Shown one piece after another: positions 1 through 64,000 of a DNA stretch of 64,000 nucleotides. Origin of the DNA: Deltaproteobacteria bacterium. GTDB taxonomy: Bacteria > Desulfobacterota > DSM-4660 > Desulfatiglandales > Desulfatiglandaceae. Location: the NCBI GenBank assembly GCA_021737785.1, contig JAIPDI010000016.1, positions 1 through 64,000 of the forward strand. Direction: 5' to 3'. Each line of letters opens with the position of its first letter. Positions within the stretch are counted from its first letter, which is position 1. The notes below the pieces were generated by a model. The model saw only the letters and a program-made list of their open reading frames with translations. It did not search any database and was not told the DNA's origin. Made by a program: the position numbers and the translations under genes.

Positions 1-160
1 ACTGCTATTTCTTATAGCCTACATTTTTTGCCCGCTCTTTTTATCCCCTATCCCGGGTTCACTGGGTAAACATTAATGATGTCAAACAGTTGCCAAGTGT
101 TTTTCTGTGACTGCACATGCGTGAGTGCGCATTTCTTGGGGTCTATAACAACTCGCTGTA

Positions 161-343
161 GTGAAAGTTTCTTCAGTAGCGGAATTTCGCATTGAGACAA
201 TCACCCATGACAGATTCCGCATTGGTGGTACGACTGTTACGACTGTCTCCAGATCTGATATAGAGAACATCGTCTCTGTTTTCAGAGAATTTGTGCAGAT
301 AGAATCATCCAAGCTCATTGTAGATCGCGAGTGCGAAAGTTAA
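161..343 (+). CDS. Small hypothetical protein (doubtful)
   Basis: A 60-codon GTG-started frame ends 16 nt before the first glycosyltransferase gene. The product would be acidic/basic mixed with no recognisable motif, no signal peptide and no membrane segment. An in-frame stop at 146-148 closes it upstream and no convincing ribosome binding site precedes the GTG. It could be the tail of a decayed gene or chance. The only support is its position and orientation directly ahead of the operon. Confidence 0.25.
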   Translation: MKVSSVAEFRIETITHDRFRIGGTTVTTVSRSDIENIVSVFREFVQIESSKLIVDRECES

Positions 344-359
344 ATGAGGAGCGTCTAAA

Positions 360-2234
360 GTGTATACACCAGTTTTAATTTCCGTGTATGACAGGGTTGA
401 TTGTTTGGAAGCGTGTACTAACTCTCTAAAGGCAAATGAAGAAGCGAGTAAGACGGACCTGTATATTGCGGTCGATCATGCTTCAAAAAATGAGGACGCA
501 AAAAGAATTCAAAATGTAATTAGGTTTTGCAAGAATATCAAAGGTTTTAACACTGTTCAAATCATTGAGAGAGAGAAAAATCTTGGCCCCAACAGAAATA
601 TGCGGGAGGCGAGGCACAGATTGCTTAAAGAGCATGTAAGCTTAATAACTCTTGAGGATGATAACGTCGTTTCACCAAATTTCCTCCACTATATGAACGG
701 TGCACTTAGTTTTTATGGAAAATATGAAAATGTAGTCTGTGTCTGTGGATACAATTTTCCAATTGAAATACCCTCTGAATATAAGGGGGATGTTTATGTT
801 TGGACCGGAGTTAACGCATATGGGGTTGGGTGGTGGAGGGAAAAACTAAGTGAAACCTACTGGAATTATAACAATTTCATGGCCTTTTTGCATAATGCGG
901 AAATGGTTTCTGCATTTATGAATATTGCTGAACATATATTGCCAATTGCAATTTCTGGCTTAAGTAAGGGAGTAATTTATGCTGATGCAGTGCTAAGCTA
1001 TAACTTATTCATGAACAAGAAATATCAATTATATCCAACTGTTTCAAAAGTAAGGAACATAGGATATGACGGAAAAGGTATGAATTGTAATGTAGACGGC
1101 AGGTATACCAGTCAAATTATCGATACTGGTGAAAAGAAAATAAGTTTCGATCCCTATATTCAGCCTGATCCTGGTGTTTACAAGAAGCTTTATGAATTTT
1201 TTAGGATAGACGAAAAATTAAAAGCTGAGGTCTATAGTTTCATTGAATCTTACAAAAATAGTAAAGCAAATGTAAAACAAAGCTATTGTAAAAACCAGAG
1301 GCTTAATTTAGGAGAAACTAATGAAAAAGATATTGATAATAACCACAACGAAAGCATTAATAAGATATATTCACCTGTTACGCATAGCAAGGGTGTATCT
1401 TTTGTTCGAAACTTGGAGGCTAATGGCATCATTGCTGAATACCAGAAATACTCTATTGATGTTTCGAAGTATTTCGCTAATCTAGATAAGATTTCTATAT
1501 ATGAATGCAAAAAGAGCGGTTACAGGTTCTTCTATCCATTGTGCCTGGAGGGGGATGGAGAATTTTATTCACAGCTTCAGAGGTTTCCTTGGTATTACAT
1601 GGACGACAAGTGGGAATTTGAGAAAGGGCTAGAGTTAATTTCACCTCGAGATTGCATTTTGGAGATCGGTTGTGGTGCGGGCGCATTTTTGAAAAAAGGT
1701 AAGAAACTGGGATTTGATATGTATGGCTTGGAAATAAATAAGTTCCAATGCGAACGGCTTTGGGCAGACGGCTATAGGGTACTCAATAAAGAACTGATAG
1801 ACATTGGAGATGAGTTTAGTGAATATTTTGATGTAGTTTGTGCCTTTCAAGTGATGGAACACATTTCTGATGTTAAACGTTTTATTGAAACATCTTTAAA
1901 GATGTTGAGAAAAGGGGGTAAGCTAATACTCAGTGTGCCAAATCACGATTCATTCATGGGCTTAGATGACAGGAATGCCCTGGATTTGCCCCCGCATCAC
2001 ATGGGAATGTGGGGTGAAAAAGCGCTTATTGCGCTCGAAGGGATCTTTAAAATGAGGATAAATTCAATACATATTGAGCCGCTGCAATCTTATCATATGG
2101 ATTATTACGAAAGTTTAATGAATAGAAGATATTCCGACGTTTTTAACATTGCGCCGAATATAATTCAATATGCTAAGAAGTATAGTGAACGGATCAAAGG
2201 ATTTTCGATTCTGGCTGAATTTATGAGGGGATAA
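360..2234 (+). CDS. Bifunctional glycosyltransferase (GT2-like) / SAM methyltransferase
   Basis: A 624-aa cytoplasmic enzyme. Residues 1 to about 230 look like a nucleotide-sugar-dependent GT-A fold: an N-terminal PVLISVYDR strand, NLGPNRNMREA, and LEDDN as the metal-binding acidic motif. Residues about 430-560 are a Rossmann methyltransferase with ILEIGCGAGAFL (SAM loop) and the later LRKGGKLILSVPN strand. The middle is a low-homology linker. The start is GTG with a GAGGAG site at 346-351. The next gene begins one base after the stop, so the two are surely co-transcribed. The gene is visibly more AT-rich than everything downstream, which suggests acquisition by transfer. The likely role is building and methylating a glycan, possibly on flagellin; donor and acceptor cannot be read from sequence. 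Confidence 0.85.
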   Translation: MYTPVLISVYDRVDCLEACTNSLKANEEASKTDLYIAVDHASKNEDAKRIQNVIRFCKNIKGFNTVQIIEREKNLGPNRNMREARHRLLKEHVSLITLEDDNVVSPNFLHYMNGALSFYGKYENVVCVCGYNFPIEIPSEYKGDVYVWTGVNAYGVGWWREKLSETYWNYNNFMAFLHNAEMVSAFMNIAEHILPIAISGLSKGVIYADAVLSYNLFMNKKYQLYPTVSKVRNIGYDGKGMNCNVDGRYTSQIIDTGEKKISFDPYIQPDPGVYKKLYEFFRIDEKLKAEVYSFIESYKNSKANVKQSYCKNQRLNLGETNEKDIDNNHNESINKIYSPVTHSKGVSFVRNLEANGIIAEYQKYSIDVSKYFANLDKISIYECKKSGYRFFYPLCLEGDGEFYSQLQRFPWYYMDDKWEFEKGLELISPRDCILEIGCGAGAFLKKGKKLGFDMYGLEINKFQCERLWADGYRVLNKELIDIGDEFSEYFDVVCAFQVMEHISDVKRFIETSLKMLRKGGKLILSVPNHDSFMGLDDRNALDLPPHHMGMWGEKALIALEGIFKMRINSIHIEPLQSYHMDYYESLMNRRYSDVFNIAPNIIQYAKKYSERIKGFSILAEFMRG

Positions 2235-2235
2235 G

Positions 2236-5200
2236 ATGCTTAGGCACTTAGAGAAAATCAAAAAGCTACTGGCCGAAGATAACATTGGGGAAGCTGTCAA
2301 ATTAATGAAGCTTGTTGAGCCACATGATAAAATTTTAAACCTGAATTATTATAGATCGATTTTGGCCGTAAAGCGAAACGATTTTCGATCGGCCAATTTG
2401 GCACTTGATTCGGAATTAAAGTGGTTTCCCGAGAATGATCAGGCAAGAGTTCTAAAGACGCTAATTTCAGAGCCTTTATGCAGGCCTAGTACAACTGCAA
2501 GAGAGAGGCTGAATGGATCAGAAGATAAGAAGAAATACAGGGCTGGGATTGAACAGCACTCCCCGGAGATGACCTCTGCTGCTTTAAATCATGGGGATAG
2601 CATAATTGTGGACAAAAAGAAAAGTCAATTGAAATATCTTAACCTGGGCTGTGGTAGTCGATTTCACGCTGCTTGGACCAATGTTGACTTCAAGGCTTTA
2701 AGTAGAAATGTCATGCAATATGACTTATTGCAAGGAATACCATTTCCCGATGGGGTTTTTGATGCTGTCTACCACTCTCACCTCCTTGAGCATTTGCCAA
2801 AGGACCATGCCGATGAATTTCTCAAGGAGTGCTTTCGCGTCATAAAGCCTGGCGGTATCCTCCGTGTGGTGGTGCCTGATTTGGAAGCCATCGCAGCGCT
2901 GTATGTGAGTTTACTTAATGAAGCAGCGAGAGGTGATAAAGTAGCTCAGGAGCGGTACGATTGGATCATGTTGGAAATGTTGGATCAAATGGTGAGGAAT
3001 GTTTCTGGCGGTGAGATGCAAAGATACTTAGAACAGACCCGGATTCCTGCTGAAGATTTTGTCAGGGAGAGGTGCGGGAAAGGGGCCGTAGGGAGAAGGC
3101 GGATCTCAAAAGCATTGAGCGGACGCCGGAACCGAGGCCAAGCTATGCAAAATAAGGCAAAAAAGCCGACAGGAGCATTAGAAATAGGAAGTTTCCGGTT
3201 AAGCGGGGAAGCTCATCAATGGATGTATGATCGCTATTCACTGGCAAAATTATTGAGAGAGGCAGGTTTCGAAGAGATAACGCTTGTCAGTGCGGATGAA
3301 TCGCGAATACCGAAGTTCAATTCATATTTGTTGGATATTGATGAGGATAACTTGGTCCGTAAGCCTGATTCTCTGTTCATGGAGGCGATCAAGCCGTTCA
3401 ATGGAGCAAAAAGGGTGAATGTGAATTTACAAGGGCCAGAGGTAACTCATTACGTCAGAAAGCTGCCTTTGCGGAGCGTAAATGTCGCCCATCTCTGTAT
3501 GCAGGATTTTGGGGGGGCAGGAAATGCTGCTTACAGGTTGCATAGGGGCCTTCAGAAGATCGGTGTCAACTCGACAATGGTCGTGCTGAACAAGAGAAGT
3601 GGTGATTCAAGCGTAAGGGTGGTGCCTGACGGATATACGGGAGAGAGCGTTCGATGCATGGGTGCACCGGGTTATATGTCTCCGGTTTGGAATCGACAGA
3701 ATGCGAGGTGGCAGAGTCAATTATCGCAGTATCAGGAAAGGCCAAGGGGATTGGAGATTTTTACAGACGCGATGTCGGATGTCAGGCTGGATTGCATTCA
3801 GGAGATTCAGGAAGCCGACATTATCAACTTGCACTGGGTTGCCGGGATGGTAAATTGGCCCAATGCCAAGACAGCTTTTGGAGATAAGCCAATTGTCTGG
3901 ACACTTCACGATATGAATGCTTTTACGGGTGGGTGCCACTATGCCGAAGACTGTGATAAATATCGGGAAGGGTGTGGAGCCTGTCCTCAGTTGGGGTCGA
4001 ATAATGAGGATGATCTTTCTTATCAGGAGTGGATGAAAAAGCGGCGGGCTTTTGAGTCATTGAATATTGTTTCAGTGGTAACGCCAAGCCGTTGGCTTGG
4101 GAAGTGCGTGGGTCAAAGCAGACTATTGGGGAAGGTGCCTGTTTCTGTTATTCCAAATGGATGTCCACTGGACACTTTTGAGCCGTATCCGAGAATTGAG
4201 GGTCGTAGGAAATTGGGTCTGCCTGAATCAAAGAAGATCGTTCTTTTTGGGGCCGATTCTGTTCTGAATAGGAGAAAGGGCTTTGCATACCTGATTGAGT
4301 CTTTGAACCAGCTCTCCCTTAAAGATGGAAGTGATGTTATCCTTCTCACATTCGGGAATTTGCCGAAAGGCGTCAACATTCCGTCAAAATATTCCGTTGT
4401 GAATCTCGGTATGATTTCCGATGAGAAACAACTGGCCATGGCCTACAGCGTGGCGGATGTCTTCGTCCTTCCCTCTCTTGAGGACAACCTCCCGAATACC
4501 GTAATTGAGGCAATGGCATGCGGGGTGCCCGTGGTCGGTTTTGACATCGGCGGCATGTCGGATATGGTAAAGCACAAAAGCACCGGATATCTGGCGAAAG
4601 CCAGGGATATCAAGGGGCTAAGCGATGGGATGGATTGGACGTTGTCATCCGCGGACCGGGGGAGAGATTTCCGGAAAGCGTGCAGGGAAAAGGTGGAACG
4701 GGAGTATGGTCTTGAAATACAGGCAAATGCCTACAGGGAGCTGTATGCCGAAATGAAAACAGGACCCTCGATGCACACGTCTGAAATCGGAGATAGGAAA
4801 ACCAAAGGCGAAGATCGGCGGGGGGAGTTGCAGGGACACGGGGGCAGGATATTGCAGGAGAAACTGTATCAGAGCGCTCATGACGCAGTGGCGCAGGGGA
4901 ACCCAATCCAGGGGATAAAGATATTGGAGGAACTGGTGAAGGCCTATCCCGAAGTTGCACCGGCCTATCACGACCTGGGGGCCTTGCATTTTGATCAAGG
5001 GAACAGGGATAAGGCCTTGGCGTGTTATAAGAAGGCCGCGGAACTCGGACCCAATAGCCCCATATTCCAAAAAGATCTGGCGGATTTTTACTACGCAGTA
5101 CTGGGCCGGGTAGAGGATGCATTGGAGCACTACGCATGGGCTTTGAGCGCAAATCCGAAGGACGTTCATACTCTCCTCATGCTGGGGCATATCAGCGTAT

Positions 5201-5334
5201 CTAAAAAGAGATTAGATTCGGCTGAAGAGTTCTATACCAAAGTTTTGGAAATCGATCCATGGAATACGGATACACGTAATAAATTGGAAGCGATCAAGGA
5301 GGCACGTAACTCAAATGGCAGGATTCAGGAGTGA
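2236..5334 (+). CDS. Methyltransferase-GT4 glycosyltransferase-TPR fusion
   Basis: A 1032-aa multidomain protein. After a short helical N-terminus (about 1-85), residues about 133-235 form a SAM methyltransferase (LNLGCGSRFH, then YHSHLLEHL and VIKPGGILRVVVPD). Residues about 414-845 are a GT-B, family GT4 enzyme: N-terminal Rossmann start VNVAHLCMQDFGGAG and the C-terminal donor-site signature SLEDNLPNTVIEAMACGVPVV. Residues about 875-1028 are TPR repeats belonging to a roughly 145-aa module that occurs twice more in the next gene. A low-complexity linker (about 845-872) precedes the TPR module. The start ATG is one base after the previous stop. Inferred role: transfer and modification of sugars on a protein or polysaccharide, with the TPR as a docking surface. 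Confidence 0.88.
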   Translation: MLRHLEKIKKLLAEDNIGEAVKLMKLVEPHDKILNLNYYRSILAVKRNDFRSANLALDSELKWFPENDQARVLKTLISEPLCRPSTTARERLNGSEDKKKYRAGIEQHSPEMTSAALNHGDSIIVDKKKSQLKYLNLGCGSRFHAAWTNVDFKALSRNVMQYDLLQGIPFPDGVFDAVYHSHLLEHLPKDHADEFLKECFRVIKPGGILRVVVPDLEAIAALYVSLLNEAARGDKVAQERYDWIMLEMLDQMVRNVSGGEMQRYLEQTRIPAEDFVRERCGKGAVGRRRISKALSGRRNRGQAMQNKAKKPTGALEIGSFRLSGEAHQWMYDRYSLAKLLREAGFEEITLVSADESRIPKFNSYLLDIDEDNLVRKPDSLFMEAIKPFNGAKRVNVNLQGPEVTHYVRKLPLRSVNVAHLCMQDFGGAGNAAYRLHRGLQKIGVNSTMVVLNKRSGDSSVRVVPDGYTGESVRCMGAPGYMSPVWNRQNARWQSQLSQYQERPRGLEIFTDAMSDVRLDCIQEIQEADIINLHWVAGMVNWPNAKTAFGDKPIVWTLHDMNAFTGGCHYAEDCDKYREGCGACPQLGSNNEDDLSYQEWMKKRRAFESLNIVSVVTPSRWLGKCVGQSRLLGKVPVSVIPNGCPLDTFEPYPRIEGRRKLGLPESKKIVLFGADSVLNRRKGFAYLIESLNQLSLKDGSDVILLTFGNLPKGVNIPSKYSVVNLGMISDEKQLAMAYSVADVFVLPSLEDNLPNTVIEAMACGVPVVGFDIGGMSDMVKHKSTGYLAKARDIKGLSDGMDWTLSSADRGRDFRKACREKVEREYGLEIQANAYRELYAEMKTGPSMHTSEIGDRKTKGEDRRGELQGHGGRILQEKLYQSAHDAVAQGNPIQGIKILEELVKAYPEVAPAYHDLGALHFDQGNRDKALACYKKAAELGPNSPIFQKDLADFYYAVLGRVEDALEHYAWALSANPKDVHTLLMLGHISVSKKRLDSAEEFYTKVLEIDPWNTDTRNKLEAIKEARNSNGRIQE

Positions 5335-5531
5335 GATAGGATGTTTTTGGGTTTGACGTGCATGAGGATGAATGAGGGCGTCGACTGATTAGTTGTCCAA
5401 AGATTCCGCAGATTAGACATATTCTTAGGGTACAGTGAATTCCAATATCCGAATCAAAACAGGGATTTTGAGTCCGTCTTGGTTCAATTGATAAACAAAA
5501 ACAGAAAACACCCAAAACAGGGAGAGACACG

Positions 5532-6635
5532 ATGGGATATCAAATTGGGGCTGAAAAAATAGATCATCCGCCGGGGGCCGGGAAATCGCCTGATGCGTTA
5601 TACGAAGAGGTTCAGCGGCTGATGGAGACGAACGAAAAACGGGAGGCGATCGGGGGGTTGAGGATGTTGTTGGCTGTATATCCGGATTATGCGCTGGCAC
5701 ATAATGATTTGGGCGTCCTTTATTATAATGAGGGAGAGAAAGACAGAGCGCTTGAGCACTATGAAGAGGCTGCGCGGCTTGAGCCTGAAAACGCGACATA
5801 TCAGAAAAATCTGGCTGATTTTTGTTGTGTTGAAATAGGCGATCTGGAAGGAGCGCTCAAGATATATCTGAAGGTCTTGGAGGCCAACCCGACGGACTTA
5901 GAAACACTGCTTACCATAGGGGATGTCTGCGTTTCGTTAGGGAAAAATGAGGATGCCAAGATTTTCTACAATCGGGTTTTAGAATTTGAGCCCTGGAACA
6001 TGGATGCTCAGGGGAAGCTCGAAGCGATAGAGAATGGACAGAATTCGGAAGTCAGAGGACAGGGGACGGAAGATGCACGACAGAGGACAGAGTTCGGAGG
6101 ACAGAGTCCGGAGGTCAGGGATCGGGCATCAGAGATCGGAGATCCGTGGGGCAGGAAGCCGGGTGCCCAATCGGCTGAAGAGGCATATTCGCATGTTCAG
6201 GATTTGGTGAATGAAGGGCAGCAGGCGGAGGCGATTCAGGAATTAGAAAAAATAGTGGAGAAATCTCCGGATCATGCTCTTGCGCATAATGATCTGGGAG
6301 TTCTCTATTATGGACAAGGAGAGAAGCAGAAGGCGCTTACGCATTATGAAAAGGCCGCAGGGCTGGAACCTGAGAATGCTACTTTTCAGAAGAACCTGGC
6401 CGATTTCTGCTGCGTTGAAATGGGTGAACTTCAAATGGGACTTAAGATATATCTGAAAGTGCTGGAGGACAATCCCACTGATATAGAGGTACTCAACACC
6501 CTTGGAGATATATGTGTATCATTGGAGAAAAGCGGAGATGCTAGGGTTTTCTATGACCGCGTCCTTGAACTTGAGCCATGGAATATGGAAGCACTTAAGA
6601 AGCTGGAAACGGTATCGTCCAAAAAACGTTTTTGA
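5532..6635 (+). CDS. TPR protein made of two tandem 145-aa modules
   Basis: 367 aa, soluble, no signal peptide. Residues about 18-165 and 215-360 are two copies of the same TPR module. Both contain AHNDLGVLYY, KNLADFCCVE, LKIYLKVLE and EPWNM. A third, more diverged copy forms the C-terminus of the preceding gene. The modules are joined by a hydrophilic linker (about residues 172-205) encoded by a perfect run of fourteen 7-bp units at 6046-6143. The start ATG at 5532 follows a GGGAGAGACACG site. The gene lies between two glycosyltransferase genes, so a scaffold or acceptor-presenting role beside them is likely; OGT-type enzymes commonly work with TPRs. No enzymatic motif is visible. Confidence 0.8.
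   Translation: MGYQIGAEKIDHPPGAGKSPDALYEEVQRLMETNEKREAIGGLRMLLAVYPDYALAHNDLGVLYYNEGEKDRALEHYEEAARLEPENATYQKNLADFCCVEIGDLEGALKIYLKVLEANPTDLETLLTIGDVCVSLGKNEDAKIFYNRVLEFEPWNMDAQGKLEAIENGQNSEVRGQGTEDARQRTEFGGQSPEVRDRASEIGDPWGRKPGAQSAEEAYSHVQDLVNEGQQAEAIQELEKIVEKSPDHALAHNDLGVLYYGQGEKQKALTHYEKAAGLEPENATFQKNLADFCCVEMGELQMGLKIYLKVLEDNPTDIEVLNTLGDICVSLEKSGDARVFYDRVLELEPWNMEALKKLETVSSKKRF
6046..6143 (+). repeat. Translated degenerate 7-bp tandem array (14 units)
   Basis: Fourteen contiguous heptamers inside the TPR gene, consensus C(A/G)GAGGA/T. Examples are CGGAAGT, CAGAGGA, CGGAGGT, CAGAGAT and CGGAGAT. Because 7 is not a multiple of 3, the array is read through all three frames and codes for a Gly/Arg/Glu/Asp/Ser-rich linker. 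The same consensus appears in non-coding DNA at 37635-37662. Confidence 0.85.
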
Positions 6636-6702
6636 GTGCAGGTCCTGACCATTGAGATTCTTCACTCTATGATCCACTATAAAATGATTGAAAGGTGATT
6701 TT

Positions 6703-9700
6703 TTGGGGCATAATCAAAGATATATTATCTCGGCGATTGTTTCTACATACAATGCCGAGCGGCTTATTCGGGGATGTCTGGAAGATTTGGAGGCCCAGAC
6801 AATAGCCCATAGGCTTGAAATTATTGTAGTTGATGCTGCCTCCGAAGAGAATGAGCAGGTAATTGTCAAGGAGTTTCAGGGTAGATATGGTAACATTCGT
6901 TACTACAGGTCGCGTACGCGGGAGACCGTGTACCAGGCCTGGAATCGTGCGATAAGGCTTGCGTGTGGCAAATATATCACCACTGCCAATACGGACGACA
7001 GACACAGAAAAGACGGACTGGAGAGGTTGGTAAAGGCATTGGAAGCGCACCCCGAAATTCCGCTGGCCTACGGGGATTGTCTTGTAACAGAAACCGAGAA
7101 TGAACGGTTTGAGGACTGTACGCCCGTAGGGAGGCTTCGAATGCCCGATTTTACACGAAACAACCTGCTGACCTCCTGTATCGTGGGTCCCCAACCGGTC
7201 TGGCGTCGCTCCTTGCACGATGAGATAGGCTTTTTTGATGAGAAATATCGCTGCGGGGCGGATTATGACTTCTGGCTTCGCATTTCCGAGAAATACAATC
7301 TTATTCATATCAGGGACTACCTGGGGCTCTACCTGGCCAATAAAGATGGGGTTTCCATGAAGGGTGATCGGCCGAGGAAGGAAATGGCTGCGATTCAGGA
7401 AGCCTACCTAAAGAGATTTAGCACGATGCCTCACTTGCAATCTGGAGAGGCGGATCTATTTCGGATCGTGCATAGGCTTCATATGGAAAAAGTGGAAGTC
7501 AATATTCTCATCAGTCCACAGGTTTCCGAATGCCTCTTGCAGGATCTTTCAACGCTGCCGGGGCTGAACATCTTCCGTATTAGCGAAAATTGTCGCTCTC
7601 GCCCATGGGACCTCGTGATGATTAGCTTGCTGGATGCAAACAACGGCTTAATACATGAACTCATGTCCGGTTTCCGTCTTAGATATATTGGCATCGCCGG
7701 TCTGGCGGAAGTCGCCCGGCTGGGAGAGGCATGCGCAGGCATTGCGAAAGACCTATTGCAGTCAGGATGCACGAAAGTGTTTTCTGGCGGCGCTGTTTTT
7801 GAGTGGAAGGAGTCCATCGCATTCGGAACGAAACTGTATCAGGAGGGAAGCGTACAGGAAGCGATGGCCTTTCTGGGGAAGTCCCTTGCTTCGAACCCCG
7901 CGGACATAAATTTGCTCAACACCTTGACTCGGATCGCCCTTGAAGAAGGGTTTGTGGGTGAAGCCGAGGGGTTTGCGCTTAAGGCCGCCCGGCTGGACCG
8001 AAGATGCATTGCAGCTCTGATGAATAGGGTCAGGATCTGTTTGGCAAAAAAGGAATATCAGAAGGCGAACGAACTTTCAAGATATATTCTGGAGGTAGAC
8101 AGGACTAAGCAGCCTGCTGTAGAGGAGCTAATGGGGTCGCATCTGATTTCATATGCCTCATCGCGTACCCCCGGGCGATTGACGCAGCAGGGCCGATCCA
8201 TGAGGATCCTTGTGATCAACAACCTTTATCCGCCCCAGGAACTGGGAGGGTACGGGAAAAACATCGCGGATTTCGCTTACCTATTGGAACAGAGAGGCCA
8301 TGAGACCCATGTGTTGACATCCGATACCCATTATTTTGGCGAACCTGCCGAAGACGAACCCCATGTGAAGCGAGAACTCCAGCTGTGTGGTGCATGGGAT
8401 GATGGGGGTCAGCGTCTGTTCGAAAAGGAAAAGATCAATTTATTTATCAGAAGCAATCAAGAGACCGTACGACGAACCCTTAGTGAATTCCATCCGGACA
8501 TCTGCCTGGCGGGGAACATTGATCTTTTAGGGGTTCCGGTGTTTGAACCATTGTTCGAATATCAGATTCCAATACTCCATTACTTGGGAAACGAATTCCC
8601 GGCATACAACCCCCCGGATTATCCCGGTGTCCCTCACTATCATGTGGCAACAGCCAGTCACTGGCTGAAGCAGGATGCGATCCGACGGGGCTATCCCCTC
8701 CAGGATGCGTATGTAATCTATCCGGGGGCATTTGTGCAATCGTTTGAAATGCCCGTCCCGCCTGATATCGACAGGTTGCGCATCGCCTATGCGGGCCTGG
8801 TCATGGACTCCAAGGGTCCACAGGTGCTGGTTAACGCCCTCAACATCCTTGCTAAAAAAGGGATTGATTTTGTGTGTTTTATTGCTGGGGGGACCATCAA
8901 CAAACGATTCCTGGCCGGCCTGACGGGCGTTGTGCAGGACCTGGGCTTGGCGGACAAAATTCGCTTTACAGGCCAGCTCGACCGCGAAGGTCTCAAGAAC
9001 CTATTTGCTAAAAGCAATGTCCTTGTTTTCCCTTCATTGGCCAATGAGACATTTGGCATCAGTCAGGTGGAGGCGATGGCTGCGGGGCTTCTGGTGATAA
9101 CCAGTGGACCGGGGGGCGCCCGAGAGGTCATAGAAAATGGCAAGAACGGTCTTTATTTCGAATCAGGGAACCCCGTCCATCTGGCTGATCAGCTTTTCGC
9201 CCTGACAACAGATCGTTTGAGATGGGAGGATATCGCCCTTGCAGGCCGGCGGCGTGCCATGGATCTGTTTGATATTGAACGATCCGTGGACAAGCTTGAG
9301 ACTGTACTTTTCCAAATCGTGAATGAATCATACGAGAAGGTTGAGCAAAGCTCAGGACAAACAGATAAGTCTTGCGTCTTGGATGAAGAATTGGGCGAGA
9401 CATCGGATCAGACTCAGGAAATGAGATCGGTTCGAATGCAACTTGCACGGTTATGTCTGGATATCCCTCTGAAACATTTTCAGGATTCATATCAAAACAA
9501 CTTGGGGCAGTGGCACCGCAGCCTTTGCTGTTCTGAACTGAAGACATATTGCTTGACGCAGGAAGAAGAGGAGTTTGTTTCTCAAGAGGTCCAATGCCTG
9601 TCCAGGAATCTTTCGGAGGATGTGGTGTTACAACATGTCCTGGCGACCATTCTGTATCTTCGGCCGTTCCAGATGCCTGTAACACTTGATCTTGATAATG

Positions 9701-11157
9701 TGCCATCATGGTTTCAAATGGACTATTTCAGGTTCCTGATCGAGCCTCCTTTGGGCGTTCTGAAGCCGGGGGATGCGGATGGATATTATCGGCATCTCAA
9801 GAAACTAGTTCAGATCCTTGCCGAACGTATTCAGGCAAATCCTGATTCCAACCTATGGGCCAAGGCGGCAGCACATTTTGTCAAGTCCTCTCTTATGACT
9901 CCACTGTATTTTACACAACACCCATTAAGGGATATATACATTTCGCGCGGCAGGATCCTGCAATATGTATTATCGTTGACTGGATTTGATCTGGATTATC
10001 ATTTCCCGCCTCGGCCCCCTGGAGGCAGTAGAATCAGGCTCGGTGTTCATCTGGAAAACCTTAGATCTGTTACGGAGATGCGCGCAACACTCCCCATTTT
10101 TGAATACTTGGACCGCGAGAGTTTTGAGGTCCTTCTGTATGTCTCCAAACAGAGTAACAATGAGCAAGAAAAGTACTGTCGTGATATGGTGGACCGTTTC
10201 GTCGTGATGCCCCAAGATGTGCGTGAGTGGGCAAAGACAATCCGATCCGATGATCTGGATATCTTGGTCTTGGGCAACAATTCGACTGCAGGGGTAAACA
10301 ACCCAACCATTCTAGGCGCTCATCGATTAGCACGTGTCCAGTGCGTGCACTTTTGTTCTCCAGTCACTACTGGTTTAGAACACATTGACTATTTCTTACT
10401 GGGGTCTCTCGTTGATCCGGAGGGAAGGGCGGAGTTGAAATACAGTGAAAAACTTCTCAGGGTGCCGGGGAGCGGAATCTGTTTCAGCATGGGGTCGCAA
10501 TCCAAGGTACCTCCACGCCGGTCCAAGCGTAGGGACTTCGGGATGCCTGAAAACCGCCCCCTTTTTGTATCAGGGGCCAACTTCTATAAGATTACCCCTG
10601 AGCTGCGGGCATTATGGGCTTTGATTATTGCCGGTGTCCCTGAATCGGTCCTGGCCCTGTACCCCTTTGGCCCGGCATGGAGCAGCAGGTACCCTGCGCG
10701 CCAGTTTACAGAAGAAATAACGGCTGTTTTCACTCGGTACGGCATTGCCAAGAAGCGTCTCATCATCTTGAAGCCGTTTGAAAGCAGGGATTATATCAAA
10801 TCTTTTTTGAGCATCGCGGACGTGTATCTGGACGCAACGCCTTACAGCGGCGCGACATCTCTGTTGGATCCCCTTGAAGTGGGCGTTCCTCCCGTTGTAA
10901 CCGAAGGGCCTGAATTGCGGTTCTGTCAGGGGGCTGCCATGCTGAAGGAATTAGGCGTTCCCGATCTAATCGCAGAGAGTGAGGAATCTTATATCAGACT
11001 GGCGGTGAGGTTAGGAACCGACCAGGATTTCCGAAAGTGCAAATCCATGGAGATTCGTGACAGAATGGCACAGGGGCCTCCTTTCCTCGATCCCAGGTCC
11101 TATGGGGAGAAAGTCGGAAAGGTATTTAAGGAACTTGTTGCAAGGGATCTGATGTAG
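6703..11157 (+). CDS. GT2-TPR-GT4-GT41 (OGT-like) multidomain glycosyltransferase
   Basis: About 1484 aa. Residues about 5-215 are a GT2 domain (ISAIVSTYNAE, IIVVDAAS, NTDDR as the DxD motif). About 365-480 is a TPR-like helical part. About 499-875 is a GT4 domain (MRILVINNLYPPQELGGYG, then FGISQVEAMAAG). The C-terminal part (about 1109-1480) matches the catalytic half of O-GlcNAc-transferase-like GT41 enzymes, ending with YLDATPYSGATSLLDPLEVGVPPV. I prefer the TTG at 6703 because AAGGTGAT (6692-6699) is an excellent ribosome binding site for it; the in-frame TTG at 6688 has none. The gene ends the operon before a strong terminator. OGT-like enzymes near flagellins typically O-glycosylate flagellin Ser/Thr; that assignment is inference. 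Confidence 0.85.
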   Translation: MGHNQRYIISAIVSTYNAERLIRGCLEDLEAQTIAHRLEIIVVDAASEENEQVIVKEFQGRYGNIRYYRSRTRETVYQAWNRAIRLACGKYITTANTDDRHRKDGLERLVKALEAHPEIPLAYGDCLVTETENERFEDCTPVGRLRMPDFTRNNLLTSCIVGPQPVWRRSLHDEIGFFDEKYRCGADYDFWLRISEKYNLIHIRDYLGLYLANKDGVSMKGDRPRKEMAAIQEAYLKRFSTMPHLQSGEADLFRIVHRLHMEKVEVNILISPQVSECLLQDLSTLPGLNIFRISENCRSRPWDLVMISLLDANNGLIHELMSGFRLRYIGIAGLAEVARLGEACAGIAKDLLQSGCTKVFSGGAVFEWKESIAFGTKLYQEGSVQEAMAFLGKSLASNPADINLLNTLTRIALEEGFVGEAEGFALKAARLDRRCIAALMNRVRICLAKKEYQKANELSRYILEVDRTKQPAVEELMGSHLISYASSRTPGRLTQQGRSMRILVINNLYPPQELGGYGKNIADFAYLLEQRGHETHVLTSDTHYFGEPAEDEPHVKRELQLCGAWDDGGQRLFEKEKINLFIRSNQETVRRTLSEFHPDICLAGNIDLLGVPVFEPLFEYQIPILHYLGNEFPAYNPPDYPGVPHYHVATASHWLKQDAIRRGYPLQDAYVIYPGAFVQSFEMPVPPDIDRLRIAYAGLVMDSKGPQVLVNALNILAKKGIDFVCFIAGGTINKRFLAGLTGVVQDLGLADKIRFTGQLDREGLKNLFAKSNVLVFPSLANETFGISQVEAMAAGLLVITSGPGGAREVIENGKNGLYFESGNPVHLADQLFALTTDRLRWEDIALAGRRRAMDLFDIERSVDKLETVLFQIVNESYEKVEQSSGQTDKSCVLDEELGETSDQTQEMRSVRMQLARLCLDIPLKHFQDSYQNNLGQWHRSLCCSELKTYCLTQEEEEFVSQEVQCLSRNLSEDVVLQHVLATILYLRPFQMPVTLDLDNVPSWFQMDYFRFLIEPPLGVLKPGDADGYYRHLKKLVQILAERIQANPDSNLWAKAAAHFVKSSLMTPLYFTQHPLRDIYISRGRILQYVLSLTGFDLDYHFPPRPPGGSRIRLGVHLENLRSVTEMRATLPIFEYLDRESFEVLLYVSKQSNNEQEKYCRDMVDRFVVMPQDVREWAKTIRSDDLDILVLGNNSTAGVNNPTILGAHRLARVQCVHFCSPVTTGLEHIDYFLLGSLVDPEGRAELKYSEKLLRVPGSGICFSMGSQSKVPPRRSKRRDFGMPENRPLFVSGANFYKITPELRALWALIIAGVPESVLALYPFGPAWSSRYPARQFTEEITAVFTRYGIAKKRLIILKPFESRDYIKSFLSIADVYLDATPYSGATSLLDPLEVGVPPVVTEGPELRFCQGAAMLKELGVPDLIAESEESYIRLAVRLGTDQDFRKCKSMEIRDRMAQGPPFLDPRSYGEKVGKVFKELVARDLM

Positions 11158-11207
11158 CCGCGAAAAGGCACAAGATATTCAAAAACTGAGTTTGCACTAT
11201 GGATGTA

Positions 11208-11248
11208 AACACCCCGCTGAGGCGTCGTTTCAGCGGGGTGTTCTGTTT
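11208..11248 (+). terminator. Rho-independent terminator of the glycosyltransferase operon
   Basis: A 13-bp arm at 11208-11220 (AACACCCCGCTGA) pairs perfectly with 11230-11242 (TCAGCGGGGTGTT) around a 9-nt loop, followed by a T-rich CTGTTTG tail. It lies about 50 nt after the stop of the 1484-aa gene. Confidence 0.9.
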
Positions 11249-11276
11249 GTGAGGGATAAGAAAGGATTTCGGGGGG

Positions 11277-11653
11277 TTGACGGACACTATCGGCTATGGC
11301 CTGGAAGACAGGGCCATCAAAGGGCTCGCGCCCCTTCTCGAAAGGGATCTGGGGGTGAAGATCCATAGGCTAAGCCGACGCTTTATCGAATACCCCGAAG
11401 CGGAGATGATGAGATCAATATATATGGCGAGGGTTCCTTGGATGGAGATCCGGTCTTTATTGTCCGTGAAAGCAAGGCTCAACCGGGTAAGCGGGATGTG
11501 GATCACTTCGAAAAGTTTCTATCCAGGGTTTCCAGGTATCTGGAAGCGCAGGTTATGCCAGTTATGGTGACGTATTCTGTTCGGCCCAAAGTGGAGCGAT
11601 ATGCCAAAGAGACCATCAAGGACTTAAGACTCTATATGTCATTTGAGATCTAG
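11277..11653 (+). pseudogene. Frameshifted PD-(D/E)XK-nuclease-like remnant
   Basis: Two frames join into one protein if a single shift is allowed near 11400-11405. Frame one gives GLEDRAIKGLAPLLERDLGV and the IEYPEAE part; the shifted frame continues DEINIYGEGSLDGDPVFIV, then RESKAQPGKRDVDHFEKF and MPVMVTYSVRP. The D...(D/E)...ESK order fits a family of small PD-(D/E)XK-like proteins often annotated hypothetical. An N-terminal part typical of the family seems missing, so this is a decayed gene rather than a sequencing slip alone. It sits between two terminators. Confidence 0.6.
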
Positions 11654-11734
11654 AACCCGTTCGCGAGGTCAAAGTTCAGGGATTGAAGGGTTTTAAAACA
11701 AGAAGTTAAGGTATTTTTGGATTGTATCAGTATC

Positions 11735-11773
11735 AATGCCCTGCTGAGACATTGTCTTAGCAGGGCATTTTTT
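11735..11773 (+). terminator. Rho-independent terminator after the nuclease remnant
   Basis: AATGCCCTGCT (11735-11745) pairs with AGCAGGGCATT (11759-11769), followed by a T-run on the plus strand. On the minus strand the hairpin lacks a T-tract, so it serves the plus strand best, but it also lies directly downstream of flaF. Confidence 0.85.
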
Positions 11774-11783
11774 GTGCAGGTGT

Positions 11784-12173
11784 TTAGTTGCCGTTTATAT
11801 CGGGACTTGTGCGAAGTCCTGCGGCGATATTCCGGTTGATCTGGATGATGGAGGTCAGCTTTTCAGGAGAAGGATAGGCCATGGTCTCGAAAATACGTTT
11901 GTCGATAAAGGCGCTCAGCCTGAGTAGATCCCGCCTCAGATCCTTTGGCAGCGGATTGTCTTCTCTGCCAAGCTCTCCCTGAAACACGCTCCATACGCGC
12001 TGGTTGAATTTGAGGGCTTCGTCAAGCCGTGTTTGCCGGCCATCTTCTTCCCAGGTATCCTGACATTGACTGAGCTTGAGTGCGCCTTTGGTGAGAACCT
12101 CAGCCTCTATTTCACGACCGGACAGGGTTGTCTTGCTGGCAGTCTCATACCGTTGCAACGGATTTGCATACAT
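11784..12173 (-). CDS. flaF: FlaF family flagellar regulator
   Basis: 129 aa, cytoplasmic. The sequence from MYANPLQRYETASKTTLSGRE through NQRVWSVFQGEL, LPKDLRRDLL and LIxxNRNIAAGL is typical of FlaF. In Caulobacter FlaF is needed for flagellin synthesis and acts with FlbT. The start at 12173 is preferred over the upstream 12194 because GAGGAGG lies 8 nt before it (inside the end of flbT). The gene overlaps flbT by 29 nt, which indicates translational coupling. It is the last gene of the flagellin-flbT-flaF set. Confidence 0.88.
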   Translation of the reverse strand: MYANPLQRYETASKTTLSGREIEAEVLTKGALKLSQCQDTWEEDGRQTRLDEALKFNQRVWSVFQGELGREDNPLPKDLRRDLLRLSAFIDKRIFETMAYPSPEKLTSIIQINRNIAAGLRTSPDINGN

Positions 12174-12552
12174 CCTGAAGTACCTCCTCTTCATAATTAA
12201 TTAACTGGTTGGCCAATTTGAGTGCCTGATAATATTTTCTCGATAGAATATGCTCATTTATTTGATCCACGAATCCCACCAGGGTTGGTGCCGCCTTCAC
12301 AATGTCTTTCACCAGCTTCCAGTAGGCATCGTAGTAGGTGCTCAGATTCTGTTCATCGATATACATCAACTGGATGACGAAATAGACTTGCCGGCAGGGT
12401 GAGTGGGCATCGGTTTCAGTTAAAATGTCCTTTTCGCGCAGGATGGGAACATCGTTTTCAATGAGGAGATTGGCTGTCAACCCGGCATTCCTCACGACCG
12501 CGCCATCGATGATCATCTGTTCCTTGGGTTTCAATGTGATTTTTAAGGGCAT
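12145..12552 (-). CDS. flbT: FlbT family post-transcriptional flagellin regulator
   Basis: 135 aa. MPLKITLKPKEQMIIDGAVVRN, ILREKDIL and QLMYID are FlbT hallmarks. In Caulobacter FlbT binds the flagellin mRNA leader and controls its stability in response to hook completion. The ATG at 12552 is preferred over the upstream frame starting at 12639, because the extra N-terminus would be encoded by a 7-bp repeat array and has no family resemblance. Its presence next to two flagellins with identical leader hairpins points to the same type of control here. Confidence 0.9.
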   Translation of the reverse strand: MPLKITLKPKEQMIIDGAVVRNAGLTANLLIENDVPILREKDILTETDAHSPCRQVYFVIQLMYIDEQNLSTYYDAYWKLVKDIVKAAPTLVGFVDQINEHILSRKYYQALKLANQLINYEEEVLQDVCKSVATV

Positions 12553-12558
12553 TTTGTA

Positions 12559-12607
12559 TGCTCCGGTACGGGTTGCTGGATAATGGTTGCTCGTTACGGG
12601 TTGGTCA
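12559..12607. repeat. Degenerate 7-bp tandem array (7 units)
   Basis: Seven heptamers, including TGCTCCG, GTACGGG, TTGCTGG, TTGCTCG and TTACGGG, fill the gap between flagellin 1 and flbT. They are related to the TGCTGGT-type array at 16950-17012. Confidence 0.7.
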
Positions 12608-12623
12608 TGGTCTTTTATGTGAT

Positions 12624-12651
12624 CGGGAGGGGGCAGCATCTCCCCCTCCCG
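12624..12651 (-). terminator. GC-rich hairpin after flagellin 1
   Basis: A 10-bp stem (CGGGAGGGGG with CCCCCTCCCG) sits about 20 nt after the flagellin stop. No T-tract follows on the minus strand. It may be an attenuator or an mRNA-stabilising 3' end that still allows readthrough into flbT-flaF. The second flagellin has the same stem at 14266-14294. Confidence 0.65.
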
Positions 12652-12671
12652 TGGTTAGGGGTTGATGGTGT

Positions 12672-13496
12672 TTAGAACAATCTGAGCACGGACTGGGCGG
12701 CCTGAGACGCCAGGCTCAGCGAGGTGGTGCCTAATGACTGACGCGTCTGGAGCATCAGCATGTTGGCGCCTTCTTCATTCATATCGGCGTTTGTCAGTGC
12801 CCCTGCACCGTCTTCCAGGGTGTTGATCATCTTATCCGTAAAATCCTGCCTTGCAGTGATGATACTCATGTTGTTTGACAGCTTCTGACTTTCGGTCCTC
12901 AGCGTATTCTTGGCAGTGTCCAAGTTCGAGATGACCGTTGATACGTTACCGACCGTATTGTCGCTCCAATTTTCAGCCGAGGTGATGCTAAGGCCGCCGG
13001 TTCCCACCTCGGCATCAAATCCCGTAAGTGTCAGCTTGTTGGTCCCATCGGCATCAAAGGTCACCACCAGGGTGTCTCCGGTTCCATTCAGGAGGTTGAC
13101 CCCCTTGTATGTGGAATCGTTGGCCAGGTTGTTGATCTGGGTCAGCATGCTGTTGAACTGGGTCTGAAGCGTGGCCCTGTCAGTGGTGTTGGATTCTGAC
13201 TGGGCTGACTGGGCCAGGGACTTGGCAGCCTCGATCAGGTTGGTAATGGCCTCGATGCCGTTGTTGGCCGCGTTAACTGTTCCAACCGCCTCTGTCATCT
13301 CGTCCTTACGGCCTGCAAGGTCGCCGGCCCTTTGGGTGTGCTCCGCTGCCTTGAAAAAGGCCACCGGATCATCCAGGGCACTTTGGACCCTCAGACCGGT
13401 GGACAGCCTGGACTGAGCCGTTTCCATGCCTTTAGTCGTCTGCTGCAACTGAAACAGATTTGCCCTCATTCCCGTGGTCAAAGAAATCTCTGCCAT
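12672..13496 (-). CDS. Flagellin 1
   Basis: 274 aa, the filament subunit exported by the flagellar type III system. It has the conserved N-terminal coiled coil (MAEISLTTGMRANLFQLQ, AQSRLSTGLRVQSALDDP) and the C-terminal helix ending LASQAAQSVLRLF. The central variable region is short and rich in Ser/Thr/Asn, which offers O-glycosylation sites. It differs from flagellin 2 at about 19 positions by eye, mostly conservative. The ATG follows GGGAGG and a 5' leader of about 90 nt containing a hairpin, under a sigma-28 promoter. Confidence 0.95.
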   Translation of the reverse strand: MAEISLTTGMRANLFQLQQTTKGMETAQSRLSTGLRVQSALDDPVAFFKAAEHTQRAGDLAGRKDEMTEAVGTVNAANNGIEAITNLIEAAKSLAQSAQSESNTTDRATLQTQFNSMLTQINNLANDSTYKGVNLLNGTGDTLVVTFDADGTNKLTLTGFDAEVGTGGLSITSAENWSDNTVGNVSTVISNLDTAKNTLRTESQKLSNNMSIITARQDFTDKMINTLEDGAGALTNADMNEEGANMLMLQTRQSLGTTSLSLASQAAQSVLRLF

Positions 13497-13524
13497 TTTT
13501 ATTCCTCCCTTTCTAGGATATTAT

Positions 13525-13542
13525 CCCGGCATTCTTGCCGGG
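13525..13542 (-). promoter_or_regulatory. Flagellin leader hairpin (candidate FlbT target)
   Basis: A perfect palindromic stem (CCCGGCA, TTCT loop, TGCCGGG on the plus strand) lies in the 5' UTR upstream of CCTAGAAAGGGAGG. The identical hairpin and following motif occur in the leader of flagellin 2. Confidence 0.65.
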
Positions 13543-13591
13543 TGGTTGATGATGAATCGCTTTTGAAATCTGCTTTCTGCGTTTGATTTAT

Positions 13592-13618
13592 GTATCGTCA
13601 GATTGGCGGAAAACTTTA
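13592..13618 (-). promoter_or_regulatory. Sigma-28 (FliA) promoter of flagellin 1
   Basis: Read on the minus strand: TAAAGTTT, an 11-nt spacer, then GACGATAC. The -35 is the exact FliA consensus; the -10 matches 6 of 8 of GCCGATAA. Transcription would start about 90 nt before the ATG. Confidence 0.8.
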
Positions 13619-13659
13619 GGGAAATTGATGGGGAATTTAAGAATTGGGGGAATCTTTGT

Positions 13660-14060
13660 TTACAACTTCTACGCAATTTGCGGAGAAGTTTTGTTGAACC
13701 GTCAAGGCGCCCCGGTTGAACATTCCTGAGGGGACCCCGGTTCAACGGGGCGAAGGACCCCAGTACCATCTACCGGAGCTACCCCGGTTAAACAAGAGAA
13801 GAAGAGGGGTTTAACGGGGCGGCCGGGGCGGGCGCGAAGAAGTCTTGATGGGTTCGTTCTGATCCTGGAAGAAAGACCCCAGTGAAATGCGCTTCGCTGT
13901 CATTTACATGAATTTCACGAGGCAGATCCAGGATCAGAACAGACCAAGCCCTGACGGGCGGTAGTTCGTTATTCGGTAATAGCCTTTGGACAAAAAAAGC
14001 TTTGTGCCTTAGTGTCTTTGTTTGAGAATTTTGGTTGCGGCCGTTAGTCTGCGTTAGGAA
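13660..14060. repeat. Hairpin-rich intergenic region between the flagellins
   Basis: No gene is visible between 13619 and 14265. Instead there are nested inverted repeats. CTTCTACGCA...TGCGGAGAAG lies at about 13667-13690. A CGCCCCGGTTGAAC / GGTTCAACGGGGCG pair follows (about 13708-13762), then a related CCCCGGTTAAAC / GTTTAACGGGG pair (about 13782-13820). A long pair, TTCTGATCCTGG / CCAGGATCAGAA, lies at about 13857-13940. At about 13990-14056 the minus strand resembles the start of the element repeated at 63800 plus a CACAAAG-type element. Confidence 0.6.
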
Positions 14061-14099
14061 GTTTGGAATTGAGGGATGAGCGATGTGGGGAAAGGGCAT

Positions 14100-14127
14100 G
14101 GAGCAAGGGGCAGGGGGCAGGGAGCAA
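14100..14127. repeat. 7-bp tandem array (4 units)
   Basis: GGAGCAA, GGGGCAG, GGGGCAG, GGAGCAA in direct succession, followed by AGGGTAT. Non-coding. Confidence 0.7.
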
Positions 14128-14265
14128 AGGGTATCCAGCATCGCAGTGGGAAGGTCCTGTCTTCAACGGGAGTGATCTTTACTCGTTGATGGGGGCTGGG
14201 TTCATTGACTTCGTGGGGTTGGGGGGCAACAGAATGCTTATGGGATGATTGATGTTTTATGGGAT

Positions 14266-14294
14266 CGGGAGGGGGAAGTATATACCCCCTCCCG
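14266..14294 (-). terminator. GC-rich hairpin after flagellin 2
   Basis: The same stem as after flagellin 1 (CGGGAGGGGG with CCCCCTCCCG) with a different loop. It is again followed on the minus strand by GATC-C-CATAAAA and not by a T-tract. Confidence 0.65.
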
Positions 14295-14317
14295 GGTTAG
14301 AGGATTGGTGATGTGGT

Positions 14318-15142
14318 TTAGAACAGCCTCAGGACGGACTGGGCGGCCTGAGAGGCCAGGCTCAATGAGGTGGTGCCTAATGACTGCCGAGTCTGAAGCA
14401 TCAGCATGTTGGCGCCTTCCTCATTCATGTCGGCGTTTGTCAGGGCTGCCGCACCGTCTTCCAGGGTGTTGATCATCTTATCCGTAAAATCCTGCCTTGC
14501 GGTGATGATACTCATGTTGTTGGACAGTTTCTGACTTTCGGTCCTCAGCGTATTCTTGGCAGTGTCCAAGTTCGAGATGACCGTTGATACGTTACCGATC
14601 GTGCTGTCGCTCCAATTTGCAGCCGAGGTGATGCTGAGCCCGCCGGTTCCTACCTCGGAATCGAACCCCTGAAGTGTCAGCTTGTTGGTCCCATCGGCAT
14701 CAAAGGTCACCACCAGGGTGTCTCCGGTTCCATTCAGGAGGTTGACCCCCTTGTATCCGGAATCATTGGACAGGTTGTTGATCTGGGTCAGCATGCTGTT
14801 GAACTGGGTTTGAAGCGTGGCTCTGTCACTGGTGTTGGACTCTGACTGGGCCGACTGGGCCAGGGACTTGGCAGCATCGATCAGATCGGTGATGGCCTCG
14901 ATGCCGTTGTTGGCCGCGTTGACCGTTCCAATGGCCTCACTCATCTCGTCCTTACGGCCTGCAAGGTCGCCGGCCCTTTGGGTGTGCTCCGCTGCCTTGA
15001 AAAAGGCTACCGGATCATCCAGGGCGCTCTGGACCCTCAGACCAGTGGACAGCCTGGACTGAGCCGTTTCCATGGCCTTAGAGGTTGACTGCAATTGAAA
15101 TAGATTTGCCCTCATTCCTGCGGTTAATGAAACATCTGCCAT
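14318..15142 (-). CDS. Flagellin 2
   Basis: 274 aa, a paralogue of flagellin 1 with the same length, termini and central region. Differences are mainly conservative (for example MADVSLTAG at the start, NNLSNDSGYKG in the middle). The N-terminal D0/D1 helices and the C-terminal LASQAAQSVLRLF are intact. It has its own sigma-28 promoter, leader hairpin and 3' hairpin, so it is an independent unit. The close identity, including silent positions over long stretches, suggests recent duplication or gene conversion. AAAAGGAG precedes the ATG. Confidence 0.95.
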   Translation of the reverse strand: MADVSLTAGMRANLFQLQSTSKAMETAQSRLSTGLRVQSALDDPVAFFKAAEHTQRAGDLAGRKDEMSEAIGTVNAANNGIEAITDLIDAAKSLAQSAQSESNTSDRATLQTQFNSMLTQINNLSNDSGYKGVNLLNGTGDTLVVTFDADGTNKLTLQGFDSEVGTGGLSITSAANWSDSTIGNVSTVISNLDTAKNTLRTESQKLSNNMSIITARQDFTDKMINTLEDGAAALTNADMNEEGANMLMLQTRQSLGTTSLSLASQAAQSVLRLF

Positions 15143-15168
15143 GATAGTTCTCCTTTTCTAGGTGTCAT

Positions 15169-15185
15169 CCCGGCATTCTTGCCGG
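15169..15185 (-). promoter_or_regulatory. Flagellin 2 leader hairpin (candidate FlbT target)
   Basis: It matches the hairpin at 13525-13542 and is likewise followed by CCTAGAAA-AGGAG before the ATG. Confidence 0.65.
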
Positions 15186-15300
15186 CAGACTGTTTAGTTT
15201 CCGGTTAGTTTCCGATGACAGCATCGGAAAAACTGATTCCCTTTCTTTTTCACCTCCTTTTCTGGAACAGATTTGAAACAGTTGTTTGCTCTTGGTTCTA

Positions 15301-15327
15301 TTATCGACCGATGGATTAGAAACTTTA
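15301..15327 (-). promoter_or_regulatory. Sigma-28 (FliA) promoter of flagellin 2
   Basis: Minus strand: TAAAGTTT, 11 nt, GTCGATAA. This is a 15/16 match to the FliA consensus and the best promoter in the window. Confidence 0.9.
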
Positions 15328-15395
15328 GGGAATTTATAAAAAAATGTCGTAGCGGTCCAAGGGTCCAAAGGTTGGGAAGTTGAGAGTCGCAGGGG

Positions 15396-15412
15396 TTGGT
15401 ATGGATTTTGCT
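15396..15412 (+). promoter_or_regulatory. Sigma-54 promoter upstream of cheX
   Basis: TTGGTATGGATTTTGCT matches YTGGCAYGNNNNTTGCW at all positions but one, with correct GG-GC spacing. It points to cheX (ATG 15695) and lies about 70 nt from the divergent flagellin 2 sigma-28 promoter. Confidence 0.7.
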
Positions 15413-15600
15413 AAAAATCATTGCGGAGTCAAAAAGGCAACGCTATCTTGACGCCCGAGCTCGGGTTGACAACGGCTGATGGGATACACACGCTTGTCGT
15501 CTTCGGCCGGTACCCAGTCAGAATAGTCAGAACAGGCGGAAACTGTTCAAGCGAGGGTTCGGGTTTTGCCTCGGACAGCCGAATTCAGGTCCCAGGGGTA

Positions 15601-15649
15601 ACCAGCACCCGGCAACGCGCAACCAGTGACAAGCAACCAGAGCCAAGCC
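15601..15649. repeat. 7-bp tandem array (7 units)
   Basis: ACCAGCA, CCCGGCA, ACGCGCA, ACCAGTG, ACAAGCA, ACCAGAG, CCAAGCC. It is the reverse complement of the TGCTGGT type at 16950-17012, and lies in the cheX leader. Confidence 0.75.
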
Positions 15650-15694
15650 TCAAGATGATGTTTATTTTCAACCGGGTAGGATAAGGGGGTGGAT

Positions 15695-16177
15695 ATGTCT
15701 GATATTGATACATTAGATCTCAAGACGTTTATTACGAACTCAGTGTATGGGGTATTTGATACCATGCTTTCCATGAGCATGGAGGTGTCTGAGAAGGATT
15801 TTCCCTTGAATGGAGAGGGGAGACGCATTGTGGGGTCCGTTGGGTTTGCGGGAAAAGTCATGGGAAACGTCAGCCTTCACGTGAATGAGGATTTTGCCCG
15901 CCTGATTACCGCTGCGATGCTGGGGATGGAGACGAATGAAATCGAAGGAGAAGAAGAGGTTTACGATGTGATCGGAGAATTGAGCAATATGATTGGAGGA
16001 GATTTGAAGTCGCGTTTTTGTGACGCTGATCTGGCATGTGATCTGTCGATTCCTTCTATCACAAGCGGCTCGGATTTTACGACCGAAACAAAGGGATGGA
16101 CGCGAAACGAGAGTTTTGTATTCCAGTATGAAGAGAACCTGGCCCTGGTTGAGGTCTTTGTTAAAACAGACAACTAA
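15695..16177 (+). CDS. cheX: CheX-family CheY-P phosphatase
   Basis: 160 aa, cytoplasmic. The CheC/CheX phosphatase signature is present in EEEVYDVIGELSNMIGGD with a Pro 22 residues after the Asn (D-x3-E-x2-N-x21-P), which is the usual active-site pattern. CheX removes phosphate from CheY-like receivers. The ATG at 15695 is preferred over the GTG at 15689 because AAGGGGG lies at optimal spacing. The next gene, 28 nt on, encodes a receiver-STAS protein, a plausible partner or substrate. Confidence 0.85.
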   Translation: MSDIDTLDLKTFITNSVYGVFDTMLSMSMEVSEKDFPLNGEGRRIVGSVGFAGKVMGNVSLHVNEDFARLITAAMLGMETNEIEGEEEVYDVIGELSNMIGGDLKSRFCDADLACDLSIPSITSGSDFTTETKGWTRNESFVFQYEENLALVEVFVKTDN

Positions 16178-16205
16178 CAAATACTATAATGACTGGAGAG
16201 ACGAT

Positions 16206-16946
16206 ATGGCGCTGAAGGTGTTGACGGTTGACGACAGCAAGACGATTCGGATGATCGTAAAAAAGGCATTCAAACCCTTTGAATGTAAGCTTTTTGAAGC
16301 GGAGAACGGCCACCAGGGTCTGGAGGTGGCCAGGAAGGAGCGGCCGGATTTGATTGTTCTCGATATTACCATGCCTGTCATGAACGGAACGGAGATGCTC
16401 GATAAGCTGAAAAAGGACCCCGATCTCAAGGATACCTATGTCATCATGTTGACGGCTGAATCAGGGAAGGAAAATGTTCTTGAAATAGTAAAGATGGGCG
16501 TAACCGACTATATGGTAAAGCCTTTTAAAGGAGAGCAGCTTATCGATCGGGTTACCAAAATTTTGACGCTGGAATCGAAAAAGGGAGTGGAGGCAGAAGA
16601 TACTTCTGCCAGGTATTTTTCAATTGATGGAGATATCCAGATCCTTACACTTCCCCAGAAGGTGGACAGGCCGGTCAGTGTGGAAATTGAGGGACATTTC
16701 AAAAACAAGATTGAGGCGATGGTCGACTCCGGCATTCGGAAAATGATCTTGAATCTGCAGAAGGTGGTGGGAACAAATGTATCCCTGATCAAGCTTATCA
16801 TAACAATCATTCAGAACTGCCAGAAGGCCGGCATTCGCGTCCGGGTGGTCGGAACTTCAGGATTGAGTGAAGAATTGAAGGAGTTTCAAGAGACCAGCGA
16901 AATCCCGATTGACCTTTCCATTGATGATGCAAAGGCGAAATTTTAG
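16206..16946 (+). CDS. Receiver-STAS response regulator
   Basis: 246 aa. Residues 1-122 form a CheY-like receiver with VDDS, the phosphoacceptor Asp in VLDITMP, MLTAES and the Lys in VKPF. Residues about 140-245 are a STAS-like alpha/beta domain (VSVEIEGHF, KMILNLQKVVGTNVSLIKLI, GIRVRVVGTS) of the anti-sigma-antagonist type. Start chosen at 16206 because GGAGAG precedes it and the receiver fold begins immediately; the longer frame from 16020 runs through cheX. It is co-transcribed with cheX. Likely output is a phosphorylation-controlled protein-protein interaction, not DNA binding. Confidence 0.85.
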   Translation: MALKVLTVDDSKTIRMIVKKAFKPFECKLFEAENGHQGLEVARKERPDLIVLDITMPVMNGTEMLDKLKKDPDLKDTYVIMLTAESGKENVLEIVKMGVTDYMVKPFKGEQLIDRVTKILTLESKKGVEAEDTSARYFSIDGDIQILTLPQKVDRPVSVEIEGHFKNKIEAMVDSGIRKMILNLQKVVGTNVSLIKLIITIIQNCQKAGIRVRVVGTSGLSEELKEFQETSEIPIDLSIDDAKAKF

Positions 16947-16949
16947 TGG

Positions 16950-17012
16950 TGTTGGATACTGGATGCTGGTTTCTGGTTGCTGGATGCTGGTTGCTCGTTG
17001 CGCGTCTCTGGT
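16950..17012. repeat. 7-bp tandem array (9 units)
   Basis: Nine contiguous heptamers, consensus TGCTGGT: TGTTGGA, TACTGGA, TGCTGGT, TTCTGGT, TGCTGGA, TGCTGGT, TGCTCGT, TGCGCGT, CTCTGGT. It starts a few bases after the stop of the receiver-STAS gene. Confidence 0.85.
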
Positions 17013-17084
17013 CGAAGATCCGTCCCCCCCGGGGAGGGATTGCTGCTTCTCAACTTCAGACACTTTAGGCACTTTTTCTGCTGT

Positions 17085-17411
17085 TCAATGAATGGTGATA
17101 TCGTTACGGACTGCCCAGTTATTGCTGCCGAGGAGGATCATCTTGGACTGATAGCCATCCCACAGATACAGGACCAGATCTTTGGTGCTTTCTACCCAGA
17201 AGCCTTGGCACTGGACAGCGTTTTCCAAAGAGAGCTCCCGTCCCCCCGGAATATCGATCGACAGTTCCACCAGAGATGACATCTCTCCGACCGTCTTATC
17301 TATCTCTTTTCTTGCAATAGGGGCAAAGTCAATATCCTGAATTTCGATATTGTGTAGGGAATCCATTTCTACATCAAATAAGTCACGGATAAGTTCTTTC
17401 AGTCTGTGCAT
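17085..17411 (-). CDS. Hypothetical protein
   Basis: 108 aa, acidic, soluble, not recognised. It reads MHRLKELIRDLFDVEMDSL, then a Val/Leu-rich middle (VELSIDIPGGRELSLENAV) and FWVESTKDLVLYLWDGYQSK, which suggests a small mixed alpha/beta fold. The start at 17411 is chosen because AAGGAAGG lies 6 nt upstream; the longer frame to 17474 has no such site. It stands alone on the minus strand between flagellar/chemotaxis genes. Its codon usage resembles a real gene. Confidence 0.55.
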   Translation of the reverse strand: MHRLKELIRDLFDVEMDSLHNIEIQDIDFAPIARKEIDKTVGEMSSLVELSIDIPGGRELSLENAVQCQGFWVESTKDLVLYLWDGYQSKMILLGSNNWAVRNDITIH

Positions 17412-17474
17412 CTTTTCCTTCCTTATATATATTGTCATCCAACTTAGGATTTCCCCCCAATCGGAATAGTGCAA

Positions 17475-18028
17475 GTTTGGAATATGTGGATAAGCCGAAT
17501 GAAGAGGACTGATTCCACCATTCCATCATTCCAGATCCATCTCCCTTAAAACCGATGCCAAAGGATCTATAATTGAAGTAATTTGTATTATTTATGGAAT
17601 ATTTAATTATTTTGTCCTCAACTATTTTGCCTCAAATCATCAGCGACTTTCAACCGCTGAACTCCTCAGGTATTTATATCGGTTGACTGAGGAGAAACTT
17701 AAATGGTTTGTATGGGGGTGTGGATATCAACCGGGTTTGTGATTGTTGTTTGATAATGCTTGATTGAGGATCGGCCCAAATCAAGATGATGCCTGCCAAA
17801 CACCCCTGAAGAATGGCTGGATGGCGACGGGAAGGGGAAATATTTTCCCTGTTGCAGCCCTTATCTCAGATCTTGAGTCTTATGTATAAGGATGCATCTA
17901 TTTGAAACCAAAGGGCTTTGTGGTTTATTCCCAGATGTAGCATGGTTCTTGCAACAAGATCCGGGAAGTAGGATTTAAGTTGAAGCATCAGGTCATTCCC
18001 GGTCCCGAGTGGTGCCGATAAGAACCCA
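17475..18028. other. Intergenic region without visible gene
   Basis: About 550 bp, in part AT-rich (17540-17640). No convincing ORF, RNA or promoter was recognised. The strong AAAGGAGG of the next gene starts at about 18030. Confidence 0.5.
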
Positions 18029-18043
18029 AAGGAGGAAAATATA

Positions 18044-18505
18044 ATGAAGGTTGAAACAATCAATGAAGTTCTCGATCCTGTCCGTAGTGCCGCGCTCCGG
18101 AAAGGCGAGCAAACGCAGAACAATCGATTTGGGGAGATATTGAAGGAAACGATGGAGACAGTATCCAGCCCAACATCAACAGGACAGGCCCCCTCGTTGG
18201 TGAAGCCGATTGGAGGGATATGTTTCGATCCCTCTTCGTTGTCAACCACAACTCCTGTACTGGAGCAGACCGAGCGGCTTCTGGATACGCTCGATGCCTA
18301 CCGCCAGAAGTTGGGTGATCGAGAGGTCGGCCTGAGTGAGATGGATCCGTTGATCAATGAGATCAAAAAACAATATGAAGGCTTGACATCAAAGGCCGAT
18401 GCCTTGCCTGACGGTGATCCGCTCAGAGAGATCCTGAACCAGACGCTCATCGTTTCGTCGCTTGAGGTCCTGAAATTCAGCAGGGGCGATTATAGCGCCA
18501 CGTAA
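18044..18505 (+). CDS. Conserved hypothetical protein in flagellar neighbourhood
   Basis: 153 aa, soluble. The N-terminal half is low complexity (Ser/Thr/Pro). The C-terminal half is helical: LEQTERLLDTLDAYRQKLGD, MDPLINEIKKQYEGL, DPLREILNQTLIV and a terminal KFSRGDY. The arrangement is typical of small unnamed deltaproteobacterial proteins near motility genes, but I cannot give a function. The ATG follows an excellent AAAGGAGG at 18030-18037. It is convergent with the 53-aa gene at 18556-18717. Confidence 0.7.
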   Translation: MKVETINEVLDPVRSAALRKGEQTQNNRFGEILKETMETVSSPTSTGQAPSLVKPIGGICFDPSSLSTTTPVLEQTERLLDTLDAYRQKLGDREVGLSEMDPLINEIKKQYEGLTSKADALPDGDPLREILNQTLIVSSLEVLKFSRGDYSAT

Positions 18506-18555
18506 TAACATGTTTCAGGATCTTCGCCCTGGGCCAGGAACAAGAGGGAGATGGA

Positions 18556-18717
18556 TCAATGGGTGAACCGTGCGATCCACCTGAATAGGGATATTTCATA
18601 ATATCGGCATAGTTGCGCTGAAAAATCCCTGCTCAGTCCGGCGTCCAGAAGGCGACAGTAGACATGAAGCGGGTTCAGCGTGTGCTGAAGTCCGAGTATG
18701 GGTCTTGACATCTTCAT
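18556..18717 (-). CDS. 53-aa conserved-looking small protein
   Basis: The frame MKMSRPILGLQHTLNPLHVY... ends SLFRWIARFTH. It contains NPLHVYCRLLDAGLSRDFSAQ and LCRYYE, a compact amphipathic region with two Cys. AAAGGAG (minus strand, 18724-18730) lies 6 nt before the ATG and a sigma-28-like promoter lies just beyond, so it has all signals of an expressed flagellar-regulon gene. Too short for a usual ORF cutoff. Function unknown. It is not a shadow: the opposite strand is non-coding here. Confidence 0.65.
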   Translation of the reverse strand: MKMSRPILGLQHTLNPLHVYCRLLDAGLSRDFSAQLCRYYEISLFRWIARFTH

Positions 18718-18753
18718 CTTAAACTCCTTTATATGACAATCGCTTATTCTTTG

Positions 18754-18781
18754 TTATCGACACAATTCAATAGAAACTTGA
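18754..18781 (-). promoter_or_regulatory. Sigma-28-like promoter of the 53-aa gene
   Basis: Minus strand: TCAAGTTT, 12 nt, GTCGATAA. The -10 equals that of flagellin 2; the -35 differs at one position and the spacer is one base longer. It would start transcription about 30 nt before the ATG. Confidence 0.6.
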
Positions 18782-19063
18782 CTTGTCTCACCCAACACAT
18801 CAAATAATCCCCTCCCTTCTCAGTTTCGTTAACAACCAAGCCGCATACGTCCGGCGTCGGAACCAAAGAAGGGTTCACATGGAGATACCCCAGTGAAACA
18901 ACAGCGGTAAAATCCTCCTTTACTACAACATGAGGTCGGTTGAGAGGCATCCATCAAGGGGCTAACGCATACGGACACAATCAAAAATCACCTCGAACAG
19001 AGCCACGGACAAAGGAATTTTTCTGATTTTTTTGAACCAGAATCCTAAGGAATAAGAGACAAA

Positions 19064-19079
19064 TGGCATGGTAGTTGCT
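19064..19079 (+). promoter_or_regulatory. Sigma-54 promoter upstream of the SH3 protein
   Basis: TGGCATGGTAGTTGCT is a full match to TGGCAYGNNNNTTGCW. The downstream gene starts at 19170. No other feature is seen in 18782-19063. Confidence 0.8.
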
Positions 19080-19169
19080 GTTATGGCAGGAATAGTGATT
19101 GAAGCACATCCCCAATGAATCAAAAGGGGCCGATGGTGAACTGATGAAAATCAAGATCGGGCGGAAAAA

Positions 19170-20138
19170 ATGTTGAGAAGACGCGTTTGGCTGTTGAAAT
19201 GGTTTGCATGTTTGGGCGCAGGGGTCATCGCTTGCTGGGCGGGCCGCTGTGAGGCCTATGACCCGTGGAACGGGGAAGTCACGGCGAGGGTGAATGTCAG
19301 AAAAGCACCAGGGGAAACAAACCCTGTCATAACGCAGATTGATCAGGGCGTTGAGGTGACTGTCAGTGATGAGAAGGAAGGGTGGTATAAGGTGGTTGTG
19401 GAGGAAGATACCTTCGGGTTTATTGGCTGGGTCTATGGAAAATACGTAAAGGATCCGACCGCCCTGTCCACGACGGCATCTCCTTCGCCGCAGCTCCAAA
19501 AAAAATCAGGGGGGTTACCTTCGACATCCACAACCCCGGTAGCGGCTCATGCGGCGCCTGCAGATGGAGCGTCAAAGGCCCCCCCGGGAAAAGGGGCGGG
19601 ATCCGGGGGAGCAGTCGAGAAGAGCGGACCTGCGGATAGCAAGGTGTCTTCCGCTCCGGGACAGAACGAGGGCACTACTGAGTCCGTAGTTAAAAGGCCT
19701 GGAAACGTTTTCCACCATGCTCCTCAGGGGGAATCCGTAGAAAGGAAAAATACGGACCCGCCGGAAAGTGGAAAGGCTCTGATAGAGGAGCAGGCCCATT
19801 CTGATGAAGCGGCCCTCCGGGAGGCCTCGCAAGAAATTGAAAACGGCAACGTCTCAGCGGTTTCGTCTTTAAGCGCTGTATCCATGTCTCCTCGGACACA
19901 TTTGGAGAATGCGGCATCTGCCCCTGTGAAGGAATTGAATGCGCCATCCGTAAAAAACACACCCGTTGTCGGCACCCCTGAAACAAAGGCAACGGGGGCG
20001 GACGATTCAAAAGAGGACCAGGTATGGAGGGCGGTGATAGGGGTCGTGGTGAAACTTGTGGTTGTGGCCTTTTCGTGCCTTGCCCTGTTATTTGCCCACG
20101 CGGCATGGCAGACCACAACCGCTCGCAACGAGGGGTAG
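19170..20138 (+). CDS. Exported SH3-domain protein with C-terminal membrane anchor
   Basis: 322 aa. An N-terminal signal peptide (MLRRRVWLLKWFACLGAGVI..., likely cleavage after CEA) is followed by a bacterial SH3 domain, residues about 33-95 (VNVRKAPGETNPVITQIDQG, EGWYKVVVEEDTFGFIGWVYGKYV). Residues about 105-275 are a long Ser/Pro/Ala/Glu-rich disordered linker. A hydrophobic segment (about 290-312, VVVKLVVVAFSCLALLFA) near the end probably anchors it. Such proteins bind peptidoglycan or scaffold envelope complexes. A sigma-54 promoter 90 nt upstream places it with the flagellar genes. ATG start, weak ribosome binding site. Confidence 0.75.
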   Translation: MLRRRVWLLKWFACLGAGVIACWAGRCEAYDPWNGEVTARVNVRKAPGETNPVITQIDQGVEVTVSDEKEGWYKVVVEEDTFGFIGWVYGKYVKDPTALSTTASPSPQLQKKSGGLPSTSTTPVAAHAAPADGASKAPPGKGAGSGGAVEKSGPADSKVSSAPGQNEGTTESVVKRPGNVFHHAPQGESVERKNTDPPESGKALIEEQAHSDEAALREASQEIENGNVSAVSSLSAVSMSPRTHLENAASAPVKELNAPSVKNTPVVGTPETKATGADDSKEDQVWRAVIGVVVKLVVVAFSCLALLFAHAAWQTTTARNEG

Positions 20139-20178
20139 AGGTCTGAAGTCAGGTGTCAGAGGTCGCAGATCAGAGTCA
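20137..20178. repeat. 7-bp tandem array (6 units) plus satellite at 20201-20228
   Basis: AGAGGTC, TGAAGTC, AGGTGTC, AGAGGTC, GCAGATC, AGAGTCA start inside the stop codon of the SH3 gene. A second run (CCGTAAC, CCGCAAC, GCGCAAA, CTGAACC) follows at 20201-20228. Confidence 0.75.
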
Positions 20179-20341
20179 CAAAAACAGCGTTTCAATCATC
20201 CCGTAACCCGCAACGCGCAAACTGAACCAAGAGCGGCTTCTCATGGCCTTCGATGAAGCGTTCTGCGGTTACCGGTACACGTCCTCCTGTTTCCAGGCCG
20301 TTATCCAATCGACAAGGATAAATCGTCGGTCATAAATCCTA

Positions 20342-21583
20342 TCAGAATACCCCGGAAAAGCCTGTAAACTGGTCGGCATCCTTATCCATGGAGAGGCCCC
20401 ACTTATCTTCGCCCCTGAATTTGAACTCGATGTGCGAAGGATCGATGGTGCCGTCAGCCGATTCGTTTTGCTGAATCGTGAAGTGAACGGTGGCTGACAG
20501 CGCGTCTGCATCATACAGGACATAGTCTGGAAAACTGGTGATCCCCACCTCGGTATCAGGTACGGAGAGCCCGAGATTATATGCAGTACCGGAGCCGTCC
20601 ATCAATGACCTCTGGATCGTCCAATTGAAACGGTCTTCAACAGAAGCCCTGTCCATTTCCTTGTCAAAATTAAAGACCATCTTGAATGTCTTTTCAGCAT
20701 TGGCATTTTCCAGATAGGAATCGAGGCCGGAGACCAGGGTTTTTCGCGGCCTCTGATAGGCGAAGGTGCTTTCGAGTGCAGAGGCAAATACCATTTTTGG
20801 CGGATCCACCTTGTAGATGTATCGTGAGAGCATATCAGCCAGATCGGGATCTTCATCTTCAAGGAATTCAAAGATTTTCTGGGCCTCATCCATGTTGCCC
20901 ATATCAGCGTAGGCATACCCCTTCTCAGCGTAGGCATCGTAGAACTCGCGGTCCAATCTGATGGCCTGATCAAACATCTTAACGGCATTTTCATGCCGGC
21001 CCTGTTTGCTGTAGGCAAGCCCCATTCCGTAATATCCGGCCGGATCCTTGGGTTGGAGTCTTTGAACGTGCCGGAATTGGGTTTCAGCCTCACTGTAGCG
21101 ATCCATGAAGAGATATGCCTGCCCCAGAGAGTACCTATTTTTTGCACTCGGGTCCAGGCTGACCGCTTGAGAGAATTCTTCAAGCGCCTCGCCGTGTTGT
21201 TTCTGGGAGAAATAGAGGTTACCGAGCTTAAGATGGGGGTCGGCTTGGCCTGGGTTTAACTGAATCCATTTTTTGTAGGCATCAATGGCCTTATCCGGCT
21301 CACCTTGTTTGAGATACGACATGGAAAGATAATTACAGGCGTCAGGGGCAAGATTGGATTGCGGCGCCAGATCGATTGCGCGCTGGAACGCCTTGGCCGC
21401 GGCCTTGTAGTCCTCTTTTCTATATAAATCCAGACCGGCGCTTAAGGCGTTATTGGATAGGCTTTCCAACGCCTGTTGTTGTTGATAGGCATAAACAAAG
21501 AGATTATCCGTGTTGACACTGTCCATCATAGCCTGTTTCTCTATCCGGTGGTTGCCTGTTGATCCGCTTTTCCGAGGAGTCAT
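20342..21583 (-). CDS. TPR protein with C-terminal Ig-like domain
   Basis: 413 aa, no signal peptide seen. Residues about 40-255 carry five to six TPRs (for example AAAKAFQRAIDLAP, AIDAYKKWIQLNPGQADPH, AETQFRHVQRLQPKDPAGYYGMGLAY). Residues about 275-400 form a beta-rich domain; KMVFNFDKEMDRASVEDRFNWTI resembles SbsA/Big_5 type Ig-like domains. The C-terminus ends FTGFSGVF. ATG at 21583 with GGTGGAGATAA upstream. It converges with the SH3 gene. The function is probably in the envelope or as a motility scaffold; this is inference. Confidence 0.75.
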   Translation of the reverse strand: MTPRKSGSTGNHRIEKQAMMDSVNTDNLFVYAYQQQQALESLSNNALSAGLDLYRKEDYKAAAKAFQRAIDLAPQSNLAPDACNYLSMSYLKQGEPDKAIDAYKKWIQLNPGQADPHLKLGNLYFSQKQHGEALEEFSQAVSLDPSAKNRYSLGQAYLFMDRYSEAETQFRHVQRLQPKDPAGYYGMGLAYSKQGRHENAVKMFDQAIRLDREFYDAYAEKGYAYADMGNMDEAQKIFEFLEDEDPDLADMLSRYIYKVDPPKMVFASALESTFAYQRPRKTLVSGLDSYLENANAEKTFKMVFNFDKEMDRASVEDRFNWTIQRSLMDGSGTAYNLGLSVPDTEVGITSFPDYVLYDADALSATVHFTIQQNESADGTIDPSHIEFKFRGEDKWGLSMDKDADQFTGFSGVF

Positions 21584-22012
21584 TTATCTCCACCCATCTT
21601 ATCGGCAGGATCCTCCGATTCCTTTAGCATTATTGAGAGAAAACCGACATCTCGCGATGAATATGGCCTCGGGGCATCTTTCGCCGAAAAAAACAGAACA
21701 ATGCATGGAGCGAGACGGCGCCTCTCGTAACACAGAATTTTCATGATCCGGATGGTATGAAACGTGCATGTTTCCAGTCTCACGGGATATCTTTCAGGCA
21801 GGGCTCCTGGCGAAGACGTGACCGCAATCGGTCAGGACGTCGCGGGCTGAGGAGCGTTTTGCGTTAAGGCATGAAAATGGTGCGTCCAACTCTCCAATTT
21901 CTACAAAATCTGCAGATTAGGTGACAGACACCGAGTCCAGTGGGCAGCTTAGAAACGGGATGATCCCAAATAGGCCTCAAAACTATAATCATCGGAGTTC
22001 TCAGGAAGCAAT
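21584..22012. other. Intergenic region, no gene seen
   Basis: About 430 bp between divergent genes. No clear sigma-28, sigma-54 or sigma-70 promoter was found by eye. AGGAAGC before 22013 is the ribosome binding site of the HDOD gene. Confidence 0.5.
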
Positions 22013-22966
22013 ATGAAGGGACCCATTCAAAAGGAAATCATTGAAAGGCAGATTCAGGAACTCCCTCTGGTGGATGTGGCGGTTTTTGAAGTCATTTCCA
22101 TGCTGGATGATCCTGACGCCAATTTTGAAAAGATCGCGGGAAATCTCTCCCCGGATGTGGCCACCCGGTTTCTTGAAATGGCCAATTCGGCCTATTACGG
22201 ACGGGAAGTCCGGTCCATCGGATTTGCCGTAAGGGTATTGGGATTTGCCCAAATGAAAAAGATCCTCACTTCATCCATCCTGATGTCGCATTTTATAAAA
22301 CACATCGACTTTGAAGGGTTTAATTTTGAAAAGTTTCAGCGGCAGGCCCGGTTTTGCGGGGCCGTCTCCCGGGTAATGGGAGAGATCCTGAGCTATGAGA
22401 GACCGGAAGACCTTTTTACCGTGGCCATACTTCAGAACATCGGAAAGCTGGTCCTGGCGATTTACTTTAAAGAGGAATTTCGCCAAATAATTGCCCTGAA
22501 GATTTCAGAAGGCATCCCGACCCGGGAGGCGGAGCGACGAATCGTGGGAACAACCCATGCCGAGATCGGCGCGCTCGTCTTGAAGCGATTTCACATCCCC
22601 GAGGATATCTGCGATGCCGTGATGTACCACGACACCTACGAACGCACGGTTCCGGAAGGCCCCAACTACCAGCTGGAATTTATCGCAAGGGAGGCGACCC
22701 GAATCGTCGGACGGTTCCAACTGCCTGAAGAGATGGAACCTCTGGAAATCGTGGAACGATTGCGGGGAACGGTCTCCGAAGGTCGGAAAAAATATCGCAA
22801 AATCATCGAGGAGAGTATGCAGGAAAAGGGATACCGGGAAACTTTTGTTGACTTACTGACCCAGGCATCCGATCTGGTCTGCAGGGACTTAAAGGTGTTT
22901 TTGAAGGAGAGGACGGGCGGAGAGGAAGCACCTGAAAACGGAAAATCTCAGGCTGTTGAAACTTAA
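22013..22966 (+). CDS. HDOD domain signalling protein
   Basis: 317 aa, cytoplasmic. The HDOD fold spans residues about 10-210: LPLVDVAVFEVISMLDDPDANFE, LEMANSAYYG, IGFAVRVLGF, an AILQNIGKLVLA segment where HD hydrolases carry metal ligands, and a later HAEIGALVLKRFHIPEDICDAVMYH. HDOD proteins are catalytically inactive relatives of HD-GYP hydrolases and scaffold signalling. The C-terminal 80 residues are helical. The next gene, 30 nt on, is an HD-GYP phosphodiesterase; the pair probably works together in c-di-GMP or motility control. Confidence 0.88.
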   Translation: MKGPIQKEIIERQIQELPLVDVAVFEVISMLDDPDANFEKIAGNLSPDVATRFLEMANSAYYGREVRSIGFAVRVLGFAQMKKILTSSILMSHFIKHIDFEGFNFEKFQRQARFCGAVSRVMGEILSYERPEDLFTVAILQNIGKLVLAIYFKEEFRQIIALKISEGIPTREAERRIVGTTHAEIGALVLKRFHIPEDICDAVMYHDTYERTVPEGPNYQLEFIAREATRIVGRFQLPEEMEPLEIVERLRGTVSEGRKKYRKIIEESMQEKGYRETFVDLLTQASDLVCRDLKVFLKERTGGEEAPENGKSQAVET

Positions 22967-22996
22967 TCCTCGGAACCCGAAGAACAGGACGCGCTT

Positions 22997-23926
22997 GTGG
23001 ACAGGACCAGGGCCGTAGAGATAACAACAAACGTCGAGAGATATAGAAATTACGATGTATATTATCAGGATCCCACCTCGGAAAGATTTGTACTCTATAA
23101 GCCGAGAGGAGTGGATGTTGATAAAATTCGTGTAAAAATGGGGATGGTGCCTAAACGCCTGTATGTTTCTTTAAACGACCAACTCGACTTCGTATCTTCC
23201 CGGCACCAGGAATATAATAAGCGGCTTAAGACGATTCTGAAAACGGAACCTCTTGAGTCAAAACAGCTTCTGACCAGGATACTGGATTTGGCTGTCAGCG
23301 TGCCGGTGGGCGAAGTGGTACCTCATATGAGGGCGACGGTGGACATCGTCCTGAGAGAATATCTGGCAGATGAAGCGGTTGTAAAGAGGATGGTGGAGGT
23401 GACCCTAAAGGATGCGTCGACCTCCGTACACTCGGTCAACGTGATGTTGCACTGTCTGGCCTGTTCACGACAGGCCGGCTACGGGTACGATGATTTGAAG
23501 TCATTCGGTCTGATGGGTCTGTTTCACGATATCGGAAAACTCGAAATTCCTGACAGCATTCTCAAGGCCCCCCGCAGACTGACTGCGGATGAGTTTGATC
23601 TCATCAAGACCCACCCCAAGCACGGGTACAATATGCTGGTGCAGACCAAAGTGGAGAAGCGGGTCAGGCTGGGCGCCCTGCAGCACCATGAAAGATGCGA
23701 CGGTTCAGGTTATCCAAAGAAGCTGGAGGGGAAAGATCTGTTGGCGGAATCAAAGATTCTGGCGATCATTGATGTATATGAGGCGTTGACAAATTGGCGG
23801 CCATACAAGGATCCGGTCGGATCGTTGAATGCCCTGGGCATCATAAAAAAGGATGTGGTGAAGGGACGACTTGACGAGGAGATGTTCCAGGATTTTGCAA
23901 TGGCTCTGGTGGGTATGAAATTGTGA
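22997..23926 (+). CDS. HD-GYP domain c-di-GMP phosphodiesterase
   Basis: 309 aa. The HD-GYP domain (about 135-300) has HSVNVMLHCLA, GLFHDIGKLEIPD (HD), LIKTHPKHG, and HHERCDGSGYPKKLEG (GYP), so all key metal and signature residues are present. The N-terminal 130 residues are a PilZ- or sensor-like beta region followed by helices, not clearly assignable. Expected role: hydrolysis of cyclic di-GMP, favouring motility. Start is GTG at 22997; no better in-frame candidate was found. Tight linkage to the HDOD gene suggests an operon. Confidence 0.88.
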   Translation: MDRTRAVEITTNVERYRNYDVYYQDPTSERFVLYKPRGVDVDKIRVKMGMVPKRLYVSLNDQLDFVSSRHQEYNKRLKTILKTEPLESKQLLTRILDLAVSVPVGEVVPHMRATVDIVLREYLADEAVVKRMVEVTLKDASTSVHSVNVMLHCLACSRQAGYGYDDLKSFGLMGLFHDIGKLEIPDSILKAPRRLTADEFDLIKTHPKHGYNMLVQTKVEKRVRLGALQHHERCDGSGYPKKLEGKDLLAESKILAIIDVYEALTNWRPYKDPVGSLNALGIIKKDVVKGRLDEEMFQDFAMALVGMKL

Positions 23927-24165
23927 ATGGGTTTGAAATCAGACCCGACAGAACTCCCCCCTGACGGATTCGATAAAAGCATTTCAGCTAAGATCTTCCC
24001 ACCTCCACGCGCTCTCCACCGGGTCCTCATCCCGCCCACGTTTATCATCCCGGACACCAAATCATGTCAAAAAAATGACATCCTCCATGAGGCGACTTCC
24101 GGTGGGAATATTGTGGATAAAGGCTTCAAAGTCCCACCAACCGGTCTGAGAATCGCGAAGGCATG

Positions 24166-24181
24166 TGGAACACTTTTTGCT
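24166..24181 (+). promoter_or_regulatory. Sigma-54 promoter of the fliK-like operon
   Basis: TGGAACACTTTTTGCT matches TGGCACN5TTGCW at all but one position with correct spacing. It lies 300 nt before the fliK-like start, with a palindromic repeat in between. Nothing else is visible in 23927-24165. Confidence 0.7.
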
Positions 24182-24298
24182 AATATGGGAGTGAGGCGGA
24201 CTCTTTTTTCACACCATGTCTTATCGGCCTTTTCGTGGTGTTACCTTCAATAGTGGGACTAAAGCGGATGCCCGCAACCAAAACGCCTGTGTGCTGTC

Positions 24299-24377
24299 CC
24301 GTCATTCCGGCATGCCCTTGGCCGGAATCCACTCCGCCGTGTTTCTGGATTCCGGCTAGAAACGTGCCGGAATGACG
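24299..24377. repeat. Palindromic dispersed repeat (VIPAKAGIQ type)
   Basis: Arms CGTCATTCCGGCAT...GCCGGAATCCA and TGGATTCCGGC...GCCGGAATGACGG face each other. When translated, such repeats give the peptide VIPAKAGIQ that is spuriously annotated in many proteobacterial genomes. It sits in the leader between the sigma-54 promoter and the fliK-like gene. Confidence 0.85.
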
Positions 24378-24465
24378 GAAGGCTAAGCTCGCAGTGGAAG
24401 GATGGCCATATTTTCTTGTTTTTTGTGACAGAAAACCGGGCGATAAGGGCCTAAGATACGGACAG

Positions 24466-25629
24466 ATGAAGATCGCTTCACTTGTGAAGTCACTCATATT
24501 ATCGGGGAATGAAAAATCACTCCCCGAGCAGGGAGAACTCAGGGTCGGGGACAGATTGGTCGGAAAGGTCCTTGAACTCAAGGGGGCCGGCAAGGCCTTC
24601 ATGGACTTTGGGCGCTTCCGCGCCATGGCCGAGGTGAGGTTCCCTGTCAAACTGGGAGAGGAGATCCATGTAAAGGTCATGCATAAAGGAGCGTCGCTCA
24701 GGCTGGGGCTGTGCGGCCCTGGACCGGGAATTTCCGAACCCGCAAAGAAGAATTTTATCTTGGGGGAGTTTCCATCCCGTCACCTGCTGAAGGAATTTCA
24801 GTCGCAGATTCGCGATCTGCTTCCGACCGCTGGCCCTGAAAAGCCGGGACATTCGGAACTCGGCAATGCCGTAAGGGCCCTCATGTTTCATTTCGAGCCG
24901 ATGGATATGGGGAAAGATGTGCCCCGGATTGCCGCCCAGCTCAAGAAGTTCATTGAGGACACAGGAATTTTTTATGAAAAAAAGCTTGAAAAGATCATTG
25001 AACCGTTCATTCAGGGGAAGAGCGAGATACCCGCACGAGAATCCAGCGAAATTTCCGGAATAAAGCACGTCATCAACAAGGACCTGAAGGCCAACCTGTT
25101 GGTTCTGAGGGAATTTCTCGACGGAAAAGACCCTGCCTTGAAGATCCTCGACATGAAAGACCCGGAAGGACTGCGCAAAACAGTGGGTAAGCTCCTGACG
25201 GAAATCACTGTGCAACAGCACGACACCGGAACCCGGTCCATGAGATCCGAAGCGGTTCAGGTGTATACCTATCTGCTTCCGATGAAAGAACTGGAGAAGG
25301 ATGGAAAAATAAAGGTCTATTACTCCAAGAAAAAGAGGTCAACAGAGGGGGAAGGTTACAGGGTTTCCCTCCTGTTGGATATGGAGAAGATCGGTCGGAT
25401 CAGGAGCGATTTGTTCTTGAACGGGAGGTCCCTGACCATAGAGTTTTCTGTGAGTGAATTCCCCATAAAGGAAATTGTGGATGGTCATGTTGATGGGTTG
25501 AAAACAATATTGGGGGATATTTTCAAAAGCGTCGCCGTCAATGTCGTTGTCTCCGAGAAGAAGATATCTGAATTTGAATTCGAAGACCTGCCTCCTGAGA
25601 GCACCGGTCTGATAGACCTGAAGGTTTAA
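24466..25629 (+). CDS. FliK-like hook-length control protein
   Basis: 387 aa. The C-terminal part (about 250-375) resembles the Flg_hook domain: VYTYLLPMKELEKDGKIKVYYSKKK, VSLLLDMEKIGRIRSDLFLNGRSLTIEFSV, and a final INV-type strand VAVNVVVSEKKISEFE. The N-terminus is a small beta domain (VGDRLVGKVLELKGAGKAFMDFGRFRAMAEV). Start chosen at 24466 (MKIASLVKSLIL); the longer frame would read through a repeat. The flhB-C-terminal gene follows after one base, which is the classic pairing because FliK contacts FlhB during the substrate switch. Confidence 0.72.
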   Translation: MKIASLVKSLILSGNEKSLPEQGELRVGDRLVGKVLELKGAGKAFMDFGRFRAMAEVRFPVKLGEEIHVKVMHKGASLRLGLCGPGPGISEPAKKNFILGEFPSRHLLKEFQSQIRDLLPTAGPEKPGHSELGNAVRALMFHFEPMDMGKDVPRIAAQLKKFIEDTGIFYEKKLEKIIEPFIQGKSEIPARESSEISGIKHVINKDLKANLLVLREFLDGKDPALKILDMKDPEGLRKTVGKLLTEITVQQHDTGTRSMRSEAVQVYTYLLPMKELEKDGKIKVYYSKKKRSTEGEGYRVSLLLDMEKIGRIRSDLFLNGRSLTIEFSVSEFPIKEIVDGHVDGLKTILGDIFKSVAVNVVVSEKKISEFEFEDLPPESTGLIDLKV

Positions 25630-25630
25630 A

Positions 25631-25894
25631 ATGGATGATCCCAAAAAGGCCGTGGCCATAAAATACGACCGGGAAAAGGACCGCGCCCCCCGGGTCCTGG
25701 CAAAGGGAAGAAACGCCATTGCCGAAAAAATTATCGAGATGGCAAAAGACAACAATGTGCCTGTGTATCCTGACAAGGACCTGGCCCAGGTCTTGGAGAC
25801 GCTGGATCTAAATTACGAAATTCCCCCTGAGCTGTATCGGGCGGTGGCCGAAGTCTTGGTGTTTATTTATAGCCTCAACGGAAAACTCAAATAA
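25631..25894 (+). CDS. FlhB C-terminal-domain-like small protein
   Basis: 87 aa. It matches only the cytoplasmic domain of FlhB/YscU export switches: AVAIKYDREKDRAPRVLAKGRNAIAEKIIEMAKDNNVPVYPDKDLAQVLETLDLNYEIPP. It lacks membrane helices and the NPTH autocleavage site. Such free-standing FlhB-C homologues can replace or modulate the cleaved FlhB fragment in flagellar export. One base separates it from the fliK-like gene, so they are co-transcribed and perhaps interact. Confidence 0.88.
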   Translation: MDDPKKAVAIKYDREKDRAPRVLAKGRNAIAEKIIEMAKDNNVPVYPDKDLAQVLETLDLNYEIPPELYRAVAEVLVFIYSLNGKLK

Positions 25895-25959
25895 AGAGGC
25901 CGAGGTTGGGCGGTGGAGAGGATGGTCTAACCGAACGAAGATTCCATGAGGCAGGGGGG

Positions 25960-26090
25960 GCGAGGCCACAAAGAGCACGCAGAATCCCTGAACCATGAAA
26001 CGTGTAGAACGCACAAAAGCGAAATTTCAAGAAGCGTAGTTTTACAAAATCTCCATGGCTCAGTGTTTCCGTGTGAGATCTTTCCGGTTC
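25960..26090. repeat. Degraded CACAAAG/CACGGAG inverted-repeat element
   Basis: GGCCACAAAGAGCACGCAG at the left and CTCAGTGTTTCCGTGTGAG at the right are inverted relatives of the intact element at 63631-63725. The region is readable as an N-terminal extension of the next gene, but it is repeat-derived. Confidence 0.5.
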
Positions 26091-26107
26091 GGGGATCAAG
26101 AAACATC

Positions 26108-26665
26108 GTGATAAATATCCGCAACTCCTATAAGACCTTGGAAGTCAGCCATGGCGCCTCTATAGAGGAGGTCAAACAGGGATACAAAGACCTGGTTCGG
26201 GTCTGGCATCCCGACAGATTCACCCAAGACCCCAGACTGAGAAAAAAGGCAGAGGAAAAATTAAAGGAGATCAACAGGGCGTACGGGGACCTGATGACCT
26301 CTTTTTCCCACCGTACGCGGCCGGGGCCTCAGGCAGAGCTCCATTTGGACCCCCCACGGTGGCGCAGGTATTCCCGAAGAATCGGCGCGGGCGCCGCACG
26401 GATCAGCAGAGATGTGTATGAGCATGTATGTTTCAGGCTGAACCGGATTGAGTTGGGGCGGGTATATCAGGCCTTGTTCAATTCCGGAAACAGGGCCGGG
26501 TCTGCGGATTCTGAAAAGGCGTCGGTGGAAAATTCCTCTGAAAATAGAGGAGCGCATATGGATTCGACCGGTTTCCAGGAGGGGATGGATTTTTCTTCGG
26601 TCTTTGATCAAGTGGCGAAGGAGAGGCGGGCAGAATCAAAAAGGGTGAGGGAGTCACCCAGATGA
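26108..26665 (+). CDS. J-domain (DnaJ-like) protein
   Basis: 185 aa. Residues 1-70 are a J domain: NSYKTLEVSHGASIEEVKQGYKDLVRVWHPDRF with the essential HPD, then KKAEEKLKEINRAYGDL. The rest is basic and low in homology, without zinc-finger or substrate-binding parts, so it is a specialised Hsp70 co-chaperone. I chose GTG at 26108, because the upstream frame from 25946 is repeat-derived; the ribosome binding site is weak. It follows fliK-like and flhB-C-like genes, and a role for Hsp70 in flagellar assembly is suggested only by context. Confidence 0.75.
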   Translation: MINIRNSYKTLEVSHGASIEEVKQGYKDLVRVWHPDRFTQDPRLRKKAEEKLKEINRAYGDLMTSFSHRTRPGPQAELHLDPPRWRRYSRRIGAGAARISRDVYEHVCFRLNRIELGRVYQALFNSGNRAGSADSEKASVENSSENRGAHMDSTGFQEGMDFSSVFDQVAKERRAESKRVRESPR

Positions 26666-26805
26666 CGGAGACCTCTCTTCCTTCGGATCTGACGAGCCGT
26701 TGGGAAGGTTTTTATCCGGTCTGGGCTCCGGATTGCGAAGAGAACGGCACCCGTAGGTCCGCGATGCAGTTTTCAACCGGAAATCACCATATGGAGGTTT
26801 TCCTC

Positions 26806-26835
26806 TTGACAGAAACCCAATATATGGACTAATAA
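26806..26835 (+). promoter_or_regulatory. Sigma-70-like promoter of the second J-domain gene
   Basis: TTGACA, 18-nt spacer, TAATAA, about 80 nt before the ATG at 26915. Confidence 0.5.
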
Positions 26836-26914
26836 TCTTGTCGGTTATATTCCTCCGTCGGTTCCATCTGATAGTTTTTTTAAAAGATAAAGATAAGATC
26901 AGGGGCTGAGACGT

Positions 26915-27661
26915 ATGACAGCGTTAACAATGACAGAGGCAAGCAAGGCGTGTGGCGTTCTTTTTGGTCCTCATATCCAACCGTCGCTGGAATTTTTCCA
27001 ATACCTTCAACCATCGGGTCTGAAGGCGGCCTATCGGAAAAGAGCCCTCGAAACCCATCCGGACAGGGCGGGCAGCATCGGAGAGGATTCCGCCAAAATG
27101 GCTGCACGATTTGTGGAGGCGACATCCGCTTACCATAGCCTCCTCCCCATTATTACGAGCAATGGGGCGATCTTTTTGGGTAACGAGGTGGATTCGAGCA
27201 AGACAAGGGCGGAGAAGAACGCCCAAGGAAATCGGCGCAAAAGGCCTTCGGATCATTTTTTCACCGGAAATGCACCCAGTCGAAACCTATTGATCGGTCA
27301 GTTTCTCTATTACACCGGCGTCATATCGTGGCAGACGCTCATAGACGCCATTGTATGGCAGAGAAAACAGCGTCCCACGATCGGACAGATTGCACTGAGT
27401 TGGCAGAAACTTTCTGAACGGCAAATCCGGATGATCCTCATGAAAAGGCGATCCGGTGAGAAATTCGGGGAGAGTGCAATCCGTGCAGGATATTTAACCC
27501 GTTTTGAGGTGATGGCCCTTTTGGGGCGTCAGCGCCGGCTCCAGCGTCGCATCGGAGAATATTTGGTGAGGCAAAACCTTCTTCGGGATCAGGAACTGGA
27601 ACAGATGGTGAATCGGCAACGCATCCATAACGGGCGTATTGCCGGCCGCGGCCGATTGTAA
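26915..27661 (+). CDS. J-domain protein with helical C-terminal domain
   Basis: 248 aa. Residues about 25-80 look like a divergent J domain (LQPSGLKAAYRKRALETHPDRAGSI with HPD, then MAARFVEATSAYHSLL). Residues about 120-240 contain repeated helical units: LLIGQFLYYTGVISWQTLIDAIVWQ, IGQIALSWQKLSERQIRMIL, FGESAIRAGYLTRFEVMALLGRQ, IGEYLVRQNLLRDQELEQMV. These resemble the general secretory pathway/type IV pilus ATPase N-terminal modules. Basic C-terminus. Second J protein in a row beside flagellar genes; function unknown. Confidence 0.68.
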   Translation: MTALTMTEASKACGVLFGPHIQPSLEFFQYLQPSGLKAAYRKRALETHPDRAGSIGEDSAKMAARFVEATSAYHSLLPIITSNGAIFLGNEVDSSKTRAEKNAQGNRRKRPSDHFFTGNAPSRNLLIGQFLYYTGVISWQTLIDAIVWQRKQRPTIGQIALSWQKLSERQIRMILMKRRSGEKFGESAIRAGYLTRFEVMALLGRQRRLQRRIGEYLVRQNLLRDQELEQMVNRQRIHNGRIAGRGRL

Positions 27662-27917
27662 GGGCTGGCGATCCATACCTATGGAAACATGCTTTGTTTG
27701 CGTCACTGCTATTCTGGTGAGACCTTTCATTCTCAATCTGCACACCCTAACCCAAGGCGGCCGGGTACTATTCACATCCCCTCTTTCCGCTTATATTTCC
27801 GTGGTCGGGCAGATTTCGAGGACCCTGCCTTTATATAACCTTTCCGGAATCCTACAAGTCGCTGCAATCATCCCCGGCGTTCTTGGGGCCTGGAATGATG
27901 ATACCCGTTGCAATTGA

Positions 27918-28121
27918 CTAAAGTCTTTGAACGATTTCAGTAAGGTGAGGCTCCGCCATCAGCTTTTTCGCGAACTTTATATATTTGCTCGCAATCGCTT
28001 TCACAGCCAGCTGCAGTGCGTATAATCTGACAGGTTTTAGAAGAAGATACGTGATGTCTGATGCCACACAGATGTCCACCGGATCATTATCCACAATAAT
28101 CAAATCCAGACCCTGGGACAT
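27918..28121 (-). CDS. 67-aa miniature receiver-like protein (probable deletion remnant)
   Basis: It begins MSQGLDLIIVDNDPVDIC, like the first strand and acidic pocket of a CheY receiver, and then jumps to SDITYLLLKPVRLYALQLAV, like the last strand with its Lys-Pro and the last helix. The central part with the phosphoacceptor Asp is absent, so it cannot be phosphorylated normally. AAGGGGAG precedes the ATG, so it may still be translated. It could be an in-frame deletion derivative or a decoy domain. Confidence 0.5.
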   Translation of the reverse strand: MSQGLDLIIVDNDPVDICVASDITYLLLKPVRLYALQLAVKAIASKYIKFAKKLMAEPHLTEIVQRL

Positions 28122-28364
28122 GGTTCTCCCCTTTTCAATGACGCGGATGCCTCAATTTTAACGTAGCGGGTCAGGCCACGGCAAAAGATGAAACAAGTTC
28201 ATTAAAAGAGCAAAAATAACGACCAAATAAAAAATCGTCCGGAACCCTACTTGATCGGACCGCCAGCCAGGCGCCAAAACGCATATGATCTGAAATGGTT
28301 AAGCGTTTAAAGGGGCAGCAATTCTCTTTTTGCTTTTTGCAGCGATACGATCCGTTTGTGGTGA

Positions 28365-28471
28365 AGCCTTCAGGCCCTGAAAAATCGCCTGACGGCGACA
28401 CTACGAACGGGATATGTGACATCATCAATCGCAAAATGAGAATTGCTGTTGCAGGGGTGGATTCCTTGACA
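28365..28471. repeat. Dispersed repeat type 2, copy a
   Basis: GGCCCTGAAAAATCGCCTGA...GGCGACACTACGAAC, then AATGAGAATTGCTGTTGCAGG and ATTCCTTGACA. It is shared, with substitutions, with 33431-33547. It contains a TCGCC/GGCGA hairpin. No gene is supported elsewhere in 28122-28588. Confidence 0.7.
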
Positions 28472-28495
28472 TGATTTTTGGGGTGATGATATGCT
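28466..28495 (+). promoter_or_regulatory. Sigma-70-like promoter of the receiver-LuxR gene
   Basis: TTGACA, 18 nt, TATGCT, with the -35 formed by the end of repeat type 2. Leader about 85 nt. Confidence 0.5.
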
Positions 28496-28588
28496 CCCCC
28501 TCGACCGAGCATTTTTTGCAGGACCGGCTATTGGGCGGTCTGCGACCTATTCAAAGGATATGCGGAAGAGACAACCGAAGAGACGCCC

Positions 28589-29551
28589 ATGCTGAAACAA
28601 GTCCGAATACTTGCTGTTGACGATGAACCGGATGCGCTCGATATTTATCACGATGCCTTTTCATCTGTCAGTGCCACCTCCGGATCGGAGTTTCAATTTG
28701 ATGTGACCCTCAGGACCCAGGGGGATCAGGCGGTCGATGCGGTACGCGAGGCCCTGAACGCCGAGGCACCGTTTGCCGTCATTTTCCTCGATATGAAGAT
28801 GCCGCCCGGCCCGGATGGGCTGTGGACCGGAGAGCAGATCCGGCAGCTCGATCCTGATGTCAATTTTGTGGTTGTAACGGGATGTTTCGATATCGACCCG
28901 TCGGAGATCGTTTCACGAATTCTGCCGGAAGACAAGATGCTTTATGTTCAGAAACCGTTTCACCTGCCAGAACTGAGGCAATTTGCAACAGCCCTCGGTG
29001 CCAAATGGCATTCGGAGCGGCTGCTTCGAAAAGCCAACGCAGAGTTGGAACAAAGGGTGAATCAACTCAAGATCAGCGAGAAAAACCTCCTTCACAGTAA
29101 ATCGGAGCTCGAGAATTTGAATAACCAGTTAATGGAAACCAACCACGCCCTGTCGGTGCTTGCACGGAACCTGGATGGTACCCGGAAGGAATCTGAAAGG
29201 CGTGTCCTTCAGCGAACCAGGACGCTTATCCTTCCTATCGTGGAAAAGCTTCTCCGTGATGAAGGGATAGGGAAATACTATGTGGAGCTTAACCAGTTGA
29301 TGTGGAATATCGAAAACCTGAGCCTGGATTTCAACAGTGGCGCGTCATCGGCCCAGCCGCTATCGGCCAGCGAGATGCGCATCGCCGCCATGATCAAAAA
29401 CGGCATGAGGAGCGAGGAAATCGCCAAACACCTTCACATCTCTCTGTCAACGGTCAAAACCCACCGCAAGAATATCAGAAGGAAACTGAACTTAACAAAT
29501 TCCGGTAGGAGCCTCCAGGTTTACATGACCTCCCATATGGGGTTGGAATAG
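28589..29551 (+). CDS. Receiver-coiled coil-LuxR response regulator
   Basis: 320 aa. Residues 1-135 are a receiver with VDDEPDA, FLDMKMPPGPDG (phosphoacceptor Asp), VVVTG and VQKPFH. A coiled coil follows (about 145-215: LLRKANAELEQRVNQL, HSKSELENLNNQLMETNHAL). The C-terminus (about 250-315) is a LuxR-type helix-turn-helix: SASEMRIAAMIKNGMRSEEIAKHLHISLSTVKTHRKNIRRKL. It is thus a DNA-binding transcription regulator. The coiled-coil region is similar in style to histidine-kinase-linked regulators of Desulfobacterota. No kinase is adjacent; the hybrid kinase at 33636 shares the same upstream repeat. Confidence 0.88.
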   Translation: MLKQVRILAVDDEPDALDIYHDAFSSVSATSGSEFQFDVTLRTQGDQAVDAVREALNAEAPFAVIFLDMKMPPGPDGLWTGEQIRQLDPDVNFVVVTGCFDIDPSEIVSRILPEDKMLYVQKPFHLPELRQFATALGAKWHSERLLRKANAELEQRVNQLKISEKNLLHSKSELENLNNQLMETNHALSVLARNLDGTRKESERRVLQRTRTLILPIVEKLLRDEGIGKYYVELNQLMWNIENLSLDFNSGASSAQPLSASEMRIAAMIKNGMRSEEIAKHLHISLSTVKTHRKNIRRKLNLTNSGRSLQVYMTSHMGLE

Positions 29552-29842
29552 GTGAAAAGGAGGTAGTCAGGATACCTATTTCATCCCCCCTATAATCCTC
29601 CTTGAATTTTTTCCAAGATTGGGTCTATTTATATCCAGTTACACCTCACTTGCGTACCCCTTAACCCTGAACCCCGTAGAGGGAGACGTAGAACCTGTGA
29701 ACCTCTATCATAGATGGATATCAGAAAGGTGCCTCACCCTGCACCGGAATGAATCCCCTGTTTCTATCCAGCCCGGATAGGGCGAAAAAAAGGTCGACCT
29801 CAGATACTGTCATGCATATTCTGGGACGGGAGGGTGTTTGAG

Positions 29843-31048
29843 ATGGTGGCATCTATACCTCATTCCGGGGACGGTGCAGCTCGCCCGGATGATATGTGGA
29901 TCATTTCCAGAGGCAGATTCACCGACATGGACGTGAATCGGTTTGGGGTCGAGGCGACGCCTGCTTCTCCAATGGTATATTGCATTTCCGATCTTGGCAG
30001 GTATCTGCTCAGCCCGGATCCGATAGAGGTATTAAAGACCCTTGTGGGGTGCGATATCCGTTATTACACGCCTATTGTTCCCCAGGTGAAAGAAAAGATA
30101 CGCAATCGCCTTCCCGCATGGATTCGTCGCTCCGCCCGTCGAAAAGATATCCAGTCCAGCGAGGTTCTGATGGCCCCCCCCCGGAAGTCAGCTCCTCATC
30201 TTGAAGATGCGGCCCTGAAGGCCCACTTCAGAAAAATCGAGGGATTTCTAACTCCCTATGCCCCCATTGCAAAAAGACTGAGAGGGCTGGATTTGAGTAA
30301 GGTCGCGGACATTGTGGGGATATGCGAAGACCTGGCAAACGAACGATCCCTTCTGAAACTGGAAGGCGCCATTGAAGAAAAGGTTGACTATGTGGTGAAA
30401 AACATCAATCAGGAAGTGGCTGTAATTCTTGGAGGTGCATATATAGCGGACGACCTTTTTGAGATGAGGGGGTTCGACTTCCGTGCCTTTGACCCCAAAA
30501 GATCCCACCGACTGATCCGATTTATTCAAGACGGCAAGGTGAAGGCCTGTGTCCTTGACGCAAACGATGACGTCCAGTTCTGGATTGCAGACGTAAAACG
30601 GATACGATACCTGCAACTTCTGGAACAATCCATAGAGCGGAACCCCGAATTGCGAAATGCCTTCCTGAAATGTACAGAGGGACATGCCAGACCGTTCAGA
30701 TTGTTTTTTAACAGGAAGATGGAGATCGATTATTCACATGCAGATCCGCCTCAGATATACAGAGAGGTCTTTGAATCGTGCCGACTTGGCACAGATGAAA
30801 AGGATGCGGTCATTAGTTCGTTGAGCAGTCATCAGATTGGGGTTTCGTTCAGCTATGTCCCCGGCATGGAGTCGGGAGAGTGCAGGGTCTACATCTGCCT
30901 GTCCGTCATGCACAATGTGCGCGCCCTTGAGCCGATAAAAACGGATTTGCCCCAACTTTATTCAGAGATCAGCAAGAGGGCCTCTATGTGTGAATCCGGC
31001 AGGTTTTATCTCCTCGACTCTGCAGCAGGCTACCAAAATGCCCAGTGA
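29843..31048 (+). CDS. Unknown protein, translationally coupled to Lon-like protease
   Basis: 401 aa, soluble, not recognised. N-terminus MVASIPHSGDGAARPDDMW, then a region with VYCISDLGRYLLSPDPIEVLK, a helical middle (ALKAHFRKIEGFLTPYAPIAKRL, LEGAIEEKVDYVVKNINQEVAV) and a beta-rich C-terminal half. No catalytic motif is seen. I chose the ATG at 29843 because GGGAGGG lies 7 nt upstream; the GTG at 29834 is in that site. Its last 11 bases overlap the start of the Lon-like gene, so a joint function, for example as substrate adaptor, is likely. Confidence 0.65.
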   Translation: MVASIPHSGDGAARPDDMWIISRGRFTDMDVNRFGVEATPASPMVYCISDLGRYLLSPDPIEVLKTLVGCDIRYYTPIVPQVKEKIRNRLPAWIRRSARRKDIQSSEVLMAPPRKSAPHLEDAALKAHFRKIEGFLTPYAPIAKRLRGLDLSKVADIVGICEDLANERSLLKLEGAIEEKVDYVVKNINQEVAVILGGAYIADDLFEMRGFDFRAFDPKRSHRLIRFIQDGKVKACVLDANDDVQFWIADVKRIRYLQLLEQSIERNPELRNAFLKCTEGHARPFRLFFNRKMEIDYSHADPPQIYREVFESCRLGTDEKDAVISSLSSHQIGVSFSYVPGMESGECRVYICLSVMHNVRALEPIKTDLPQLYSEISKRASMCESGRFYLLDSAAGYQNAQ

Positions 31049-33293
31049 TTACACCGTAAGCGACGATGCCTCTCTTGAGGAGCTGATGGCCTACCCGGCC
31101 GTTCTAAATCAGCACCTCCAGTTTTTTGAGGACACCTCAGAGGTATCCGTGCCCGATGACCCCATTGAGAAGGTGATTTTTCAGACCAGGGCAAAGGACG
31201 CGGTCCGAAAAATTGCTCAGAACAAGGGCCACGTTCTGATGGTCGGGCGGCCGGGGACCGGAAAATCGATGATCGCCAACATGTTCAACGAGGTGCTGGA
31301 CAGGTCCATGGGCGATTATCTGAGGCCGCGCGATTCGATCATCGCCTATCCTGGAAAAGACAAAAATCACATACGGATTGCATATGAGAATCCTCACAAG
31401 ATAGATGCATATATCTCCGAAATACATGCGTCCATTGAATCTGCCCAGGAGAGCGTGGGCGAATTCAGCCTGTCGGAACAGATCCGCTCTGTGAGAAAAG
31501 TGAGATGGGGGCTTCTCATCATGGCAGGCGTGAGCGTGGCGGCAGGGCTCTTTTTTCCGCCTGCGTTTATTGCTGCCGGGCTTGCAGGCATTGGAGCCAT
31601 ATTTATGTATATGCAGGAAAATAACCATAGGGCTCAGGAAAAAATTCAACGGGAAAACCTGCTCGGCAAACGGAACGAGATGAAGCACATCCTCGATATG
31701 GTTCCTGAAGTCTTATATGATCCTACAAAAGATAAGGACCTGATGGCAAGAATATCGGAACCCAGTGCCAGAAATATGAAGGGCGGGTTCCGTCATGACC
31801 CCTATCAATCGGGTCATCTCCACACGCCCGCTCACAAAAGAGCGTTTTTAGGGGCACACGCAAAGGCCCCCATCATCTACATCGACGAACTCAAGACCCT
31901 GATCAAGACAGGGTACATGTCTGACCTCCTGGAAATCATGCAAAACAAGCGGTTTGTTCTGGAAGGTGGAAGATCTACCGGAAGCGGTGCAGCGGACCGA
32001 TCGGAGGACAGCCTCAAGGCGGATAACATTATTATTGCATGTTGCAATCACGATACCCTGGCCTATCTGAGGAAAGAAGGCGATGGGGCTTTCATGAGCC
32101 GCATTGAGGACCGTGGGGAGGTCATTCAAATGGAAAGCGCCGTACCCGAAACCCCGGAAAACATCATGCAGGTGGCCAGGTACATCAAACAGGAGACAAT
32201 TGATCTGGGCAGGGAATTTGAGAACGCATGGGGGGAGGTGTTGAAGAAAGAGGGGCATGACGGCGTCCGGGAGCGGTGCGAAAAGATTATCGGGAAATCC
32301 CTTCCTCCTGATTACAGACTGGAACAGCGGGATTTCTCCAGGGGGGCTGTTCTTGAGATCATCAAAGAACTCCGCTCCAGGGCCTCGGACAGGAAATTGA
32401 GTGCTATACTGAGACCCATCAACGGTATCATCAAGACCGCTGAATTCGAGGCCATCCTTAAGAATTCGCCCCTGGTTGAGGCATCTCATGTCAGAACCGC
32501 TCTCAACACCCACATGAGTCTCGAAGGGGCCCTGTCAAAAGAGATCTTTGAGAGCAGGAAAGATCTCAAAAAGTATATTACCTCCATGACAGATGCCGTT
32601 GGTTACGTGGTGGGCCTTGCCGTCATACGCTCCATTTCGAGCGGCGAGACTCACGGTATGCCCCTGCCCATCCATTGTCAGATCAATGGGGGGGCCGCCG
32701 ATACCATGGTGGCCCCGGGAAATCTGGGCGATATTGCCAAGGCCGCATGCCAGAATGTGCGGGCCTCCATCAAGAAGGTGCTGGAAAAGGCAGGGGCCCC
32801 TTATGTGGGATATGAAATGTATGTGGATTATATTCAAGCTCATGGCGGCGTAGAAGGTGACAGTGCATCCATTGCCATCGATATAGCCCTTATCTCAGAT
32901 TATCTGGGCCAGCCCGTGAATCAGAAATTCGGCGTGACCGGGTCATTGACCGGCGAAATCATCCTGGCCGTAGGAGGGGTAACGGAAAAGATCCGGTCCA
33001 TTATGGACCCATCCCTTGGCATGGAGGGGGCATGTATCCCCTGGCAGAACAGGCATGACGTGGAACCGCTTTTGATCAACACCGGGTTTGAGTCTATTCG
33101 GGAGAGCGGGATTCCCGGGATCAGGATCTTCCGAAACCAAGGGGATAAACATCCTTTTGACATCTATTTCTGTAAGACAAAATATAATGCCTACCAGATC
33201 ATGATGGGTCTCGGTAGGGAAGAGGTGAAAAGGCGAATGGCAGAGCGCAGCAAGAGAGACTGGGCATGCTCTCAGGCCATGACGCACCATTGA
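31038..33293 (+). CDS. Lon-like membrane AAA+ protease with altered catalytic dyad
   Basis: 751 aa. AAA+ core with Walker A GRPGTGKS (about 69-76) and Walker B PIIYIDEL (about 278). Between them lie two hydrophobic segments (about 157-190: LLIMAGVSVAAGLFFPPAFI, AAGLAGIGAIFMYM), as in membrane LonB proteins. The C-terminal S16 domain has EGDSASIA with the catalytic Ser, GQPVNQKFGVTGSL and GGVTEKI. Where Lon and YcbZ-type proteins have the catalytic Lys before the IIP strand, this protein reads LGMEGACIP, with no Lys. It may be a pseudoprotease unfoldase. Start at 31038 overlaps the previous gene; AGCAGG is the likely ribosome binding site. Confidence 0.85.
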   Translation: MPSDYTVSDDASLEELMAYPAVLNQHLQFFEDTSEVSVPDDPIEKVIFQTRAKDAVRKIAQNKGHVLMVGRPGTGKSMIANMFNEVLDRSMGDYLRPRDSIIAYPGKDKNHIRIAYENPHKIDAYISEIHASIESAQESVGEFSLSEQIRSVRKVRWGLLIMAGVSVAAGLFFPPAFIAAGLAGIGAIFMYMQENNHRAQEKIQRENLLGKRNEMKHILDMVPEVLYDPTKDKDLMARISEPSARNMKGGFRHDPYQSGHLHTPAHKRAFLGAHAKAPIIYIDELKTLIKTGYMSDLLEIMQNKRFVLEGGRSTGSGAADRSEDSLKADNIIIACCNHDTLAYLRKEGDGAFMSRIEDRGEVIQMESAVPETPENIMQVARYIKQETIDLGREFENAWGEVLKKEGHDGVRERCEKIIGKSLPPDYRLEQRDFSRGAVLEIIKELRSRASDRKLSAILRPINGIIKTAEFEAILKNSPLVEASHVRTALNTHMSLEGALSKEIFESRKDLKKYITSMTDAVGYVVGLAVIRSISSGETHGMPLPIHCQINGGAADTMVAPGNLGDIAKAACQNVRASIKKVLEKAGAPYVGYEMYVDYIQAHGGVEGDSASIAIDIALISDYLGQPVNQKFGVTGSLTGEIILAVGGVTEKIRSIMDPSLGMEGACIPWQNRHDVEPLLINTGFESIRESGIPGIRIFRNQGDKHPFDIYFCKTKYNAYQIMMGLGREEVKRRMAERSKRDWACSQAMTHH

Positions 33294-33430
33294 TTCCTTC
33301 CCATATTTGAAATGGTCGGCCGGAGGAACCTGAATCCGCTCCTGCACTGGATTCGATCTCCGGAGAAGACGACTCCGCCCCGCGTTGTGTCACAGCAACT
33401 CTCATTTTAGTTTTAAGAGCGATGAGATGA

Positions 33431-33547
33431 CTTTGCAGCGGGGCAGTAAGGCCTTGAAAAATCGCCTTACGGCGACACCACGAACTTGGCATTGCAGCTC
33501 TCAGGCCCCAGAATGAGAGTGGCTGGTTGTGTCAGGAATTCCTTGAC
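33431..33547. repeat. Dispersed repeat type 2, copy b
   Basis: GGCCTTGAAAAATCGCCTTA...GGCGACACCACGAAC, then AATGAGAGTGGCTGGTTG and ATTCCTTGACA, as in copy a at 28365-28471. No gene is seen in 33294-33635. Confidence 0.7.
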
Positions 33548-33635
33548 AAGAAAACATTCCTGTTGAATAACTCTATAATTCCCGAAAGAAGCTAAACAGA
33601 TGACAAATACCCCCAAACATTGAGGACCATTCCGA

Positions 33636-35597
33636 ATGTCCAAAGAAAAAGACGACCGATTGGATCTAAAGGAGACCGGCGACGTAACCCCTTGGAGCGA
33701 AGACCTATTCGGCCCTTTTGCCCATTTTGCCTGTGATTGGAATGGGTGGCTTGGATCTGATGGAAAACCTGCACATGTCACGCCTTCGTGCAGGCAACTC
33801 ACCGGATATGATCGCAGGGAGTTCCTGGAGAACCCGAATCTGATTACCGATATCATTCACAGGGAAGACAGGGAACAAATCCTTAATCACTTTAATGAGG
33901 ATTTCACCATTAAGGAGGCGTTTCAGAAGGAATTCCGGATTGTCCGAAAAGATGGGGACGTGCGATGGATAAGGCACATCTGCAGACCGGTTTACAGCCG
34001 GGAAGGGAAGTGGCTGGGAAGGTATTACAGCAATAGGGATATTTCAGATTATAAATTCTCAGAAAATGCGCTTATCCAAAGCGAGGAGAAATATCGCAAT
34101 ATCGTTGAAAGCTCCAACGACGGCATTTGCATTATTCAGAATGATATCATCCGATTCAGCAATAAACGATTGGCCGACATGATCGGATTTGCGCGAGAGG
34201 AAATCCTTGAAACCCCCTTTTTCGATCATGTTCATCCGGATGAATTGACCAGCGTTGTGGAATCCTACGAGCGGTTTGTTTCGGGGGAAAAGGAAGATCA
34301 GAGATTTGAAACCGTGCTGTTTAACCCGAATGGGACTCCCCTGGATGTGGAGTTAAGCATCTCTCCCACCTTTCACGAAAATCAGCGGGCCGCCCTCATT
34401 ATGGTTCGGGACATCACCGGACTCAAACAGATAGAAAAAGAAAAGAGAGAACTTGAAAAAATTCTGCAACAGACTCAGCGGATGGAGGCCATCGGAACCC
34501 TCGCAGGCGGTATTGCCCATGAGTTCAACAATATTCTCTGGATTATCTCGGCCAATACGGAATACGCGCTCGAAATTCTCAAGGACGGCGGCGCGGTAAT
34601 CAACAACCTGCAGAGAATAGAAAGGGCCTGTTCCCGCGCAGCGGATCTGGTGGGCCAGATCCTCAGTTTCAGCCGCCAGCAACAGCATGCCCCAAAGCCG
34701 CTGGATATGAGGGCTATTGTTAAGGAGACCTTGAAATTCATGAGGGCCTCCCTGCCGAAGACCATTGAAATCAATCCTCAGATCGCCGGCGATCTCCGGA
34801 TGGTGATGGCCGATCCCACACAACTGCATCAGGTGGTCACGAACCTGTGCACCAATGCGTTTTATGCCATGCGGGAAGCAGGGGGTATTCTTGAGGTGAG
34901 TCTTGATAATATAGACGCAGGGGAAACGTCGTCCTTTCCGGTGGGCATGGCGCCGGGAAAATATGTCAGACTGCGGGTCAAAGATACGGGCATCGGCATG
35001 GAGCCGGAGGTCATGAAGCGTGTGTTTGAACCGTTTTTTACCACCAGACAGCCTGGCGAGGGCGCTGGCTTGGGCCTGTCGGTGGTGTATGGGATTGTTG
35101 AAAGCTATCATGGCGCGGTGACCGTGGGCAGCAGGCCGGGTGAGGGGTCTGTCTTTGAGGTTTTTCTGCCTGTTATCGAAGAGAAATCCGAGGCTGAGAC
35201 CCGGCGGCCCCGACCGATTCCCACCGGAAAGGAACGAATTCTCTTTGTGGACGACGAAAAGGAGATTGCCGATATTACCCGGGAGGTGCTGGAAAGCCTC
35301 GGCTACCGCGTACATGTGGAGAACAATCCGGCGAAGGCACTCAAGGTGTTCGGGAAGCGGTCTGATGAATTTAGTCTGGTGATCACGGATATGACCATGC
35401 CCGGTATGACCGGGGAGGTATTGGCCAGAAAATTGATCGATATCCGGGCTGATATCCCCATCATTATCTGCACGGGATACGGGGAGGTTATCGGCGAAGC
35501 CCGGACCAGGGAGATGGGCGTACGGGAGATTCTTCGAAAGCCGGCCACCATCGGTACTGTTGCCGAAACCGTTCGAAGGGTGCTGGATAAAAAGTAG
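33636..35597 (+). CDS. PAS-PAS hybrid histidine kinase with C-terminal receiver
   Basis: 653 aa, no membrane segment, so a cytoplasmic sensor. Two PAS domains (about 15-140 and 150-270; DGICIIQNDIIRFSNKRLADMIGF in the second) precede the dimerisation helix with the phospho-His in GTLAGGIAHEFNN (about residue 295). ATPase motifs follow: NLCTNAFYAM (N box), VKDTGIGM and GEGAGLGLSVVYGIV. Residues about 530-650 are a receiver (FVDDEKE, ITDMTMPGMTG, ICTGY, RKPA). The unusual HEFNN H-box is common in delta-proteobacterial kinases. ATG follows GAGGACC. Confidence 0.92.
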   Translation: MSKEKDDRLDLKETGDVTPWSEDLFGPFAHFACDWNGWLGSDGKPAHVTPSCRQLTGYDRREFLENPNLITDIIHREDREQILNHFNEDFTIKEAFQKEFRIVRKDGDVRWIRHICRPVYSREGKWLGRYYSNRDISDYKFSENALIQSEEKYRNIVESSNDGICIIQNDIIRFSNKRLADMIGFAREEILETPFFDHVHPDELTSVVESYERFVSGEKEDQRFETVLFNPNGTPLDVELSISPTFHENQRAALIMVRDITGLKQIEKEKRELEKILQQTQRMEAIGTLAGGIAHEFNNILWIISANTEYALEILKDGGAVINNLQRIERACSRAADLVGQILSFSRQQQHAPKPLDMRAIVKETLKFMRASLPKTIEINPQIAGDLRMVMADPTQLHQVVTNLCTNAFYAMREAGGILEVSLDNIDAGETSSFPVGMAPGKYVRLRVKDTGIGMEPEVMKRVFEPFFTTRQPGEGAGLGLSVVYGIVESYHGAVTVGSRPGEGSVFEVFLPVIEEKSEAETRRPRPIPTGKERILFVDDEKEIADITREVLESLGYRVHVENNPAKALKVFGKRSDEFSLVITDMTMPGMTGEVLARKLIDIRADIPIIICTGYGEVIGEARTREMGVREILRKPATIGTVAETVRRVLDKK

Positions 35598-35610
35598 GGT
35601 GACGGGATGG

Positions 35611-36687
<1,077 letters not shown>

Positions 36688-37467
36688 TCAGCTTCTATAA
36701 ACACCCGGCGACACATGTTTGAGCCCATGTTCTATCCCTCGAAGGCTTTCAGACATCCCGACGAAAAGATAGCCTTTGGCTCTTAATGCCCGGCAAAGGT
36801 TTAGCACCACCTTCTGCCGGGTCTCATTGTCAAAATAGATCATCACGTTTCTGCAGAATATGATGTCGAACTGTTGGCGAGATGAATCGCTGAGTAAATT
36901 ATGCTTCCCGAATGTTGTAAATTTTTTCACCTCACCACGCACCTTCACATAGTCTTTCCACTCATTGCGGCCCTGTTGAAAATATTTGCGGAGTATCGGC
37001 AGCGGGACCCTTTGTGCTCTTTCTTTAGGGTAGATGCCGGTTTTTGCAATCTTTAGGACAGAGTCGGAGATATCCGAGGCATAAAGATGAAAGTCATATG
37101 CATTATCCACCAGCTGAACCGCCAGTGAATAGGGCTCCTCCCCGGTGGAGCAGGCCGCACTCCAGATATTCAGGTGCCTGGATTTGTCAATATGCTTCAA
37201 TATGAATTCGAAGTGACCGTTTTCTCTGAAAAAAAAGGTGTGATTGGTCGTGATGGCGTCAATGAAGTTTCTAAACTCATGAGCATCTTGTCTGACGAGC
37301 GAGATGTATTCATTTGCGGTATCGATACGCAAGATTCTCAGTCGTTTGGCAATCCTGGCCTTGAGCAGTCCAAGCTTGCTCTCCGGCAGGTATATGCCTG
37401 ATGCGGTGTATACCAGCCGGGACAACTCTCTGTACTGGCTCATTGTAATATCTGTGTTATTGCCCAA
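36688..37467 (-). CDS. cheR: Chemotaxis methyltransferase CheR
   Basis: 259 aa. N-terminal helical domain, then NHTFFFRENGHFEFI and the SAM site WSAACSTGEEPYSLA, and FCRNVMIYFDNETRQKV. It methylates receptor glutamates. The start is TTG at 37467 with AAAGGCG about 9 nt upstream; the ATG at 37443 lacks a site. First gene of cheR-cheB. Sigma-54 control fits co-regulation with flagellar genes. Confidence 0.96.
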   Translation of the reverse strand: MGNNTDITMSQYRELSRLVYTASGIYLPESKLGLLKARIAKRLRILRIDTANEYISLVRQDAHEFRNFIDAITTNHTFFFRENGHFEFILKHIDKSRHLNIWSAACSTGEEPYSLAVQLVDNAYDFHLYASDISDSVLKIAKTGIYPKERAQRVPLPILRKYFQQGRNEWKDYVKVRGEVKKFTTFGKHNLLSDSSRQQFDIIFCRNVMIYFDNETRQKVVLNLCRALRAKGYLFVGMSESLRGIEHGLKHVSPGVYRS

Positions 37468-37604
37468 CAGCAGCGCCTTTAATCTTAGAAGTTAACGGGA
37501 GTGTGGAGCACCGGTGACAGGAACGGCTTGCCAGCCTCGATTTCCCTGGTTTATCCCCCGAATGCATCGAGAGCCGCCATGAGCTGACGGATCTAATTTG
37601 AGAA

Positions 37605-37620
37605 AGCAAGTTTCGTACCA
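37605..37620 (-). promoter_or_regulatory. Sigma-54 promoter of cheR-cheB
   Basis: Minus strand TGGTACGAAACTTGCT matches TGGCACN5TTGCW at all but one position. It is about 140 nt upstream of the cheR start. Confidence 0.7.
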
Positions 37621-37634
37621 GACAGCCAGCGCAA

Positions 37635-37662
37635 TGGAGGCCGGAGGCCAGAGGTCGGAAAA
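37635..37662. repeat. 7-bp tandem array (4 units)
   Basis: TGGAGGC, CGGAGGC, CAGAGGT, CGGAAAA. Same consensus as the translated array at 6046-6143, and 15 nt from the cheR sigma-54 promoter. Confidence 0.65.
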
Positions 37663-37706
37663 TCCACTATCCGTCCACGGCCGATGCGCTATGGGCTGTC
37701 ATTCCT

Positions 37707-37805
37707 AAGGCGGCCTGACGGCCGAAACCAAACAGGTTTCACCCAAGTCCCGGAAGCGTTCTGAACGCCCGTGGGCAAACTTCTTCGCAGGTTGCAGAGA
37801 AGTTA
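37707..37805. repeat. Dispersed repeat type 1, copy a
   Basis: Starts AAGGCGGCCTGACGGCCG, runs through AACCAAACAGGTTTCACCC and AAGTCCCGGAAG, and ends with the hairpin AACTTCTTCGCA...TGCAGAGAAGTTACA. Shared with 41402-41553 and 63800-63909. A further stem (AGCGCTGGA/TCCAGCGT) follows at about 37820-37839. Confidence 0.8.
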
Positions 37806-37942
37806 CACATAAAGAGTCTAGCGCTGGACTTCCAGCGTCTTCTACGCATCCATTAATGCACATTCCCGCATGCTGCGGGATCTACGCTTCGCTTCGACCA
37901 GTACCGGCGTCATACGGGACGTGTCCTTCGGAAGATTCTCTG

Positions 37943-37971
37943 TTGACACCTCCGCCTGTTTTCTTTAAAGT
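37943..37971 (+). promoter_or_regulatory. Sigma-70-like promoter of the sigma-54 activator
   Basis: TTGACA, 17 nt, TAAAGT, about 100 nt upstream of the ATG at 38080. Confidence 0.55.
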
Positions 37972-38079
37972 CTTTTACAAAGAAAAAAAGGAAGTTGACA
38001 CGATCTGGATCCTTCCGGTCAATTTTCCGGGAACGCAGGAACGTGGAAGATCTTTTGACAAAGAGAGATGGTATTTTGA

Positions 38080-39075
38080 ATGGAACTTAACGGGATTATT
38101 GGAGAAAGCAACGAAATCCAGGAAGTTCTAAAGGTCGCTGAAAAGGTGGCGGCCAGCGACAGTACGATCTTGATTTACGGGGAGACCGGAACAGGCAAAG
38201 GGTTGACGGCCAAGGCCATCCATCTAAACTCTCAAAGGGCCCGCAAGGCCTTTGTTTCCATCAATTGCGGGGCGATTCCGGCGAATCTTCTGGAAAGTGA
38301 GCTGTTCGGGCACGTCCGCGGTGCTTTTACCGGGGCCTTCAAGAATAAGACCGGCAAGTTCGAGCAGGCGGACAAAGGGACCATCTTTCTGGATGAAATC
38401 GGCGATATGAGTCCTGATCTTCAGGTCAAGATATTGAGGGTCCTGGAAGAGAGCGAGTTTGAAAGGGTCGGAGGCAATGACACCCTGCGGGTGGACATCA
38501 GGATCATTGCCGCAACCCATCGAAATCTTGAAGATCGGGTGGAAAAAGGGCTGTTTCGGGAAGATCTCTTCTACAGACTGTGCGTCATCCCGCTGTCCCT
38601 GCCACCGCTCCGGTGCCGAAGGCAGGACGTTCCCCTTCTGGCCGAACATTTTCTCCAGGTCATCAACGAAAAAAATGAATATAGGCTCGAAGGATTTTCC
38701 AAACAGGCCTTAGATGTTCTATCTGCCTACCCGTGGCCCGGAAACGTCAGGGAACTCAAAAATCTGGTCGAAAGGCTGGCGGTCTTGAAGCAGGAGGGGA
38801 CAATAGAGGCATACGATCTGCCCGGCAGGATACGCGGGTCTATTGAAATCCAGATGGAAGAACCGCCAATCGGCATTTCAGATGAAGGGATATGCCTCAA
38901 TACGGCGGTCAGCGAATTTGAAAAGGCACTGATCCTCCAGTCATTGCAGAAGGCCAAAGGGGTAAAGAATGAGGCGGCCAAACTATTGAACCTGAAGCGG
39001 ACCACGCTTGTTGAAAAGATCAAGCGGTACCACCTGGATTCCTATGAATTGGCGGGGACCAGGCATGCGGGATAG
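38080..39075 (+). CDS. Sigma-54 activator (AAA+ and Fis domains, no receiver)
   Basis: 331 aa. It begins directly with the AAA+ domain ([11 protein letters not shown]; Walker [15 protein letters not shown] loop intact, needed to contact sigma-54; Walker [21 protein letters not shown]; second region of homology WPGNVREL). C-terminal Fis helix-turn-helix ([31 protein letters not shown]). No N-terminal receiver or sensor, so activity must be set by expression or a partner in trans. The receiver protein encoded 63 nt downstream is one candidate. Several sigma-54 promoters in this window (15396, 19064, 24166, 37605) make it a likely flagellar master activator. Confidence 0.9.
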
Positions 39076-39138
39076 GGGTCCGGACGGGGAGTCGGGTGCT
39101 GCAAGGACCTGCATGAATCTTGTCGAGGAGGTCATTGG

Positions 39139-39840
39139 ATGGAATCAAGAATACTTGTGGTAGATGATGAAAAGGAGATTCTGGATACGCTTGCCGAATT
39201 TATGGCGGATCTGGGGTACCAGGCGGACTTTGCGGACGCAGTGGACGCGGCATTGGTCTTGATGAAGAAAAATGAATATGATGTTTTCCTGCTCGACAAG
39301 AATATGCCTGACAACAAAAATAATAAGGAAGGAGGAATGAGCCTCCTCAGATATGCCAAAGAGAATATGCCCGGGACCGAAGTCATTATGATGACCGGGT
39401 ATGGCACTGTTGAAAGCGCAGTGGAGGCCATGAAACTCGGGGCATTTGATTACATCACAAAGCCGATCTCACTCAAGGATGTAAAACTGAAAATCGACAG
39501 AATATTGGATTACAAACGCTTCATCAATTCAGAAGACACCCTTCGGACCTATAAAATACTTCATAATCAGCTTTTGAGTTCTCTGGTGAACCTGGATAAC
39601 CTTCCGGAGGATCAACTGGAGAAGATACTGAGAACCCTGGGAGCGAGGATCGATCAGGTGTTTGGACTCCAAAAGGATTATGAAACCATCATAGAGGCCC
39701 AGGCGGACGCACTCGAAAAGATTCAGGAGTATGTAGAGCACTTGAAAGAGGCTGTTCCCACTGAGAGTCCTTATTATGTATTGATCGATAAGATCATTGA
39801 AGCATCCAACAAGCGAATTACGGCTCGGCAGGACACCTAA
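39139..39840 (+). CDS. Receiver protein with helical C-terminus
   Basis: 233 aa. Residues 1-120 are a complete receiver (VVDDEKE, FLLDKNMPDNKNN with phosphoacceptor Asp and an unusual insertion, MMTGYGT, ITKPI). The remaining 110 residues are helical with coiled-coil character (LRTYKILHNQLLSSLVNL, YETIIEAQADALEKIQEYVEHL) and no DNA-binding motif. GAGGAGG precedes the ATG. It follows the receiver-less sigma-54 activator, so the two could be a split two-component regulator; that is inference. Confidence 0.82.
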   Translation: MESRILVVDDEKEILDTLAEFMADLGYQADFADAVDAALVLMKKNEYDVFLLDKNMPDNKNNKEGGMSLLRYAKENMPGTEVIMMTGYGTVESAVEAMKLGAFDYITKPISLKDVKLKIDRILDYKRFINSEDTLRTYKILHNQLLSSLVNLDNLPEDQLEKILRTLGARIDQVFGLQKDYETIIEAQADALEKIQEYVEHLKEAVPTESPYYVLIDKIIEASNKRITARQDT

Positions 39841-39968
39841 CCACAAGCGGCCTCCGGTATTTTGCCCTGTTCCCGGTGTTGACACAGGGGCTCGGGGTCA
39901 GCCCAAAAAGGCGAATCGCCCCATTTCCGGGCGGTAATCCACTGCAATCGGTTTCTGGGAGACGGAGC

Positions 39969-40337
39969 ATGAGCAAACCGGACATGGCGGACTACCGCCG
40001 GGAAATCGCAAAGGGGGATGTCCTTCTTCGGGAAGGAGACGTTGACACCCGGTTTTTTCTTCTTCAGAAGGGATCCTTGGATATCTTTGTCCGGGGAAAG
40101 AAGATAAACACGATCGAGGCCAAGACCGGTCAGGATTTCGTGGGCGAGATCGGTGCTATCCTCGGCACCCCCCGGACAGCCACGGTTGTGGCGGCCACTG
40201 ATTGCGTGGTCCTGTGTCTTCCCAGGATCGAGATAGAAGCGGTCATCAGCGCATCCCCCACCCTCGGCGTCAAGCTGATACAGTCCCTGTGCTATAAACT
40301 GATCAACAGCGCTTCCGCCCTTGCCGAATTTCAGTGA
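39969..40337 (+). CDS. Cyclic-nucleotide-binding domain protein
   Basis: 122 aa, a single cNMP-binding fold: IAKGDVLLREGDVDTRFFLLQKGSLDIFVRG, GQDFVGEIGAILGTPRTATVVAATDCVVLCL. The phosphate-binding cassette region (GEIGAILGTPRTATV) is close to consensus. No output domain, so it works as a stand-alone ligand-binding module. Start at 39969 preferred (GACGGAGC before ATG); the frame from 39876 has no domain before it. Confidence 0.82.
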   Translation: MSKPDMADYRREIAKGDVLLREGDVDTRFFLLQKGSLDIFVRGKKINTIEAKTGQDFVGEIGAILGTPRTATVVAATDCVVLCLPRIEIEAVISASPTLGVKLIQSLCYKLINSASALAEFQ

Positions 40338-40381
40338 AATATACGGTCAGTCTCGTCCCAGGGGATCTTCTTTGAATCCGA

Positions 40382-41062
40382 TCATTCTTCCTGATCAAAG
40401 AAATCCGGGTAAAATTTTTTAGCGCATGCCGGGCATAGGCCGTGGCTGAATTCTGCTTTTGAATGTTTTTTAAAATATACTTCAATTTGCTCCCAGTACC
40501 CTTTATCATTTCTAATCTTCTTGCAATAAGAGCAAATGGGCAGTATGCCTCTTAACGTTTTGATCTCTGCTAAAGCTTCCTGAAGCTCTTTAATGAGTCT
40601 AATCCGTTCATTCTCCGCTCGTTTGCGATCCGTGATGTCCCTGCATATACAGAATACCAGCTTTCGGCCCCTGTAAACCGCCCCATTATTGCTGAGTTCT
40701 ATATCGACGATGGTGCCGTCTTTGCGACGTTGTTGCGTCTCGAAGTGAGCCCCTGAATCATCGACTTCCCGGATCATTTCTATGAGTTGTTCCCGCGTAA
40801 ATACAATGTCCCAGTTCCATACATGAAGCTGATGCATTTCTTCCAAGGAGTAACCGAGGATCTCCGCATATCGCTTATTCGCCTCATACACCTTTCCATT
40901 TTGGTCAAGGATAACAATCCCATCTCTTGATTGGTCAAACAGAAGGCGCCAGCGTACGACTTCATCCCTGAGGAGCGCTTCCATCCTCCGGCGATCAAGC
41001 TCAGCACTCTGCAACTCCAGAACTTGCCTTTGTAATTCTTCATAGGTGGGCTTTTTTGGCAT
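40382..41062 (-). CDS. PAS-domain protein with C-terminal Cys-rich module
   Basis: 226 aa. Coiled N-terminus, PAS domain (about 40-150: FDQSRDGIVILDQNGKVYEANKRYAEILGYSLEEM, ending CRDITDRKRAE), then a coiled coil and a zinc-finger-like tail ICSYCKKIRNDKGYWEQ...GLCPACAKK with two CxxC pairs. This PAS plus CxxC-tail pairing is common in delta-proteobacterial signalling proteins; no kinase or cyclase domain is present. I start at the ATG (41062); a GTG three codons upstream is the alternative. Alone between the cNMP protein and an acylase remnant. Confidence 0.8.
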   Translation of the reverse strand: MPKKPTYEELQRQVLELQSAELDRRRMEALLRDEVVRWRLLFDQSRDGIVILDQNGKVYEANKRYAEILGYSLEEMHQLHVWNWDIVFTREQLIEMIREVDDSGAHFETQQRRKDGTIVDIELSNNGAVYRGRKLVFCICRDITDRKRAENERIRLIKELQEALAEIKTLRGILPICSYCKKIRNDKGYWEQIEVYFKKHSKAEFSHGLCPACAKKFYPDFFDQEE

Positions 41063-41067
41063 TTTCG

Positions 41068-41360
41068 TCACTTCACTTGGTCAGGCTTGAATATCAAGGG
41101 TTTATCCAGTTTTTCCGTCTTATGAAAATGAATGGGAATCTGTCTTCCCCGGGCCCAGGGCTCGGCCTGATCGCCGTGATGGGGACTCCTGTATTGTCCT
41201 GACCGGCCCGGAGGGCTGATAATGGGTGAATTCTCCGGGTCTGGGAAATCAACCACCATGCGGATGACCCCTCCGGATTCAAAAGGAAACGGATTCTTGG
41301 GGGCCCACATGCCGGCGTTGATGGTGGTGCCGCCCCACTCCTTGACCCTTCCGCGAATCA
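41068..41360 (-). pseudogene. C-terminal remnant of a penicillin-acylase-family enzyme
   Basis: VKEWGGTTINAGMWAPKN, then GGVIRMVVDFPDPENS, then SPPGRSGQYRSPHHGDQAEPWARGR and PIHFH match the C-terminal end of Ntn-hydrolase penicillin/aculeacin acylases. The upstream 600 or so residues are missing and replaced by dispersed repeat type 1. The reading frame stops at 41068-41070 just before the PAS gene start. Probably left by a deletion. Confidence 0.6.
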
Positions 41361-41401
41361 ACCCTCCTCGCAACTTCCGGAACACTGGTGCCAAGTTCTT
41401 C

Positions 41402-41553
41402 CAAGGCGGCCACACGGCCACAACCAAACAGGTTGCACCCGAGTCCCCCGAGGACGCCCGTGGGGGCCTCTGCCCAAGAGCTGCAATAAAATGTGCTCGT
41501 ATCGTCCGGCGGCCGCCCCCGGGCAAACTTCTTCGCACGTTGCAGAGAAGTTG
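41402..41553. repeat. Dispersed repeat type 1, copy b (expanded)
   Basis: The same ends as copy a (AAGGCGGCC...ACGGCC, AACCAAACAGGTTGCACCC; AACTTCTTCGCACGTTGCAGAGAAG), with about 50 extra bases in the middle at about 41460-41515. Confidence 0.75.
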
Positions 41554-41634
41554 CAGACAAAGGGCCTAAGGTCCGGCAACAGAACAGGCTCCCGGCCCGG
41601 ACGCTCTTGACAGTTTCAGTTTCAAGTCGACGCG

Positions 41635-42159
41635 TCAACCGAGCAGGAGACGGACAACCTGCGGCAGGCAATCTTCCACCCACTGATCAAGCAGTTCATA
41701 GGGGGTCGCGTTTATGGGATGGGGAATGACCACAAACGGATAATCGGGAAACCCGTGGGCTACAGCCATGGCCTTTCCTGATGAGGTGAAGGGTTCCGTG
41801 CAGATGACGGCGGCCGGAATCCCAAACTGTTCCATGATGATTCCGTCGAGCACACTGCCCGAACTGCATGAACCTCAGTCCCCGATCCCGGCCACCACCA
41901 CTTGCGCCTTTTCCGCCAATTGCCGTGCCGCATCCTCGGAAACCCCATGGGAAGGGGACGGCTTCTTGAGAAGGATCTCACCTTCAAATCCGTGCAGATG
42001 TTTCAGCCGGCGCCCAATCCCTTTCAGCAGGTAATCGGAATTCCGCTTCCCATTATCAATGAGCCCCAGCGTAAGTCCTTTCAGGGACGCAGGCCGGGGC
42101 GCCGTGTCAAAGGCTGTCTTGACGGGCGCATTGGTGGGATCCAGCACTGTAATGGACAT
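41635..42159 (-). CDS. UGSC-family selenoprotein (in-frame UGA = Sec)
   Basis: 174 aa if the UGA at 41877-41875 is read as selenocysteine. Frame 42159-41878 gives MSITVLDPTNAPVKTAFDTA..., with RPASLKGLTLGLIDNGKRNSD and VVVAGIGD; the codons UGA GGU UCA UGC follow (Sec-Gly-Ser-Cys, the eponymous motif), then SSGSVLDGIIMEQFGIPA and DYPFVVIPHPINATPYELLD up to a normal stop. Reading UGA as stop would split a continuous family-like protein. A stem-loop follows the UGA (41846-41862). AAGGGGAG precedes the ATG. A redox role with a Sec/Cys pair is inferred. The partner gene starts upstream at 43267. Confidence 0.85.
41846..41862 (-). promoter_or_regulatory. Candidate bacterial SECIS stem-loop
   Basis: UCGGGC, loop AGUGU, GCUCGA on the minus strand: a 6-bp stem beginning 12 nt after the UGA, at the distance bacterial SECIS elements use. 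The loop carries Gs. Folding was done by eye. Confidence 0.5.
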
Positions 42160-42220
42160 ATCTATCTCCCCTTATTCTGTTTCACTGTTTCAAGAATTCC
42201 AACGGAATCCCGGTGACCGT

Positions 42221-43267
42221 TCAGGTGTCGCCTGCGCAAGGCGGACCGATCGATTCACTAACCGCCCTGGACATCTTCCGGTTGAACCATCCGAACATGC
42301 ATGCTGAAAACCTTCCAGCAACTCCTCCGGCCATGATCAGCAGGATCCGGTCCGGGGCGGAAACGGCCCGGACCATCTTTTCTTCATCTTCCGATGTCAG
42401 GGGGGTCTCATCCAGCCCCCCTCTTTTCAGGTCCGCCAGGGGGCGGCAGGCCTTTTCAAAGAGATATTCCTGCACCCCCTTTTTCGTCCAGCCCCCCTTA
42501 ATGAGGGTTTGATAGTGTTCAGGACAGATAATCACCGCGCATTCAACATCTCCCCCCATGTTGAAACTCCCCAGAGCCCGCATTCGGTCGGCAATGGTGT
42601 TCAGGATGTTTTCCGGTTTCAATGCGCTGTGGTTCTGGATCTGGTTGGGGCCCTCGGCAGCGAAAACAGTGACGGCGCTCGTTTCCCTCGGGAGTCCCCG
42701 AACCACATGAAGCGGTTCCCATTGGCTGTCTTGTTCGCTGAAACAGAAGGTGTACTTCCCCGGATGCCCAAGGGTCGTCCTGTCGAACTCTCTCCCTCCG
42801 AGGTTGTACAGGGCGAGTCTGACGGCCCTCCCGATGGTGGCGTTGGCACGATATCCGGGAGCCATGAGATTTTGACCGTTGTTGAGGCCCAATTCCTCTG
42901 AGATTGGACCATTGACCACCATCAGAATTCCCGCCCCGGCGGTGCTCGCCGTGACCCCGTGCAGTCCGAATTCAGGACGGGATATGCCGCGTACGGCCGC
43001 AACCACCACGGGAAAGTACTCCGGAAGGCATCCGGCCATGACTGCATTGATGGCGACCTTTTCCGCAGTAAACACCCTGTTTCGCTCGGGAATGGCCCCC
43101 AGGAGGTCCCCCGGTTCCAGCCCGGCGGCGTCAAGAAACCGGAGCACCTTGTCTTTGGTGGGAGGAACCACCGGGAGCCCGTCTGTCCATCCCTTTTGAA
43201 AAAAGATGTCTATGGCGTGATCAAGGCTTTCACACTCTATGGGTTGGGATACGAGACCCTGTTTCAT
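42221..43267 (-). CDS. Conserved protein of the GWTDGLPVVPPT type, UGSC partner
   Basis: 348 aa, soluble. Hallmarks: FFQKGWTDGLPVVPPTKDKVLRFLDAAG, VAINAVMAGCLPEYFPVVVAAV, ILMVVNGPISEELGLNNGQ, ANATIGRAVRLALYNLGG and GHPGKYTFCFSEQ. I recognise the family as widespread but without a biochemical function known to me. The ATG is preceded by GAGAGGAATT. It lies 61 nt upstream of the UGSC gene in the same direction, so they are an operon and probably subunits of one enzyme. Several conserved Cys and His residues could be catalytic. Confidence 0.75.
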   Translation of the reverse strand: MKQGLVSQPIECESLDHAIDIFFQKGWTDGLPVVPPTKDKVLRFLDAAGLEPGDLLGAIPERNRVFTAEKVAINAVMAGCLPEYFPVVVAAVRGISRPEFGLHGVTASTAGAGILMVVNGPISEELGLNNGQNLMAPGYRANATIGRAVRLALYNLGGREFDRTTLGHPGKYTFCFSEQDSQWEPLHVVRGLPRETSAVTVFAAEGPNQIQNHSALKPENILNTIADRMRALGSFNMGGDVECAVIICPEHYQTLIKGGWTKKGVQEYLFEKACRPLADLKRGGLDETPLTSEDEEKMVRAVSAPDRILLIMAGGVAGRFSACMFGWFNRKMSRAVSESIGPPCAGDT

Positions 43268-43657
43268 GGAACAATTCCTCTCCGATGAAATGATTCAGCG
43301 TTTCCGGCCGCTTCCCGTACCTGATAATCAAGGATCCGGGCATATCCTTCCATTACAATCCTCAGAAACAGACGGCTTGTGTGTTTCCTCTGATGGGCAT
43401 GCTGTTTTTATGATGTGACCAATAATGTAGAGGAGGTCTTTGAATAATACAAGAACATTTTCTCCCAGGGCGTGCATCATATGGAGACGGATGGACTTGC
43501 ATTCAGCACCCTATGATCACTCCAACGCAGGCGATTAATCTCACCCTGCAGTGCCCACGGCCGTTGCAATGGTCTTTGAAATCTTCAGCCGGTATCCTGG
43601 GATACCCGAAACAAAATGCGGCACGGCAAACCTCACCATCAGAGCAGGCCGTGATCT
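43268..43657. other. Intergenic region, no gene seen
   Basis: About 390 bp between the SRPBCC gene and the UGSC partner. It probably holds the promoter of the UGSC operon, but I could not recognise one with confidence. Confidence 0.4.
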
Positions 43658-44206
43658 TCAGCGGGCGCGGTATTTTGCGCTCCGGTGAAAAAGGATGTCG
43701 GGGGGAATCTGTGACGGTGCTTTACCACCGGAAGTTATCCATCGAACCACTTTTACCCAGGGCGACCACGCCCGGATTTGCGGAATCATTCCAAGCGACG
43801 CCTGAGCAGTGGCAAGAGCGTCCTCAAGCAATGCATCATGCAGAGACCTGATAAATAGCGGCCAGGTCAAACAGGCGGAGCCGTGCAATGACATCTCTAT
43901 GGTGTGCCGCAATACCACAGACTGTTGCGTCCGCTTCACAACCTCGTATCGGTGAAATCCATTAAATCCTTTTGGGTAGGTGAAGCGAAATTTGACGGAT
44001 TGTCCGGGGTCGTATTCCTCAACATAATATTTGATGGGACCATGTCCGCCTTTTGCACCGATGCTGAGCGGACGATCGAGTTTCATGCGGGGCCATGAAT
44101 GGTTCGGCCACAGGCGGTCATCCTCTGAGGCGAGTGAGTCAATGAGCGCCCCCACCTGCTCGCGACCGGCTTTGAGTTCGCGTTCGTGAACATTGATTAC
44201 TTTCAT
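43658..44206 (-). CDS. SRPBCC-family protein
   Basis: 182 aa. The sequence from MKVINVHERELKAGREQVGALIDSLAS through ARMKL-like region, GPIKYYVEEYDPGQSVKFRFTYPKGFNGFHRYEVVKRTQQSVVLRHTIEMSLHG is typical of the START/SRPBCC ligand-binding fold (strands with a central helix). It may bind a lipid or aromatic compound, or act as a transcription-linked sensor. Start ATG with AGGATC upstream. Alone; no clear operon partner. Confidence 0.65.
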   Translation of the reverse strand: MKVINVHERELKAGREQVGALIDSLASEDDRLWPNHSWPRMKLDRPLSIGAKGGHGPIKYYVEEYDPGQSVKFRFTYPKGFNGFHRYEVVKRTQQSVVLRHTIEMSLHGSACLTWPLFIRSLHDALLEDALATAQASLGMIPQIRAWSPWVKVVRWITSGGKAPSQIPPDILFHRSAKYRAR

Positions 44207-44352
44207 TGTTGTGATCCTAGCAGTCTGTCGGTCTTAACGTCCCAATTGGGTCTCTCCCTCACTTGATCGGTTCGGCTATCCAGAATTACCTCAAGGCTGC
44301 CATTCTATTGCGCAAAGAAATGACCGAAGTCCCGAAGATCTTCCCTTTGTGC

Positions 44353-44862
44353 CTATTTTAAAGGTTCTTGAGACTGGCTCTTAACCGCCTCGGGGACCCT
44401 GTTCACCGGGCATTCATGGTAGATGCAGCGGTCACATTCATTGCGATAGATGGTGGCGCCGAACCCGGCCAGAGACAGCAGGTAGAGGATCAGGAGGCCG
44501 GGTTCCCTGAATAACCAGAATAAGGGGAAGATCAACAGCACCGCGGGCGCGCCGAAGACCACCGCCTTGTCAACCCAATTGAGCGCTCCGGGCCTTGGAC
44601 TGAAGAGCTTGGGAAGGCCCCAGAAAAAAATGCACTTGAGGTATCCATCCTCCCGCGTGTAATGGGGACAGCGGGTGCAATAAAATTTCAGGATGAGCAC
44701 GGTCATGGCCGCAGTGACCCCCACAAAGAGGACAGCCCAGAACACGGAATGTCTCAGGATCGCAAGGATTGCCGTTAAGACCGGGACCGCCAAAAGGCAT
44801 GTGTAGTACAGAAAGTCCCTGAAACGGTAGTGCGTCCTCATTTGGTCCCGGGAAGTTATCAT
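44353..44862 (-). CDS. Membrane protein with Cys pairs
   Basis: 169 aa with about four transmembrane helices (FLYYTCLLAVPVLTAILAIL, VFWAVLFVGVTAAMTVLIL, AVVFGAPAVLLIFPLFWLF, GLLILYLLSLAGFGATIY). Two Cys-rich loops (CTRCPHY and CDRCIYHECPVN) could bind iron-sulfur or zinc. I choose ATG at 44862, with AAAGGAGG at the right distance; the longer frame from 45021 is a shadow of the SET gene. It follows the SET-domain gene in the same direction (26 nt). Confidence 0.72.
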   Translation of the reverse strand: MITSRDQMRTHYRFRDFLYYTCLLAVPVLTAILAILRHSVFWAVLFVGVTAAMTVLILKFYCTRCPHYTREDGYLKCIFFWGLPKLFSPRPGALNWVDKAVVFGAPAVLLIFPLFWLFREPGLLILYLLSLAGFGATIYRNECDRCIYHECPVNRVPEAVKSQSQEPLK

Positions 44863-44888
44863 GATTGCCTCCTTTGGATATGAATCCG

Positions 44889-45401
44889 TCATGAATTGCG
44901 CATTGCAATCCTTTTCAGCAGGTAGGAGCTGAAATAGCCGCCGTATCTTTCTTGAAGCGCTTTTATCTTCCAGTCCTCTCCCGTCACGATCCCCCTGCAC
45001 AGGCGCGACCCGCACCGACACCTCAGTTCATACTTCAGGCTTCGTGCCATGGCATAGTCGTGACAGAGCTCCTCGCCTGCATGGATATCGCGCATGGCAA
45101 CATATGTGATCTGACCGTCAAAACCGACATTGGGATCGCAGGAGTGATTGATGAAGATCACCATGTCCTCCACTTCCGCCAGAATTCGGGGGCCCAGAAA
45201 GAAATCATCGTGGATCTGGAGCGTATAGTCCCCCAAAGATCTGGTAAGCCCGGACACCTCCTCAGCCCTGAGGATGTGTCCCGCCTTTACCGCTACCACA
45301 TCCCCTTTGAGGATGTCCTCGCGTGCAAACAGACCCCGTCCCCCTAAGGGGCTGGTCCTGACTTCGCTTTTGGGAGAGCGGTATGTCCTGATCCTTTTCA
45401 A
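44889..45401 (-). CDS. SET-domain protein
   Basis: 170 aa, a stand-alone SET methyltransferase: GGRGLFAREDILKGDVV, FINHSCDPNVG (NHSC motif), GEELCHDYA and a C-terminal CRCGSRLCRG cysteine cluster as in post-SET regions. Such proteins methylate protein lysines; the bacterial target is unknown. Start is TTG at 45401 and overlaps (TTGA) the stop of a short SD-led frame, suggesting translational coupling. A transfer origin from eukaryote-like SET proteins is often suggested for this family. Confidence 0.85.
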   Translation of the reverse strand: MKRIRTYRSPKSEVRTSPLGGRGLFAREDILKGDVVAVKAGHILRAEEVSGLTRSLGDYTLQIHDDFFLGPRILAEVEDMVIFINHSCDPNVGFDGQITYVAMRDIHAGEELCHDYAMARSLKYELRCRCGSRLCRGIVTGEDWKIKALQERYGGYFSSYLLKRIAMRNS

Positions 45402-45541
45402 GGCCTCAGTTGACTCCCATCAGGGCAACCATAGGCCGTTGCTTGTGTTGGTTGCTGCCGAGGACTGCTATCGAGGCCGGGGAATACCCTGTCAGGGCCG
45501 TGGCGCCGTCTCCATTCAGTGCTTTGTTGCTCCGGTTCCAT
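45398..45541 (-). CDS. 47-aa leader ORF ahead of the SET gene (uncertain)
   Basis: It has an excellent AAGGAGGTGAG ribosome binding site and ATG at 45541, and its UGA overlaps the TTG of the SET gene by four bases. The peptide (MEPEQQSTEWRRRHGPDRV...) is hydrophilic with no homology in sight. It may be a coupling leader, or the region may be the true upstream part of the SET transcript. Confidence 0.35.
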   Translation of the reverse strand: MEPEQQSTEWRRRHGPDRVFPGLDSSPRQQPTQATAYGCPDGSQLRP

Positions 45542-46102
45542 ATACCTTCTCACCTCCTTGGATCAGTTCGTGCATTTTATCAATGATGAACTGACGCTGT
45601 TCCCTGCAGTCAACCTAATACCAGCGTTCCCTGTTTTTCGCGACGGAGGTCATGGTTTGTGGCTCATATCTTTCGGTTAAAGGATATTTGCTGGGTATCA
45701 TATTGCAAAATTAAGTGATGTCAAGGAAAATTGACGTGAGGAGGAGGGCGTTTCTTTGTTGATAAGTTTATGTGAATCGGGTATTCGGGAGGTATGCCTC
45801 GCCACGGACCCTTAGATGCGCCTTTTGTCCTTCGCCATATGATCATTTGAGGAGTCGAGCAGAACGGTCCTGATCGCGCCGATCATGCGCAGGCGCTTGG
45901 CGGCCATACGGTGGATGAGGGTCAACCGGAGGCATGACCGGCAAATGGGGCATCGCCGGTCCGTCCGGCGCATTGGGAATGATCCGGACTTGATTACAAC
46001 CGGCGAAGTGGGTCTCATCGGGCCCGAAAGAAGTCAGCATTAACATAACGCATTCAGTCCGCACCACAATGGAAGGACCGGCTAAAGGGAGGCGTTTTCT
46101 TC
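45542..46102. other. Intergenic region with a short repeat
   Basis: About 560 bp without a supported gene. CAACCTAATACCAGCGTTCC near 45612 recurs, with changes, near 47358. A minus-strand frame at 45812-46018 with a CPICRSC motif was considered but lacks a ribosome binding site. Confidence 0.4.
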
Positions 46103-47215
46103 ATGAGCAAGCTGTTTGAACCCGGAACAATACAAGGGATGGTGCTGTCGAACCGATTCGTCCGTTCGGCCACCTGGGAAGGCATGGCGGCCGAGGACGG
46201 TGCGGTGACCCCGAAACTGATCCAAACCATGGTTGCGCTGGTCAAGGGGCGAGTGGGGATGATCATCTCCTCTCACGCCTACATTCGCGAGGAAGGCCAG
46301 GCCGGACCCTGGCAGATCGGTGTGTACAAAGATGAACTGATCCATGGACTAAAAGAGATGGCCGCGGCCGTCCACGAAAACGGGGGCAAGATCGTCATGC
46401 AACTCGCTCATGCAGGGTGTTTTGCCGCCCAAAGCGTCACGGGAACCGCGGCCTGGGCGGCTTCGGACTTCGAAGGCCTGGGAAAGACGCCCCGCCATGA
46501 GATGACCGTCGACGATATCCAGAGCGTCACACTATCATTTGCCGAAGCGGCCAGGAGGGCCAAGACGGCAGGATTCGACGGAGTGCAGATCCATAGCGCC
46601 CATGGATACCTCCTCAGCCAATTCCTGTCCCCTCTGTACAATCGACGCAGGGATGATTACGGCGGCAGCATCGAAAACAGGGCCAGATTCCTTCTTGGGG
46701 TGCTCCGTGCCATCCGCAACGCCGTGGGCGAGGCTTTCCCGATTCTGGCAAAGCTCAATTGCGGTGACTTTGTCGAGGGTGGCCTGAATACAGATGATGC
46801 GATCCAGGTGGGCCGGATGTTGGCGGACGCAGGACTGGACGCCCTGGAGATCAGCGGCGGACTGCTCACGGGGGGCCGCATGAACCCCAGCCGAGTGGTC
46901 AAAAGCGAGGAGCAGGAGGCCTATTTCAAGAACGAAGCCCGGGCCTTCCGCGAGGAGTTAGGTATTCCTCTGATCCTGGTGGGGGGCATAAGGTCTTTCG
47001 AAACGGCCGAAAAGCTATTGGATGACGGGACAGTGGATTTTATTTCCATGAGCCGTCCCTTTATTCGCGAGCCTGACCTTGTAAACCGTTGGAAGTCCGG
47101 CGATCGCCGCAAGGCCCTTTGCAGGTCGGACAACGCCTGCTTCAAACCGGGCATGGAAGGTAAGGGCATCTACTGCGTCACTGCCGAGGTGGAAAAGGCG
47201 AAATCCGAAGATTAG
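46103..47215 (+). CDS. NADH:flavin oxidoreductase (Old Yellow Enzyme family)
   Basis: 370 aa, FMN-dependent TIM barrel. Seen: NRFVRSATWEGMA, QLAHAG, FDGVQIHSAHGYLLSQFLSPLYNRRRDDYGG (active-site His-x-x-His region), IENRARFLLGVLRAI and ISMSRPFIREPDL. It reduces C=C bonds of enones or related substrates. It lacks the C-terminal FAD/NAD part of 2,4-dienoyl-CoA reductases, but has CRSDNAC...GIYC near the end. ATG follows AAAGGGAGGCG. Single gene. Confidence 0.9.
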   Translation: MSKLFEPGTIQGMVLSNRFVRSATWEGMAAEDGAVTPKLIQTMVALVKGRVGMIISSHAYIREEGQAGPWQIGVYKDELIHGLKEMAAAVHENGGKIVMQLAHAGCFAAQSVTGTAAWAASDFEGLGKTPRHEMTVDDIQSVTLSFAEAARRAKTAGFDGVQIHSAHGYLLSQFLSPLYNRRRDDYGGSIENRARFLLGVLRAIRNAVGEAFPILAKLNCGDFVEGGLNTDDAIQVGRMLADAGLDALEISGGLLTGGRMNPSRVVKSEEQEAYFKNEARAFREELGIPLILVGGIRSFETAEKLLDDGTVDFISMSRPFIREPDLVNRWKSGDRRKALCRSDNACFKPGMEGKGIYCVTAEVEKAKSED

Positions 47216-47337
47216 TGCACTTGATCGTAAATACGGTCACACATGATGCGCGCTGATTTTGATTCCACGGTTTTCGCCCGTCTCGGCGAAAAGGAATCAG
47301 AAAAGAGATCGGCTGTCCATTTCCCCAAACGTTACAG

Positions 47338-47380
47338 TTGGCCCTGTCGTCAGCCAACCTAAAACCAGCGTTGCCTCAAT
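47338..47380. repeat. Short repeat shared with 45600-45640
   Basis: CCAACCTAAAACCAGCGTTG resembles the sequence near 45612. Function unknown. Confidence 0.4.
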
Positions 47381-47451
47381 ATGCCAGCCAGTTGTCTTCA
47401 GTTGCCTTGGTCCGGCCCATTTCACAACTAAATGCCGCTTTGCCTCCCCAT

Positions 47452-47649
47452 TTAAGCGGGAACTGAATATCTTTTCTCTCTGAAATGGACCTTTGCCCTC
47501 TGGCACCGAGGGCATGTCAACTGATCGCGAAGATCTTCAAAAGGGGTCCCTGGATCGCAGCCTATTTCCTTGCAACCCTTCTCAGGATCATACTCATAAC
47601 CGCAGGGACACTGATAGCGGTGAACCTTCCTATATTTCTGATCGGCCAT
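47452..47649 (-). CDS. Rubredoxin-like iron protein with CPC motif
   Basis: 65 aa. HRYQCPCGYEYDPEKG and LTCPRCQRAKVHF correspond to the two cysteine knuckles of rubredoxins, but the first is Cys-Pro-Cys instead of Cys-x-x-Cys, and an extra pair (GCKEIGC) lies between them. GTPFEDL is the usual middle motif. An electron-carrier role is likely. Start at 47649 (MADQKYRK) with AGGGGGAAA upstream; the earlier ATG at 47673 is less favoured. Confidence 0.78.
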   Translation of the reverse strand: MADQKYRKVHRYQCPCGYEYDPEKGCKEIGCDPGTPFEDLRDQLTCPRCQRAKVHFREKRYSVPA

Positions 47650-47857
47650 TTTTCCCCCTTCTCCCTGTGACACATTGAGCGTATCAGACTGAAGACTTGG
47701 ACCTCTTCTCTGACATTCCTAAAGACTACCGGTCATCGGATCTGCCGTTGGCTCCATATATTTCGGCAAAGGGCAACAGTAAACGTTTTTTTACACACTT
47801 AAAATGTTAAGGATGTCCCTGCCGGTGATCAGCCGCGCGTGTAACGAGTCGGCCGAA

Positions 47858-49057
47858 TCACATCGTTATGCCGTCCTTCATTTGTGTCGATGAAACTACT
47901 TCAATCCAATTCAGCATGACGTCAAGGGCAAGACCTATGTTCCCGATCTGACAATGATTATGGGCCTGATTCTCTTTTGTGAAGACCCTGGCGGTTACCG
48001 ACTTGGCACTTGTCAGTGCTTTCACCTGCAGGTCGTGCATCTTAAACGGGACGAAATGATCGTCTTTCCCCGTGAGAATCAGTACATCCTGTTTCACCAG
48101 ATCGGAATGAAGGTTATTTGCATTGAGATTTAGCATCAAATCGGTCGCTTCTATCGGCTCCTGTGCATTGGCGATATACATCAAATTGCCGATCATCCAC
48201 GCAGGCATTCCGCCACGCTCAATCATCCTCTTCATCTTGTAGTTCGATAGCTTTCTCAGGCGCGCAAAGAAAAATTTCCCCACCTTTTCCGCAACAACAT
48301 TATGGAACTTGGCATAGTCGAAGGCGACGCTTGATGCGATCACACGGGCTATGCGCGGTTCAAATGCTGCGGCTCTAAAACAAAGGTATCCTCCCATCGA
48401 TATTCCGAGCCACGTCACCGCGTTGAGATTGAAATAATCCAATATGGCTTTAGCGGGCTTTTCCCATTCATAGTCAAAGGCGATCCCGTGCCTCCTGCGG
48501 GCCGCTCCTTGACCTGGGCCTTCAAAGCCGACAACGTCATAACCGTGTTCCGAAAAAACCACCATCATTGAATAGAATTCCTCAATGAATGAATCGAATC
48601 CGCCATGGAGGACTATTGTGCCCTTTTTCGGCTGGCTTTTTGCGGGTACGCGCATTGCCGGCAGAGCGCTATCTCCGTATGGAACATTCGATCGTTCGAT
48701 TGCGTCCTTTCCAAAGGCCCTGTCGAAACAATCTTTGAATTTATCATACAGCGCATTTTTTTCGGCGTTGTCCGTCAGAATATAAAACTCAGCCGCCCTG
48801 AAATAAAAAGCGGCATTAACAAAGCGTTCTTCTGTGACCGCCTTTTCTCCAAGCCTGATCATCTCGGTTTTCCAGTCATCAAAGGACGCTATTTTATGCC
48901 CAGCTTCCTGCATGTCTTCAAATCTGGCGTAGCCAAGGGAATACCATCTGTTGAGCTGGAAATTAAAGACCTGATCCCTATGGAATTTGTGGTATTGAGC
49001 TGGGAACTCAAACCTGCCGGAGCTAATGTTATCCATACCATTTCTCTCTTTTGGCAT
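47858..49057 (-). CDS. Alpha/beta hydrolase
   Basis: About 399 aa. The catalytic nucleophile elbow is GISMGGY, preceded by IVLHGGFDSFIEEF and GYDVVGFEGPGQG, and followed by a VLILTGKDDHFVPF acid region and NHCQIGN near the catalytic His. The N-terminal 130 residues form a helical cap. It resembles the peptidase/pseudooxynicotine-hydrolase-like group. The start at 49057 (AAAGG upstream) is preferred, 49036 is possible. Substrate unknown. It ends a minus-strand group with tag. Confidence 0.85.
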   Translation of the reverse strand: MPKERNGMDNISSGRFEFPAQYHKFHRDQVFNFQLNRWYSLGYARFEDMQEAGHKIASFDDWKTEMIRLGEKAVTEERFVNAAFYFRAAEFYILTDNAEKNALYDKFKDCFDRAFGKDAIERSNVPYGDSALPAMRVPAKSQPKKGTIVLHGGFDSFIEEFYSMMVVFSEHGYDVVGFEGPGQGAARRRHGIAFDYEWEKPAKAILDYFNLNAVTWLGISMGGYLCFRAAAFEPRIARVIASSVAFDYAKFHNVVAEKVGKFFFARLRKLSNYKMKRMIERGGMPAWMIGNLMYIANAQEPIEATDLMLNLNANNLHSDLVKQDVLILTGKDDHFVPFKMHDLQVKALTSAKSVTARVFTKENQAHNHCQIGNIGLALDVMLNWIEVVSSTQMKDGITM

Positions 49058-49122
49058 AACACTGCCTTTCAGCGGGCGTCGTTTTTTGCCGCGATCCACT
49101 GCAAAAGCCTTCTTATGCATGA

Positions 49123-49680
49123 TTATCGGAATTCAGGGTATCTAAAACACGAGACTAAATGATCATTCGCAAGGCCAACTGCCTGCATATATGCATATAT
49201 GATGGTTGAACCAACGAAGGACATCCCTCTTTTTTTAAGGTCTTTGGAAAGTGCTTCGCTCTCGGCTGTTTTTGCAGGAACATCCTCGATCGTCTCTCGT
49301 TTGCCATTTATCGGTTTTCCACCCACAAACTCCCAAACAAAAGCATCAAAACTGCCGAATTCTTTCTGTATATTTATGAACACAATCGCGTTCTTTCTCG
49401 TGGCAAACACCTTAAGGCGATTGCGAATAATCCCTGGATTTTTCAACTGTTCTTCGAGTTCAGCATCAGTCATACGGGCGACCTTTTCAGGATCAAATCC
49501 CTTGAATACCTTACGATATGCCTCCCTTTTGCGCAAAACAGTTTCCCAACTCAATCCAGCCTGAGTACCCTCCAATATAAGCATTTCAAAATGTTTTCGG
49601 TCATCGTGTACTGGCACACCCCATTCTTCATCATGATAATGTTCCAAGGGGTTTGAATTAGCCCAATCACATCGCTTCAT
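49123..49680 (-). CDS. tag: DNA-3-methyladenine glycosylase I
   Basis: 185 aa. MKRCDWANSNPLEHYHDEEWG gives the Cys and His zinc ligands, QAGLSWETVLRKREAYRKVFKGFDPEKVA is the family core, and NDHLVSCFRY supplies the second His/Cys pair. It excises 3-methyladenine from alkylated DNA in the base-excision pathway. Start chosen at 49680. Upstream (49719-49762) is a long inverted repeat. Confidence 0.95.
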   Translation of the reverse strand: MKRCDWANSNPLEHYHDEEWGVPVHDDRKHFEMLILEGTQAGLSWETVLRKREAYRKVFKGFDPEKVARMTDAELEEQLKNPGIIRNRLKVFATRKNAIVFINIQKEFGSFDAFVWEFVGGKPINGKRETIEDVPAKTAESEALSKDLKKRGMSFVGSTIIYAYMQAVGLANDHLVSCFRYPEFR

Positions 49681-49718
49681 ACATATACATCCCTTTTGCA
49701 TAATCGCCGCGGATCAGC

Positions 49719-49762
49719 CATCATCGAGCATAGGCAAGCTTGCCTGCCTATGCCCGATGATG
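49719..49762. repeat. Long inverted repeat
   Basis: CATCATCG-AGCATAGGCA and TGCCTATGC-CCGATGATG pair around AGCTTGCC. No T-tract on either strand. It lies between the aminotransferase end and tag; possible transcript boundary or dispersed element. Confidence 0.6.
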
Positions 49763-49938
49763 CCTGAATCCACTGGTGGTACCGACCGAAAGATATTCCT
49801 TGAGACGCTGGGAGAGGCCAGTGACCGGTTCACGGCTGCCATATATGCGTCTGTGCTCATTGTCAACTCCTGTAGAGGGGCTATGCCCGGTGCAATTCAC
49901 AAATCAAGATGACCCCAATCCCATAAACTCACGTGATG

Positions 49939-51138
49939 TCAACTGTCCAATCTGCGTAAGAGATCTCCCAGCCTTTGGATTCCTTCCTGGATCCGGGATT
50001 CGGATACATAGCTGTAGCTCAAGCGCATATGATTTTTTCCCCCCCGGTGATGGTAAAACGCCGGGCCTGCCCCGTAGGCAACGGCCGCCTCGTCAATAGC
50101 CCGGGGCAAGAGTGCCTGAGTATCCATTTCCTCGGACAATGTGACCCAGGTATAAAACCCGCCCTCGGGCCGGGTCCAGCGGGCGCCGGCAGGGAAATGC
50201 CGTTCCAATGCGGCCAGCATCACGTCCCGCTTTCGGCGATAGAGCGCAACGGCCCTCTCTCTCTGTCGGTCGATCAAGCCTTCGGAGGCAAAGGCATGCG
50301 CCACATATTGGCCGATAGTGCTGGAACACTGATCCTGTCCCTGCTTGGCCAGGGCCATGGCCTCGATCAGAGGCCGGGGGGCTGTGGCCCATCCGATGCG
50401 GACGCCCGGGTTGAAGACCTTGGAAAGGGTATTGATATGGATGACCCGGGGGTCCAGGGCGGCGAGCAAGGGTGGGGCCTGGCCCTCGAATCTCAGATCG
50501 CGATAGGCTGCATCTTCCACAATGGGGACCCCGTATCGGGCCGCTATGGCAACGATCTCCTTTCGCCGGTTTTCGGGAATCGTCACCCCGGCCGGATTCT
50601 GAAACGAGGGCACCAGGTAGATGAATTTGGCCCTGAGGGACCGGCGCCTGAGTCCATGAAGCCGCTCTTCCAGCAGATCGGATCGCATCCCCTCATGGTC
50701 CAGGGGCACCCCGGCAAATTGCGCCTGGTGACTCCGAATGACATGGAGCGCGGCCAAGTAGGCAGGTTCGCCCACAATGACATGGTCCCCCGGATCCAGC
50801 AAGACCCTGCAGATCAGGTCCAGGGCTGCAATGCCGCCTGTGGTGACCAGGCATTCCGCGGTTTGGGCGGGCCTGCCCATCCGGGTCATATGACCGGCCA
50901 GCCATTCCCTCAACGGCGTGATCCCGTGGGTAGGCCCATACCCGAGGGCGGCGGCGCCCATCCGGGTGAGCACCTTTTCGAACATCTCACGGGTCTCTTC
51001 CAAGAGGAAGGTATCCGGGTCCGGGAGTCCGCCGGCAAAGGAAATGACCTCAGGCCGTTCAGCCAGCTTCAACATGGCAACCACATCTGAATGGCCCATT
51101 GATTCAATGCGGCCAGAAAAGAGTGCATTCCAATCCAT
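49939..51138 (-). CDS. PLP-dependent aminotransferase (class I/II)
   Basis: 399 aa, fold type I. VISFAGGLPDPDTF, LGYGPTHGITPLREWLAGHM, LVTTGGIAALDLICRVLLDPGD, PSFQNPAGVTIP and the PLP lysine in NTLSKVFNPGVRIGW are all visible. It resembles 2-aminoadipate/aromatic aminotransferases (LysN, MocR-type without the regulator domain). Start at 51138 (AAGGA upstream); the longer frame to 51255 adds a non-homologous stretch. Amino donor not determinable. Confidence 0.92.
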   Translation of the reverse strand: MDWNALFSGRIESMGHSDVVAMLKLAERPEVISFAGGLPDPDTFLLEETREMFEKVLTRMGAAALGYGPTHGITPLREWLAGHMTRMGRPAQTAECLVTTGGIAALDLICRVLLDPGDHVIVGEPAYLAALHVIRSHQAQFAGVPLDHEGMRSDLLEERLHGLRRRSLRAKFIYLVPSFQNPAGVTIPENRRKEIVAIAARYGVPIVEDAAYRDLRFEGQAPPLLAALDPRVIHINTLSKVFNPGVRIGWATAPRPLIEAMALAKQGQDQCSSTIGQYVAHAFASEGLIDRQRERAVALYRRKRDVMLAALERHFPAGARWTRPEGGFYTWVTLSEEMDTQALLPRAIDEAAVAYGAGPAFYHHRGGKNHMRLSYSYVSESRIQEGIQRLGDLLRRLDS

Positions 51139-51549
51139 AATATGTCCTTGAATCCTTTCCCGATGCCGGGTCTGGACGGAAACTGGATGAATGAAAAGGG
51201 GACAGCCCCTGCGGTTTGATACCATGATCCCGTCAGATCGGTACCTGGGCCGCACAGCAAGATTGATCTGCCCGGCGCGGTCAGAGGTCGGATGATGAAA
51301 TCTTTGCCAATCATCGGTCGAATGCCGCTTATGATGTAAATTTCCAATACAAATCTACATGATCCCGGGTTGATCGTCAAAGGCTTAATTTTGAAGTGAA
51401 AGGGGCGGACGAAAGTGGATCTTTGGGTCAGACCTGGATTTGTCCTTTATGCGCGTTGCGCAGATTTCTTATATGACAGGGTCACAATAATTGGTGTAGA
51501 ATACATAATATGGATTTCGTAAATTCCATTAATTCAAAGGGATACTCAA
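51139..51549. other. Intergenic region between aminotransferase and EcsC genes
   Basis: About 410 bp. The only candidate signal is ATGACA...TAGAAT (about 51473-51502) on the plus strand for the EcsC gene, 18 nt spacing. Weak. Confidence 0.4.
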
Positions 51550-52332
51550 ATGGGACTCTCATCCTCTGAAATTGAAGATCTTAAGACAGCCAAGGATATT
51601 TTGGAACATCCGGGTCTTGCCGCGAAGATCAGCACCATTGTCGGTTCACCGCTTGAAAAGGGTTTTTCAATGCTGCCCAAGAAGTGGAATTTGGTGGTGA
51701 ATGACGCCGCAAGAAAATCAATCGAGACGGCGCTCAACGTTGCCCTGTGGACCATGGATCACAGCAAGCCGGAGTCGCGGCCATCAAACTGGTGGCATAA
51801 ACTGGCGGCCGGTACCACCGGAGCGGCCGGAGGCGCCTTCGGGATAGCCGCGCTCGCGATTGAGCTGCCTGTGTCCACGACCATTATGCTCAGATCGATT
51901 GCGGATATCGCCCGAAGCGAGGGTGAGAATCTGGGAACCCCGGATGCGAGGCTTCAATGTATCCAGGTCCTGGCCCTTGGGGGTCGCTCAAAGAGCGATG
52001 ACGCGGCGGAGACAGCATATTTTACGGCTCGAGCCGCAATGGCCAAGGCTGTCTCGGATGCCGCAGCCTATCTGACAAAAAAGGGGTTTTCCGATAGGGG
52101 GGCGCCTGCAATCGTTCGACTCATCGCCCAGATCGCCTCTCGCTTCTCCGTGGTGGTGTCTGAAAAGGCGGCAGCCCAGGCAGTGCCGATTGTCGGGGCC
52201 TTCGGCGGGGCCATAATCAACACGTTGTTCATCGATCACTTCCAGGACATGGGAAAAGGGCACTTTATCGTCCGGAGGCTGGAACGCCTTCATGGTCCGG
52301 AAGAGGTGAGGCGGATGTACGAAGCGCTCTGA
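51550..52332 (+). CDS. EcsC-family protein
   Basis: 260 aa. The family pattern is visible: WTMDHSKPESRPSNWWHKLAAGTTGAAGGAFGIAALAIELPVSTTIMLRSIADIARSEGE, the hydrophobic Ala/Gly-rich core and VPIVGAFGGAIINTLFIDHFQDMGKGHF. EcsC proteins are associated with protein processing or transport in Bacillus, but the mechanism is unclear. ATG follows AAAGGGATACTCAA. Converges with the permease gene. Confidence 0.85.
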   Translation: MGLSSSEIEDLKTAKDILEHPGLAAKISTIVGSPLEKGFSMLPKKWNLVVNDAARKSIETALNVALWTMDHSKPESRPSNWWHKLAAGTTGAAGGAFGIAALAIELPVSTTIMLRSIADIARSEGENLGTPDARLQCIQVLALGGRSKSDDAAETAYFTARAAMAKAVSDAAAYLTKKGFSDRGAPAIVRLIAQIASRFSVVVSEKAAAQAVPIVGAFGGAIINTLFIDHFQDMGKGHFIVRRLERLHGPEEVRRMYEAL

Positions 52333-52352
52333 TACAGAAAGGCTGGCGGGGG

Positions 52353-54080
52353 CTAAATCCTGAAGGATACGTAGGTAAACCCCGATATGCGAATATGTTT
52401 AATGTCCTTAACGATATTTCTGAGCAAATAGAGGCCTAAGGTCTCCAGGTCCGACTCCTTGGTCCACCCGGATGAAAAGCGCGGACCTGCGCCATTCACC
52501 TCCCTCAGTTTCCTTCCGGACTGGATTTCTGCAAAGACCCCGTCGTCGTCCTTGACCACCCGGAACTTAACCATGTCGCTATCCTCTTGTCCCTCCAGAT
52601 GAGAAACAACATGGATAAACACCTCCTCACAGGCCAGGTGGAGGGTAGATAGTTCCGTCGGGGTGAGTTTCAGGGTCTGCGCCCCCTCATTGAGCTTGTC
52701 CACAAGGACGGGCAACCGGGCTATTGACGGGGGCACGCCAAATGTCAGGCGGGGCTTGGGCATCAGGTGGAAGGCGGTGGAGAGAAGAATCGCGGCCAAC
52801 CCCCCGGCTGCAATGCCGTTGTCGGTCAAGGGAGAGAGGGAAGGGGGGAGAATGCCTGGAAAGAAGGCCTGGCTCTCCGCAATCATCCCCACACAGACAG
52901 AGATGCCGACCATCAGGCCTATCTGGTTGTTGAGTCCGCTTTGCAGGATCAGTTGGAGTCCTGACTGGAACATCATGGCCAGAATCCCCACCAGGAATCC
53001 AGCAAACACAGGCTCCGGCATGTCCAGGATGACGGCACTCACCTTGGGCATGAACGCGAGGGTCATAATCAGCGCCACGGCGAACAGGCCGACGGATTTG
53101 GATGCAACTCCCGTCATCTTTAAAACAGGGATGTTCTCGCTGTAGGTCTCGTTGGGGAGGGTGCCGGCAAGTCCGGCAATCATATTGCTTACGCCGTCCG
53201 CATAGAGCGCCCCTTGAACCCGGTCATAATCCACTTTCTTGAAGTTCCTGATGGAAACGGCCTCCGCCAGCATGCAATTCCCGATGGTCTGAACCGCGTT
53301 CAATACGGTGATCACCATGAATGCCAGGAGAACAGGAAGATGCTTCAGTTCCAGATCCAGGGCAACCCCAGGGTAGGCGCCCTTTGGCAGGCCGACCCAC
53401 GGGGAGGCATGCATGTGATGAAACTCCAGAATTTGAAAGCACCAGGCAATGAAATACCCGAATGCCAGGGTGATGATCGGGGCCCAAATCTTTAAGGCCT
53501 TTCCGCCGAAGATATTGATCCCGAGAAGGGAGGCGAGGGTGATGAGGCCCACCAGGAGATTTTTACCCGTGCCGTAATAAAAAGACCCCTTTTCTCCCAT
53601 CCATTCATCGAGGGTTACGGGCATGAAACTGATCACGATGAGGAGGATAATGGTTCCCCCCACCGCGGGTGTGATGATGTGCCTCAGATATTTGAGAAAA
53701 TAGGAGATCAACAGCTCCACGGGGGCGGAAAGAATGGCCATGGTGGCCACAAGGGCAAACCCGCCCAGCTGCAGGGCCTGAATCGTACAGGCAAGATAGG
53801 CCGAAGAAGACCCCATGAAGATCACCAGCCCCGCCCCAATCTTTCCAAAGCGCACCACCTGAATCAGAGTGCAGAGTCCGCTGACCGCTATGGCAGCGAA
53901 GGTCGCAAAGGCGATATGGTCCGGAGCGGCGCCCCCTAATCTCCCTGCTATCCCAGGAAAAAGGGCCACCTCGCCGTACATGACCAGCACATGCTGAACC
54001 CCCAGGATCATGGCCATCCACAGAGGCGGGGACTCGTTCAGTGCAAAGAGGAGTTTGTCTGTCCGGGCGTCTTGGCTCAT
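52353..54080 (-). CDS. NCS2 nucleobase permease fused to an HATPase-like domain
   Basis: 575 aa. Residues 1 to about 445 are a 12-14-helix xanthine/uracil permease: GVQHVLVMYGEVALFPGIAG, GSSSAYLACTIQALQLGG, GNCMLAEAVSIRNFKKVDYDRVQGALYADGVSNMIAGLAGTLPNETYSENI. The last 110 residues are soluble and look like an anti-sigma-factor (RsbW-type) ATPase: LSTLHLACEEVFIHVVSH in the N-box position and ETLGLYLLRNIVKDI in the G2-like position. The usual Asn of the N box is His. Divergent from rmuC. Ribosome binding site weak. Whether the domain binds ATP is unknown. Confidence 0.82.
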   Translation of the reverse strand: MSQDARTDKLLFALNESPPLWMAMILGVQHVLVMYGEVALFPGIAGRLGGAAPDHIAFATFAAIAVSGLCTLIQVVRFGKIGAGLVIFMGSSSAYLACTIQALQLGGFALVATMAILSAPVELLISYFLKYLRHIITPAVGGTIILLIVISFMPVTLDEWMGEKGSFYYGTGKNLLVGLITLASLLGINIFGGKALKIWAPIITLAFGYFIAWCFQILEFHHMHASPWVGLPKGAYPGVALDLELKHLPVLLAFMVITVLNAVQTIGNCMLAEAVSIRNFKKVDYDRVQGALYADGVSNMIAGLAGTLPNETYSENIPVLKMTGVASKSVGLFAVALIMTLAFMPKVSAVILDMPEPVFAGFLVGILAMMFQSGLQLILQSGLNNQIGLMVGISVCVGMIAESQAFFPGILPPSLSPLTDNGIAAGGLAAILLSTAFHLMPKPRLTFGVPPSIARLPVLVDKLNEGAQTLKLTPTELSTLHLACEEVFIHVVSHLEGQEDSDMVKFRVVKDDDGVFAEIQSGRKLREVNGAGPRFSSGWTKESDLETLGLYLLRNIVKDIKHIRISGFTYVSFRI

Positions 54081-54405
54081 GGCTTTTCAACAGGATCCGC
54101 AGGAGATGATTCGGATGGACTATCCGTTCTGCAGTTTCGCATGGATTTGCCTTTTGTTCCCTCCCCGTGGGGTTGGGAGGATCTCTTTTAGATAGTCTAT
54201 CATGCCGCCGTGTTTTTGAAAAGAAGGGGATAGTCTCACATGCTTCGGGGGGATACCATGGAAAAATTGCATTTCTTCCATTTTTGGAGTGTGATATAGG
54301 GACCCATATTGAAACTCCGGATCAGCTGAAAAAATGGGGATCGGCTGGAAGTATTGGAGTGTGCCTTTGCCCCGGCAGGTTCAATGATGCGGCATGGAGG
54401 TAATA
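54081..54405. other. Divergent intergenic region
   Basis: About 320 bp between the permease and rmuC. Short frames on both strands lack homology. No clear promoter seen. Confidence 0.4.
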
Positions 54406-55728
54406 ATGACAGAGACCCTTCTATGGATAGTCCTGGCGGTCGTCTCCCTGACTGCGGTCCTGGCGATCGCGTTGCTGGTTCGCCTCTCCCGGGGCTTTCA
54501 GGATGCCGGAAAAGAAGTTCGGGATGAGTTTCGTGCGGATCGGGAAGAAGCGCGAAGGGCCGGAAAGGAACTCCGCGAAGAGGTGTCCGCCGGCCTCAAG
54601 TCGACCGGCGAAACCCTTTCCCATACAGTAAAAAGTATGGTGCAGATCCAATATGCCCAGCTGGAAGGGATGACCAGGCAGCTAAAGGAAATTACCGAAT
54701 CCAACCAAAACGGACTGGATCGTATCCGTGCCACTTTTGACTCCCGGGTAAGAGCGCTTCAGGAGGGGAATGAGAAGAAACTCGACGAGATGCGGAGGAC
54801 AGTGGACGAGAAATTGCACGACACCCTACAAAAACGGCTTGGAGAGTCATTCAAACTGGTGAGCGACCGGCTTGAGGCGGTCCATAAAGGTCTTGGGGAT
54901 ATGCAGACCCTGGCCACGGGTGTGGGGGATCTCAAGCGAATGTTGACCAATGTGAAGGCGCGCGGCACATGGGCGGAGGTGCAGCTCGGAGCCATACTCG
55001 ATCAAATTCTTTCAGTGGAGCAGTATCAGAAAAACGTCTGCGTAAGCGGCCGCTCGGCCGAGAGGGTCGAGTACGCTGTCAGGTTGCCGGGTCCGAAGGA
55101 CGATCCGGAGAACTGTGTGTGGCTGCCGATTGACTCGAAGTTCCCTCAGGAGGATTACATCCGCCTTCAGGACGCTGCGGACAGGGCCGACCCGGAGGGG
55201 GTTCAGACGGCATCGGATGCCTTGGTGCGAGCAGTTCGGGCCGCTGCCAGGGAGATCCATGACAAGTATGTGAATCCACCCGGCACCACCGATTTTGCAA
55301 TCATGTTTCTCGCGACCGAAGGATTGTATGCAGAGGTCTTGCGACAACCGGCCCTGGTGGACGACCTGCAACGGCGATTTCGGATCGTGCTGGCCGGTCC
55401 CACAACATTGGTGGCGATTCTGAGCAGCCTTCGCATGGGGTTCCAGACCCTCGCGATTGAGCAGCGCACCTCGGAGGTGTGGAGGGTCCTGGGCGCGGTC
55501 AAGACCGAGTTCGGAAAGTTTGGTGAGGTACTGGAGACGGTAAAGCGCCAGCTGAATACCGCAAGCCGTACCATCGAACAGACCGGCGTGCGCAGCCGGG
55601 CCATGGAACGTAAGCTCCGTTCTGTGGAGCAATTGCCAGAGGCCGAAGCATCGGATCTCCTTTCGCTGCCTGCCGAGGATATTGCAATGGAAGATAGAGA
55701 GAAAGAAGGAACCGATCCGGCTGTCTGA
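54406..55728 (+). CDS. rmuC: DNA recombination protein RmuC
   Basis: 440 aa. One N-terminal membrane helix (LLWIVLAVVSLTAVLAIALLV), a long coiled coil (about 25-165), then the conserved RmuC core with ARGTWAEVQLGAILDQIL, LPIDSKFPQEDYIRL and FAIMFLATEGLYAEVLR. RmuC limits DNA inversions and is related to nuclease folds. ATG at 54406 is preferred since GGAGGT lies just upstream; the ATG at 54394 is inside that site. Followed 45 nt later by a C_GCAxxG_C_C gene. Confidence 0.93.
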   Translation: MTETLLWIVLAVVSLTAVLAIALLVRLSRGFQDAGKEVRDEFRADREEARRAGKELREEVSAGLKSTGETLSHTVKSMVQIQYAQLEGMTRQLKEITESNQNGLDRIRATFDSRVRALQEGNEKKLDEMRRTVDEKLHDTLQKRLGESFKLVSDRLEAVHKGLGDMQTLATGVGDLKRMLTNVKARGTWAEVQLGAILDQILSVEQYQKNVCVSGRSAERVEYAVRLPGPKDDPENCVWLPIDSKFPQEDYIRLQDAADRADPEGVQTASDALVRAVRAAAREIHDKYVNPPGTTDFAIMFLATEGLYAEVLRQPALVDDLQRRFRIVLAGPTTLVAILSSLRMGFQTLAIEQRTSEVWRVLGAVKTEFGKFGEVLETVKRQLNTASRTIEQTGVRSRAMERKLRSVEQLPEAEASDLLSLPAEDIAMEDREKEGTDPAV

Positions 55729-55773
55729 CCGGAATCCGGGCAAAAAAATCCAACTTGTGTAAAGGAGTCGCTT

Positions 55774-56256
55774 TTGGAATCACAATTTGTTTCAAATGTT
55801 CGAAAGACTGCCGAGAATTCTTTCGATTCGGGCCTCTATTGTGCGGAAAGCGTTGTGCTTGCCCTTGCCGGGGCACAGGGGGTTGAATCCGACCTTTTGC
55901 CCAGGATCGCCACCGGGTTTTGCAGCGGCATGGGTCGAATGCGCGGCACCTGCGGCGCAGTCTCCGGCGCGATTATGGGCATAAGTCTTGCTCTCGGGCG
56001 GTCTGAAGCGGATAGGTCTGTTCAACCGTCATACGCTGCGGTGAATCGCCTTATCCGGGAGTTCGAACAGGCATTCGGGGCCCGCGATTGTCACGTTCTG
56101 CTGGGCTGCGATATTGCTACCCCGGAAGGCAAATCCATGTATCAGGAAAAAGGGCTGAGTCAGCGCTGCACCGAATTCACCGGCAAAGCAGCGGAAATCG
56201 CCGCGCGCATTATTTACGAGCACAATGAAGCCGCGGGCCCTGCCGCAACGCCTTGA
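55774..56256 (+). CDS. C_GCAxxG_C_C family protein
   Basis: 160 aa. The Cys pattern that names the family is visible: YCAESVVLALAG, TGFCSGMGRMRGTCGAVSGAIMG and later LLGCDIATPEGKSMYQEKGLSQRC. It is a putative redox or metal-binding protein common in anaerobes; function unknown. Start is TTG at 55774 with AAAGGAG 6 nt upstream. Confidence 0.9.
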   Translation: MESQFVSNVRKTAENSFDSGLYCAESVVLALAGAQGVESDLLPRIATGFCSGMGRMRGTCGAVSGAIMGISLALGRSEADRSVQPSYAAVNRLIREFEQAFGARDCHVLLGCDIATPEGKSMYQEKGLSQRCTEFTGKAAEIAARIIYEHNEAAGPAATP

Positions 56257-56465
56257 GACAGCAAAAGGGACCTGAAGAGAACAGGGGTCGATCCAGTCTG
56301 TCTTGCGCCGAATTTCCCAGCCACCCATCCGGCATGTGAATCGTGGGCCGGGGGGTGTGAGATAGGATGACCCTCAGAATCGTCAAGTGAATGGCATCTG
56401 TGATGCAGATTGCCAGGCCCTAAAGGCCTGAGGGTGCACAGGCGGTCGCTGCAGCGGAAGAGAAT

Positions 56466-57710
56466 TTAGTGGGGTCTCACCCCGATACGGCCCTTTGGGA
56501 GATGCTTCGTCTTTTTCAGACCGAACATTCCAGTGTCCCCGCGCCCATGTGATTTTGGAACGGGTTGCGCATATTTTGCGGGGGCCGGCGCATTGTAGTC
56601 AAAGTCCCCCAGGGTGCGGCGCTCGACCCTGGAGCCGATGACACGATCGATGGCGTTGACCATCTGTTTGTCATCACTGGTGATCAACGTGAACGCATCT
56701 CCGCTGTGGTCGGCCCGTCCGGTCCGGCCGATCCGATGGATATACGCATCCGTGGTGTTCGGCATATCGTAGTTGATAACGTGAGAGATTTGACGGATAT
56801 CAATACCGCGTGCAGCAATATCCGTGGCTACCAGTACATGAAATTTTCCGTTGCGGAATCCGTCCAGCGCGGCCTGGCGACGTCCCTGGGAAAGATTTCC
56901 CTGCAGGGAGGCGGAATTGAATCCGGCCCTGGTCAGTTGTTCTCCCAGGCGCTTGGCGCGGTGTTTGGTGCGCGTGAACACCAGTACGGACCGGGAGTTG
57001 ATATGCGCCAGAAGTCTCAGCAGGAACGCTGTTTTCAAGTGCTGCGCCACCGGGTAGTGGGCGTGGCTGACGGTTTCTGCCGGTGCGGTTTCCCCCGCCT
57101 TTATGGTGATCGGATCCAGGAGGATGTCTTTGGCCAGCCGATGAATCTCATTGGGCATGGTGGCTGAAAACAGAAGCGTCTGCCGCCCGGCCGGGAGATG
57201 TTTCAGTATTCGCCGGATATCCGGAAGAAATCCCATGTCAAACATATGATCCGCTTCGTCAATGACCAGCACCTCTACCCGGGAAAGATCTATGGTTCCC
57301 CGGTTCATGTGATCAAGGAGCCGACCGGGGCAGGCAACCACGATTTCCGCCCCCTGTTTCAGATTTCTGATTTGAGTGTTGATGTTCACCCCGCCGTAGA
57401 CGGTAACACTTCTCATGCGGGTCTCTCTTCCCAGGCTGATAACCGCCTCATGAATCTGTTCAGCCAGTTCGCGAGTGGGAGCGATAATCAGGGCCCTGAC
57501 AACCCCCCGTTTTCCCTTCATGAGCCGGTGTAAAATCGGCAGTGCAAAGACCGCCGTCTTACCGGTACCGGTCTGGGCCAGTCCCATGATGTCTCGTCCC
57601 TCCATGACCGAAGGAATGGCCTCGGTCTGGATGGGTGTCGGTGTAACAAACCCGGCGGCGGCAACACCTGCCGCGATGCTGGGGTTCAGATTAAATTCTT
57701 TAAAATCCAT
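56466..57710 (-). CDS. rhlE: DEAD-box RNA helicase RhlE-like
   Basis: 414 aa. All core motifs are visible: Q motif (FVTPTPIQTEAIPSVM), AQTGTGKTA (I), PTRELAEQ (Ia), VIDEADHMFDMG (DEAD is DEAD), LLFSATMP (III), VLVATDIAARGIDI (V) and HRIGRTGRADHSG (VI). Short basic C-terminus. It unwinds RNA, probably in ribosome assembly or RNA turnover. GAGAGGAATT precedes the ATG. Confidence 0.95.
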   Translation of the reverse strand: MDFKEFNLNPSIAAGVAAAGFVTPTPIQTEAIPSVMEGRDIMGLAQTGTGKTAVFALPILHRLMKGKRGVVRALIIAPTRELAEQIHEAVISLGRETRMRSVTVYGGVNINTQIRNLKQGAEIVVACPGRLLDHMNRGTIDLSRVEVLVIDEADHMFDMGFLPDIRRILKHLPAGRQTLLFSATMPNEIHRLAKDILLDPITIKAGETAPAETVSHAHYPVAQHLKTAFLLRLLAHINSRSVLVFTRTKHRAKRLGEQLTRAGFNSASLQGNLSQGRRQAALDGFRNGKFHVLVATDIAARGIDIRQISHVINYDMPNTTDAYIHRIGRTGRADHSGDAFTLITSDDKQMVNAIDRVIGSRVERRTLGDFDYNAPAPAKYAQPVPKSHGRGDTGMFGLKKTKHLPKGRIGVRPH

Positions 57711-58429
57711 AATTCCTCTCTTGTGTTGAGCCGATCTCAGACGCCCGGTTGGATTACCCCTTTCCTTTAGGACCCGAAAGACATCGCCATAGGCTGGGCC
57801 TCGGGATGCATCGGTTCAAGGAGTGGATTCCGCCGTGGCAGATGCTGGTTTGGGCCTCGGGAATATACGTCACCCTGCTGAGAAGCCTTATTCCTCTCTT
57901 GGTGAATATTCCGACGGCACTTCTCTGAAACTGGAAACCTGTACTTTCGCTGGTCCCGCGGGTTGCGGGGGAGTGGCAGGATCAAACCCCTCAATAGAGG
58001 AGCAAAATGAATAGGATCGATAAGGAGGTGTTGAGATCGGCTATCTGTTCAATTAAAAAGCCCCGAACATATTCCGGAGCTTACGATATCGTCTTTTTCA
58101 TCTTTTTATCCAGGAACAGCAATTACTTTATCCCTTCTATCCCATCGGGTACACCGTTGTCAAGCAAAAACGAAACAGGCCGGGGCCGGTATACCCATCC
58201 GGGGCCTGAACAAGGGTCACGGGCGACGTGATTCAGGAAAATCCGGATTCTGAAACCCGGAAATATATCGGCGTTATAAATATTGCGCACGGTCCGGCAG
58301 GGGCAGCGGGGCGGTCGTCGAGCGTTACGGCCCTTTGGGGTTGGAACTCTTTAAATGAGACCCCCCGGACTTCCCCTTATGGTATGGTCTCTATCACAGC
58401 CTCAAATATCGCGAATTTTCCGATTCCCG
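57711..58429. other. Intergenic region with a terminator
   Basis: About 720 bp upstream of rhlE and downstream of fdhA, both minus-strand genes. Only the terminator-like hairpin at 58053-58082 is recognisable. The GAGGAGC-led frame at 58007 runs through that hairpin and is not supported. Confidence 0.5.
58053..58082 (-). terminator. Rho-independent terminator downstream of fdhA
   Basis: On the minus strand AAGCTCCG pairs with CGGGGCTT (one G-U pair) and is followed by TTTTTAATT. It is about 350 nt after the fdhA stop. Confidence 0.55.
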
Positions 58430-61162
58430 TCAGATTTTATCGATTCTGACGGCACAGACCTTGTACTCGGGAATCTGGGCCACGGGATCCAGTGCCGAAT
58501 TGGTGAGCCGGTTGGCGGCCGCCTCGGCAAAATGAAAGGGGATGAATACCACGTCGCCGTTGACTTTTCCGGTGACGCGGGCAACGGTTTCAATCCTGCC
58601 CCGGCGAGATGTAACGGCGACGCTGTCGCCGTGTTCCACGCCCAGTTTTTGCGCCAGATCCGGGCTGATCTCCACCCATGCGGTGGGCACGTGCTCGTTC
58701 AGGGGTGCCGCCCTGCGGCTCATGCTGCCGGAATGATAGTGTTCCAATACCCTCCCCGTGGTCAGCGTGATCGGGAACTCCTCATCAGGCAGCTCTGCAG
58801 GATCGCGGTGTTGGCAGGGGGTGAACAGGCCTTTCCCGCGGACAAACCCTCCCGCGTGGAGGAAAAGCGTTCCAGGATGTCTCGAATCAATGCAGGGCCA
58901 CTGTAATCCCGGTCCTGTTTCAAGGCGATTGTGGGAGATGCCGCCGTAGCTGGGCGTGAGCTTTGCGATCTCCTTCATAACGGCGGCCTGATCCCGATAA
59001 CTCATCTTATAGCCAAGGCGCCTCGACAGCTCACAGATAATTTGAAAATCCTGTCTTCTCTCTTCAAGGGGATCAATGGCCTTTCGCACCATCTGGACCC
59101 TTCGCTCGGTGTTGGTGAACGTGCCTGTCTTCTCGGCAAAGCTGACTCCCGGAAGAATGACGTCGGCAAGGAGCGCGGTCTCTGTGGGAAAAATGTCTTG
59201 TACCACAAGGAAATCCAGATTCTTGAGGGCCTTTTCCACATGATTGATGTCCGGATCCGTGAGCATGGGGTTTTCTCCCATGATGTAAAGCGCCTTCAGC
59301 GTGCCCTCTTGAGCCGCCTCCATCATCCGGGTGACCGTCATGCCGATCCTGTTATTCAGCTTGACGCCCCATGCCTTTTCAAACTTCTGCTGAACCGAAA
59401 AATCGTCCACCTTTTGGTACCCGGGGTAGACATTGGGAAGCGCCCCCATATCGCACGCCCCCTGGACATTGTTTTGACCCCTCAGGGGATTTACTCCCGT
59501 GGATCTCCTGCCGATCTGGCCGCAGAGCATGGCAAGATTCGCTATGGAGAGCACATTGTCCGTACCGCTGGTGTGCTGGGTGATGCCCATGGCATACAGG
59601 ATGGTGGCGCGTTCCGCCTTCGCATAGATACGGGCGGCCCGGCGCAGATCATCGGCCGGGATGCCGGTGATGCGCTCCACCTTCTCCGGCGTATACTCCC
59701 TGACCCCCTCCCTCACGGCCTCGAAGTTTTCACATCTCTCGTGGATGAATTCGCGGTTTTCGAGTCCTTCGGCGATGATGACATGCATCATGCCGTTCAG
59801 CCAGGCCACGTCCGTTCCGGGTCTCTGGTGGAGGCTCATCTCAGCAATGTCACAGAGTTCTATGTTTCTCGGTTCGATAACCATAAGCCTGGCGCCCCTT
59901 AACACGGCCTTCTTGATCTCAAGGGAGACAATGGGGTGGGTCTCGGTGGTGTTAGATCCGGTAACAAGGATACAATCCGAATCTATTATCTCGTCAATGG
60001 AGTTGGTCATGGCACCGGATCCGAACGCCTTTGCCAGACCTGCCACGGTGGAGGCATGGCAGAGGCGGGCGCAGTGATCCACATTGTTGGTGCCGACGGC
60101 CGCCCGCATGAATTTCTGAAACAGATAGTTCTCTTCATTGGTGGTGCGTGCGGAGGAGAAGCCGCCGATGGCATCCGGACCGTGTTCGGACCTGATCTTG
60201 AGAAGTCGCTGTTCCACAAGGTCGAGGGCCTCTTTCCAGGACACCCTCTCATAATCCTTCAGGGTGCCGGTCCCCTCCTTCTTGGGGACCCGTCGAACCA
60301 GGGGGTGGTTCAGACGATCAGCGGAATTGACAAAGCCCAGACCGAAACGGCCTTTGACACACAGGGTTGTGCGGTTGACGATATTCTTTTTCGCATCGGA
60401 GGAATCCACCTTCACAATCTCATTATTCCTGGTGCAGAGATCGAAGGTGCATCCGCATCCGCAGTAGGGACACGTGGTGTGCGTTTTTTTAAACTCCCAT
60501 TCCCGGCCCTTGCCCAGCCGCGATCTTTCAACGAGGGCCCCCGTGGGGCAAAGGGCAACGCAATTGCCGCAGAACACGCAGTTGGAGTCGCGGAGTTCCG
60601 CGCCCATCGGGGTCGATACCATGGTTGAGAACCCCCGGCGGGCAAAGTCGAACACGTAGTTGCCCTGGAGTTCGGCGCATGCCCTGATACAGCGACCGCA
60701 GAGTATGCACTTGTTGTAGTCGCGCACATAGTAGGGGTTGTTGTAATCCGGCGGAAAGTCGTAGGGATCGCGACTTCGGTATCTTTCAATATCCACATTG
60801 TACTCATAGGAGTATTTCTGAAGATCGCATGCCCCCGACTTTTCACAGACGGTGCAGTCGTTAGGATGGGCGGACCAGAGCAGTTCCAGGACGATGCGTC
60901 TGGCCTGGCGTACTTTTTCGCTGTTGGTGTGAACGATCCTCTCCCCCGGAAGATCCCCGATCCGGGTGGCGCACGACGGCATGAGCGCTCGTGCGCCCTC
61001 CACTTCCACCAGGCAGATGCGGCACGCCCCTGTGGGCGCGAGCACATCGGTGTGGCACAGTGTGGGGATCTCAATCCCGTTTTCTTGAGCCAGCTCCAGG
61101 ACCGTCCGGTCTCTGCCGGCCGTTATCGTTTTCCCGTCAATCGTGCAGGAAATATTTTCCAT
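58430..61162 (-). CDS. fdhA: Formate dehydrogenase catalytic subunit (Cys type)
   Basis: 910 aa molybdo/tungsto-bis-MGD enzyme. N-terminal [2Fe-2S] (CHTDVLAPTGACRICLVEV), His-Cys [4Fe-4S] (HPNDCTVCEKSGACDLQKY), two ferredoxin clusters (CILCGRCIRAC, CVFCGNCVALCPTGAL), then CPYCGCGCTFDLC for the [4Fe-4S] next to the active site. The metal ligand position reads DHCARLCHASTVAGL, so it is Cys, not Sec. The C-terminal MGD-binding domain has WVEISPDLAQKLGVEHGD. With the two upstream subunits it oxidises formate with NAD(P). GGAG precedes the ATG. Confidence 0.92.
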   Translation of the reverse strand: MENISCTIDGKTITAGRDRTVLELAQENGIEIPTLCHTDVLAPTGACRICLVEVEGARALMPSCATRIGDLPGERIVHTNSEKVRQARRIVLELLWSAHPNDCTVCEKSGACDLQKYSYEYNVDIERYRSRDPYDFPPDYNNPYYVRDYNKCILCGRCIRACAELQGNYVFDFARRGFSTMVSTPMGAELRDSNCVFCGNCVALCPTGALVERSRLGKGREWEFKKTHTTCPYCGCGCTFDLCTRNNEIVKVDSSDAKKNIVNRTTLCVKGRFGLGFVNSADRLNHPLVRRVPKKEGTGTLKDYERVSWKEALDLVEQRLLKIRSEHGPDAIGGFSSARTTNEENYLFQKFMRAAVGTNNVDHCARLCHASTVAGLAKAFGSGAMTNSIDEIIDSDCILVTGSNTTETHPIVSLEIKKAVLRGARLMVIEPRNIELCDIAEMSLHQRPGTDVAWLNGMMHVIIAEGLENREFIHERCENFEAVREGVREYTPEKVERITGIPADDLRRAARIYAKAERATILYAMGITQHTSGTDNVLSIANLAMLCGQIGRRSTGVNPLRGQNNVQGACDMGALPNVYPGYQKVDDFSVQQKFEKAWGVKLNNRIGMTVTRMMEAAQEGTLKALYIMGENPMLTDPDINHVEKALKNLDFLVVQDIFPTETALLADVILPGVSFAEKTGTFTNTERRVQMVRKAIDPLEERRQDFQIICELSRRLGYKMSYRDQAAVMKEIAKLTPSYGGISHNRLETGPGLQWPCIDSRHPGTLFLHAGGFVRGKGLFTPCQHRDPAELPDEEFPITLTTGRVLEHYHSGSMSRRAAPLNEHVPTAWVEISPDLAQKLGVEHGDSVAVTSRRGRIETVARVTGKVNGDVVFIPFHFAEAAANRLTNSALDPVAQIPEYKVCAVRIDKI

Positions 61163-61234
61163 TGTGTTTCTCCAAAATGGGTATCTGATCTCTTCCTGAA
61201 ATTGCAGATGTTTCTTTTTCCCAACCGTCTTTCA

Positions 61235-63079
61235 TCAGGTTCCGGCCGCCGCCTTCCTATCTTCATTTACGATTCCGGGCGAGCTTTTCACGATTGCGTC
61301 GAAGGGACAGACCGTATAGCACATTCCGCAGCGGATGCATTTGTCCCCATGTATCTCGAACGGAATCTCCTTTTTCTTGTCACCGGTAATGGCATCTGCC
61401 GGGCAGTTCTTCTTACAGGTCCCGCAGAGTTTGCAGGCCTCCTGATCCACATGAAATTGGAGCAGTGCCTTGCACTTGAGTGCGGGGCAGCGCTTCTCGT
61501 AAACGTGGGCCTCATACTCATGACGGAAATATTTCATGGTCGTTATCACTGGATTGGGCGCTGTCTGGCCGAGCCCGCAGAGGGAACTCTCCTTGACGGC
61601 CTCTGCCAGGTCCATGAGTTTTGAAAGGTCGTCCGGCTCGCCCCGGCCCTCGCAGATATCATCAAGGATTTCCAGCATCTGTTTTGTGCCCATCCGGCAG
61701 GGGGTACACTTGCCGCAGGATTCCTTCTGGGTGAAGTCCAGAAAATACCGGGCCAGGTCAACCATGCAGGTGGACTCGTCCATCACCACCATCCCGCCCG
61801 AACCCATGATGGAGCCCGCCTTTGCCAGGTTTTCGAAATCCACCGGGGTGTTCAGAAACTCCTCGGGCAGACAGCCTCCCGAGGGCCCCCCTGTCTGCAC
61901 CGCCTTGAACTTTCCCCCGTCGATGATGCCGCCTCCGATGTCGAAGATGATCTTCCTGAGCGGGGTGCCCATCGGAACTTCGATGAGGCCGCAGTTGGCC
62001 ACCTTTCCGGTGAGCGCAAACACGGCGGTCCCGGGACTCTTTTCAGTGCCGATGCCGGCAAACCACCGGGCGCCCCGGTTGATAATCTCGGGAACCGTGG
62101 CAAGGGTTTTCACGTTGTTGATGATGGTGGGCATGCCCCATAGGCCCTTCACCGCCGGGAAGGGGGGCCTGGTCCTGGGCATGCCGCGACCCCCTTCGAT
62201 GGAGCCGATGAGTGCGGTCTCCTCGCCGCAGACAAAGGCTCCGGCCCCCTGGAAGATGGTGATGTCGAAGTCGAACTCGCTGCCGAACACCCTGTTGCCC
62301 AGAAATCCATTTTCACGGGCCTGTGTAATGGCGATCCCGAGACGCTTTATTGCCAGAGGGTACTCGGCGCGGGCATAGACGTATCCCTTTGTGGCGCCGA
62401 TGGCATAGCCTGCGATGATCATCCCCTCAATCACCTGGTGGGGAGTGGCCTCCAGGATGGAGCGGTCCATGAATGCGCCCGGATCGCCTTCGTCCGCGTT
62501 GCATATGATGTACTTCTGATCCGCCTCGACCCGGGCGCAAAATCCCCATTTCACCCCGGTGGAAAATCCGGCGCCGCCCCGTCCTCGAAGGCCGGCTTTT
62601 CTTATCTCTTCTATGACGTCCTCCGGGGACATCCCCCCGAAGACCTTGGGCGCCGCGATGTAGACACCGGAGCGGATGGAATCCTCAATCACTTCCGGAT
62701 TGATGTGGCCGCACCGTGCCAGTATAATGCGCTCCTGGTTTGCATAAAACGGGATTTCCGCATAGGTGGCGATGGGCGCGTCCGTTGCCGGGTCCCTGTA
62801 GAAGAGTCGCTCCACCGGCTGCCCGTTTTTGAGATGGGATTCGACGATCTCCGAACAATCCGTTTCTTGGACCCCGGAGTAGAAGATGCCTTCCGGCTCT
62901 ATGATGACGATGGGACCGCGCTGGCAGAAACCGTGACATCCGGTACGTTTCATGTGCACGCCGGTGAGACCGGCCTTTTCGATCTCTGCCGCAAGCGCAT
63001 TATAGGTGGGAATGGCGCCTGATGACACGCACCCGGTCCCCTGGCATACGATGATGGTTTTCGGCTCTCTATTTCCCAT
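61235..63079 (-). CDS. NuoF/HoxF-like NAD(P)-binding flavoprotein subunit
   Basis: 614 aa. An N-terminal thioredoxin-like [2Fe-2S] part (CQGTGCVSSGA, RTGCHGFCQRGP), then the FMN/NAD module (GLRGRGGAGFSTGVKWGFC, YIICNADEGDPGAFMDRSILE, FVCGEETALIGSIEGGRGMPR), a [4Fe-4S] site (ESCGKCTPCRMGT), and a C-terminal two-cluster ferredoxin (CKLCGTCKKNCPADAI, CIRCGMCYTVCPFDAI). It passes electrons from formate to NAD(P) or in bifurcation. It overlaps the nuoE-like gene by 11 nt; AAAGGAGGAGG lies ahead of its ATG. Confidence 0.92.
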   Translation of the reverse strand: MGNREPKTIIVCQGTGCVSSGAIPTYNALAAEIEKAGLTGVHMKRTGCHGFCQRGPIVIIEPEGIFYSGVQETDCSEIVESHLKNGQPVERLFYRDPATDAPIATYAEIPFYANQERIILARCGHINPEVIEDSIRSGVYIAAPKVFGGMSPEDVIEEIRKAGLRGRGGAGFSTGVKWGFCARVEADQKYIICNADEGDPGAFMDRSILEATPHQVIEGMIIAGYAIGATKGYVYARAEYPLAIKRLGIAITQARENGFLGNRVFGSEFDFDITIFQGAGAFVCGEETALIGSIEGGRGMPRTRPPFPAVKGLWGMPTIINNVKTLATVPEIINRGARWFAGIGTEKSPGTAVFALTGKVANCGLIEVPMGTPLRKIIFDIGGGIIDGGKFKAVQTGGPSGGCLPEEFLNTPVDFENLAKAGSIMGSGGMVVMDESTCMVDLARYFLDFTQKESCGKCTPCRMGTKQMLEILDDICEGRGEPDDLSKLMDLAEAVKESSLCGLGQTAPNPVITTMKYFRHEYEAHVYEKRCPALKCKALLQFHVDQEACKLCGTCKKNCPADAITGDKKKEIPFEIHGDKCIRCGMCYTVCPFDAIVKSSPGIVNEDRKAAAGT

Positions 63080-63551
63080 CGGCCTCCTCCTTTAAAGAAG
63101 CGCCTCGCGCCTTTTTCAATACCTTTGACGCCTTTTTGGGCGTGAGCCGGCCGTGCACATCGGAGTTCACAGTGATGCAGGGGGCCAGGGCACAGCAACC
63201 GATGCACGCCACTGTCTCCAGGGAAAACTCACCGTCTCTTGTGGTCTCGTTTTCCGAGATGCCCAGTTCCCGTTCGACGTTTTCGAGGATCTGGTCGGCC
63301 CCCCGTACATGGCAGGCCGTTCCCCGGCAAACACACACATGGTATTTTCCCACCGGCGTAAACCGGAACATGGTATAGAAGGTGGCCACGCCGTAGACCT
63401 TTGAGAAGGGGACCCCTGCAAACTCCCCGATCTTCCGCAACGCCTCCTCGGGAAGGAACCCGAGTTCTTCCTGGGTCTTCTGAAGCAGGGGAATGATTTC
63501 GCCTGCCGTTCCCCGGAATCCGGAAAAAATCGCAGACAACTGCTTTTCCAT
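63069..63551 (-). CDS. NuoE-like thioredoxin-type [2Fe-2S] subunit
   Basis: 160 aa. ATFYTMFRFTPVGKYHVCVCRGTACHVRGA and ETVACIGCCALAPCITVN supply the four Cys ligands of the thioredoxin-like ferredoxin; the N-terminal helices (EIIPLLQKTQEELGFLPEEALRKI) match NuoE. It is the first gene of a nuoE-nuoF-fdhA operon. The upstream stretch 63552-64000 has repeats and no obvious promoter. Confidence 0.92.
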   Translation of the reverse strand: MEKQLSAIFSGFRGTAGEIIPLLQKTQEELGFLPEEALRKIGEFAGVPFSKVYGVATFYTMFRFTPVGKYHVCVCRGTACHVRGADQILENVERELGISENETTRDGEFSLETVACIGCCALAPCITVNSDVHGRLTPKKASKVLKKARGASLKEEADGK

Positions 63552-63630
63552 ATAACAACTCCGATATTGAATTTACGCGATGTGATAAAATATCTAAAGC
63601 GGATACCCGCAACCAATCCCGCCCAGGCGG

Positions 63631-63725
63631 GACTCACACAGAGACACAAAGCACACAAAGGTCTTTTTTGTAAATAAACGGGAACATGCCCTTTTCTCTG
63701 TGTTCTTTGTGGCTCCGTGTGAGTC
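63631..63725. repeat. CACAAAG-type inverted repeat element
   Basis: GACTCACACAGAGACACAAAG... on the left and its inverted copy (TTTGTGGCTCCGTGTGAGTC on the right) agree at roughly 26 of 30 positions around a 35-bp spacer. A frequent intergenic element in environmental genomes; degraded versions occur at 25960-26090 and about 14000. Confidence 0.75.
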
Positions 63726-63799
63726 AATGAAATAAGGCGTACTGAGATACAAACAGATTTTCTTGTTTTTTGTTACAGGGTTATTGGAAATAAGGTACT

Positions 63800-63909
63800 A
63801 AGACGGCCTGACGGCCGCAACCAAAAATGTATGGGTGAAACTCCCGGAAGTCTTCCGGGCGCTTACCGATATGGCGCCGACTTCTCCGCATGGTGCAGAG
63901 GAGTTACAA
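63800..63909. repeat. Dispersed repeat type 1, copy c
   Basis: AAGACGGCCTGACGGCCGC, AACCAAAAATG, CTCCCGGAAG-CTTCCGGG and GACTTCTCCGCATGGTGCAG correspond to copies at 37707 and 41402. The central hairpin is here a perfect CCCGGAAG/CTTCCGGG. Confidence 0.75.
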
Positions 63910-64000
63910 CCAAATGATTCAATATAAGTATTGATCTGCTTTTTGCTACCGCTACGTGACTGCGTCTTCGTGATTTATGACAGTCATTATTCCTACGCTA

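Follow-up and report, generated by a model that had tools for sequence, protein, structure and literature searches.

A UGSC-family selenoprotein and its upstream partner: a candidate two-component reductase with a selenocysteine region of likely GrdB/PrdB ancestry

In the 64,000-nucleotide stretch of DNA analysed here (the window), one frame on the minus strand is interrupted by a single TGA and follows a long gene in the same direction. Is this TGA read as selenocysteine (Sec), and what could the two genes do together? The features at issue are given below.

41635..42159, minus strand: UGSC-family selenoprotein gene, 174 residues with Sec at residue 95; the gene ends with the TGA stop at 41635-41637
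41875..41877, minus strand: in-frame UGA, selenocysteine 95 of the Sec-Gly-Ser-Cys motif
41866..41868, minus strand: Cys98 of the UGSC motif, conserved as Cys in 97% of 101 aligned relatives
41846..41862, minus strand: SECIS-like hairpin of 7 pairs, UCGGGCA-GUG-UGCUCGA, with a loop that starts GU
42166..42171, minus strand: Shine-Dalgarno-like GGGGAG, 6 nt ahead of the UGSC ATG
42221..43267, minus strand: partner protein gene, GWTDGLPVVPPT type, 348 aa (AlphaFold2 pLDDT of 94.4)

The frame 42159-41635 holds one internal stop, the TGA of codon 95, which opens the motif codons TGA GGT TCA TGC (41877-41866, minus strand). The read-through protein matched PF24696 at 182.8 bits (cut-off of 25, E 7.6e-54), covering positions 1-171 of 172, and NF041046 at 132.3 bits (cut-off of 125). 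The window copy is like the UGSC family in this full-length match above both cut-offs, in motif and in size, and nothing essential sets it apart. In a marine survey, the family accounted for 8.2% of selenoprotein genes (PMC9402790). A scan of the window against Rfam at gathering thresholds gave no match, and searches of PDB sequences with UGSC, the partner and GrdB gave nothing convincing.

The hairpin begins 12 nt past the UGA, where the original prediction had placed it; the stem consists of 7 pairs, one of them G-U, and not of the 6 bp then reported. Taken by itself, it is barely more stable than its shuffles (z of about -1, a weak single-sequence statistic). Across 66 distinct relatives, 93.3% of the cells were paired, compared to at most 57% when the hairpin was slid, and the two-sided changes numbered 28 against 5.3 in shuffles. 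The loop starts with GU in almost all of these relatives. The genome of the window encodes selA (616.9 bits), selB (397 bits), tRNA-Sec (selC, 73.6 bits) and selD (372.9 bits), the last with an in-frame TGA of its own. Homologues do not end at the UGA: it is TGA in 75 of the 77 UGSC domains that adjoin partner genes in named genomes (four entries, left open by the regular expression, were assigned to TGA by eye) and Cys in the other two. Cys at this position (CGSC) was found in haloarchaea, Actinobacteria and Variovorax, and also in further plasmid relatives. The annotated ORF does stop at the TGA, as it would if the codon really ended translation or had arisen by an inactivating mutation, leaving a dead gene or a product of 94 residues; set against TGA at the same codon in nearly all adjacent relatives, a covarying hairpin with intact coding past the TGA, complete Sec machinery in the genome and the existence of Cys versions, such a reading is extremely improbable. 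That the UGA is read as Sec is as good as certain even without proteomics. The UGSC selenoprotein of the original prediction is supported by the frame, the two family matches, the covarying hairpin and the sel genes, and the hairpin, the sel genes and the Cys homologues for which it had proposed to look were all found. A formate dehydrogenase alpha subunit in the window (58430-61162, minus strand, 868 bits) had correctly been said to use Cys: its motif ARLCHAST has Cys at the position that is Sec in Sec forms, even though this genome uses Sec elsewhere.

The partner gene lies 61 nt upstream of the UGSC gene on the same strand. Its protein has no match in Pfam, in NCBIfam or among PDB sequences; the nearest named relative belongs to a Thermodesulfobacteriota genome, with 64% identity in the best segment. 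The charged residues Asp29, Arg147 and Glu178 are invariant across 77 partner sequences, and no Cys is. Profile comparison rejected a relationship between partner and UGSC, and no occurrence of the partner in viral contigs was confirmed. The two genes travel together. Among 395 genomes of the phylum, UGSC occurs in 37, the partner in 37 and both in 36, the two single-gene exceptions being a marginal UGSC match of 24.8 bits and a partner fragment of 133 residues. Among 61 relatives, UGSC scores above its cut-off in ten genomes, and these same ten, with no others, have the partner. Outside the phylum, 578 stretches encoding the partner turned up in the scan of named genomes; in the best 80 of these most adjoin UGSC, usually on the same strand and within about 300 nt. 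The best 80 include Chloroflexi, Rokubacteria, Binatia, Alpha-, Beta- and Gammaproteobacteria, Nitrospinota, Poribacteria, Actinobacteria and Haloarchaea. The functional unit with the upstream gene that had been predicted is borne out, with its conserved neighbour pairing, by joint presence in 36 of 38 carrier genomes, adjacency and fusion.

In the window, UGSC is a separate gene after the partner, whereas many relatives in the family are fused or in reversed order. In a sister family of the same order (f2), UGSC and partner mostly form one ORF of about 550-700 codons, with UGSC first. A fusion of UGSC to a domain named Unknown_1 was reported from marine metagenomes in 2008 (Zhang and Gladyshev, PMC2398784), and our partner is probably this domain. 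That report describes one fused protein, whereas the window has two genes.

A relative of the UGSC protein emerged from profile comparison. With a UGSC profile of 95 sequences and GrdB/PrdB sequences drawn from genomes of the same order, hhalign gave a probability of 95.7% (E 1e-8, score 60.8) over about 71 columns, with Sec placed on Sec, a strand ahead and an E..GIP strand behind. The probability was 88% (2.9e-6) when the Sec/Cys columns were masked and 92.9% on the hhalign server; in the control, 46 unrelated families taken from neighbouring genes reached at most 16% and a score of at most 29. The link is a remote one, because pairwise BLAST finds nothing between UGSC and GrdB/PrdB. From these profiles, the Sec region of UGSC is likely homologous to that of GrdB/PrdB at the level of a superfamily. 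Our literature searches turned up no statement of this link, though one may exist. UGSC resembles the PrdA/PrdB and GrdE/GrdB systems in its Sec region (strand, Sec-Gly-x-Cys, helix, E..GIP strand) and, with its partner, in the two-component layout. It differs in scoring below the threshold of PF07355, in having a partner unrelated to the pyruvoyl proprotein, and in occurring also in haloarchaea and in lineages usually regarded as aerobic. Unlike glycine reductase, the system comes without GrdA and without GrdC/D. In the window's own genome, neither PF07355 nor PF09338 (the pyruvoyl proprotein GrdE/PrdA) has a match, and the only Pfam family that the UGSC protein matches is PF24696. The partner was rejected as a relative of GrdE/PrdA (profile probability of 0.08%). 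Separate Sec proteins resembling PrdB, about 260-310 codons or more in length and with motifs such as UPFC, UPIC and UGIC, occur in the same order (loci L143, L144, L146, L148-L152, L156, L159 and L161), most of them without a PrdA/GrdE gene.

The neighbours of the pair were surveyed in the best 80 of the 578 named-genome loci, in 20 sister-family stretches and in 12 annotated plasmid regions. Thioredoxin genes adjoin some pairs: Arthrobacter has the run trxB-trxA-partner-UGSC, Roseovarius has trxB after UGSC, adjoining the pair, and Variovorax SRS16 has trxB about 2 kb upstream. Variovorax boronicumulans and Haloterrigena (L246, L247) have TrxB-like genes that score below the family cut-off, and L227 and L230 have TrxB homologues. 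Loci of this kind are a minority, and every plasmid case linked to trx is a Cys type. No trx gene adjoins the window pair, and no same-strand trx gene lies nearby in the best 80 of the 578 loci. The neighbourhood in some UGSC relatives recalls the grd operons, which have their own trxB and trxA; glycine reductase receives its electrons via thioredoxin (PMC10880999). Three alphaproteobacterial loci carry the cassette selA-selB-tRNA-Sec-partner-UGSC, two in Henriciella and one in Roseobacter (L121:3993-11867, L128:3954-11909 and L131:3873-9608), and in the Henriciella cassettes a gene for an Ndh-SelD fusion comes next after UGSC. This cassette looks like a transferable selenium unit built round one selenoprotein.

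The trx neighbours of some relatives and the UxxC motif would also fit a thioredoxin-type thiol/selenol oxidoreductase reducing disulfides or peroxides, with the partner as an adaptor for protein or small-molecule substrates. A thioredoxin-like fold was indeed suggested for UGSC in 2008 (PMC2398784). AlphaFold2 modelled a natural UGSC-partner fusion with a pLDDT of 90.7 and a pTM of 0.90, and predicted for the UGSC domain an alternating beta-alpha arrangement with Sec just ahead of a helix. Against the PDB this model gave weak mixed alpha/beta matches, flavodoxin-like proteins included, with no thioredoxin among the first 50. The topology and the matches contradict a thioredoxin fold around UxxC, as a prediction and not as a solved structure. 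With the profile homology pointing to GrdB/PrdB instead, and a strict tie to a 350-aa partner that would be odd for a general disulfide reductase, we consider a thioredoxin-type enzyme quite unlikely.

The mechanism proposed for PrdB has Sec attack the substrate carbon to give a selenoether, which a Cys resolves into a Se-S bridge that is then reduced (PMC3091704). GrdB-like proteins have been implicated in the C-F cleavage of fluoroacetate in Synergistota (PMC10838667), and other leaving groups are for this reason conceivable. The fluoroacetate operon of Cloacibacillus (PMC10838667) is a precedent in that GrdB-like proteins are implicated there at a non-amino bond; it is a different operon, likened to UGSC by description. 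Given the GrdB/PrdB homology, the PrdB mechanism, the trx neighbours and the C-F precedent, we therefore propose reductive carbon-heteroatom cleavage. The two genes would form one two-component, thioredoxin-fed selenoenzyme in which the partner replaces the pyruvoyl subunit, a proposal whose chances we judge to be evenly balanced. UGSC would be the small alpha/beta subunit, with Sec95 in the loop behind the third long strand. The partner would stand in for GrdE/PrdA and provide the substrate pocket, perhaps through Asp29, Arg147 and Glu178. The selenolate would attack the substrate carbon beside a heteroatom (N, S, O or halogen), as proposed for PrdB, so that the bond is cleaved and a selenoether formed. 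Cys98, the likely resolving cysteine, would convert the selenoether into a Se-S bridge, and the selenol would be regenerated by thioredoxin together with its reductase. The single redox enzyme of the original prediction is compatible with this scheme and is sharpened by the GrdB/PrdB-homologous Sec region and the trx neighbours of some relatives, with a reaction that we infer. Several observations speak against a two-component reductase. The homology is limited to the roughly 71 columns round Sec, and the unrelated partner has no invariant Cys. The window pair has no trx gene beside it, and Cys types account for the trx-linked plasmid cases. Some fused paralogues lack both Sec and Cys at the site and would misfit if catalytic, and the neighbours are very varied, pointing to no substrate.

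The closest PDB matches of the partner model (Foldseek) were class I fumarases and cyclic amide hydrolases. This weak likeness would suit a non-redox lyase, hydrolase or isomerase that works on carboxylic acids or CoA thioesters and uses Sec or Cys only as nucleophile or acid/base, and such an enzyme could also be at home among neighbours that include CoA-transferases, enoyl-CoA hydratases and HMG-CoA-lyase-like, adenylosuccinate-lyase-like and phosphosulfolactate-synthase-like proteins. The likeness to class I fumarases comes with a Foldseek E of 4e-5 and with TM-scores of only 0.18-0.37 for the top matches, and hhalign gave 0.13%; with superposition this poor and no support from profiles, a relationship of the partner to class I fumarases is doubtful. 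The second conserved Cys, three residues past Sec, suggests resolution of a selenium intermediate, and trx genes adjoin some pairs. A non-redox reaction seems on these grounds rather unlikely.

As to what a two-component reductase would act on, catabolic genes are common near separate pairs (luciferase-like monooxygenase, thiolase, TctC receptor, MFS, CoA-transferase III). In the 80 loci, 20 stretches and 12 plasmid regions, no family recurs often enough to name a substrate, and the substrate probably differs among lineages. Cys-type pairs in Arthrobacter and haloarchaea repeatedly have a phosphosulfolactate-synthase-like gene of the ComA family next to them (L237:4725-5513, L238:3835-4302 and L094:3254-4042; below the equivalog cut-off where tested). 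In haloarchaea it is accompanied by an adenylosuccinate-lyase-like gene, which scores against a coenzyme M synthesis model as well. A glycyl-radical enzyme of 800-820 aa is encoded close to two fused UGSC-partner genes, at distances of 8 and about 247 nt (L191:3450-7494, minus strand; L202:9627-13847, plus strand). The enzyme scores about 520 bits to PFL2-3, below every specific cut-off; the nearest specific model is that of (2S)-3-sulfopropanediol dehydratase, at about 490-500 bits with a cut-off of 1000. At L191, a flavodoxin/EFR1-like protein is encoded upstream.

Earlier publications already cover the UGSC family and the fusion of UGSC to an unknown domain, and the partner is without a model in Pfam or NCBIfam. 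The locus had been called under-described, which holds for its function; it does not hold for the family, which has Pfam and NCBIfam models and a fusion described in 2008 (PMC2398784). The present analysis adds that the two genes are strictly paired, that the hairpin covaries and that GrdB/PrdB ancestry is likely; it also adds the trx and sel cassettes, the Cys types and the expansions with predicted export. With the GrdB/PrdB link, a named partner and natural Cys versions, what was a hypothetical selenoprotein becomes an enzyme open to production and assay without selenium chemistry. Such versions occur in culturable bacteria and haloarchaea, some with thioredoxin genes of their own, and so allow easy assays.

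The expansions belong to the sister family f2, in which four genomes (G037, G042, G045 and G053) hold 12-23 UGSC matches each, nearly all fused. They are not part of a 2016 census, whose total was 33 UGSC genes across 26 genomes (PMC5029168). By a simple hydropathy test, 16 of 23 fused or fused-type copies have a hydrophobic, signal-like N-terminal segment; the 23 copies read were nearly all from f2, and one was truncated. A minority of fused copies have neither Sec nor Cys at the site (for example VGDSGQGAW, VADNGMGGW and GVKASETGS), and some of these adjoin other copies. It is possible, if less likely than not, that UGSC and its partner constitute an unrecognised superfamily of two-component reductases with kinship to glycine/proline reductase but active outside Stickland fermentation, in which the 12-23 mostly exported fused paralogues per f2 genome would serve different organic substrates and some Sec/Cys-less copies would perhaps be non-catalytic partners. 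Sec/Cys-less fused paralogues were seen at L192:8328-11840 (plus strand, a tandem pair), L219:298-3909, L220, L221, L222 and L223, and are possible non-catalytic subunits. Two in-frame TGA codons occur in fused copies at L195:8723-9271 (minus strand), G045:C155 and G037:C128; those of L195 are adjacent (GGUUGCIG) and may be a double Sec.
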